Source: Dicyema japonicum (lineage: Eukaryota; Dicyemida; Rhombozoa; Dicyemidae). Taken from it: DNA of 41,075 bases. This document shows, in pieces, positions 1-41,075 of the stretch. How positions within the stretch are numbered: the first letter of the stretch is position 1; each line of letters begins with the position of its first letter. The notes under the pieces were generated by a model. That model saw nothing but the letters and a program-made list of their open reading frames with translations, searched no databases and was not told the origin of the DNA. Where the stretch lies: assembly GCA_011109175.1 (NCBI GenBank), contig RDEW01000074.1, positions 108,451-149,525 of the forward strand, written 5' to 3'. The position numbers and the translations under genes are program-made.

Positions 1-149
1 ATCAGTTATTTCGGGTTTTAATTATAATATCGGGTTCATTCACTATTATCTCACATTAGGTAGACTAATTTTATTGATTAACCATTTTTTCCAGAAGGTT
101 ACAATTACCTTAAGGCTACACTGTTTTCATTTAATAAATTTAGTTGCCC

Positions 150-268
150 ACCGCAAGAAAGACGTGCGGGAAGCGGTCTGGCTGAGGCAAAGAATTGGTA
201 TCGCAGTTGTTCGCGAAAACGCTTACTCCGTGATGTCAGCAGCCGCTCTTCCCATAGTTAATAAATAA
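150..268 (+). pseudogene. C-terminal end of an RLE-1 LINE ORF
   Basis: This short frame ends at a TAA at 266-268 and encodes a tail containing 'DVREAVWLRQRIGIAVV' followed by 'MSAAALP'. It aligns by eye with the last residues of the long ORF at 993-3440 ('LRERRWLFERISLAILRGN') and with the tail of the minus-strand copy at 28017. An A-rich stretch follows (about 285-320), as expected for a LINE 3' end. Only about 40 codons are recognisable, and upstream sequence to the window edge does not align. I read it as a severely 5'-truncated copy of the same retrotransposon family. The start is not a real initiation codon. Confidence 0.6.
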
Positions 269-992
269 TATTTTATTGTTAATAAATTAAAAAAAAATAA
301 AATAAAAAAAATAAATTTAGCTAGTAATTTTATTTTTTAGAAAGAAAACAGTTTACAAATATTTAAAGCTGCTTTTTGTTAAAAGAGATTGCTCTAAAAT
401 TAAAAATGCATTTCCAAATACGATTTTTGTGGAAATGCCCTTAATAGACAGACTACTTTCTCGCTTATTCATCTTTTCTTACCCAATAAACGTTCCAATA
501 CAATTTAGCGGAATTCTTTCCCAAATTGTTTCAAAGTCAGTCGCCATTATTGCAAAAAATTGTAAAAACAAAACTATTTAAATTGGAAATGTCCAAGTGA
601 GGTATCTTCCATTTTTTGAGTCTCGACATATCTTTTTTGCTTGCTGAGGCAGGTCCATGATACTCTATTTGGACCATGAATCCGCCCGGTTTTGAGTTCA
701 CACGCAAACCATCGTTTATTGCACTGAACTTAAAAACCTTTCCTGTATTCCTCAAGACAGATAAGTGGTGAAGACTATTCATATAGAACATCCTTCTGAT
801 CTACAGCGATAAGCTACGTGATGAGTTAATCTGAAGATAACGCAGATACAACATTTTGTGGAGTCATCATAAAAAATGTCTATATGGAAGTGCATGAAAT
901 AGCTCTGAACAGGTTCATCTTTGTTTATCTCAGACCATTGCCAGTGAAAAGGTAACGGAAATAGATGTATGAAATTACATTCTTTTTTTTGA
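269..992. other. Non-coding stretch between two LINE copies
   Basis: An A/T-rich tract (about 285-340) probably belongs to the 3' end of the preceding LINE fragment. The rest shows no frame I can tie to a family. Open frames on the minus strand (537-1260) are short, lack motifs, and partly overlap the real RLE-1 coding sequence in antisense. Confidence 0.4.
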
Positions 993-3440
993 GGAGAGGA
1001 AAGCACTATTAAACAAGCACGGGAAGGACAAACGTCCTTCTGCATCCGTTCAACTGAGACTCGGAGTTCAACTCGGGAAACGGAGATTCTTCGCCTAAGA
1101 AAGACTGTACGATCGAAGTTGCTTGAAGGAGGAACCCGATCGGCATTGAAGGCCCTCTCACTCTCAGATGGACCACGCAATCCAACCATTGATACTTACA
1201 AGACGCTATTGGGGAAACATCCACCCTCTCCGAATGACCTACGCCATTGCTCGCCCCCATCAGAAGCGACCCCTTTGACCACGTCGCCTGAGGATGTCAT
1301 CACGGCGTTATGGAACTTTGCACCAAGTAGCTGTGGAGGTCTCGATGGCTTAAGGCCCGGCCATCTTAAAGACCTTATTTCACCGACTATTGGAGACCAA
1401 GCAAGTCGTCTTTCATACTCACTCACTTCTCTTATGAACAGGATATTATCTGGACATTTGCCTGATTTGATACGTCATATCTTGTTTTCGGCTAGTCTGA
1501 TTGCCGTCGACAAGAAGGGAGGTGGAATCCGCCCGATCGCGGTCGGATTCACTTTCAGAAGACTAGCAGCCAAGATTGCTTCCAGATTTTCTACGTCAAT
1601 CTTGTCAAAATCCTTACTTCCCAGTCAAGTTGGAGTCGGAGTTCGTCTTGGATGTGAGGCAGCCGTTCACTCCGTCAGAAGATTCAGGAACAGCAGCATT
1701 CAAGACTTTAAAAGGCACATTATGGTAAAACTGGACATCAAGAACGCTTTTAACAGCTTAAGAAGAGACTGCATTCTGGAGGCCTGCAAGGAAAGATGTC
1801 CGTACATATTTGAACTGGTCAATTATTCATACGGAAAACCTTCATCACTATTGCACGGGGATTTCATAGTTCCATCGTCCTCAGGTGTTCAACAGGGCGA
1901 CCCCCTCGGACCACTGCTGTTCTCCCTCGGCATTGAGAGGATCACGAAGCTCTCTAGATGCCCACTCAACATCTGGTACCTCGATGACGCTGTCTTAGGA
2001 GGTCCCCCGGAAACGGTCTTCCAGGACTTAGAAGTACTCACCCCCGCGCTGTCCGAGGTGGGTCTTCAGTTGAATATAACGAAATGTGAAATAACAAACT
2101 GTGGTCTTGCTGACGATGACTTCTCTTCAATTGTTCAAAAATTTTACTCCTTGTTTCCCGGTGGGATTTCGACCCCTGAAAATGAATTGATTTTTCTTGG
2201 ATCCCCGATCACTAGTAATGCGATGAAGCATGTCCTCCTTGACAAAAAACGACTCCTATGCGATTCGCTGGAAAGATTACAGCTGCTGGACTTGCACACA
2301 GCACTATTCCTATTGAAAAGAAGTCTCAACATCCAGAGAATCTCCTATCTACTAAGGACAGCTCCATATTATTCTCAACTGGAGCTGCTCGAGAATTTTG
2401 ATTTGTCTCTCCTCAGCTCGACGGAGCAAATATTTAATGTCCGATTCGACGATGATACATGGATGCAGGCTACACTCCCAGTTAGATTCGGGGGTCTTGG
2501 AATCCGTCGAACTTTGGACGTCTCACTTCCCGCTCATTTATCATCACTCACGGCCTGCGAACCTTTGGTCAGGAGGATTCTACACTCCCCACCCGAATTC
2601 TCAACTGACCAAGAGATAATCCACGCACGAGAAGCCTGGAATGCCACCAACCTCCCCCTGCCTCCTTCCCAAGATCGCCAGCGAAACCTGGACAACTTAT
2701 TATGCTGGAAATCATTTGGACTACTAGAATCTGCCAATCAGCACCGACGCGCTTGTTTGCTTTCGGGGGCTTCCCCTGAGAGCGGAGCTTGGCTAAACGC
2801 CATCCCCAATGGAGCTTTGGGCACTTTTCTGGATGATGAATGCGTTAGAACTGGTATCTCTCTGCGGCTGGGACTAAAAGTATGTGTACCTCACCCGTGC
2901 CGATGTGGCATCCTGATAGACTGCTATGGCCTGCACCCTCTCGCCTGCAGGAGGAGCGCTGGCAGATCCCCAAGGCACAAGGCTCTGAATGAAATTGTCA
3001 GGCGAGCTATGGATGCTGCTGGATACTCGGCCATTCTTGAACCGGTCGGGTTATGCAGAAGTGACGGGAAACGACCGGACGGGATGACCATATTTCCATT
3101 TGAGGCCGGGAAACCACTGGTTTGGGATGTGACATGTACAGACACGTTCGCCCAGAAAAATCTTCACGAGAGTGCTACAAGGGCCTGTTTAGCATCCGTA
3201 AAGACGGAGAAGGCCAAACTCGTTAAATACGTCGACCTTCCCGATGATGTCAAATTTGTTCCCCTTGCTATGGAGACTTCCGGATCCTATTCCCCCTCTA
3301 CACTCGAGTTTTTCGGACGTCTTGGAAACCGGATCACCTCATACACTGGAGATCTCCGCGAACGCCGCTGGCTATTTGAGCGAATTTCGCTCGCAATTTT
3401 GAGAGGGAACAGCCACGCGGTGAGGGCGGCAACTACCTGA
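993..3440 (+). CDS. 5'-truncated RLE-1 LINE polyprotein (RT + restriction-like endonuclease)
   Basis: The frame is open from 993 (after a TGA at 990-992) to a TGA at 3438-3440. No ATG opens it: position 1119 is TTG. It is therefore probably 5'-truncated and not translated as it stands. Counting residues from 1119: a pre-RT segment with 'GGLDGLRPGHL' near 72; RT block 'KLDIKNAFN' near 204; 'QQGDPLGPLLFSL' near 257; the catalytic box as 'WYLDDAVLGG' near 286, so YLDD rather than the usual YADD. Near 593-610 is a Cys/His cluster ('CRCG' then 'LHPLAC'), followed by 'RPDG' near 651 and 'LVWDVTCTD' near 668. This is the zinc cluster plus PD-(D/E)xK layout of restriction-like endonucleases in R2-group non-LTR retrotransposons. 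There is no internal stop or frameshift over more than 2.4 kb, so it is the youngest-looking element here. The subfamily within the R2/CRE/NeSL-like group is uncertain. Confidence 0.88.
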   Translation, partial: GEESTIKQAREGQTSFCIRSTETRSSTRETEILRLRKTVRSKLLEGGTRSALKALSLSDGPRNPTIDTYKTLLGKHPPSPNDLRHCSPPSEATPLTTSPEDVITALWNFAPSSCGGLDGLRPGHLKDLISPTIGDQASRLSYSLTSLMNRILSGHLPDLIRHILFSASLIAVDKKGGGIRPIAVGFTFRRLAAKIASRFSTSILSKSLLPSQVGVGVRLGCEAAVHSVRRFRNSSIQDFKRHIMVKLDIKNAFNSLRRDCILEACKERCPYIFELVNYSYGKPSSLLHGDFIVPSSSGVQQGDPLGPLLFSLGIERITKLSRCPLNIWYLDDAVLGGPPETVFQDLEVLTPALSEVGLQLNITKCEITNCGLADDDFSSIVQKFYSLFPGGISTPENELIFLGSPITSNAMKHVLLDKKRLLCDSLERLQLLDLHTALFLLKRSLNIQRISYLLRTAPYYSQLELLENFDLSLLSSTEQIFNVRFDDDTWMQATLPVRFGGLGIRRTLDVSLPAHLSSLTACEPLVRRILHSPPEFSTDQEIIHAREAWNATNLPLPPSQDRQRNLDNLLCWKSFGLLESANQHRRACLLSGASPESGAWLNAIPNGALGTFLDDECVRTGISLRLGLKVCVPHPCRCGILIDCYGLHPLACRRSAGRSPRHKALNEIVRRAMDAAGYSAILEPVGLCRSDGKRPDGMTIFPFEAGKPLVWDVTCTDTFAQKNLHESATRACLASVKTEKAKLVKYVDLPDDVKFVPLAMETSGSYSPSTLEFFGRLGNRITSYTGDLRERRWLFERISLAILRGNSHAVRAATT

Positions 3441-4880
3441 CTTCTATTGTTTAAATTATAACGCAATAAATGTAAAATAATATTTAAACTAGAAATTAAA
3501 AGAAATAATCATATTTTCATGACCAACTTTAATTTTTCTGAGGTTTAAATATATTTTGAAAATACAAATTTTTATTTTATGTTTTGTGTTGTAAGCTGAA
3601 TAATGCCTAACTATTCCATTTAAAGCCTCTTTGAATATGTTGATGTTCAATAAAGTTATATTAATCTAACATTCATGAATGAGGCTTTCTATAATTTTGC
3701 AGAATTTATAATTTTTGTTGTTGTATAGTCTTCCACAGAGAGACTTTAAGACAACATTTATAGTCAGGATCTTATCCTTGCCGCTAAGGAGATATCTCTT
3801 TTTAAACGTTCGGAGGTCCAGTCCCATATCAACTGAGTGTACGGCTGTCCATCTGCTAACAAAAATCTTTGGAGTACAAACCGTGTCGCAACGAACTTAC
3901 AAGATCTAACCTCAATCAAGAGCGGCTTAAACTACTGAGGAAGTCCAACTCGAATATCGAACAGTGAGAGAGGCCCAGTCAGCTGAAGAAACATGGAGAA
4001 GAATGATGAGGTATTTAGTGTCTCTACTAGGAGACTGGGAAGACATTGAATGGAAGAATTCTTTAGCAATAGTGTCACTAAAGAAAATACAGTCCAGATA
4101 GGTGATTAGTCCACGTGTATTATTCAAGAGAAAATTGCGGCTTTAGAACACGTTTGTCCCTTCCCGTGCTTGTGTACAATACTGGAACATGACGGTGTAA
4201 TCAATCACATGACTGAGAAAAAATAGACTCCCACCACTGAAATCAGCTGCTGTTGTTGATGAAAATCAGGATTCCACAAAGAATTGTAACAAAAAGGGGT
4301 ACGGAAATATGTAATTCACAGTCGGTCGAACTAACGGCCAAAGGGAAGCTTACTTCCAGAGCAGTTGTGGATACCGCTGACGTCCACGCTACTCTTTCCC
4401 TATTTTAATTCACGAAGATCTTGTTACTGTAAATAAGAAAATAGAAAATGCAGATACCTAGACGTCCTCAGAAAAATCGCCTTCTGAAAAAAAGCGTGCA
4501 GGCAATCTAACATGGAAATTGTCCACGGTGTTGCAAAAGCTAAGAGCTTGATAACATTCTGTGTTTGAAAATAATAATAATAATTTTGCAAAAAAATAAG
4601 AATAATTTTGTTTTGAAAAATAATAATAATTTTGCATGCCTCTCAAGACAGGTTCTCTCATGGACAATAACCGAACTTTCACGTTCCAGTCATTATATAA
4701 AAATTCCATGAACGACGATTTGTGACCTCAAGATAGTTTTAGTTAATGGCATGTAGAATGAGACCAATAGAGATTTTCTTTTCCCTCGTTGAGGATTGAT
4801 CGCATAATTTCTCTCAAGCGTAAAACCACATGGGCGACAGTTTATCCATCACCAGTCTCCTTTCTGAGAAAGCAACGCTG
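3441..4880. other. Long non-coding stretch
   Basis: The first 200 bases are AT-rich and likely the LINE 3' UTR. Short frames at 3715-3909 and on the minus strand at 3927-4127 have no motif and no family resemblance I recognise. Around 4569-4640 is an (AAT)n-type tract with two near-identical segments ending in 'aataataattttgca'. I see no convincing gene. Confidence 0.4.
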
Positions 4881-4884
4881 AGAA

Positions 4885-5112
4885 ATGGTCAGATTTCTTG
4901 CTTTTCTAGAAGGAACTAGGAAACCCATTCAGAGAAAAAGTGGCTCACGCATAGGAATTCTGATCGACCATAAGAAGTACACCCCAATAGAATTCTTTCA
5001 GACACAAGTAGGAACTCGGGGGCAGTTGGATCGCTGGCGGAACATTCAAGGAGAGTTCGAGAGGTCGAAGATTTACTATAAGTACTCTATTGTACTGGAC
5101 TGGGATCAGTAG
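4885..5112 (+). CDS. Unrecognised 75-codon ORF, possibly decayed
   Basis: ATG-started frame rich in charged residues ('RKPIQRKSGSRIGILIDHKK', then 'QTQVGTRGQLDRW'). I do not recognise a family. A weak resemblance to the nuclease segment of the RLE-2 LINEs can be imagined ('QVGTRGQLDR' against 'EVGITSQDRL'), but the central conserved part is missing, so I do not assign it. There is no signal peptide or membrane segment. It could equally be a chance frame or an exon of a small-intron gene. Confidence 0.2.
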   Translation: MVRFLAFLEGTRKPIQRKSGSRIGILIDHKKYTPIEFFQTQVGTRGQLDRWRNIQGEFERSKIYYKYSIVLDWDQ

Positions 5113-5857
5113 ATTTTTCAAACAAAGGATTGATAAATACGTTTTGCTATTTCAGAGAACCTTTTACGAATTCGAGGATTTAGTTGATTCAATCTAGCTT
5201 TTACGTCAGAACTTGGCGGTTCCATCTATTTAAAGTGATAGTCCAACCAAAAATATATGTCCTGTACTGAAGACGAGGACAATTAATATGTAACAAGGTA
5301 GTCAAAGAAATTTATTCCCATTGGAGTTTTTCAAGATTCTCCTTCTCTTCCTCCTTACTCAGCTTAACATACTCCCCGAAATATAAACAAAAACTGCATC
5401 TTGCCGTCTTATGATGATAATATTGTCATTGTTGCCAGGATAATGATAGTGGGCCTCCAAATAGATCTTCTCATGCGAAGATTACTTTAATGACCTTGCG
5501 AAGCGTACTTTAGGGGAGAGAAATTACTGTCAAACAAGCGCTACAGGAATTACTACTTTTAGTGGTGGTGACACAAATGTCAAACAGTGACCTCATAGTA
5601 AATATTAAGAGGCGTCGGTCACCTGGAGTCTGACAATCATAGTGACAGCTCTCGGGTTCAAAGGGGGTGCAATCAAATGAACAAACTCCACATCCTTTCT
5701 AGGTTGAAGATAACGATTTGTTAGTGCATCGGAAACCTGAGCGAATGGGCCGGACTACCTACTAGGTGTTCAATCGGAACAACTATGTACATTTTTTACG
5801 TATTACGAGGTCGGTCACCAAAACCCCACCAAAAATCAACATGTTGACACGAGAAAG

Positions 5858-6055
5858 TCAGAATCTCTTAGAAAAGTCATCTTCCAACTCATCCTTATTC
5901 CTTCTCTTCACATCTGAGTCAATATCCTCTTCTGTTACTGCATCCAATTGGATGTCCTCGAGGTACCACGTGCCAATCTTATCAGACGTTTTAACTCCAT
6001 TTCTGCATATAATTCGATACTCCTTGAAGTTTTTCAACACGACTGATTGGATGTA
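5858..6055 (-). pseudogene. C-terminal tail of an RLE-2 LINE
   Basis: The minus-strand frame begins with remnants of the segment that reads 'IQSVVLKRTLES' in the better copy at 21886-22221. It continues with an acidic tail ('EEDIDSDVKRRNKDELEDD') in place of the related tail there. Only the last 60-70 codons remain and upstream sequence (6056-6240) is too decayed to align. It carries no catalytic residues. The assignment rests on similarity to the 21886 and 8113 copies rather than on a diagnostic motif. Confidence 0.45.
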
Positions 6056-6239
6056 ATCCCTTACTGCTTATTATTGACGTCCGTAATCTTTTGTAGGGAT
6101 AATCGTAAAAATGCTGCCTCAGATGTACCGGGAATCTGAGCCAATCGTCATCAATGTAGCGCAACTAGCAGTCTCCATGTCTTTGCAGTCGACAGAGGTT
6201 CAGTTAAGATAACAAACTATATTTCCAACCAACACTTAA

Positions 6240-6345
6240 TAGACCACGATTCATTAAGATTAAAATTAAATTTATTAACCCCTGTTACACCGAGAAAGAT
6301 GTTAAATTAAACAACTGATTAAGTGTATCCAGTTTCCACTTCTAC
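6240..6345 (-). repeat. LINE B 3'-UTR fragment
   Basis: The minus strand carries the block 'taacatctttct' followed by a 'ggtg' and an 'aataaa'-like end. The same block occurs immediately 3' of the LINE B fragments at 10180-10250 and 34551-34610. Coding sequence of the element is not recognisable here, so this looks like a solo 3' end. Confidence 0.45.
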
Positions 6346-6349
6346 AGAA

Positions 6350-6850
6350 AAACTGTCCATTCGGAATCAGCATAAAAGGAAAAAGACGTCCATCCTTGCA
6401 GTTTTGGAAACGCCTACAATGAGTGGGGCAGAGAAAATGATCCTTTTTCGTGCCGGCCAGGCACTGGGCGCCACCTGGACAGGTGGTGGATCACACGATG
6501 CCACTTTAATTGAAAGAGATGAGAAAGACAAACAAACATAAAATTTAATCCAATGAGCCACGCAGCATCACATGGAGCAACGCGGCGTGAATCATATGAA
6601 GATTCTACATAAATAAGCCACAAAATACCACATCACTAATTCATAATCTGAACAATTTTAAACATTAATAATGCAAAATTAATAATATGAAAATAATTAA
6701 TTTCTTAATAATTTGGTACGTTTCCTCAAATCCTCAATATTCTGGACAAACTCATCTTTAGTGATGATCTCAACAACCTCACTACTCCTCATTTACTATA
6801 TTATTTTTTTTAAATATTTCAATGCAAACAAAAAAAGTGAACAAATTGTA
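6350..6850. other. Non-coding, no identifiable feature
   Basis: Overlapping short frames on both strands (6323-6623) contain no motif. The interval may include decayed 3' sequence of LINE B, judged only by its position next to the 3'-UTR block at 6240-6345. From 6640 to 6850 the sequence is AT-rich and featureless. Confidence 0.3.
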
Positions 6851-6853
6851 ATA

Positions 6854-8450
6854 CAGCGGTCTTGGAACAAAAAAACCTATTTGTTGGACCGCGTACTTTG
6901 CTCGTTTTAACCTATCGGCTTCCTCTGTAGTCGAACAGGGTTCAAAGTCACCCTTGAGTAAGTTGAAGGGGCAAACGTGTGGGCTCAGGTGACGTACCAG
7001 ATAAGATGTTTCCCTGCTTCAAAGGGGAAGATCGTCATCCTATCTGATTGTTTCCCGTCACGTCTGCAAAAACCCTCAATTACACGTTTTTTGTAACCAA
7101 CAGCTTTCTTATCCCCATATTAGAACATTTCCAAGATCAAATGAATGAGGCATACACAGTCACGGTGATTGGGCTCTACTATTGATAAAAATATCTCTAA
7201 AGCCACTAAAAGTCTTGAAGATTTTTTCTGATTGTCCGAGGATCGGAGAAGTACACAGTCGAGCTTTCAGGAACCGAGGAGAGTCGTTCCAAGGCAAACT
7301 CAAGGTCTCTCCGGTAGACGAAGCCTGCTAACACAAGACAGTACCGAGAGTCGACCACAAGGAACCTATTATAGTTAGCATCATCCAACAGATTATCTTA
7401 ATATCACTAGCCAAGTAATCTCCAGAGTGGTCATATCGTTCTGCTAAATCACAGTCAGATCCCCTGCGTCGTCCTTCAAAGAGTGCAATAAGTCTTTAGC
7501 AGTACCACTCTCAGCAATCTCCTTCCTGTCAATAAAGAGGAATCTGTTTATGTCGAGTTGGGATAAACATTCCAGCAAGAAGGAAGACCGAATGTGACGG
7601 TAGTGAATATCAGTTTAAGTATCATGAACAACTGCCACATTGACTTGTATATTTCTGGTCCCAGCTGGGGGTTGTCCTGTTTCCCATTCAGATTGCTCAG
7701 ATCTCACTTGTAGTCACAGAGGGGCGAATCATACCCAATATCACATTTGATGAACAACTGCTTCATTTGTGTCCTATCTTGGAAGACGAATGATATGAAC
7801 AGAGGACTGTCATCATGGTAACTACGGTAACCTGCCATCACCTCAAGTATTTCCTGTGTCTATGAGGAAAACGAAGATTAATAAAACCAAAGAGCTTGTC
7901 ATCAGAAAATTGCAGAGCTAATCAGTGTTATCTCTTCATCGATGCCTGCTAAACGAGGTTCCTCAAGGCTCGGTCCTCATTCAGACAAACCAGAACACAC
8001 TTTTCTTACACCCACGATATTATAATTTCCTCATTCCATCGTGATGCAACCGTCGCTTCCGTGCTCTATGGGTAAACTATCTGTTAAAGGAGCAACGAGA
8101 ACTTCCACCAGTCAGTTGTATTGAAAAGGACTCTCGAAAAGCGCGAGAGATGAAGGTTTCTGATGAGTACACCTCTGCTATTTCTCAACTTGTGGAACTG
8201 ACATTCCGTGAGGACATCTCATTGGACTCTAACAGAGGTATTTCGAATGACTTTGATGTGGAGATGGGGAATAACAGAAAGTTAGTAGGCACACTCTTCT
8301 TCTAAGAAAATGAGAGGGATTACCAGTAATTTGGATTAAAATCCGCTAAATTAGATATTTACTCGTTTTTCTTTGTTGATTATTAATTATATTTTTGATA
8401 AACGGGCAAAGTACGCGGTCCTAGCCAAGGATTGTTTGTTCCACTCGCTG
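6854..8450. mobile_element. hAT-like DNA transposon remnant bounded by inverted ends
   Basis: The left end begins 'cagcggtcttggaaca' at 6854 and includes 'ggaccgcgtactttgctcg' (6885-6903). The right end, read on the minus strand from 8450, begins 'cagcgagtggaacaaac' and includes 'ggaccgcgtactttgcccg'. The ends are imperfect terminal inverted repeats about 50 bp long with the CAG-start and GGACCGCG core seen in many hAT elements. The 8-bp flanks (ttgtaata / ttgagacg) are not a convincing target-site duplication. The interior has no readable transposase. It holds a 'VPQGSVL' RT-like scrap near 7966 and an RLE-2 LINE tail (8113-8340), so a LINE probably inserted into it. Confidence 0.6.
8113..8340 (+). 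pseudogene. C-terminal tail of an RLE-2 LINE inside the hAT-like element
   Basis: Frame beginning 'SVVLKRTLEKRE', continuing 'VSDEYTSAISQLVE' and 'DVEMGNNRK', then a stop. It parallels residue by residue the end of the minus-strand frame at 21886-22221 ('VVLKRTLESV', 'YDEEYASATSQLVN', 'DVEMRSNRE'). The shared 3' sequence after the stop ('aaatccgctaaatta' here) has a counterpart at about 21885-21905 on the other strand. There is one frame disruption near 8150. It lacks RT and nuclease. Confidence 0.6.
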
Positions 8451-8451
8451 T

Positions 8452-9179
8452 TGAGACGTCTGATTCCCTTTCGCCTGTGACGCTGGATTATTAAGTCGTC
8501 TAGGGAATCCGATTTCTACACGAATAGGAGATCCACATGAGTGTAGGGAGTAATAAAAATTGGTATTCAGAATTCCATTATTGTAGAACACAATAAGCCG
8601 GAAATTGTGATGTTTTAGAAGAGATTTTGATTGTGGAGGTTGGAATTACACCGATAGATCGTTTTCAGACGTGGAGGTCGATAAGAAGTATAAGTATGAG
8701 CTTTGGAAAACGAATTAGACATAATGCATAGGTGCAAGGTCCTTGTCTCACCATGTGTAATGAATTGCCTGCCAAATACCTCAGGGAAATTTAAGACAGT
8801 TAAGAGTTAATAGGTATTTGCACGTTTATATGCAAGTTACTGTGTTAACAAAGACTTTAAAAAGTGTATCTCTCGAATACATGAGGTCATGCCCATTTAT
8901 GCCATTAGAGCATAGAATGGCAATAGAAATCTCATACACAGATGTATTTGACCAGTCTGAGATACTTGGGGAGACGAAAGCAAAGAATGCCCCTCGTCAA
9001 CTTGATTTTTAGAATATGTGAGCCACCAAAATTTCTTATAAAAAATTAGCATTGATTGAATTTTATTTTCATAACAATAAACTCAAAAGTACTCAACTTT
9101 CATTCTTATTTGTTAGACCTTCTCAGAGAAGGTCGAATGTGGGTCAGCCGTAGTTTGGTGACTGTGGTAATCAAGTAGA
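8452..9179. other. Non-coding stretch
   Basis: A 64-codon frame at 8818-9012 begins TTG and shows no motif. The remainder is AT-rich. I see no RNA gene or repeat shared with the rest of the window. Confidence 0.35.
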
Positions 9180-9512
9180 TTTATTAATAATAATAACAGC
9201 CATTTTCTCGGAGCCGTGGTATTAGCTCCGCATAGGCAGAGCACACACTTTATTTAAGTAAAGAACAGTTAATTTTAACTAATCGTAGAACCAAGGAATG
9301 ATCTTCACTTCTATTTTCTTTTTCTTGTGTGTGGGTCCTTTTTTGACTATCCAGTTCCGCAGTGACAGTCCACTGATGACGGAGTCACTCGTCAAGCCTT
9401 TTTAGGATGTAGATGCGTGGAACCTTCCACCAGGTGAACAGCAGCGAGAATCGACCCAGTAACCTAAATCACTTTAGCCCGACACCTAACCACTATGCCA
9501 CCCAAATTTTTT
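9180..9512 (-). mobile_element. tRNA-derived SINE, most complete copy
   Basis: Read on the minus strand, the head begins near 9510 with 'tggcatagtggttagg' (9485-9500), a good match to the tRNA internal promoter A box (TRGYNNARNNGG). It is followed at 9446-9456 by 'ggtcgattctc', matching the B box (GGTTCGANNCC). The spacing fits a tRNA-like head. The body includes 'ctgatgacggagtcactcg' (plus-strand reading, about 9373-9391). The 3' end carries 'gcctatgcggagct' and a (TTA/ATT)n tail at about 9182-9200. Parts recur at 23281-23540, 24385-24540, 29010-29097 and 40190-40640, some inverted, as expected for an interspersed element. Transcription would be by RNA polymerase III and mobilisation by a LINE partner that I cannot identify. 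Confidence 0.75.
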
Positions 9513-9599
9513 CTTATTGTTCAAAAAAAAATTTATGATAATAAAACTTTGTAGAAAATCAATATAATTTAACTTTTTCAAAATTTATCATGTTTTTTG

Positions 9600-10029
9600 T
9601 TTTTTATTTATTTATTTACTAACGGTGCTTTCATATGAAAGAATCCAGTGGGAATGTAACAGCTTAAAGTGGACACTCCAAGAAGTTATTTCACTGAATT
9701 CTCTGTCGACAAGAGTCAGAGTCCTCATATTTGTTAAAGTCAGGTCAGCCTGCTATTGATAGGTCCTTATGATTTCTAAAATATTTGGTATGTCGAGTCG
9801 CACTGTTGACAGAATCAGACTAAAGACAATTTGCTAGGGAGTGATTATCTTATGGCTTGCGGCGTTTTTATGACTTCTATTTAGCTATTCCTTTGTATAT
9901 TATCAGATGATTTAACTCCTCGTGGTCATCTGCCGGAAAGGTCACTTTATAATACATTTTAAGAAATGTTGTATCACGTGTCTCTGGATTTGCGTAATCA
10001 GCAAATCCACCATTGAACATCACACGCAT
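9600..10029 (-). pseudogene. Unrecognised protein-coding remnant
   Basis: Minus-strand ATG at 10029 opens a 50-codon frame to TAG at 9877 containing 'RVMFNGGFADYANPETRD' and 'FLKMYYKVTFPADD', a composition typical of an extracellular beta-rich domain. A second frame continues on the same strand from about 9840 to 9600 ('LTLTNMRTLTLVDREFSE', 'SWSVHFKLLHSHW') with one internal TAG. I tried to join them with 22-28 nt introns and could not. I do not recognise the family. It may be a decayed cellular gene or an exon pair separated by a frameshift. Confidence 0.25.
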
Positions 10030-10179
10030 CTAGGTTAGAGTGAAAGCGCAGAGTTTCCGATCGTTTCACTACCCGATCAACTTGTATTTAATATTACTTT
10101 TTGTTACCCACCACGTGTAATTTATAGACACTGAACTCGTAAAATCAATGAAATCCCATGTAGGAGAGGATGTCTTATT

Positions 10180-11002
10180 TTTATTGAGAACCCCAAGATC
10201 ACCAAGAAAGATGTTAAAAAACAAGTGATCTAGCGTCCATAAATTTCCAGACTCTTCTTGGGTGGCTTTCCAATGTCCCGACTGTAGAACGATAGAGCCT
10301 CTGAATGCCTACAAAGGAAGTCTTTAGGACCGATTGAAAGACTTCACAGCATTCGAATCCCTAATGGGTTTCTTGGTTCTTTAAAAATTCCTCGTGGATT
10401 CTCTGAAGGGAGGGGGAGGGTTGTAATAGTATGAAAAACAACCCTTAGCTCACCGTCTGATTGAATTTGTCGAATTTGGATGGGAATACTACAAACCTGC
10501 ATGTGGGGTTGAAACGATGACCTGGTTATATACTCTGGAAATGCATCCGACAGGAGGGAAAAGGGTTTTCTTTATAATTACCTTCAGCACATTCAACTTC
10601 TGGAGTCCCATGGTCAAGACAGTTTTAGCGTGTTGAGAGGTCATTGATGAGTCATAAGTAACCCGGTGAATCTTAAGTTTACTTGATATCAGAATAGGGG
10701 TGCCCCAATTGTAAACTTTAGTCTCACACTTCCTGTAAATATTGTGAATTGTCATTTTGCCGCAGACACCGTAAGAGAATTATTACAGAACCAGCCATGA
10801 TAGGATAGCGGGAGCCGCGAGGTAGTGCCCTGTTCGGCAAGAGACAAGATATTGAATTGAGATTGCCATAGCATAGTCTCCCACGTCGACCAGAAAAGAA
10901 GTCACTCAGCCACATATCTATATTTTGATAAATACAGGACTTTAAAATCTTATTTGTTAGCAGTGGGCTCGAAATAGAGTCGAATGCTTTGTGTATGTCC
11001 AC
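10180..11002 (-). pseudogene. LINE B reverse transcriptase remnant with 3' UTR
   Basis: Minus-strand frames read 'MDIHKAFDSISSPLL' (RT block with the first catalytic Asp), then 'WLSDFFSGRRGRL' and 'ALPRGS', a decayed form of the G-V-P-Q-G motif. A second frame (10755-10489) carries post-RT sequence ('KLNVLKVIIKKTLFPP'). The YADD box is lost between the frames. The 3' part shares the block at about 10190-10230 with the 34551-34610 and 6240-6345 copies. The coding order resembles Jockey/CR1-type LINEs. The 5' end stops abruptly where another LINE on the opposite strand begins (about 11005). Confidence 0.7.
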
Positions 11003-11004
11003 AA

Positions 11005-11600
11005 AGAGTAAGGCTGTGTTATAAATCCAAGATGTGCTACAGTCTATTATTCAACATATTTATGGAAGACTTTCCTTCTCCACAAGACGTTAGGACCAAG
11101 CTGATGATATATGCGGATGACATCTTAATCCTAGACTCATCTTTGAAGGCCTACATCTCTGAGCGACGAATCGGGGCTTTTGTCGACAAAGTCCAGGTTT
11201 GGTGCGATAGGAGAGGGATGAAACTATCCACAGAAAAATCCAGTTACTTGCGAATATGCAGGCTGGGTCGGCACCAGAAAGAGTCCTATACGCTACGGAT
11301 ACCTAGAGTCTCTAGCCTGAAATACCTGGGATTACAGTGGATGGAAGAGGATCGTATCGGAAGGACATCGAGGAGCGGAGGAAGAAGGCCGTTCAAGCGA
11401 TGTTCTGCACCAGAAAACTAATGTTGGATGTCGATACAATGCTCTTTATCTTCCGAATTGTGATTCTTCCAAGACTGATTTACGGATGCGAGGGATGGTT
11501 TTATACTCCTTCGAGAGAAAGGTTTCTCGCTCGCCTTGAGAAAACAAGGCGAGCGGCGATAAAAATATCTCTGGGAGGAAATTACATGAAAGCCTAACTG
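11005..11600 (+). pseudogene. LINE C reverse transcriptase remnant
   Basis: Plus-strand frame reads 'LLFNIFMEDFPSP', then the catalytic box 'MIYADDILILDSSLK' near 11106-11150, then 'KVQVWCDRRGMKLSTEKS' and 'SSLKYLGLQWMEE'. A one-base shift near 11360 moves the frame to 11337-11597, which continues with 'LPRLIYGCEGWFYTP' and 'ARLEKTRRAAIKI'. This is the standard RT palm and thumb order of Jockey-like LINEs. The 'FMEDFPSP.DVRTKL.IYADD' block is shared with the minus-strand copy at 37620-40030. Both are truncated, and here the N-terminal RT blocks and endonuclease are missing. Confidence 0.8.
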
Positions 11601-11784
11601 AGGAAGAGAATAGCCTTGTCAGGCCTGTAAAGATAGATATCCAAGTCAGGTTGGGTAACCAACTATACAAGACATACTAAGGGGACAACTAAAATGGAGA
11701 TGGGATACGTGTGAAGTGTCCAGGCCGCAAAGGCGGACACGATTAAAAATCTCTTAAACTAACTCCTTAATTACTTGTTGAATA

Positions 11785-11850
11785 GATTGGTTTCATTTGG
11801 TTTCATTTTATTTTCATTTTATTTTCATTTCATTCATTTTCACAATCTGA
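11785..11850 (+). repeat. Degenerate TTCATTTTAT-type tandem repeat
   Basis: Repeats of 'ggtttcattt', 'tattttcatt' and 'tcatttcatt' run for about 60 bases after the LINE C remnant. This is a simple-sequence tract of the kind found at LINE 3' ends, but no boundary can be fixed. Confidence 0.5.
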
Positions 11851-11886
11851 ACCCATGCTGTAATGAAAGTGACTTAAAATCCGGAA

Positions 11887-12269
11887 AAATTATTTTTAGA
11901 ACAAGTTTTTTCAAACACTTTGGGCATTTTGATGTGAGACCGGTGGTATGAGGCAGGGTCTTTTGACTTTCTCGCATTCAGAATTGTCATCAAAAATTCT
12001 TTCAGATTTTTGGCGTTAATAGAATAATCATACAAGTCTGTTAATGCAGCCTTAGTCCAATATGCTTAAGTTGGATCTGATACCTCGTCGAGGTCACATT
12101 CATGGGTTGCGCGTAATGAAGCAATAGAATCACCTACCTCAGCCGAGTTGAAAGTAGTTTTGTATTGCAGTACTCCATCCGTATGGAGAGATCGTAGTTC
12201 TTGTGACTTATGACGACGGAATGTCTTGACTTCTGTGATCAACAAAAACGCACTTGACCTATTTTGCAC
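11887..12269 (-). pseudogene. Unrecognised frame with one in-frame stop
   Basis: One minus-strand frame runs from about 12269 to a TAA at about 11887, interrupted by a single TAA near 12070. It reads 'RSSAFLLITEVKTFRRHKS', 'SIASLRATHECDLDEV', then, after the stop, 'ALTDLYDYSINAKNLKEFL' and 'HIKMPKVFEKTC'. The first codon is GTG, not ATG, and a stop lies just upstream. A 33-nt GT...AG segment could remove the stop in frame, but that is longer than the introns proved by the SLC5 gene. I assign no function. Confidence 0.25.
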
Positions 12270-12870
12270 AAATTATCTCTGAAGGCTATAACGAACCTGG
12301 GCGGCATTTCCAGACATTATTTGTCATCTGGACATCAATCAAGAAAAATAGAAACAGATCCGTGGATATGGAAAAATCAGAACTCTGATCATGCCTAAAC
12401 AACCTGGGTAAACAATGAGGCAACGAGCTATAAAGCTACAAGCGTGATTGGGGGACTTCTAAGGTTTTCTAATTAATCCCAGTTCAGCCTCGTCTTATAA
12501 AAGCGAATATTACCCAACTTAAACTACGGTTATAAAAGGGTTCCAAATACTCCAGGATAACGACAGGAGATTTCTTGAAGAAGGCCTTGGGTATTCTGTC
12601 ATCCCGGCGACATTTTCAATGTTCTTCAACTGTGCATAAATTCTTGGGTGATAAACCCGAAAATTAGACAATTCGCTACCAAACAGGCACTTCGATAAGT
12701 TCCCTCAACGCAGTATCGAGATTAACATGGAAAATCATTGATAAGCTTAATTTCTTACGTCACTTGGAAAACAAAAATGACCCAAATAAAAATTGCAAAA
12801 TCTTAAAAAACATATATGTGCACAAAATGAAATCTAATAGATTAGAATTTTAAAAATAAAATAATTATTG
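12270..12870. other. Non-coding stretch 3' of the SLC5 gene
   Basis: No frame here can be tied to a family. A plus-strand segment near 12535-12625 reads like coding sequence ('LQDNDRRFLEEGLGYS') but is bounded by stops and unassigned. From 12780 to 12870 the sequence is AT-rich and probably contains the SLC5 3' UTR. I did not find a canonical AATAAA on the minus strand close to the stop. Confidence 0.3.
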
Positions 12871-14697
12871 TTATAAATTAGTACTAGATTGCTGAGGGAC
12901 TGGAGTTTTTCTGCATTTTTTGTAAATTAATTCAAAGATGAAGTAGATCACCGTCCCCACCACTGAACAAGCGAGGGTGATGCTGTTATAGTAGAAAGTA
13001 TTAATATTGGCAAATCTACCGGTTAAACAAATTATCTAAACATTCCTTTGTCGAGAAGCGTGCTGGCGTCAATAATGATCCACAAGGCAGTAATCGAGCC
13101 TACCACAAGTCCAAACAGAGTATTCTAAATATGCCAATATGTGGAATACATATTCAGAAATAGGCTTCAAATAAATCACCGAGAAAAGCAGAATAATATC
13201 GGAGACCCTAGGGATCCAAGAATTATGAAGACAACCTTAAAGAATTAGCAAAAGTTACATTCATGGCTTGTTTGGTCATCAAAATGGGGGTCAGTGATAA
13301 TTCCATCACAATCAGACCTAATGTGAAGCCTAGCATTATAACTCAAGCATACAGATTATTCTCAAAACATGAAAAGACATGTTCTCATACTTTTCCTGTT
13401 TATATACCTTCTTGAGATAATAAGGAAGGGTTTGTAGACGACAGTAGTCACGGCATTCAAGCCAGAGGAAAGGGTACTATCGGTAAAGGCTCATTTCCTA
13501 CCTTATTGCCGCGGAAAACATTGTCCCGACGAACATCCCACCGAGTCCTGTATATTCAGAGAGAGAATCTGTCACGAGGTGAAACAGTATCTACATTGAA
13601 TTCCACGTGATTACATCATTACTTTTGTAATTATTTTCCTCAAGCATTTTTTCAGTCAGAACATCTTTAGCGACAATCCCAATCAATGCGCAGAGAACGA
13701 AAAATATGCAGTTTCCAATGAAATGCAAGTATAATGCCCTAAATTGAGTTGGAGGAAAACAATCTGGCTTTTTTCTGAGTCCCCAAACTCAGATATCGCT
13801 GAATCATAGTCTGATTAGTCCCATATATGCCCCCAGTGAGAAGAGTCGAGAACAGCAAAGTCTTGAAAATGCTAATTTTTACTTCAGCCAATCTCACTTG
13901 ACTACATTTGTCTCCGTTTTCCTAGCCGCCTCATTGAGGATAGTAATGATTGGAGTCTTTGCTTTGCTCATCGTAAAGCCCATGATGAGGAGGACACCAA
14001 CCGTTATAAAGCACATTTGAATCACGTCCGTCCAGATAACCCCACTGATTCCACCCTAGCATAAGAAAAGACATAATCTACAATAGTGGTGTATATTATG
14101 CATATGACGGTTATTATGAGGATAGAAGCCCACAGAGGCCATCCACTCACTATTATTATTATAACAAGCAAACATAGGTGGAGGAAATTAGCCGGGACAA
14201 ACATGACTACTGATAGGTAGGCGACCTAGGAATAAGTTAGCTGTCAGACTGTTTGAAAGGTATAAATGGCACAACACAGATTCTCTATTCTCGGAGATTT
14301 GAATCGATTGGTGAATATCTAGAATATAGAAATTGTGAACCTGGAACCCATTGAGTAGCTCAGTTTTAAACAAGTGGGGGATAATCAGTTGGCCAGCGAT
14401 TATAGCTCCGGGGAAATATCCAACAGCCATCCAAAAAAATGAAAAGTGTCTTTCATACGTATGGAAGGCAACTCCAGTGATGAAAATTGCAGATTGGAAA
14501 TTCGCGATGAGGGATAAAGTGCAAGGAATCACTTTCAGAGTCCTGTCCCCGACAATATACCTCTCAAATTGTCTCTAAAAATTCATTCCATCAAATACCG
14601 GGGCGTTTTTTTTAAGTATCCATATTATTATAGCCATTATTAAGGAGCAAGATGGTATAATACAGAATATTACAACATCCACAGTCCCGAATTCCAT
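12871..14697 (-). CDS. SLC5-family sodium/solute symporter, 14 exons, 13 introns of 22-26 nt
   Basis: A membrane cotransporter of the SLC5 (sodium/solute symporter) family, closest by eye to the multivitamin/monocarboxylate branch. ATG at 14697-14695, TAA at 12873-12871, about 504 residues after splicing (family usually 550-670). Introns (plus coordinates): 14575-14598, 14319-14340, 14226-14249, 14150-14173, 14056-14081, 13872-13897, 13739-13760, 13591-13614, 13477-13501, 13330-13352, 13236-13258, 13125-13149, 13016-13041. All are GT...AG. Conserved segments include 'RYIVGDRTLKVIPCTLSLIA' (exon 2), 'GGISGVIWTDVIQ' (after intron 5), 'IYGTNQTMIQRYLSLG' (exon 7), and 'STLSSGLNAVTTVV' split by intron 9. 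Exon 10 (within about 13412-13432) and exon 12 (about 13160-13190) each lack one base, leaving the gene frameshifted unless these are assembly errors. A TATA-like site lies at 14721-14732. Confidence 0.87.
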
Positions 14698-14720
14698 GCT
14701 TCCGTTAAGTCAAAACAACA

Positions 14721-14732
14721 TGATTTATATAC
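14721..14732 (-). promoter_or_regulatory. TATA-like element upstream of the SLC5 gene
   Basis: Minus-strand 'gtatataaatca' about 27 bases upstream of the start codon. A TATA box at this distance would put transcription start almost on the ATG. The small gene at 24723 shows the same arrangement. It is one match in AT-rich sequence, so the evidence is weak. Confidence 0.35.
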
Positions 14733-14854
14733 AAAAACATGCGCCAAATATTTGACCTAATTATCTTCATTTTCTTTAATGATAATAATTTATGACTAAA
14801 ATTAAATTTATATTATGTTAACCACCATATGTCGATAAATAAGTCACCGGTGAG

Positions 14855-15395
14855 TTTTTACGGCTACAGACAAGTCTCTTGAATCACGTGGATACCATGA
14901 CGCATCTTGAAGAACCCATAGAAGAAGTCTATGACAAGACAAGTCACCGTAAAGGAAGTGAGCTACTTCTTTATTAACCCCAAATTTACAGTCTTTCGTA
15001 AGCCCGGCACAAACAGTCATAACTAATTAATCCAAGAAAGGAACCTACGGAAGAACTGCTTGTGCCGCCCAAATCCATCCTCCACCCCAATCGTCCCTTA
15101 CAGGCTTTCGAATAGGTATGGAGGAGTAGGTCGCCATCTTACATTTTTATCACACGGCATACTGTCGTGCGCATCACTTCATTCTTAGGTAGAAAAGTTT
15201 TCATAATGGTAATCTTAACCAGTGGAGTTGGTCAGATAGAAGGTAGGAAGATCCCCATACAAGAATTACACATCTCCTTATGGATGGGATCTGTTTGACG
15301 AGAATTGACCTTCGCTAAAAACTCCATTTTCGAATCCGAACCCAAGACAGTTAGATCCAATGTCATCATACCCACAGCAAATCTCAACATGGGAG
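14855..15395 (-). pseudogene. Unidentified coding-like frame with two internal stops
   Basis: One minus-strand frame beginning with ATG near 15392 reads 'MLRFAVGMMTLDLTVLG', 'KMEFLAKVNSRQTDP', 'KEMCNSCMGIFLPSI', stop, 'TPLVKITIMKTFLPKN', stop, then 'GTSSSSVGSFLGLISYD' and ends near 15010. A neighbouring frame near 14950-14860 reads 'ASWYPRDSRDLSVAVK'. Staying in one frame across two stops for about 380 bases is unusual for random AT-rich DNA and suggests a formerly coding region. I found no 22-28 nt GT...AG segment that removes either stop. Family unknown. Confidence 0.25.
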
Positions 15396-15641
15396 CCCAC
15401 TAAGCTCTACAGTTTATATAAATTAATTTAATTAATAATAATTTAAAATGTTTTTTTTGTCATACACATAGCTTACTTAAATACAATGCACAAGTGTAAC
15501 TACTCAATTCTACGATCAAATGAAATCTATCATTACGACCCACTCATGACATTCAGTAAACGTATTAACAACATCACATCCTTGTCCCATTCATATTCTT
15601 GTCATTGTTTAGTTCAACGCCACGTGGTGCTATGAGGCTAG

Positions 15642-15905
15642 TTGGTCAAAAATTTATTTTCATTCCTTTCGATGACATCATGGATTCACCTTACTGAGGA
15701 GACGCCTAATACCTGGCTGGCATCAAAAGGATCCGACTATTCTTTTCCCGGGGGAAATTTATTTACCTTGAGACAAGTTCTGGAACGCTGGAACGAGTCA
15801 AAGTCAAGAGTTAGTTTGGCTACCCTTGGTTTTTGGAATAATTTTAATTCATTATCCTCATCCCAACGCAAACAACTTTTTAAAAGCACTCCTTGGACAC
15901 TATAA
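15642..15905 (+). CDS. Unrecognised 87-codon ORF
   Basis: The frame starts with TTG and reads 'FSFLSMTSWIHLTEETPN', 'SFPGGNLFTLRQVLERWNE' and 'SLATLGFWNNFNSLSSSQ'. No motif is recognised. It abuts a LINE scrap (15940-16010), so it could belong to a retroelement, but nothing in it is diagnostic. Confidence 0.2.
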   Translation: MVKNLFSFLSMTSWIHLTEETPNTWLASKGSDYSFPGGNLFTLRQVLERWNESKSRVSLATLGFWNNFNSLSSSQRKQLFKSTPWTL

Positions 15906-15929
15906 AGGCTACTTCAACTCAACGTTAAG

Positions 15930-16020
15930 CACACATTATAATACATACAATCGAAAATCAGCTACGGATGTGCTGCATGGAGGACTAGCCTGATCAACTT
16001 AAAAAAGCCTTCATAAAGTC
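15930..16020 (+). pseudogene. LINE post-RT scrap
   Basis: A short frame reading 'SKISYGCAAWRTSLINLKK' matches the post-RT segment of the LINEs in this window ('YVCSTWRSD' in the 34756 copy, 'ISYACTSWGPLA' in the 26133 copy). Nothing else of the element survives. Confidence 0.4.
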
Positions 16021-16255
16021 TTTTTAGAGTATTGGAGAACCTATACGTCGACCTTAAGTCTTCGACGTTTAAAGTATGCTGGCAACTCACCTCTATCGGA
16101 GGTGTGTACACGTATATGCAAGACCGCAATATTTTTGGGGACGATCAACAAATGCATGTCCCCATTCTAAGTCAAGGAGTAGTGATCATTTAGCCATTCG
16201 ATGAGGATCCATGCTCTGCCACGACTATGTGTGGGAGTATAACAAAGTTGTAAGG

Positions 16256-17732
16256 CATGGGTGTCAAACTCATTTCGCTTCGAGGGCCGCATTTAAAATA
16301 ATTTCTCATCAAGAGAAAATTAGTTCTGATATATTATTTTTAAAAAAATGTTTATTTATTATAATGAAAAATTAAAAAATAAGAAAAACTTAATTATTTA
16401 ATCACCACCTTTAACTTAGGTGTGAGCTACTTGATATCTTTTTTGGATACAATTTTTGATATGTCGGGCACAGCTATTCCTATAGTTACGAGTTTAATTA
16501 AAGCGGATAAATTTTCACCTGTTAGTCTTGTTTTTTGAGCGGTTTTTGTCAATTTCATAAATGGAAAAACTTTCCAGGAAAATATGAAAAGAAAGCAGAT
16601 ATTCCAACCTTAAATATTTATCTCTAAATAGAATCTGATTGGTTTTCCAATAGTTGCCGGTGGTTGGGGAATGATTTCTGATATTACTGTTTTCTGACCT
16701 AACTAATCGTATTTTTTAAATCTTTGACCACAATTTTTGCTCATGAATATTACAACGAAGGTGACAAATGATGACCAGGGATTTAACTTTTCTATTTCAG
16801 CTCGCAATTTGGCAGCAACACCAGCATGTCGTCCAACCATATAAGCACAAACATGCAAGCTTCTTCAAATCAAACCCATAGTCAAATATAATTTGTAGTA
16901 GTTTTACAAAATATCTTTACTTGTGGTATTATCCTACATCGGTACCAGTTCGAGAAATTCTTCATAAATATTAAATTCTGAATCACAGACTCTAACAAAT
17001 ATTGCTAATTTTGCAATTACAACAACGTCTACTGTTTCATTGATCGGAATTGAAAAATACCCAAATCATTACAATTCATACTTTAATTGGTGTTTCAAAC
17101 ACATTTCGTTAATGTGTTCGGCAACAGTGATTCTGGTTAATGAAATATCTTTAAACAAGTGGGCGTTGTCTGACAAATTATTTTTGCTGTTTTTACATGA
17201 CAATGCGTGATGAAATCACCATCGCAATATGATTTTCATTCATTGCAAGTGCTTGCAGTAACATATGCAGTACTTAGATTATGATTTTTTTGAAATGAGT
17301 CTGTAACGTAGTTAATTTTTTTCGCAATTCATTTAGCTTTAAAACATGCATTGGACTTCTTGGTTAATAAGCAATAATTGTATGGTCGATGATTAGATTG
17401 GTAGTGCATTTTAGGTTGTATTCTTTCGGTGTAGCGATAAACTGGTTACATATCAAGCAATGTATTTTTCCATCAACCGTTGTACAAAAATAAAGTTCCC
17501 ATTTATCTTGAATCATTCTCCGTTCATCGTTCAAACACCGTTCTTAGTTCCAGAAGAAGCACGTGACATTGGCGAACAAGATTTACAAATACTATTAAAA
17601 ATTAATTAAATGTAAAAAATAACAAAATGATTTTTGTGTTTATAGCATTAAATCGGGCCGCACTTATGCTTGTCAAGGTACTCCTGAATACCGCAGCTAT
17701 ACCTTTCGAGGGCCGCATGTTTGACACCCCTG
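16256..17732 (-). mobile_element. hAT transposon with decayed transposase
   Basis: The left end 'catgggtgtcaaactcat' and right end (minus strand) 'caggggtgtcaaacatg' are terminal inverted repeats followed on both sides by 'cgagggccgca'. The 8-bp flanks ttgtaagg / atataagg agree at 6 of 8 positions, a decayed hAT-type target-site duplication. The minus strand keeps transposase pieces across frameshifts: 'EFNIYEEFLELVPM' (about 16940-16990), 'GRHAGVAAKLRAEIEK' (about 16790-16850), and 'ENLSALIKLVTIGIAV' (about 16470-16520). These match hAT transposases of the type domesticated as GTF2IRD2/ZBED-like proteins. Several stops are present, so it is inactive. Confidence 0.75.
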
Positions 17733-17794
17733 ATATAAGGAGTCTTCATCTTCTACTATGATAGTATAGAATTCGCCACACCAGAAAGTTGCGG

Positions 17795-17960
17795 ACTCAT
17801 AAGGTGCAATCTGTAGTAGAGAACGCCAGAGTCCAAATCAATGTAGACAGTATTATCAGTACCTCGGTGCTAGTCAAGCACAATAAACCGGACATTGTGG
17901 TACACGATAAGAAATCTGGCCGAGTCCTTAGTATAGAGTATAGGAGATAGACCCGGAGAT
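17795..17960 (+). pseudogene. RLE-2 nuclease fragment joined to LINE A
   Basis: Plus-strand frame 'SVVENARVQINVDSIIST', then 'VLVKHNKPDIVVHDKKSG', then a stop. The KPD...D...K pattern is the start of the PD-(D/E)xK core of restriction-like endonucleases. The minus-strand copy at 21886-22740 has 'NKPDIFVYDK' at the same place. The remaining nuclease motifs are missing: within about 40 bases the sequence passes into LINE A. The junction at about 17960-17995 suggests insertion or template switching. Confidence 0.65.
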
Positions 17961-17989
17961 GCCATATAGCGGAGATTTTTTTAATAAAG

Positions 17990-19260
17990 GTAATTCTATT
18001 AAAAAATCTTGGAGACGGGTGAGTTACTATGGAAACAGACACAAATAAGGCCAATACTAAAACCTATGACATAGAGATGACCAGCGTCTTTAAGCCCGGT
18101 GTCAATACTATGTTGCATGACAAAAATACTGGAGAGGCTTGTGCTAGGGAGAATCAAAGAATTTTTACCAGAGAGGCCTTTTCAACACGGATTCAAAAAT
18201 AAGAGATTCAAATCTACACACAAACATTGTCCGACTTCATTCGAGTCGGATTTGAAAAAAAGCGAGAAACTTAAAAACAGTTTTCTGCTCGATCGAGATA
18301 CACAAAGCGTTTGAATAAATCTCGAGAAGATACCATCGAGAAAAGTATTTCAATCGGAGATCCAGGGAAGGTCAAGCTTTGGATCATCAATTTCAATAGT
18401 AGACGGAAGGGGCATGTATGCCTCGGAGCACTGAAATTTATCTCACCTCCTCCTCAACTAAGTCCCTCAAGGATCTTGTTTATTCCCTGCTTTGTTTAAC
18501 CTTTTTATGGCTAATCTCCCGACTGTGGAATCTGATAATGATGATCTACTCTCTTATATGGATGATATTGTGTTGGCTTCGCAAGATTTTGACATCCAGA
18601 AGGTCACAGAAAGAATACAAATTAACCTGGACCGGCTTAACACCTGGATAATAGAGAACCGGCTCATAGTGAATGCAAAGAAGTCGACCACTTCCCTTTT
18701 TTATTTCTGACAAAAGTTTGTGAAAGAAGAAAGTCACTTTGAAGTTAAACAAGTCGACTTCCTTTCAACAGATGTCAAAGGCTCTTAAGTGTGACACTTG
18801 ATATGCATCTTTGTTTGTCACCACACGTAGAAAATATTCATGTGAAATGAGAAAACCGACCGTACTAAATAGTTCATCGGCAACATGGAAGATTGGTGCT
18901 CACCCGTCCTCTAAATACAGCACACCAAGCCATGTTTCTTATATGCATGCGTCTCGTAGAGACCGTCCATATCTTGGACAAATATGAGGAAGATTGAGGA
19001 AGGCAAAGATGGCTTTCAGAGTAACGGAGCGATGGATTTGTAGAGATCATCGAACCTGACTAACGCCTCTTGAGACCCTTATGAAACTAGACTCCAGAAT
19101 GCAGGAATGTGGCCTCGTAAATTCATCAGTCGTCTTGCACGAGCACGAGAGAGGAACTCCAGTCAAAGATAAAGTCAGGATCACGTGACGCATCAGGATC
19201 ACGTGATAATTAGTTTGGTTTTACAATGGTCTTGTTGAATAAATAAAAATAACAACTATT
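17990..19260 (+). pseudogene. LINE A reverse transcriptase copy 1
   Basis: Frames in sequence read 'ISLLCCMTKILERLVL'-type pre-RT sequence (18097-18130; the ISL part is reconstructed from the frame), 'FLPERPFQHGFKNKR', 'VPQGSCLFPALFNLFM' (18461-18510), 'LLSYMDDIVLASQDFD' (YMDD box, about 18550-18595), and 'IQINLDRLNTWIIENRL'. The tail includes 'AFRVTERWICRDH' and ends '...VKDKVRIT' with a stop near 19185. Five or more frameshifts and stops break it. The block order is that of Jockey/CR1-type LINE RTs. The 3' end carries the 'cacgtgat' block shared with 31726-31960. It directly follows an RLE-2 nuclease scrap. Confidence 0.8.
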
Positions 19261-19289
19261 CCATGTTTTTGTTGGTTTTTTAGCATCAA

Positions 19290-19900
19290 GGAATCGAGAT
19301 GTCCTGGCAGCCATAGAGACAGTACAACATTACTTGAACTGTTTGTCTGTGTGGCTGAACGATAACCAACTGACAATCAGCCTTTAGAAATCCATTACAT
19401 CTCATTAACCGGACAAGAAAATGTTAAAAAATCAATTGAAATTCAAGAGATGGGAAAACATTGCCATTTAAGAAATGGCAAAAAAATCTGGGAGTGAGCT
19501 ACGTATATGTGTTTCTGCGGCATTTTGGAAATGTGCTACATTGAGCCATTCATTCCCCTCAATGTGTCTCTTGGGGACCTTACATCTCTTGGAATAATTC
19601 TTAGAAAATCGTCACTACACAAAAAGGCCTTTAGGGAAAGAAGTGGTCTACGGACAAAAAGAACATGATGCCTACACCCTTAGAGATTCTATCTGAGGGA
19701 ATAACGAAAGGCCTGATCCAAAGTGATCAGGAGACAACCTGACACCAATGAGCCTTTTTAGAATCAAAGGAACGGCATCGATGCGACCTGAGAGTCTGGA
19801 TTAAATTTGTCGTGATCACATAGTTTGTTTTTTCAGTTTAACGGTGGTCTTTGAATGCGAAAGTCTATTTATTAGTTTTTTCCCTGCAATCTGTCACATT
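19290..19900 (+). pseudogene. LINE A C-terminal copy 2
   Basis: Plus-strand frame reads 'AAIETVQHYLNCLSVWLND' then 'NQLTISL', matching the segment after the YADD box of family A. Further on, 'MAKKSGSELRI' corresponds to 'KWQKILGLTFD'. It ends '...RVWIKFVVIT' and a TAG near 19820, followed by the family A 3' sequence ('ttaacggtggtctttgaat', compare the 26133 copy). It lacks the catalytic RT blocks and contains stops. It lies in tandem and in the same direction as copy 1, about 30-90 bases downstream. Confidence 0.6.
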
Positions 19901-20139
19901 TATTTTGAAGCGATGAAATTAAAAAAATCCGTTCAATTAACGTGAGGGGTGAAGAAATGGTTGTGGGAGAATATGAAGCCAGCATGTAAATTCCTGATTA
20001 CAGTGATGAGAACGTCTGTCATTGATATCTAGCCACTGGTTAGCCATTTCTTCCGTCACTTGAAAGAACCGGGGTAAATAGATAACGATACTATGGCAGT
20101 TGGTCCTCATATCAGAATGTTGGTGAAGATAGTCTACAA

Positions 20140-21449
20140 CAGTGGTTCCCAACCTTAAGGTGCTCGCGGAACCCTTCCAATTCAATTATTACAATTTTCA
20201 CTTAAAACATAATAGTAATAACAAAAACAACTGTAATGTGAATATTGAGGTAATTTTTTATCATCATCGTTGTGTAACGTCAGTAGTTATTGTTGACAAC
20301 TGAATCCTCATATCAACGAAGCATTAAGTTTATTTCTATATTTTGTTTGGTAGATATATATATTGAAAACCCCGACTCGCATAAGTAAGTCGTTGGAAAA
20401 GGTAATAGTTTACTTATAGCCTTCTCTGAGATATCTGGATATTTTGACATGTGTGCTCTCCGAAAATTAAAAAGGGATTCATTTTTATATATCTGATTTG
20501 ACGTTGATTCTGATGTCAAATCAAAAAGATGTTCATATTCAATTGATGTTAGATTTGCTGGTATTACTTAACTTTGAATGGAGTTGAACCAACTCGTCAT
20601 CAAATGCCATTTTGATTCATCGAGATACTCTTGCAAAACGGCAAAGCATGCAATATTATTTTTATCTACGGATGATCGGCAAAATAAAACTGCCAGTCCT
20701 TCAACATCACTAGACTCATCAATTTGAATGGCAAAACCATTAGAATTACTCAAACGAATTAGTAACTGCGTTTTAATATTTTCCGATAGTTCCTGAATTC
20801 GCCTTGAAATAGTATTATTTGACAAAAAAACGAGATCCATTTTATTAGACAGTTCGCCACAAATCCACTCGATGATTTTTTTGAACATGGATTTTCGACA
20901 AGTATATGCGCCTCCACAACATGCTACAAGATAACTCACCTGTTTATTTAAAATAATTATATACTTCTTTAGATGCTCTGGTCGATTTTAAGTTGTAGTC
21001 TTTCGCAAAATTGGAATTTCAACTTGCCATTGTAGATGCATTTAATTTGTTTTGAAAAAGGAAATTTCTTTATCCTTTAAATGAAGGATGCTTCATGTCT
21101 TGATAGTTGACAGGAACAAGAGATGTGTTAGGTATTATATGATGGCATGTTACACATTCTGCCGTATGTGGTAAATCAGATCCATTCTGAGAAAACCATA
21201 TGAGAGGTAGCTTTCATCATATTTTCTTTTCTAAAATTATAATTACAAAAAACCTTTTGATATTTTTTGGAATCTCTTATGCAATTATTGTTTCTCATTA
21301 AAAATTTTATAAAATTGACTAACTAACCAAAAGAGAACAAGATATAGCGTGGATGTTTAATATATTTTAAAAATTAAAAACTATTATTAAATAAATATAA
21401 TAAATTTCGCGGAACCCTAAAACTGGCTGCATGGAACCCGGTTCCATCC
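20140..21449 (-). mobile_element. hAT transposon, ZBED5/FAM200-type transposase, decayed
   Basis: The left end is 'cagtggttcccaacctt' at 20140; the right end, on the minus strand, reads 'ggatggaaccgggttcc' and has lost its outermost bases. The flanks gtctacaa (20132-20139) and ttctacac (21450-21457) share 6 of 8 bases. The minus strand encodes 'LSNNTISRRIQELSENIK' and 'NSNGFAIQIDESSDVEG' (20568-20939), the N-terminal part of the RNase-H-like catalytic domain with the IDESSD motif. Then comes 'KLLPFPTTYLCESGFSIY' (20313-20519), the C-terminal hATC dimerisation region. The middle third is missing or frame-broken. The assignment to hAT is secure; activity is excluded by the breaks. Confidence 0.85.
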
Positions 21450-21885
21450 TTCTACACTATCCTTCAAGATATGAGTTTCGTACATGTGATAGCTACTCAT
21501 CGTTATATTCTTTCGAGATGATTAGTTTCTTTTGAATTTCATAGTTGGAATTCTCAATTTTTGTCAGTGTCTAGGTACATGATGTTTTTGAGAGATTCTG
21601 ATGACGGGAGAATGATTTGGTACTCATTAGGTAACTCATCTAATCCACACTTGTCATTTGTCTCTTGAAGCATTCAATATCGGCACTGTAGTTTTCAGGT
21701 CCTCAACTGTAAAATCCTCTGATAGCCTTATATGTTATTAAAACTTCATGCACGTCACTAACACAAGCCAAAATGTTTTTTTTAATTTTGCGAAAAATGT
21801 AGACCAACTGTTTATCAATCTGTGTTTGTTTCTCCCATCACAAAATCGTCGCTTAGTAATAATAACGAATAAATTAACTAATTAA

Positions 21886-22740
21886 TTAATTAAGCGTATT
21901 TTGATCCAGATTGTTGGTAATCCCTCTTCTTTTCTTAGAAGAAGAGTGTGCCATAACCTCCCTGTTACTCCGCATCTCCACATCAGATTCAGTCAAAATA
22001 TCTCCGTTTGAGTCCAGTGCTGTCTTCACGGCATGCCAGTTCACAAGTTGGGAGGTAGCAGAGGCGTACTCTTCATCGTATACTTTCTTCCCATGCTTAT
22101 GTTTAATGAGCACACTTTCGAGCGTTCTCTTCAGTACAACCGATTGGATGTAAGTCCTCGTTGATTCTTCAATAGATAATTTATCCATATGATTCTTGAA
22201 GCATCTTGAAAACAACTCCATCCCATGTCAAAACCACTGGAATAATCTTCACTTGGCATTCATAGAACAGCGAAAGTTCATTTGCTAGCAAGTCATATTT
22301 GTGAAGTTTCTCAACTTCAACTTGCTTTAGTCGGTCTTGTGAGGTAATCCCCACTTCAATTAACTTCCTTCTTTATTTTGTCATACACGAAAATATCAGG
22401 TTTATTTACGATCAACAGAGCCATCTTCGAGTTTCCTGTACTTATTAATCCATCGGGAGTTCCTTCCCTAACAATTTTCTATGGGCAATGTCGCAAGTCG
22501 TTTAGCAAACTATTCAGCTTTTGGTCATGCGCACTGAACGCCAAATATTCAGCATTTTTGTCGACCTCATTGAATCCAAATTTATTATTTTATTTCCAAA
22601 ACAAAAAATGTTTAGCCAGAAAAAAATTACTAAGTAATCCCAAACCATTAATGGGCCCTAGAATTGAATGTATAGCATCGACTGCGATGGAAAGATGCTC
22701 GAATTATCGAGGGCTTTTTAGTGGGCTAAGATAAAACTCA
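21886..22740 (-). pseudogene. RLE-2 LINE C-terminus with restriction-like endonuclease
   Basis: Minus-strand frames in order: 'EVDKNAEYLAFSAHDQKLN' (about 22510-22570), 'VNKPDIFVYDKIKKEV' (about 22360-22405), then after a small deletion 'VGITSQDRLKQVEVEKLHKY' and 'DLLANELSLFYECQVKIIPV', then 'LTWDGVV' near 22220. A further shift leads to the frame 22221-21886 ('YIQSVVLKRTLESVLIKHK' and an acidic tail). The PD, the E/D of 'EVGIT' and the K of 'VEKLHKYD' are arranged as in restriction-like endonucleases of R2-like retrotransposons. RT is not present. The 3' flank is an (TTAA)n tract at about 21870-21895. At least two frameshifts and one stop make it inactive. Confidence 0.7.
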
Positions 22741-22744
22741 GAAT

Positions 22745-23280
22745 CGCTTGAGAAAAGCTTAGGATACATGTTGACAACTCCGAATGTTTCCATGCCGAAA
22801 AAAACAAACGTCACATCACTAGAGGTCAACGTACTCCCGAAGCTTAATGTTTCAGTCTTCCAGAGATTGAACGTAATCGAACGAAATAAAGACATATTCA
22901 TGTTTGGAATGAAATCAAAATTCAATGATCATAGCAATATTCTTAACTAAGGTTCTAAAGTACTCGCAATTAAGGCTCAAATTACAAAAATAGTCGAAAG
23001 CTATTTTGTTCATTGTTTATGCTGTAATTATGGAGACGCCCAAAGCCGAAGAATGCCGATAAGAGCATTATGTAAAGAAAACATTCGAATTTACTTAAAA
23101 AAAGGTTAGGGAGTAACGTACTTCTATTGCACGAAATGTCTACTTTGCATTATATAGAATTTCATAATCTATTTTATCTTTAATAAAAAATTATTTTTGT
23201 TAAAAATATTATTCTTAAAAATATCTTTAATCAATTTTTAATTAAATGATTCTAAATTATTGATAAAAATAAAGGCTAAA
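22745..23280. other. Non-coding stretch
   Basis: A 73-codon minus-strand frame (22704-22925) and a 60-codon plus-strand frame (22768-22950) are complementary shadows without motifs. The rest is AT-rich. It may hold decayed upstream sequence of the RLE-2 LINE. Confidence 0.3.
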
Positions 23281-23540
23281 GGTTCCGAGAATCTATGATG
23301 CATCGGGAATGACGAGTGATGCTGTCATCAGTAAATGCTTCACTGTGGAACCGGATCGTATAAGTAGGACTCACACGAAAGAAATAAAGAAGTTAAATGA
23401 CATTCCTTGGTTCATCCTCTTTTTCGGCGATTATTTATCATAACTGTTATTCACTTAAATAAAGTGTGTCCAGCCTATGCGGAGCTATAAATAATATGGC
23501 TCTTGTGAAAAGGATTTTATTATTATTATTATTATATTGA
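23281..23540 (+). mobile_element. SINE copy, 5'-truncated
   Basis: The plus strand carries the SINE body beginning 'ggttccgagaatctatga', the 'tgatgctgtcatcagt' block and 'acttaaataaagtgtgt', then 'gcctatgcggagct' and a (TTA)n tail at 23518-23537. These match, inverted, the copy at 9180-9512. The tRNA-like head with A and B boxes is missing. Confidence 0.7.
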
Positions 23541-24160
23541 TAAAAATAATAAATAACCTAATTTAACATCTTTTGAAACTCACCATGTGGATGATTGACC
23601 CAAAGGTTAAGTTAGTGACGTATATTGCTCTCTATTGCAATTAATGTCTGCTTAGCTTTTTAGTTATTTAAGTAACCCCGGTATCACCAACTTGTAGAAG
23701 GCAAGCAGCTATTAAATAGGACGAAGCAAATGCCGGTCATTCCCATAGATCAGTCAGTTCCGGAATTGTAGACAAACGTCGTGCTAATTTATGCTATTTA
23801 AATTGGTGATTTGTTGTCAACACGTAGAGGCTGCAAAAAGGACAGAGGACATTGTACGTCGGTAGAGAGGGATGGTGCCCACATCGTTGACGTGCCAGGT
23901 TTACCCGGACGTCCCTCGGAAAGAGAATTCTGATTGGACTTTTGCTTAGTTTCTTGGTGGATAAACCCCTCTTCTTTTTTTTCGTTAGTATGGACGAGGT
24001 GACATCGGAAATCTGATGTTATGAACGAAGGAACTGTCTTATGCACGTATGATCTGGATTCAAATCCCGGCCAGCAAGAAATTTAAAAATCTTGGACGAC
24101 CTGTCATAAGCTGCATATAAGGAATGGTAGATAAAATTCGCATTCCACGTCTATGGTTAG
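23541..24160. other. Non-coding stretch with a B-box-like sequence
   Basis: Near 24051 the sequence 'ctggattcaaatcccggcc' resembles the T arm/B box of a tRNA or tRNA-derived SINE, but no A box is found at a suitable distance upstream. Frames at 23798-24046 (minus) and 24060-24254 (minus) have no motif. Confidence 0.3.
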
Positions 24161-24162
24161 AC

Positions 24163-24202
24163 CAGTGTTTCCCAACCTGGGTTCCGCGGAACCCTTTAGA
24201 CA
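24163..24202 (+). repeat. Solo hAT-like terminal repeat
   Basis: The block 'cagtgtttcccaacctggg' then 'ttccgcggaaccc' closely resembles the left end of the hAT element at 20140 ('cagtggttcccaacc' ... 'cgcggaaccc'). I see no matching right end or transposase nearby, so it is a solo end or part of a decayed non-autonomous copy. Confidence 0.5.
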
Positions 24203-24384
24203 TATCCATCTCTAATAGAAAAAAAGTTCGAGATTTGCTTCTACTGGACCACAAAAACGTGATAGTTGAAATTTTCTGGAAACAACCTCTGGGTGCAGTG
24301 TTAAGAACGGTCGTTAGCTATCTAGCCGTAAACCAAGCAGGGTTAACAATTTTTTACTTCAACAAAAACTTATTGAATAATTCC

Positions 24385-24540
24385 AATACCCAGATGATCC
24401 ATCTGATGAATCCTTATGGTTCCAGTTCGCATCTTGCTGCTGTACATCCAGCTGAAGGTTTTAGCATCTATGATGCTTAGGGTTTGACGGGTGACGCCCT
24501 CATCAATGAATGACTCGAATGAAAGGGTCAACAATCTCAA
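24385..24540 (+). mobile_element. SINE copy, head and body
   Basis: The plus strand includes 'ggttccagttcgcatcttg' (B-box region), 'ctgctgtacatccagctga', and 'gggtttgacgggtgacg' followed by 'catcaatgaatgactcg'. The corresponding segments occur inverted at 9380-9460 and 40330-40440. The 3' part with the (TTA)n tail is not recognisable. Confidence 0.55.
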
Positions 24541-24693
24541 TACCACCTATTAACAGGATTTGAACGGCAGTGGAAATTTTTCCACTGATTTGAGTCTTGA
24601 AATAAACACGTCGTCTACCTCAGATATATTTTCTTAGCTGTGTGCTTTGTGAGATCAAAATACATTTTTTAAATATACATGCACAACGTTCAA

Positions 24694-24701
24694 TATAAAA
24701 G
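24694..24701 (+). promoter_or_regulatory. TATA-like element before the 24723 ORF
   Basis: 'tataaaag' lies 22 bases upstream of the ATG at 24723. The spacing is similar to that of the TATA-like site before the SLC5 gene and implies a very short 5' UTR. Confidence 0.35.
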
Positions 24702-24722
24702 AACACCTAGGTTGGCGAATTA

Positions 24723-25178
24723 ATGTTAGCTTTACTGATAACATTGGTTTCGTTAGTAATCAACAGATATTTATACAGGAGCACATCACTGACTCCAGAA
24801 CAAATAATAAAGGGTAATTTAATAATAGTTGATTTAATAGACGAAGAATGTAAAAGAAGAAGTATTTCGATTTTTATGGAATATATCGCATGGATGGAAA
24901 GTTACAAACGTCTAGAAAGTGAAGTTACTGGTATCCGAAATGGAACCAGAAATGATTGTAATGAGGAATATAATTCTATAATGGAATATGTGATATTTGG
25001 ACATCTTCGCGAACTTGATAAATTATATGAAAAGATTAAGCCAAAGAATTATTGCCAGCAAATTCCCTTTATGAGAGAAGCAAATTCAATATTTTCAAAT
25101 TTCGCTAGTAGGATAAATGAAAGATTAGGACTGTACAAGCTGTGTGCGGAGACTGCATTGTCTAATCGTGAGAATTAG
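24723..25178 (+). CDS. 151-aa orphan protein with N-terminal signal/anchor
   Basis: An intact ATG-to-TAG frame. Residues 1-18 ('MLALLITLVSLVINRYLY') form a hydrophobic segment typical of a signal peptide or type II anchor. The rest is hydrophilic and probably helical ('SIFMEYIAWMESYKRLESE', 'HLRELDKLYEKIKPKNY'), with Cys at about 43, 79, 111 and 141 and no domain I recognise. A TATA-like site lies just upstream (24694) and AATAAA signals follow at 25221-25226 and 25239-25244. It needs no intron and overlaps no transposon. I take it as the best candidate for an intact lineage-specific secreted or membrane protein gene in the window. Function unknown. Confidence 0.6.
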   Translation: MLALLITLVSLVINRYLYRSTSLTPEQIIKGNLIIVDLIDEECKRRSISIFMEYIAWMESYKRLESEVTGIRNGTRNDCNEEYNSIMEYVIFGHLRELDKLYEKIKPKNYCQQIPFMREANSIFSNFASRINERLGLYKLCAETALSNREN

Positions 25179-25220
25179 TTAACTGTGGATAATTTTACTT
25201 TCTCGGTTAAATTCGTTATC

Positions 25221-25244
25221 AATAAATTTTCTTTATTCAATAAA
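25221..25244 (+). terminator. Tandem polyadenylation signals
   Basis: Two AATAAA hexamers at 25221-25226 and 25239-25244, 43-61 bases after the stop codon of the 151-aa ORF. Confidence 0.45.
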
Positions 25245-25284
25245 ATATCAGGATTAAAATAATTAGAGTAGCTCTACCAACAAA

Positions 25285-25480
25285 TCAGGCTACAGCTGGC
25301 CGAAATGAAATACTCATCCCTTCGAGAACCTTCTGTTTCGTCTCAATTGCCTTCGATATTTCTGGAGTGAGTGGAAGACTGGATAAACGAGTTTTAATGA
25401 AATTGGTAATGCGATTGAGACGACGTGTAGAAATTTCACAGTGCCTGGGATTTGGCATAATTTGTGGTCATACCCAGTGT
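25285..25480 (-). pseudogene. Possible C-terminal tail of a retrotransposon ORF
   Basis: Minus-strand frame reading 'RHCEISTRRLNRITNFIKTR', 'PLTPEISKAIETKQK' and 'LEGMSISFRPAVA' to a TGA at 25287-25285. The final segment resembles the amphipathic tails that end RLE-type LINE proteins in this window ('FERISLAILRGN' in the 993-3440 ORF), but the similarity is weak and no catalytic region remains. Confidence 0.3.
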
Positions 25481-25499
25481 CTTTTGGGAGCTGAAACCT

Positions 25500-25925
25500 G
25501 ATTTGTTGCTAATTTTTGTTTGAACCAGTAGTATAGGCCAATATAAAGTATCATGGCCAATTTAACAAAACGGATGTTAATTGTTAAATTAATCCAAAAT
25601 TTTAGTTTCATCAGGTATACTTACAGATTATAGACTTTTATTCCTTATTAAGTGCTTGATTGTTTTTGGTGACGTATCAGTATTGCATACAATAACTTTA
25701 TCTCCTTAAGATGGATGTGGCTTACTTCTCGTGGAGTCAACAATATGATTCACTCTGGTTACTCTGCTTGGAGTTCGAAGCTGTTCTTTTCTGTTTATCA
25801 ACTTTTTTTCATGAATTATGGTTTTCAGCAATTCAAAAATTGGATTTTTAGGATTTTTAGAATTCCATGATTTTTTCAGGAAAAAAAATATATGATATTA
25901 TAATCTGATATGAGAATTATAATAT
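25500..25925. other. Non-coding stretch
   Basis: AT-rich sequence without a frame or repeat that I can assign. It lies between the retrotransposon-like tail at 25285 and the hairpin at 25929. Confidence 0.3.
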
Positions 25926-25928
25926 GTC

Positions 25929-26011
25929 CCGGGCACTACCGATTACCAAGGTGCGCGTACCCGAGTGGACTTAGAAAAAATCGGGTAGCGCTCAGTAATT
26001 GGAAGTGCCGG
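25929..26011. repeat. Long imperfect hairpin
   Basis: The left arm (25929-25964) pairs with the right arm (25981-26011) around a 16-base loop. The outer part pairs 'ccgggcactaccgattac' with 'gtaattggaagtgccgg'; the inner part pairs 'gcgcgtacccga' with 'tcgggtagcgct'. The arms are far more GC-rich than the surroundings. It could be a tiny MITE, a transposon end with subterminal palindrome, or a structured RNA. It is not a tRNA: there is no B box. Confidence 0.6.
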
Positions 26012-26132
26012 ATAAAATATTTCACGGTTCGTTAGGTTCTATGCATTGGTCGTCCCGGACTGTAACTAAAGTACTAAAATTGAAATTAAATTAAAATATT
26101 CCAAAGACTACTGTTAATCCGTAAAAACTAAA

Positions 26133-27203
26133 CTAAGTGATTCCGACGAATTGGATCAAGGCTCTCATCTTTGCTTGATGCTGATCCTTTGAGCCTACAC
26201 AATTTCGTTGCGGACGAGCACTTCCTTTTTGGCATTGGTGTCCATTTTTGTTTTTTTCGATTAGCTTCTCCATGGGCGTCGGTGATTTAATGTTTTCCCC
26301 TATATACCATCTCTCGGTTAGTTTGAAGGCCCTTTTCTGGGTTGCGGAGATTTTCTGGATGTTCGTATAAGAGGCCAGTGGTCCCCATGAAGTACATGCA
26401 TATGAAATGCATTCGATGTACTGTGAGTAGAGAGCTTTAAGCATAGGGTGATATCCAATTTTCCATAGACCTGTTAGGCAGTTCAGAAGGTTGATTTTCT
26501 TCTCACATTTGTTCAGCACGTTAGTGACGTGTCTCGTAAAGTTCATGTGCGTATCGAAAGTCAGACCCAATATTTTTTGCCATTTGCTGAACGGCAATGC
26601 TCTTCCCTCCGCAGTAACTTCTATTGTCCTGTTCGACAATCTTTTGTCCGAGGTATAGAGAGTTGTAACAGATTTTTCGATATTGATTGACATCGGATTT
26701 TCATTAAACCACTCGAGTAGTCGATCCATGTGGTGTTGTATTCTTTCCGTCGCTGTTTGGGTGTTCTGATCCCGTGAGGCTGAGACGATATCGTCTGCAT
26801 AAGCCAGAAGCAGATCGTCTTCTCCATTCGACGTCGGAATGTCAGCTGTAACTAGGTTGAATAGGAATGGTGATAGCGGCGAACCCTGGGGTACTCCATT
26901 TAGAGAATAAACGGGAGACAGAATGAATATTTCCAATGACACTTTACCTCTCCGTCGGCTAAGGAAGTTTGTTAGCCAGCGTTTGAGATTTTCAGGGATA
27001 TCTGATTGGTAGATTTTCCATGTTAGATTCTTCCTCGGCACAGAGTCGAAAGCTTTGTGGACGTCTAGCGACCATAACACAGTTTTCTGGTGTCTTGGCT
27101 TGTACAGAAATCCAGAGCGAATAAAGTTAGTCAGGGATGTGAGGAAGCTTGTTGTGTACCGATCCTTTTTAAACCCATTCTGGAACGGTTTATCGGAAGT
27201 CTA
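26133..27203 (-). pseudogene. LINE A reverse transcriptase, longest copy
   Basis: An uninterrupted minus-strand frame of about 355 codons reaches a stop at 26133. It carries 'PFQNGFKKDRYTTSFL', then 'WSLDVHKAFDSVPR' (first catalytic Asp), 'NGVPQGSPLSPFLFNL', 'LLLAYADDIVSASRD' (YADD box), 'KWQKILGLTFDTHMNF' and 'QYIECISYACTSWGPLA'. The tail reads 'KLTERWYIGENIKSP' and 'HQAKMRALIQFVGIT'. The block order is that of Jockey/CR1-type LINE RTs. The upstream end is truncated at an in-frame stop near 27203, with no endonuclease. All RT catalytic residues are intact, so this is a relatively young but 5'-truncated insertion. The internal ATG at 27080 is not a natural start. Confidence 0.88.
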
Positions 27204-27205
27204 TG

Positions 27206-28016
27206 GTATCTCATCAGTAAAAAATATTAATTATTTATTAACATTTATTATTTTTATGAAATTTAATAATTTTGTTTTTAAATAGATTATAGCGTGCACG
27301 AATGATGACTGCTGTGTTGAACTATCAAAGAAAAAGAAATAATAAAAAATATCAGATCTACGGATATTTTACCGAAGATCTAGGTCGATCAACAAGATTA
27401 AGATATCGTCTAATCGCTAAACCGTTAATATTTGAGATGGATAAAGTTTTTCTATGGTTGGTCTAATTCGTTTACTGTTTAACAAAATACTTCAAGGTTG
27501 CGTTTTTTATCGGATGAGGTATAACTGAAAAATAAACTATTCTGGTATACGTTGGGCTTTCTTAATATTAGGCGGAGGATAACTTGACTCATTTTTGCAG
27601 TAATAGGCTATTTAGTCTATTGCGTTGCAAGTTTTGGAAGTCAAATTAGATGTTGGAGACAAAACTGTCGCTCACCCTAATAGAGAAAACCACGGGACAC
27701 ATATCTCGCCGATTTAATTGATTTAATGCACTATTCGGAAAAGAAACAGTGGTTCTTCCACCCATAGGAAGATGGCGTTAAATGAAGTGGACAGAATGTT
27801 GTATCAAATAGTTAATGACATGGAGATTTCTTTGAAATAAAAGACGGCGGAGGAAATTTATCAAATAAACATTTATATCAGTTAAAAAATTATGAAATTT
27901 TATTATTAAAAAATTATAGTTAAGAAAGGGTTAGGATAGACTTAGGAATGTGTCATAGAGTGAAAATTCCCTATTTATTATTATTTAAAGACAATTATTT
28001 TACAAAGAAACAAATG
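27206..28016. other. Non-coding stretch
   Basis: AT-rich sequence between the LINE A copy and an RLE-1 copy on the same strand. The tract 27220-27290 is nearly all A/T. No frame or shared repeat is recognisable. Confidence 0.35.
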
Positions 28017-28985
28017 TTAGTTGAGGAAGCCGGCTGCGTTGATCGCGAACGAGTTCCTTCGGAGTATGTCATTCCAATTTTTTCTCTCAGCCAGAACCCT
28101 TTCTCGTTGATCCCTTTTCTTTCTGCCAATCATTCCTCAGAGTTCGCGCAAGAACTCAGCCGTCATTGGACCAACGACTCCTGATGACTCGACCGCAACA
28201 GGAGTAAATCGGTACCGGTCCCCGAGGCAAGAATATTCCTTGATTTTTAGGGTTTCCACGGTTGAAGCAGCTGCTCCAGGTGTCTGAAATGATTTGAAAA
28301 GGTTCGTTCTTGAAAATATGTCAACACAAGTTGCGTCTCAGAGTAAAGATCTTCCGGATGTGTAAGGGAAAAGGGTCATCCCGTCAGGTTTCTTTCCATC
28401 TCTCGATCGAGACCCACTGGTTCAAACTGTGATGGGAAGCCTGTAGTTTTCAGAGCTTGACGATCACGTAGTTCAGAGCATCGTGACGTGCTCCTCTTCC
28501 GACGCTTCTTCTGCAGGACAGCGGGTGCAATCTCTTCGCATTTTTCCCGCATCGGCATCGGTGCTCCTGGCAAACGTCTAGTCCTAACCTTTGTCCGAAT
28601 CCAATCCTTAAAAATTCGTCGTCCAAAAGAGTCCCTAAATTTGGCAAGGTATTGCACCATGCCATGCTCCACTCCCTCCACTTGAAGCTGACACCAAACA
28701 AGCCAGATAATGTTGATTTGCTTCTTTTTTAAGGTCTCCAAAATTTTGGAGCACCAATGTTATCCATTTACGTTGCTTCGTTGTGTCTTTATGGATTTTG
28801 AGTTCGGTCCCGTTCCATTTCCGACAAGCTTCGTCAAATTACTCATTTCCAGCGAACCCCAATATGTGATGAAGACTTACAGTGTCAAATTTGCAGCTTG
28901 AGAGACGATAGACGGGTACGCAACCTCCAGCTCCGATCTTAGACCGACACCCCAAAATCCAGAGGGATGCTTACATTGCTTCCAA
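28017..28985 (-). pseudogene. RLE-1 LINE C-terminal half, decayed
   Basis: The minus strand reads 'PSGFWGVGLRSELEVAYP', 'FDEACRKWNGTELKIHKD', 'DLKKEANQHYLACLVSAS', 'GTLLDDEFLRIGFGQRLGLD', 'CRCGKNAKRLHPLSCRRSVG' and 'GARHDALNYVIVKL'. After shifts it continues 'FEPVGLDREME', and near the stop at 28017 'FAINAAGFLN'. These align in order with the 993-3440 ORF from its thumb region through the Cys/His cluster and nuclease to the tail. The RPDG motif is garbled and several frameshifts are present. Confidence 0.8.
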
Positions 28986-29009
28986 CCAAGTTCGTCAAAA
29001 CGGACGTTA

Positions 29010-29097
29010 ATTAGTGACTCAAAGTTACTTAAATAAAGTGCGTGTATTGCCTATGCGAGCTATAAATATTATGGCTCTATTATTATATTAGATGGTC
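29010..29097 (+). mobile_element. SINE 3' end
   Basis: 'acttaaataaagtgcgtg', 'gcctatgcgagctataaa' and 'attatggctctattattat' match the 3' end of the SINE at 23445-23530. Only the last 90 bases are present. It starts close to the 5' limit of the RLE-1 fragment. Confidence 0.6.
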
Positions 29098-29099
29098 TT

Positions 29100-29640
29100 G
29101 AGTTCATTTAGCCACATATAATTTTTCAACTGACACAGTCGGGATCGCAGGAAGTGATTCTTTAAAAGATTCCTTGATAGAAAAAAAGTCGGTGTTTGGA
29201 TAATAGACATTTATTAGCTCTGATTTGTTGACATTAATGTACAAGCACCAATTTTTTAAAGCAAGTAACGCTCACCATTTCGATGGCGTAGAGCAAAGAC
29301 GGCAGCAAAAGACATCATCATAAGGGTACATTGTCTCACTCTTTGAAGGAAAAAGGTTTGCTTTGTCACAACCTGATAGCTCCTGCAATTTATCTAATTT
29401 CCCTCTTAAGTGAAGGATATGTATTAAGAATGATTTGACCCTAAAATGTCATTTGTACCTCATTTTCTGAATTAACAACCGATTCTGACTCGGGGACCAG
29501 CTTGATTTGATCCCTATAGATCATTTTGCGGAAGTGAATTTTCTTTTTTGAAATCCGAACAAGTTCTAAACCCATGTCATTTATACCTTTGTAGAAATGA
29601 CACGTGCCGAAAAAATTTATCAATATTTCGAACAGATATG
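29100..29640 (-). pseudogene. Decayed reverse-transcriptase-like remnant
   Basis: Minus-strand frames read 'LELVRISKKKIHFRK' (29441-29623), then 'KLDKLQELSGCDKANLFP', 'MYPYDDVFCCRL' and 'ALKNWCLYINVNKSELIN'. The order Y-x-DD followed about 20 residues later by a W...N..KSE segment is that of LINE RTs around the catalytic box. Stops and shifts interrupt it, and there are not enough blocks to name the family. Confidence 0.35.
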
Positions 29641-29644
29641 CAAA

Positions 29645-30480
29645 TTAGTTAATTTACAATTTAGATATGGAATCTTCAAGAGGAAGTAACTCAGATTGCT
29701 CAACTTATATCCTTGTCAATCGAGGTTTTGCGAATTTGTTGCTTTCAAGATAAATTTTAGATACTATTTCAGTGATGAATAACCCAATATATAAGCGATA
29801 GTGAGACTAAAGAGTTATTTAAACTCTCCAGTTACGTCATAGTGGAGGATACTCAAAATAAAATTATGTCCCTCGCTGGGTATTTGGTATAAGTTCAAAA
29901 CTGAGATGATTTAAGCATCACAAGTCAGAAGTCACACATGTAGGATATGATAATAACAAAGTCTAATTTTATTCATTAATAACCCGAATCAGTTTACCTA
30001 AAACCTAACCCCCGGAAATTTGTCGTCTAGTGAAATTTTAGTCATCCAAAGTGGAATGAAAAACTTCAGATATATATAGACTCCCATTTTCACATTCATT
30101 GACTATTTGAAATTAAAAACTAAACCTCTTCCAATGAAATAATTGTTATTTCGGAATACTAAGTTTCAAATTCAATATTTCCGCCGAAATATTATCAAAC
30201 GAAGAGTACAACATCTTCAAATTCAAGTATTTGCACAAACTCTTTACCGATTTTCATTTCTTCGTTTACTTTAAGATTTAACTGATATTCATAATATTTA
30301 ACATTCGCCGTTTTCTTTGTTGTTTCAAAAATTATTATAATATCCTCTGAGTAATAGATTTATAACTAGATGGTTTAGTTTAACATTTAACTCACTGCAA
30401 ATGTAGTTATTGCCTCATTGAAGTCCCACATCCCCGTTCTTCTAGAGTACTAAACAAGAGCCTTTACCAGACAGCAAATA
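29645..30480. other. Non-coding stretch
   Basis: AT-rich, with no frame above noise. No match to the repeats seen elsewhere. Confidence 0.35.
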
Positions 30481-31030
30481 GGGCATACTCATTTGCCCTG
30501 TATATTTCTACATTTACTAGTGTTTGTTTCTCTGCCCATTGACACATTCTCTTTGTTCTCATAAAATTTTCAGAGATAAGGCCAAAACGTCCATATATTC
30601 TCTAAGTTTGCTATTTATGCACTTCGTCATTAGCATTTACAATGGAGGGAGGTTATTGGGCGTAATTCCTTTGGCGATTTCGGGTATTCAAATTTTGGTA
30701 TCAGAGAGATAACTCCAATGTAAAACCAATCACCGGGGATACTTACCCCATGTATGACTCTCATCATTTGATCCTGAAGTGAGATTAGCTTATACCAGCT
30801 AGGGACATACAATTGATACCTGTTAAATCCCTTTTCCACATAGGCGTCGTCATAAAAACCCAAGAGCCGTCTTTTAGAATTCAGATCGTCTTCCAATACT
30901 GTCGTTTTGTGTGTTACGCACAGCGTCGTAGGCCGAGTCAACCCCACTGAAATGAAATATAGTCTCGGGAAGAATGTGGTTGAAAAGAATACACAGGTTT
31001 CCAGTATTCTCCATCCCAGAGAGGACATTA
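30480..31030 (-). pseudogene. LINE fragment from just before the RT domain
   Basis: Minus-strand frame 31028-30630 includes 'KLISLQDQMMRVIHGVSIPG', then 'DWFYIGVISLIPKFEYP' and 'KELRPITSLHC'. This matches the entry to LINE reverse transcriptases (…LIPK…PxxYRPIT…). Below 30630 the frame is broken. By style it fits the RLE-2 type better than families A-C, but this is not proven. Sequence 31040-31260 on the same strand reads 'HIVMCDLSHCDFDKLDAFVY', unassigned. Confidence 0.5.
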
Positions 31031-31464
31031 GAAAAGTGGCTTTGCATTTTCTGGGCCGCTTGTCCTCGTCAAAGATGGCCCTGCTGTCGGGATGAGTGAG
31101 AACCCATTGCTTGTCCCCATATTGGTGGATTCTATGTCACTCAAAATACTACCCAGAGGAAAGACTCTCCCAGTCGATAAGTTAGGAATAGTCTGCTGGA
31201 GGAATTAAATGTTGTTCCTGATGTAGACAAAGGCGTCCAGTTTGTCAAAATCACAGTGGGATAGATCACACATAACAATGTGAGGAGCATTCTCTTTCCT
31301 GAAATGACTCAAAAAAATTACCAAAGGGAGCCTCACACTAATTAAAGACACAGAACCGCGTATTATAACCACGTGTCCAGATATCTATATTATCCAGTGG
31401 AGTTACCCCATTTTGTTTCATCCTTTAATATTTGCTTTTAAATATTATTCCGTATGATCGACTC

Positions 31465-31684
31465 AATGATCCAATGGCCACCAAGGATCCACGTGAGACT
31501 GGATGGTTTTGAGATAGTCATTATCAGAGGAAGCAGCATGACATTCAAGCTCACTAAATTAAGTGCTCTTTTACAATGATCCAATGGACACCAAGGATCC
31601 ACGTGAGACTGGATGGTTTTGAGATAGCCATTATCAGAGGAAACAGCATGACATTCAAGCTCACTAAATTAAATGCTCTTTTAA
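31465..31684 (+). repeat. 110-bp tandem duplication
   Basis: Units 31465-31574 and 31575-31684 are near-identical, beginning 'aatgatccaatgg' and ending around 'taagtgctctttt' / 'taaatgctctttt', with only a handful of substitutions. No N separates them, unlike the other direct duplications in this window. Confidence 0.85.
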
Positions 31685-31725
31685 TTTTTTAATAATATTA
31701 ACACCAGAGATCACGGTTACACAAA

Positions 31726-31960
31726 TCACGTGATCTCAGCACGCTCTAGCAGGGACCTCATCTTGGCCCGATGCTCCTCCCTCGACCCCACACAAGCACG
31801 TCGAGTGACTAGACCTTCGCAGTCACGACGGCGAGTTTCATGGTTCACTCGTGTCAAATCTTCAAGAGGCATTGGTGGCATGAACTCTCCAGAAATCCAG
31901 CGTTCCGTGATTTTGGATGCTCTTTTCCGGCTAACCTCGATCTTCAAGACATTCGTCCAA
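31726..31960 (-). pseudogene. LINE A C-terminal end, copy 4
   Basis: Minus-strand frame 'VSRKRASKITERWISGEFMP', 'PPMPLEDLTRVNHET', 'CVGSREEHRAKMRSLLERAE' to a stop at about 31726. It parallels 'AFKLTERWYIGENIKSPTPM' ... 'CVGSKDQHQAKMRALIQFVG' at the end of the 26133 copy. The 'cacgtgat' block after the stop is shared with copy 1. It is truncated to about 75 codons. Confidence 0.75.
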
Positions 31961-31964
31961 GAGA

Positions 31965-33290
31965 ATAAAAGTAAAATTAAAAAAAATTATTAAATTTTAT
32001 TGACTATTTCTTTATTATACAAATGAAAAGATATTTCGATGTGAAATCTTTCGAGCAAGGTTCGCTAGAGGTTTGTCTCTTGATCCGCATGAATAGTTAT
32101 GATTTTTTCCCACCATTTTTATTGTTTGCTTAACTAAGATTAATCGAGTTTGAAAATTAATTATTGTCTTTACTAATATTATCCACTTTTCTGGAGGCTT
32201 TAATGACTCCTAGAAGAACTTTTCCATGAAGATACGGGATTACCACATTGCAAACAAATTTGAAAACTGAGGAACATTTGGCCATTAGGTAAGGCAATAT
32301 GCTCAAACACGACTACTTGTAGAGACGTAATAAGGTAGTCAGGTCTAACCATTACTTTACTGAAACACGTATGGGATATCACATTGGGTATTACTCATCA
32401 TCAAGTGCGGTTATAAACAGTGGAGGCAGGCATAAACGAAAGTACGCTTTTTCGTACCAAATTAAACATAATAGATTCGTACGTGGGATTGCATCGTTAC
32501 TAAATTCCACAGGGACACTTCAGACGGTTGTAAGTATTCGCCAAATGGTGGGAATGTACTCCATTTGGAATTAAAAAGTGAAATGTTAAGATAGATTTGA
32601 CGATCGCTATTTAATCGCTACTTACGAGTACATAAGCGCTAACCAGTTAATAGTCTCCTGAATAATTGATGGCTTTAATACTATTCTATATGCAGCCAGT
32701 CACAAAGAGGTGTTATAAAACATGAATGCTAATTACCAGTTCTGCCAAATTAAGTAATATTATGGCTATAATACAAATTATTGACAGAAATTAACTAGAC
32801 AGTGAAAAGCGAGCAAATAAAACTTTTATTCTGATAGGTAGATTGACCCTCGTGCCCCAAAATGGATGGTCAACATTAGTGGGTATTATAACTCTAAATA
32901 TGAGTGTGATTATCACCCAACATTTGCGTCTAATCTTCCCAAATATTACTTGTACGTTGTCATTACCTACGAAAGAATAAGCTTGTCGGGAATTTGGGAG
33001 ATAAAAGTATCCTCAATTACTCCAGATTTTGACTTTATAAATAATTAATTTCTAGGTTTTAGAAATTACATCATATGAAAAGGTTGACAAGCGTCAAAAC
33101 TCAAAATCTTATTATCCGATCTCTGGTGGACCTAAGATCTGAACAAGTATGCCAGTCATAATGATCTAACATTTGAACAATTGCTTATCTCAATAAAAGT
33201 TTATGCAAGCTAAGTTAAATATAACAATTTTTCTTCTAAGGTTCTTGAAAAGTATTAATGAACATCATAATTTTTTTTGTGTTTAAAATT
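31965..33290. other. Long stretch with two unassigned ORFs
   Basis: Plus-strand frames at 32371-32574 ('SYQIKHNRFVRGIASLLNST') and 32866-33048 ('SKYECDYHPTFASNLPKYYL', then 'YVVITYERISLSGIWEIKV') look more protein-like than background, but I cannot assign a family or join them with small introns. The remainder is AT-rich without repeats. Confidence 0.25.
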
Positions 33291-33350
33291 TGATTGTCGT
33301 TATTGATTGACTATTTTCGTTATTGATTTACGAGTGTCGTTATTGATAGG
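33290..33350 (+). repeat. Three-copy 20-bp tandem repeat
   Basis: Three imperfect units with core 'tcgttattgattnac' at a 20-base period ('tgtcgttattgattga', 'tttcgttattgattta', 'tgtcgttattgatagg'). It lies just outside the pogo-like end. Confidence 0.6.
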
Positions 33351-33363
33351 AAAGTCCCATATA

Positions 33364-33660
33364 CAGTAAAGTCTCTCGAATCCGCCAATTTCAGGGATCG
33401 GCAAAATCTGGCGGATTCGAGAAACTTATCGATATTTTCATCCATTATTAATGTAAATCAAACAAATTATTTATGTTTTGATTTGTTTCTTTCTAGAGTT
33501 CGGCAATTCAATAGACTCAAGATTTTCGACATTAAAGAATTTTTATGATTATATAATTCTTTTAATTTATTTAAGGTTACAACTTTCTGACTTTCTTCAA
33601 GGGGTTCTTCACTATCAATTTTTTGTTCTATTTTCTCCTTTGCTGCAAGTCTTGTGAAAT
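33364..33660 (-). mobile_element. Terminal part of a pogo/jerky-like DNA transposon
   Basis: 'cagtaaagtctctcgaatcc' at 33364, with an internal inverted copy 'ggcggattcgagaaac' (33408-33423), is the terminal plus subterminal palindrome layout common in pogo/Tigger/jerky elements. The minus strand next to it reads 'EEPLEESQKVVTLNKLKELY' then 'SLMSKILSLLNCRTLERN', which looks like the acidic C-terminus of such a transposase. Upstream it breaks directly into an RLE-1 LINE at about 33665, so one element interrupted or recombined with the other. Confidence 0.5.
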
Positions 33661-33669
33661 AGTTCTTAA

Positions 33670-34263
33670 TCGCAATGGGGTGGATTCACCCATTGGGTTT
33701 TTTGAAAGAAAGTAGTTTTGCGAAAAAGAGCAATTCTCTGTCATATTCTGGGATGTCACCGTTAACCATTTTTCTGATTAGGTCCGTAATTGATTTGACA
33801 TGATAGCATCCAGCTTCCGAGGTGTAAGTGGAAGTATGGCCCTTAATATGGCCAGGACATAACCCTTCCAAGCTTCTGTGGCGCACTTCGGATTCGGTAA
33901 TGCTTATCTCCGAGGTTCCTTCAAGATTCAAAAACTTTTCATAGTCAATCCGTGCATCTGAGTGCTTCAGTATTAAGGTATTCAAAACCTCNACTTTCCA
34001 AGCTTCCGTGGCGCACTTCGGATTCGGTAATGATTATCTCCGAGGTTTCTTCAAGATTCAAAATCTTTTCATAGTCAATCGGTGCATCTGGATGCTTCAG
34101 TATTAAGGTATTTAAAACCTCGGAGGTACAAAACAATACTGTCTAATCGGACGTGATAACTCGCAAGGCTTCTCGCACGTCACCCTCCAGAAGTTTCCGG
34201 TTTACTCTCTCCTGTAGTTTGCTGGGGACATCTTTGGCGTATGCTCCACTGGTTACGACTTCA
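33670..34263 (-). pseudogene. RLE-1 LINE N-terminal/pre-RT fragment
   Basis: The minus strand reads 'VPSKLQERVNRKLLEGDVRE' and 'ALRVITSD' (about 34230-34145), then 'ISITESEVRHRSLEGLCPGH', 'IRKMVNGDIPEYDRELLFFA' and 'FKKPNG' 'IHPIAIKNYFTRLAAK'. Each segment has a counterpart in order in the 993-3440 ORF ('KLLEGGTRSALKALSLSD', 'GLDGLRPGHL', 'MNRILSGHLPDLIRHILFSA', 'IRPIAVGFTFRRLAAK'). It contains a stop, and part is present twice around the N at 33992. RT catalytic blocks are missing. Confidence 0.7.
33864..34121. repeat. Direct duplication flanking N at 33992
   Basis: 33864-33991 and 33993-34121 are near-identical (both contain 'gcgcacttcggattcggtaa'), separated by exactly one N. Probably an assembly join of two alleles. 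Confidence 0.8.
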
Positions 34264-34509
34264 CTGACATTAAATTGCTGTTCGAGTATTGCGTGTTATG
34301 ACTGCTAAAATTCATTATGTTTCGTTTCAGTTTCCCGGATAAGTTGAGCCGGGAGTTTGTTTCTTTATTATTGTCCTCAGATTCTTGTGTAAGTATTCCG
34401 AGTGCGACAGATGCAAATCATATAAGTTTTAGCCAGGATTCCTAACTGTCAGAAGACAGTGCGTGATTACTAGCATTTGAAAAACACGAAGCTGCAGCTA
34501 TTCGTACAC

Positions 34510-35555
34510 CTTTAGGGTTTTTGGCTTTCAAATGTTTATCTTTATTGTTTTAAAATCCAAGATCAACAAGAAAGAAAGTATTAACTCGCTAAATTAAGTG
34601 ACCCCAGTTTTCAACATCTCTCGAATTCTTTTCGAATGGTACGCCAGTGAACCAAAAGCATTCCTGAAGTGTCTTCTTTTATTTCTGCAAGGAGTTCTAT
34701 CGGAATGCACTCTTTTAATGCCAATCTGAATTCCACCGCATGAACCGCCTTCTCTCTAAATGGGTTTTCCTAGCTCCTTGCAAATTCGTAGGAAACCCTG
34801 GCTATTTCTCACTGTCGCCTCCTCTGAAAAAAGACTCTGGATGGATGTAGAGTCTGATTGTATATGTCCTATGATCTTCTTTCTGAGAGAGTTTATACGC
34901 TCGACCCTCGTATGGGCAATATCGGATCTCCAAGTAGAACAAACATATTTAATTTTCGACACAACAACTTCAAGATATAATTTGCTGATAAAAGCAGTAG
35001 GTGAGAAGGGGCTCTTATTTATGATTGCTTTCAAGACGGTCCATTTTCGTAGATCCTTGGTTAACACTTCCTCTGTGTGACTGGAGAATGTCATAAGAAA
35101 ATCGAATGTCAGTCCAAATATCTTCTGGATTCGCCTATAAGGAATGAGAATGTTTCCGTGGAATATTTCAAGTCCACCTTTAAATCTTATGTCTGTATAA
35201 ATAGGGTAAACTGGGACTTGGATGCAAACACAGACAGCAAATTCACCTTGTGGGACCCCATTATGGAGTAGTCTTGATTTTGAAGTTATTTTTCCAATTC
35301 GGACTTTTCCACGTGGGCCATTTAAGAAATTTTCCAGCCATAGCATGATGTTCAGATGTAANAGACTTGGATGCGAACACAGACAGCAAATTCACCTTGT
35401 GGGACCCCATTATGGAGTAGTCTTGATTTTGAAGTTATTTTTCCAATTCGGACTCTTCCACGTCGGCCATTTAAGAAATTTTCCAGCCATAGCATGATCA
35501 GATGTAAATTTGAATTAAAAATCTTTTTTGTTAGAAGAGTCCTCAAAACAGTCAT
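34510..35555 (-). pseudogene. LINE B reverse transcriptase copy with internal deletion
   Basis: The minus strand reads 'LRTLLTKKIFNSNLHLIMLW', 'LENFLNGRRGRVRIGKITSK', 'LLHNGVPQGEFAV' (RT block), then directly 'YRRIQKIFGLTFDFLMTF', 'DLRKWTVLKAIINKSPFSP' and 'SKIKYVCSTWRSDIAHTRV'. The YADD block between VPQG and KIFGLTFD is deleted. The 3' part (34551-34610) shares the 'taacatctttct'-type block with the 10180 copy, where it reads 'aatactttctttc'. Block order is Jockey/CR1-like. The 5' part is duplicated around the N at 35362. Confidence 0.75.
35214..35508. repeat. Direct duplication flanking N at 35362
   Basis: 35214-35361 and 35363 to about 35508 are near-identical ('gcaaattcaccttgtggg' in both), one copy with a 3-base deletion near its end, separated by one N. 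Confidence 0.8.
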
Positions 35556-35692
35556 AAATTCCCTATGATTTAAATTTTATTATCATAAGACTTAAATCAT
35601 TGTAATTTTTACAATTCCTGTCGAAGAATAATTTTTTTTTAATTTTTATTGCTATAAAAAAGGTTTAATTTAATTTATAAAATATACAAATT

Positions 35693-35864
35693 ATGTTAAC
35701 ACAGTATGTTCTGGTGATGTTTTTTCTAATATTGACAACACTGAAAGGATCTGAAGATTTAAAGGTTAAATTTATTATTAATAAATGAAAAGAAGACAGA
35801 TAGATATGTTAAAATTGAAAAAAACCGACCACCAACGGCATATACACAACAACAGACAGTGACA
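35693..35864 (+). CDS. Possible small secreted protein start with one mini-intron
   Basis: ATG at 35693 opens 'MLTQYVLVMFFLILTTLKGS', a good signal-peptide pattern, followed by 'EDLK'. The frame would stop at 35788. A 28-nt GT...AG segment (35765-35792) can be removed, after which the frame continues 'KTDRYVKIEKNRPPTAYTQQ' to about 35864, before a TAA at 35868 unless a further intron follows. The intron is slightly longer than those of the SLC5 gene and ends in AAG. The duplicated unit around the N at 36726 starts at 35863. No family recognised; could be chance. Confidence 0.25.
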
Positions 35865-37579
35865 TAATATATACGTCAACATGGCTGTTCCTCTTCTTTC
35901 CATGTTCTACTAGAGTGGTATATCATGTGATCCACCTGTTTTATGCGGTATCCAGTTCCAGGACAAAACGATCATTTGTTCTCTCCTACTCCATCTGAGC
36001 AGTTCCCGTAACAGAAAGGGTAGCAAAGGTTCTTCACTTTCACAGGTTGTAGATGTACTTGAGTGGAATGTTGGAAGGTCTCCCCTTTTTCAGACCGTGG
36101 GAACTTGATAGCTGTTTACTATTAATTTTTTCTCAGTCTCTCTGGGGTTGATAAATTAATAAACTGTTATAGTCAAAATAATAATAAAAAAACGTTCCAT
36201 TACTAATTTTGGATTGAAGATGTGACACCGTTATCAGTGTTTCACCAGAGCGGGACTGGATTATCTAATGAGACTAGTTAGCATGACTATTCTTCTTAAA
36301 ATGTGGGTCTTCCTAAGTTGAGATTTAACTAATTTCTACTCCTCGACGACAGGGCTGTTGTTGTTGTCCACTCAATAATATTTTTGTCAGTGAACTGAAT
36401 GCCAAAGTCAGTACTCACAGCTGCGTGAGGGAAACAACAACAAGTCACAGAATAGGCACTATCAGTCCGCCAACTGGCCTGGACTGTTCATCCCGGTACC
36501 CCTCTTTCCTGCTAATCATCCTTCTACTAGTTTTGGAAGTGACACATCCTAATTTCTATATTTTCCCTGACTGGCTTGACAAGTTTGTTCTCTTCCTCAG
36601 TCAGGCCTTTGTATAATTTATTTCCAAGTCATAGTTTGATAACCGCTCACCTTGTTTTCTCAAGTCGAGCGAGGATCCTCTCCCGCGAGGGGATCTAAAA
36701 CCATCCCTCGCTTTCGTAGATAAGTNCATAATATATACATCAATATAGCTGTTCCTCTTCTTTCCATGTTCTACTAGAGTGGTATGTCATGTGATCCACC
36801 TGTTTTATGCGGCATCCAGTTCCAGGACAAAACGATCATTTGTCTTCTCCTACTCCATTTGAGCAGTTCCCGTAACAGAAAGGGTATCAAGGGTTCTTCA
36901 CTTTCACAGGTTGTAGATGTACTTGAGTGGAATGTTGGAAGGTCTCTTCGTTTCAGACCGTGGGAACTTGATAGCTGTTGACTATTAACTTTTTTTTCCA
37001 GTCTCTCTGGGGTTGATAAATTAATAAACTGTTATAGTCAAAATAATAATATAAAAACGTTCCATTACTAATTCTGGATTGAAGATGTGACACCGTTATC
37101 AGTGTTTCACCAGAGCGGGACCGGATTATCTAATGAGACTAGTTAGCATGACTATTCTTATTAAAATGTGGGTCTTCCTAAGTTGAGATTTAACTAATGG
37201 GAACATTTCTACTCCTCGACGACAGGGTTGTTGTTGTTGTCCACTCATTAATATTTTTGTCAGTGAACTGAATGCCAAAGTCAGTACTCACAGCTGCGTG
37301 AGGGAAACAACAACAAGTCACAGAATAGGCACTGTCAGTCCGCCAACTGGCCTGGACTGTTCATCCCGGTAACCCTCTTTCCTGCTAATCAACCTTCTAC
37401 TAGTTTTGGAAGTAACACATCCTAATTTCTATATCTTCCCTGACTGGCCTGACAAGTTTGTTCTCTTCCTCAGTCAGGCCTTCGTATAATTTCTTTCCAA
37501 ATCATAGTTTGATCGCCGCTTACCTTGTTTTCCCATGTCGAGAAAGCTGTAAAACCATCCCTCGCTTCCGTAGATAAGT
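35863..37579. repeat. 860-bp direct duplication flanking N at 36726
   Basis: 35863-36725 and 36727-37579 are the same sequence with a few per cent substitutions and small indels (for example 'cttctttccatgttctacta' occurs at the start of both). Both units contain an open segment reading 'CDPPVLCGIQFQDKTIIC' and another reading 'CVRETTTSHRIGT'. Substitutions between the units change amino acids as readily as silent sites, so I do not call a gene. I see no transposon motif. Confidence 0.8.
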
Positions 37580-37619
37580 TTTGTAAAAATCACATTCCAA
37601 AAAACAAAAAGCATGGTAT

Positions 37620-40030
37620 CACCATCCAACTTTAGGCTCTAGTGCAGAACAATATTTGCACAACCTTTTTTCTCCGCTCTTCAATGTCCTTCAGACATGA
37701 TCCTTTCCCATCAACTACAATTCTAAAATATTTCACGGACGAAACTCTCGGTTTGTGAAGAGTATAAGGATTTTCGTGATGCCTACCCAGCCTGCTTATC
37801 TGTAAATAACTGGACTTTTTTGTGGAGAATCTCAGAATTCTTCGATCACACCAATCCTGGACTCTGTTAACAAAAGCTCATATTCGCTGGTCTGAAAGGT
37901 ATGTCCTCAAAGACTAATCCAAGATTAAAACGTCATCAGCGTATATCACCAGTTTGGTCCTGACGTCTATCGGTGACGGAAAATCTTCCATAAATACGTT
38001 GAATAAAATAGATTTTTGCAGTACTCCTCTTTTAAACGATATACCATCAGAATATCTTCCACCGGTTACCACATAAGATATCCTCCCAGTCAAATAGTCT
38101 TTCAACCATAGGAACATTTGTTTAGATATCTTTGATCGTACAAGTTGACAAAGTAAGGCTTTGTGCCATACACTGTCGAAATGTCAAAACAAACAAGGCT
38201 TAGCTGACTTCTCTTTTCGGATCCATTTATGATTTCGTGATTTAGTCAGTATATACAATTTCTACACGATCTTCCCGGACGAAAACCCATTGGTAAGATC
38301 GTAGAAAGTTACTCTCTTCCATATGATGATTCAATCTTTTGAATACAATCCGTTCCATAATCTTTGATATAGAACATGTAAGGCTTATTGGTCTATAAGT
38401 AAAAGGATCCTTCCTCGACTTTCCATGTTTAAGGATTATCTTCACAATAGAACGCTTCCATAGCGAAGAAACATATCCGAGCTTAAAACTCGAGTTATAC
38501 AATTTTTGTAGAACAGATAGTAGTTCATCGGACTTTTCTTTAAACATAATCATTGGACTGCTGTCGAATCCAGGAGCCTTGTACTTGCACTTGCGTATAG
38601 CAGTTCTGACTTGAGCCAGAGTGATATCCTCTCCCAGACTTTCCATTACGCCCATAAAGTAATCCATAAAATTAAGTATCTCCTCTGAAAACTTCTCAGG
38701 TATAATACTAAGCGGATTAACTCCCTGCATATCCTCGAGTTGCTTCTTGATCACCGAAGAAACTCTTTCCAAAGGAATTGTCCTTCCTTTATGATCGACC
38801 AGCACAATACTCTTCGCCTTTAAATTTCCATTAGCAAGCCTTCTGTACATTTTCCAGAAACAAGGATTTTTCCAGTTAACCTTTGAGGCTGCATTTTTCA
38901 ATTTATCGTCCGCAACTACTTTCCATGTTCTTACCAGTAATTTTTGAATCACAGAAATTTTGCTTTTCAGAGTTGTCCTGTCCCACAAATCCACACTGCT
39001 TCTAAGCTTAGCCTTCAGACTATTTTTCTCGCGAATAAGATTCCGTATCATTGGTGGGTATGACTGCTTCTTGTTCGAAACACTCTTGGAATAGACCTTT
39101 TTTCCATACAATTGCAGATACATCATCATAATACTAGACAGTTCCCAGTTAAAAACGTCCAACTCCTTAGGTGTAGAAAAATAATTAGTCCTCATTCGTA
39201 AGGTCTTCGACAAATAACAACGATTATGCCTCCAGTCTATCGACGAGATTTCATAATGGATGAAAATATCTTCAACAATATTCGGTTCCAGGTTTATAAT
39301 CGCTCTCTATATCCTAAAGTATTCTAGGTCTGTCCACATGATCTAGAAGTTGTGGAGACACTAGGACCAATCCCAGCATATCACCGCCATAGTGTGAGAA
39401 ATGGTTAGGTTCCTCAGACGTCAAGACTTCAATTCTAATCTCGCTAACCAGATCTGTTAAGAGTCGCCCATCCCCGTTGTTTTTGCAACATCCGTAACTC
39501 GTATTCTTAGCATTCAAGTCTCCTACCAAAATCGACATCGGGTTTCTTTCAAAGAACTCAACAATTTTCGCAGAAGATCGGGCCAAGTCCTAAGAGTATA
39601 ATCCTCCCACGCTTGTCCATGTCCTTCCACATTGTACATCGACGGACACAAATTCCGAATCGGCGGCCAATAAAATAGAATCGTTTCGTGTTTGCAATTC
39701 TTTAAGGAAAAAGATCGAAGTCCCTGTCCCAGTCACTGCTCCATCCTTCCACGGGATGTCCACCGAGTCATATCCTTGTATACTATAATATCTTCCGTGT
39801 TTAATTTTTGTCGTGAGGAAAANCCACATTGTACATCGACGGACACAAATTCCGAATCGGCGGCCAATAAAATAGAATCGTTTCGTGTTTGCAATTCTTT
39901 AAGGAAAAAGATCGAAATCCCTGTCCCAGTCACTGCTCCATCCTTCCACGAGATGTCCACCGAGTCATATCCTTGTATATTATAATATCTTCCGTGTTTA
40001 ATTTTTGTCGTGAGGGAAGCCTTCACGGGA
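37620..40030 (-). pseudogene. LINE C with APE endonuclease and reverse transcriptase, decayed
   Basis: Read on the minus strand. Endonuclease pieces: 'IKHGRYYNIQGYDSVDISWK' (40026-39733), 'SILVGDLNAKNTSYGC' and 'SHYGGDMLGLVLVSP' (39586-39314), the GDLN and distal motifs of APE-like endonucleases. Linker and RT entry: 'RTAIRKCKYKAPGFDSSP' and 'YRPISLTCSISKIMERIVFK' (39213-38242). RT core: 'FLWLKDYLTGRISYV', 'FKRGVLQKSILFNVFM' and 'LVIYADDVLILD' (38117-37914), ending in stops. This is a nearly full-order Jockey-like LINE ORF2 broken by at least three frameshifts. The 'FMEDFPSP' block is shared with the plus-strand copy at 11005. The first endonuclease piece is duplicated around the N at 39823. 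Confidence 0.85.
39627..40018. repeat. Direct duplication flanking N at 39823
   Basis: 39627-39822 and 39824-40018 are near-identical (both begin 'ccacattgtacatcgacgg'), separated by one N, inside the LINE C endonuclease region. Confidence 0.85.
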
Positions 40031-40189
40031 AGCTATGTAAAAGGAGAAGTCTGACTGGTACTTTACTTGCTAATTTCTGCCAAGAATAATTTATTTATCT
40101 ACAACAATGTCTTTATGAACTCAGCAAAAGACAAGCCACGTGGTGAAGCACAGTATTATTTATGATGACCAAGTAATTAAATATTAACA

Positions 40190-40640
40190 TATTACTGCGC
40201 TATGAAAAACCATATTCGCCGTGGCTCCTCTCAGACAAAACACATACTTCATTTAAAGTACAATTATCACAAGTAATCGATGAGGGAGAATCAAGAAATA
40301 CTCTTTTTTTGTTGGTGTGATTCCTTCTGTAGACGATCCGGGCAGATCCACTAGTCGAAGAAGTCAATCGTCAAGCCTAAGAATAGTAGATCTTGGAACT
40401 GTCAGCCGGAATGTACAGCAGCGAGATTCAAACGAGATTCCATCNCGAGGGAGAATCAAGGAATGCTCTTCTTTTTGTTGGTGTGAGTCCTTTTGTAGAC
40501 GATCCAGGCAGATCCACGAGTCGAAGAAGTCACTCGTCAAGCCTAAGAATCGTAGATCTTGGAACCGTCAGCCGGAATGTACAGCAGCGAGATTCAAACT
40601 AGAGTCCATCAGGCCTCATGGTAAAGAGACATCGACAACT
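40190..40640 (-). mobile_element. SINE copy, internally duplicated around an N
   Basis: The plus strand shows 'cgccgtggctcctctcag' and 'acttcatttaaagtacaa' (3' part), then two copies of 'gtcaagcctaagaat...gtagatcttgga' and 'gtacagcagcgagattcaaa' (body and B-box region read inverted). The minus-strand reading 'gtttgaatctcgctgctgta' has the B-box pattern. It matches 9180-9512 in the same orientation. The A box is decayed. 40282-40444 and 40446 to about 40609 are the two halves flanking the N at 40445. Confidence 0.65.
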
Positions 40641-41075
40641 TTTCTATAAACTTAGCAACTCAAAAATCATGAGATCGGATTCAAAAAAAGTCATCACGAC
40701 ATCAGAGTATGCCATTTTAACAAATACAAAAATGATTCATCTTCAAAAAACAAAATCACCGGTCGACCACTTTACGTTCTAAATGAGAGATCTTTTATGT
40801 AAAATGTGGAAATTGTCAGTCCAATGAGAGATCTTCCATCTAACTTATTCACCGATTTATAGAATGATAGTTAAATGCGATATTTTTAGCGATAAATTGG
40901 AAGAGCATCAATTAAACCGAAATATAAGTATTTGGAAGAGTTTTTGTTATTTCAAAACTTTTATATGCAACAGGAATTTCTCATAAACTTCACATAATCT
41001 GCTAACAGATTATTATTTGCACATCCACCAGTCGAAGGAAATAGTCCCTCGAGTCATTCATGCCACACCTCAGAT
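40610..41075. other. Non-coding end of window
   Basis: AT-rich, no frame of interest. 'atccaccagtcgaaggaaat' near 41021-41041 faintly resembles the SINE body segment 'atccactagtcgaagaagt' at 40346, so another SINE may begin here and run out of the window. Confidence 0.3.

Follow-up and report, generated by a model that had tools for sequence, protein, structure and literature searches.

A 14-exon SLC5 gene copy with introns of 22 to 26 nucleotides and two frame breaks in the genome of Dicyema japonicum

Dicyemids are tiny animals of octopus kidneys, and Ogino et al. 2010 is reportedly a source cited in connection with their introns. The closest described systems are the miniature introns of D. 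acuticephalum, D. japonicum and Dicyema sp., which, in the available portions of the published reports, are likewise very short, narrow in range and present several times per gene. These excerpts give a length of 26.2 ± 1.9 nt (n = 16) for introns of Dicyema genes, published in 2007 (PMC2222250), a median length of 27 nt for dicyemid introns, of which roughly two thirds are shorter than 30 nt (PMC6543705), and a genome-wide mean of 38.2 nt for D. japonicum, whose published genome measures 67.5 Mb with a GC content of 36.7% (PMC6736024). Introns of comparable size, as quoted in the available part of PMC2222250, are those of Paramecium (20 to 35 nt) and of the Bigelowiella nucleomorph (18 to 21 nt), although both lineages are unrelated to this animal genome. 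The introns described here are slightly shorter than the dicyemid introns of these excerpts, with a median of 24 nt in the gene under study and 25 nt in control genes. Among the titles listed by a literature search on dicyemids, none names a dicyemid SLC5 gene, and the available portions of two reports contain no primers for dicyemid markers.

Within the window, i.e., the whole stretch of 41,075 nt that was analysed, an SLC5 gene runs on the minus strand from 14697 to 12871 and consists of 14 exons and 13 introns of 22 to 26 nt. All 13 GT..AG segments put forward by a sequence-only reading of this DNA were found at the proposed lengths and in the proposed order, on a strand that this reading had not named. 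Its finer claims were also borne out: the acceptor is TAG in 12 of 13 introns and AAG in intron 11 only, all three phases occur, GGISGVIWTDVIQ directly follows intron 5, and the serine codon of AAI-S-TLSSGLNA is divided by intron 9. The phases are 0, 0, 0, 1, 0, 2, 2, 0 and 2 for introns 1 to 9 and, given one missing base per frame break, 1, 0, 0 and 2 for introns 10 to 13. The features are listed below with the support for each intron, which comes from a spliced profile alignment and from the paralogous loci L037 and L040 and a fragment on contig C123.

14599..14697, minus strand, exon 1; start codon ATG at 14697-14695 (MEFG...), and the paralogues L037 (MGFG) and L038 (MQFG) align from an equivalent start
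14575..14598, minus strand, intron 1; 24 nt, phase 0; spliced alignment and L040
14341..14574, minus strand, exon 2
14319..14340, minus strand, intron 2; 22 nt, phase 0; spliced alignment and L040
14250..14318, minus strand, exon 3
14226..14249, minus strand, intron 3; 24 nt, phase 0; spliced alignment and L040
14174..14225, minus strand, exon 4
14150..14173, minus strand, intron 4; 24 nt, phase 1; spliced alignment and L040
14082..14149, minus strand, exon 5
14056..14081, minus strand, intron 5; 26 nt, phase 0; spliced alignment and L040
13898..14055, minus strand, exon 6; holds GGISGVIWTDVIQ
13872..13897, minus strand, intron 6; 26 nt, phase 2; spliced alignment; the L040 intron lies four columns off, where the alignment is gapped
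13761..13871, minus strand, exon 7
13739..13760, minus strand, intron 7; 22 nt, phase 2; spliced alignment and L040
13615..13738, minus strand, exon 8
13591..13614, minus strand, intron 8; 24 nt, phase 0; spliced alignment and L040
13502..13590, minus strand, exon 9
13477..13501, minus strand, intron 9; 25 nt, phase 2; spliced alignment and L040
13353..13476, minus strand, exon 10; 124 nt, lacks one base (frame break 1) and has a TGA in frame at 13364-13362; exon 10 of L040 has 128 nt
13330..13352, minus strand, intron 10; 23 nt, phase 1 provided that break 1 is counted as the loss of a single base; L040 has a phase-1 intron one column away
13259..13329, minus strand, exon 11
13236..13258, minus strand, intron 11; 23 nt, phase 0, AAG acceptor; spliced alignment; the L040 intron lies one column off
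13150..13235, minus strand, exon 12; 86 nt, frame break 2 (one base short); exon 12 of L040 has 87 nt
13125..13149, minus strand, intron 12; 25 nt, phase 0; spliced alignment and L040
13042..13124, minus strand, exon 13
13016..13041, minus strand, intron 13; 26 nt, phase 2 provided that each break is counted as the loss of a single base; counterparts in L037 and on C123
12871..13015, minus strand, exon 14; stop codon TAA at 12873-12871

Homology was assessed with a 504-residue reading in which an X was placed at each of the two breaks. Residues 39-438 match the sodium:solute symporter family PF00474 (SSF) over model positions 1-406 of 406, with 104.8 bits against a cut-off of 22.8 (6e-30). Of 7994 candidates that were scored, at least 749 database proteins matched with E values of 0.001 or less; among the matches listed, the best E value was 1.2e-66 at 28% identity, and identities ranged from 27 to 32%. 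Most of the named proteins in the best 120 of the at least 749 matches are SLC5A6. Matches to solved chains scored 155 bits for SMVT, 147 for NIS and 145 for SMCT1 versus 52 for SGLT1 and 30 for CHT1; judged by these bit scores rather than by a tree, the gene is nearer the SMVT/NIS/SMCT branch than SGLT and CHT. SMVT (SLC5A6), NIS (SLC5A5) and SMCT1 (SLC5A8) are collinear with residues 3-448, 3-450 and 26-450 of the query, respectively, and the exons align collinearly to SLC5 proteins over most of their length. In contrast to these three transporters, the frame of the gene as assembled is broken twice, and its homology does not imply a substrate. The product is a putative sodium-coupled transporter.

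The intron set was tested against homologues by spliced alignment of the DNA to a profile built from 15 of the 120 listed ones, all of them animals and for the most part vertebrates; GT..AG introns were permitted at 15 to 60 nt. Using these outside SLC5 proteins only, introns 1 to 9, 11 and 12 were recovered exactly, intron 10 was placed as a 49-nt intron (13390-13342) that absorbs break 1, one frameshift was kept in exon 12, and the alignment ended before intron 13. The score was 374, compared with 30 for the reversed sequence, 33 for the opposite strand and 201 when introns were disallowed. When other dinucleotide pairs were substituted for GT..AG, with 15 to 40 nt allowed, GT..AG ranked first of 256 donor/acceptor pairs with 370.4, followed by TG..TA with 324.8, the rest having a mean of 244.5 (standard deviation, 22.1). 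These tests bear on the idea that the 13 segments are merely a chance set of GT..AG pairs in non-coding DNA. A frame-compatible GT..AG pair of 20 to 29 nt is expected near a single junction with a frequency of 7.5 to 36%, but the product over the 13 junctions is 3.7e-10 in a composition shuffle, a value that is conditional on the junctions and indicative only. Taken with the homology and with the intron phases of a paralogue, the splice tests refute a chance origin, to which we assign a negligible probability.

The genome, at 64.67 Mb in 191 contigs, holds further SLC5 copies, and their exon-intron structures provide a second line of support. The copy L040 (contig C170), with 12 introns of 21 to 28 nt and neither a frame break nor a stop, is identical to the window protein at 165 of 448 positions (37%). 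All 12 of its intron phases equal those of introns 1 to 12 of the window gene, with nine introns in the same alignment column, two one column off and one four columns off, whereas the lengths and sequences of the introns differ. Given these 12 matching phases, the introns probably predate the duplication behind this pair, while their sequences have since diverged. L040 has no counterpart of intron 13; however, the copy L037 (C118), which has 12 introns and 8 frame breaks, carries a 26-nt phase-2 intron at this place, with none at the place of intron 10. Furthermore, a fragment at C123:562336-562511 matches intron 13 and exon 14 at 81% in a DNA search and at 82% identity over 180 ungapped bases, including an ungapped 26-nt GT..AG counterpart of intron 13. 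The central proposal of the sequence-only reading, an SLC5 gene of 14 exons with 13 tiny introns of spliceosomal type, is thus upheld by homology, by L040 for introns 1 to 12, and by L037 and the C123 fragment for intron 13.

The same reading had described a hidden gene whose frames join once the introns are removed, and here it needs to be corrected, as an uninterrupted reading frame is not supported. The frames join from exon 1 through exon 9 and into the beginning of exon 10 but not onward to exon 14: the joined exons total 1513 nt, which is no multiple of 3, and by the frames of the neighbouring exons a single base is lacking in exon 10 and another in exon 12. As a consequence, the literal spliced reading stops at residue 373, at the TGA at 13364-13362. 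No path that uses exactly the 13 lengths was found between the ATG and the final stop, which is due to the two frame breaks, and inspection by eye found no other GT..AG pair of fitting length that would spare the conserved parts.

It is conceivable that the breaks are real and are bypassed by unconventional introns or by frameshifting. The 49-nt GT..AG intron returned by the aligner can absorb break 1, and when boundaries were left free (15 to 60 nt), both breaks were closed via segments other than GT..AG: this alignment scored 412, with 13 segments skipped and zero frameshifts, a point against the explanation that we prefer. However, nearly any sequence can be fitted under free boundaries, and the scores of 412 and 374 are not comparable because costs differed between the runs. 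Only one of the 13 free-boundary segments is identical to a GT..AG intron, six lie within 3 nt of one, and the others fall elsewhere; given the incomparable scores, no non-canonical intron was adopted. The 23-nt intron was preferred to the 49-nt one because the unbroken L040 has a phase-1 intron there, and the 49-nt intron would in any case leave break 2 in place. A bypass of this kind is therefore regarded as very unlikely.

This leaves two explanations of more weight, namely, bases missing from the assembly of a functional gene and recent inactivation. We lean towards the former. In about 23.4 kb of aligned sequence from L040 and from 10 actin and 10 innexin loci, the innexins including two near-identical duplicates, 13 breaks were counted, so that approximately 0.8 would be expected in 1.5 kb and two are unremarkable. 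Among the actins, for which 11 loci were run and 10 were distinct, 4 of the 10 carry 5 breaks in total, although these are near-consensus genes; the innexins carry 8 breaks in 4 of 10 loci, including 1 in an innexin that is 70 to 74% identical to an outside protein, and none in the two near-identical duplicates. Such breaks in well-conserved genes argue against treating those of the window gene as signs of decay, as does the homologous frame, which is free of in-frame stops on both sides of the breaks. On the other hand, no breaks were found in L040, in 6 of 10 actin loci and in 6 of 10 innexin loci, some of the broken control loci may be pseudogenes (one of the broken actins, L046, also has a stop), and the breaks of the window gene are located only to the level of exons 10 and 12. 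Both of these exons contain runs of four identical bases, a point in favour of missing bases.

Three actin loci point to a possible homopolymer effect. In L021, L047 and L049, the one-base breaks fall where other copies have one more base in a run of C or G, with CCCC in two loci versus CCCCC in an unbroken one and GGGG in one locus versus GGGGG in two. These breaks look like bases lost at homopolymers, possibly through systematic assembly errors, which favours missing bases over inactivation. A lower rate applies to the 19-locus control set used for the intron survey below, with 7 breaks and 1 stop over 20,025 nt, because this set omits the innexins L053, L056, L071 and L080 (3, 2, 1 and 0 breaks) and the actin L028, which is the same gene as L048.

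Recent inactivation, in which the lesions in exons 10 and 12 would be real, is a serious contender, though one that we favour less. Relatives of the gene do decay: besides L037 with its 8 breaks, the copy L039 (C171), which spans the gene's 5' part, has 4 breaks and 1 stop. L038 (C109) likewise spans the 5' part, with 5 introns and 1 stop. With an outside profile, in shorter alignments, the breaks number 3 in L037, 2 in L039 and 0 in L038. Fragments exist as well, on C123 and at C87:1833327-1833457, the latter with 76% identity to exon 1 and the beginning of exon 2. When the genome was searched at the DNA level, three matches came up, the locus itself and these two fragments, and no second copy of the whole locus. 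A family with decayed copies leaves room for real lesions. Differences between the window gene and L037 amount to 0.289, 0.200 and 0.615 at codon positions 1, 2 and 3 (460 codons), which is a coding pattern and speaks for a gene copy. No usable dS was obtained for 8 of 10 pairs, and a ninth was implausible (26.5; saturation); for L037 versus L039, a dN of 0.13 and a dS of 0.33 indicate that these two broken copies have not been free of constraint over their whole divergence. Our judgement is that, as the cause of the two breaks, sequence error is no less probable than decay.

Taken together, we consider it highly probable that the locus is a gene copy of the SMVT/NIS/SMCT branch, to which the transporters of multivitamins, iodide and monocarboxylates belong, with 13 GT-AG introns, and that its two breaks are most likely either consensus errors or fresh lesions. 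The major spliceosome would remove the 13 introns as it would those of the other genes of this genome, and we infer that the gene is spliced in vivo. As the sequence stands, exons 10 and 12 each lack one base. Most likely the gene is otherwise coding and its consensus is in error; alternatively, the lesions are fresh and affect one copy in a family in which other copies have decayed.

The introns had been described as near the lower limit for any eukaryote, but exceptional they are not. In a control set of 19 loci (10 actin, 6 innexin and 3 SLC5) with 55 introns, the median length is 25 nt and 52 of the 55 measure 21 to 29 nt, the others being 36, 67 and 78 nt long; the 13 introns of the window gene all fall at 22 to 26 nt. 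A size of 21 to 29 nt is therefore usual in this genome, and such introns have been reported for dicyemids since 2007. Since these tiny introns are a known dicyemid kind, the window gene is ordinary for its genome and represents a new copy of that kind rather than a new phenomenon. The genome itself is that of an animal, as judged from innexin and PAX matches above cut-off.

Among the 68 introns of the window gene and the control set, the donor begins with GTA or GTT in 61, and only 11 have a G at +5. U2 and U6 genes are found above the Rfam cut-off in the genome, and 11 U1-like matches all stay under this threshold, the highest-scoring one by 0.5 bit. In three of four U1-like RNAs that were read, ACTTACCTGG follows the first two bases near the 5' end, and the remaining one differs by one base; the standard ACUUACCUGG is thus kept in three of the four despite the scarcity of G at +5. 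It is a speculative and rather doubtful idea that, at the 5' end of introns of 21 to 29 nt, little more than GT followed by A or T at +3 serves for recognition. If true, intron length and the exon side of the junction would guide recognition, a mode of splicing at the lower size limit in animals, and the SLC5 family would offer a multi-intron test case.

Genes of this type escape plain open reading frame calling as well as aligners with the usual minimum intron lengths. Since single-base breaks are common in this assembly, calls of "pseudogene" are unsafe without reads. For intron biology, the work adds a pair of paralogues with 12 matching intron phases.

As for the surroundings of the gene, the GC content of the window is 33 to 49% in 2-kb windows, mostly 34 to 41%; a scan with the bacterial code found no tRNA in the window, and no Rfam family reached the gathering score there. 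Three of 10 frames scanned, at 993-3437 (plus strand), 10978-11418 (plus strand) and 26136-27200 (minus strand), match the reverse transcriptase domain RVT_1, the other seven being without a Pfam match, and the gene thus sits among LINE-like elements. Single Ns at 33992, 35362, 36726, 39823 and 40445 each separate two copies arranged head to tail, about 130 to 870 nt long, with substitutions between them at 2.6 to 7.3% of positions. These five sites look like scaffold joins at which overlapping contig ends were left unmerged. At 31464-31683, a 110-nt head-to-tail duplication with 4 differences has no N between its copies.

A further observation concerns the databases searched. No protein named as dicyemid was found among the listed matches to the SLC5 and innexin queries. 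The six best innexin matches among those listed, P0121 to P0126, are labelled Octopus sinensis; for the first innexin query, P0121 was 50% identical and the next species among the matches listed, Haliotis, 33%. P0121 is 73% identical to an innexin on contig C13 of this genome. According to the available part of the genome report, D. japonicum was collected from Octopus sinensis (PMC6736024), and for this reason P0121 to P0126 are probably dicyemid contamination of the octopus assembly.
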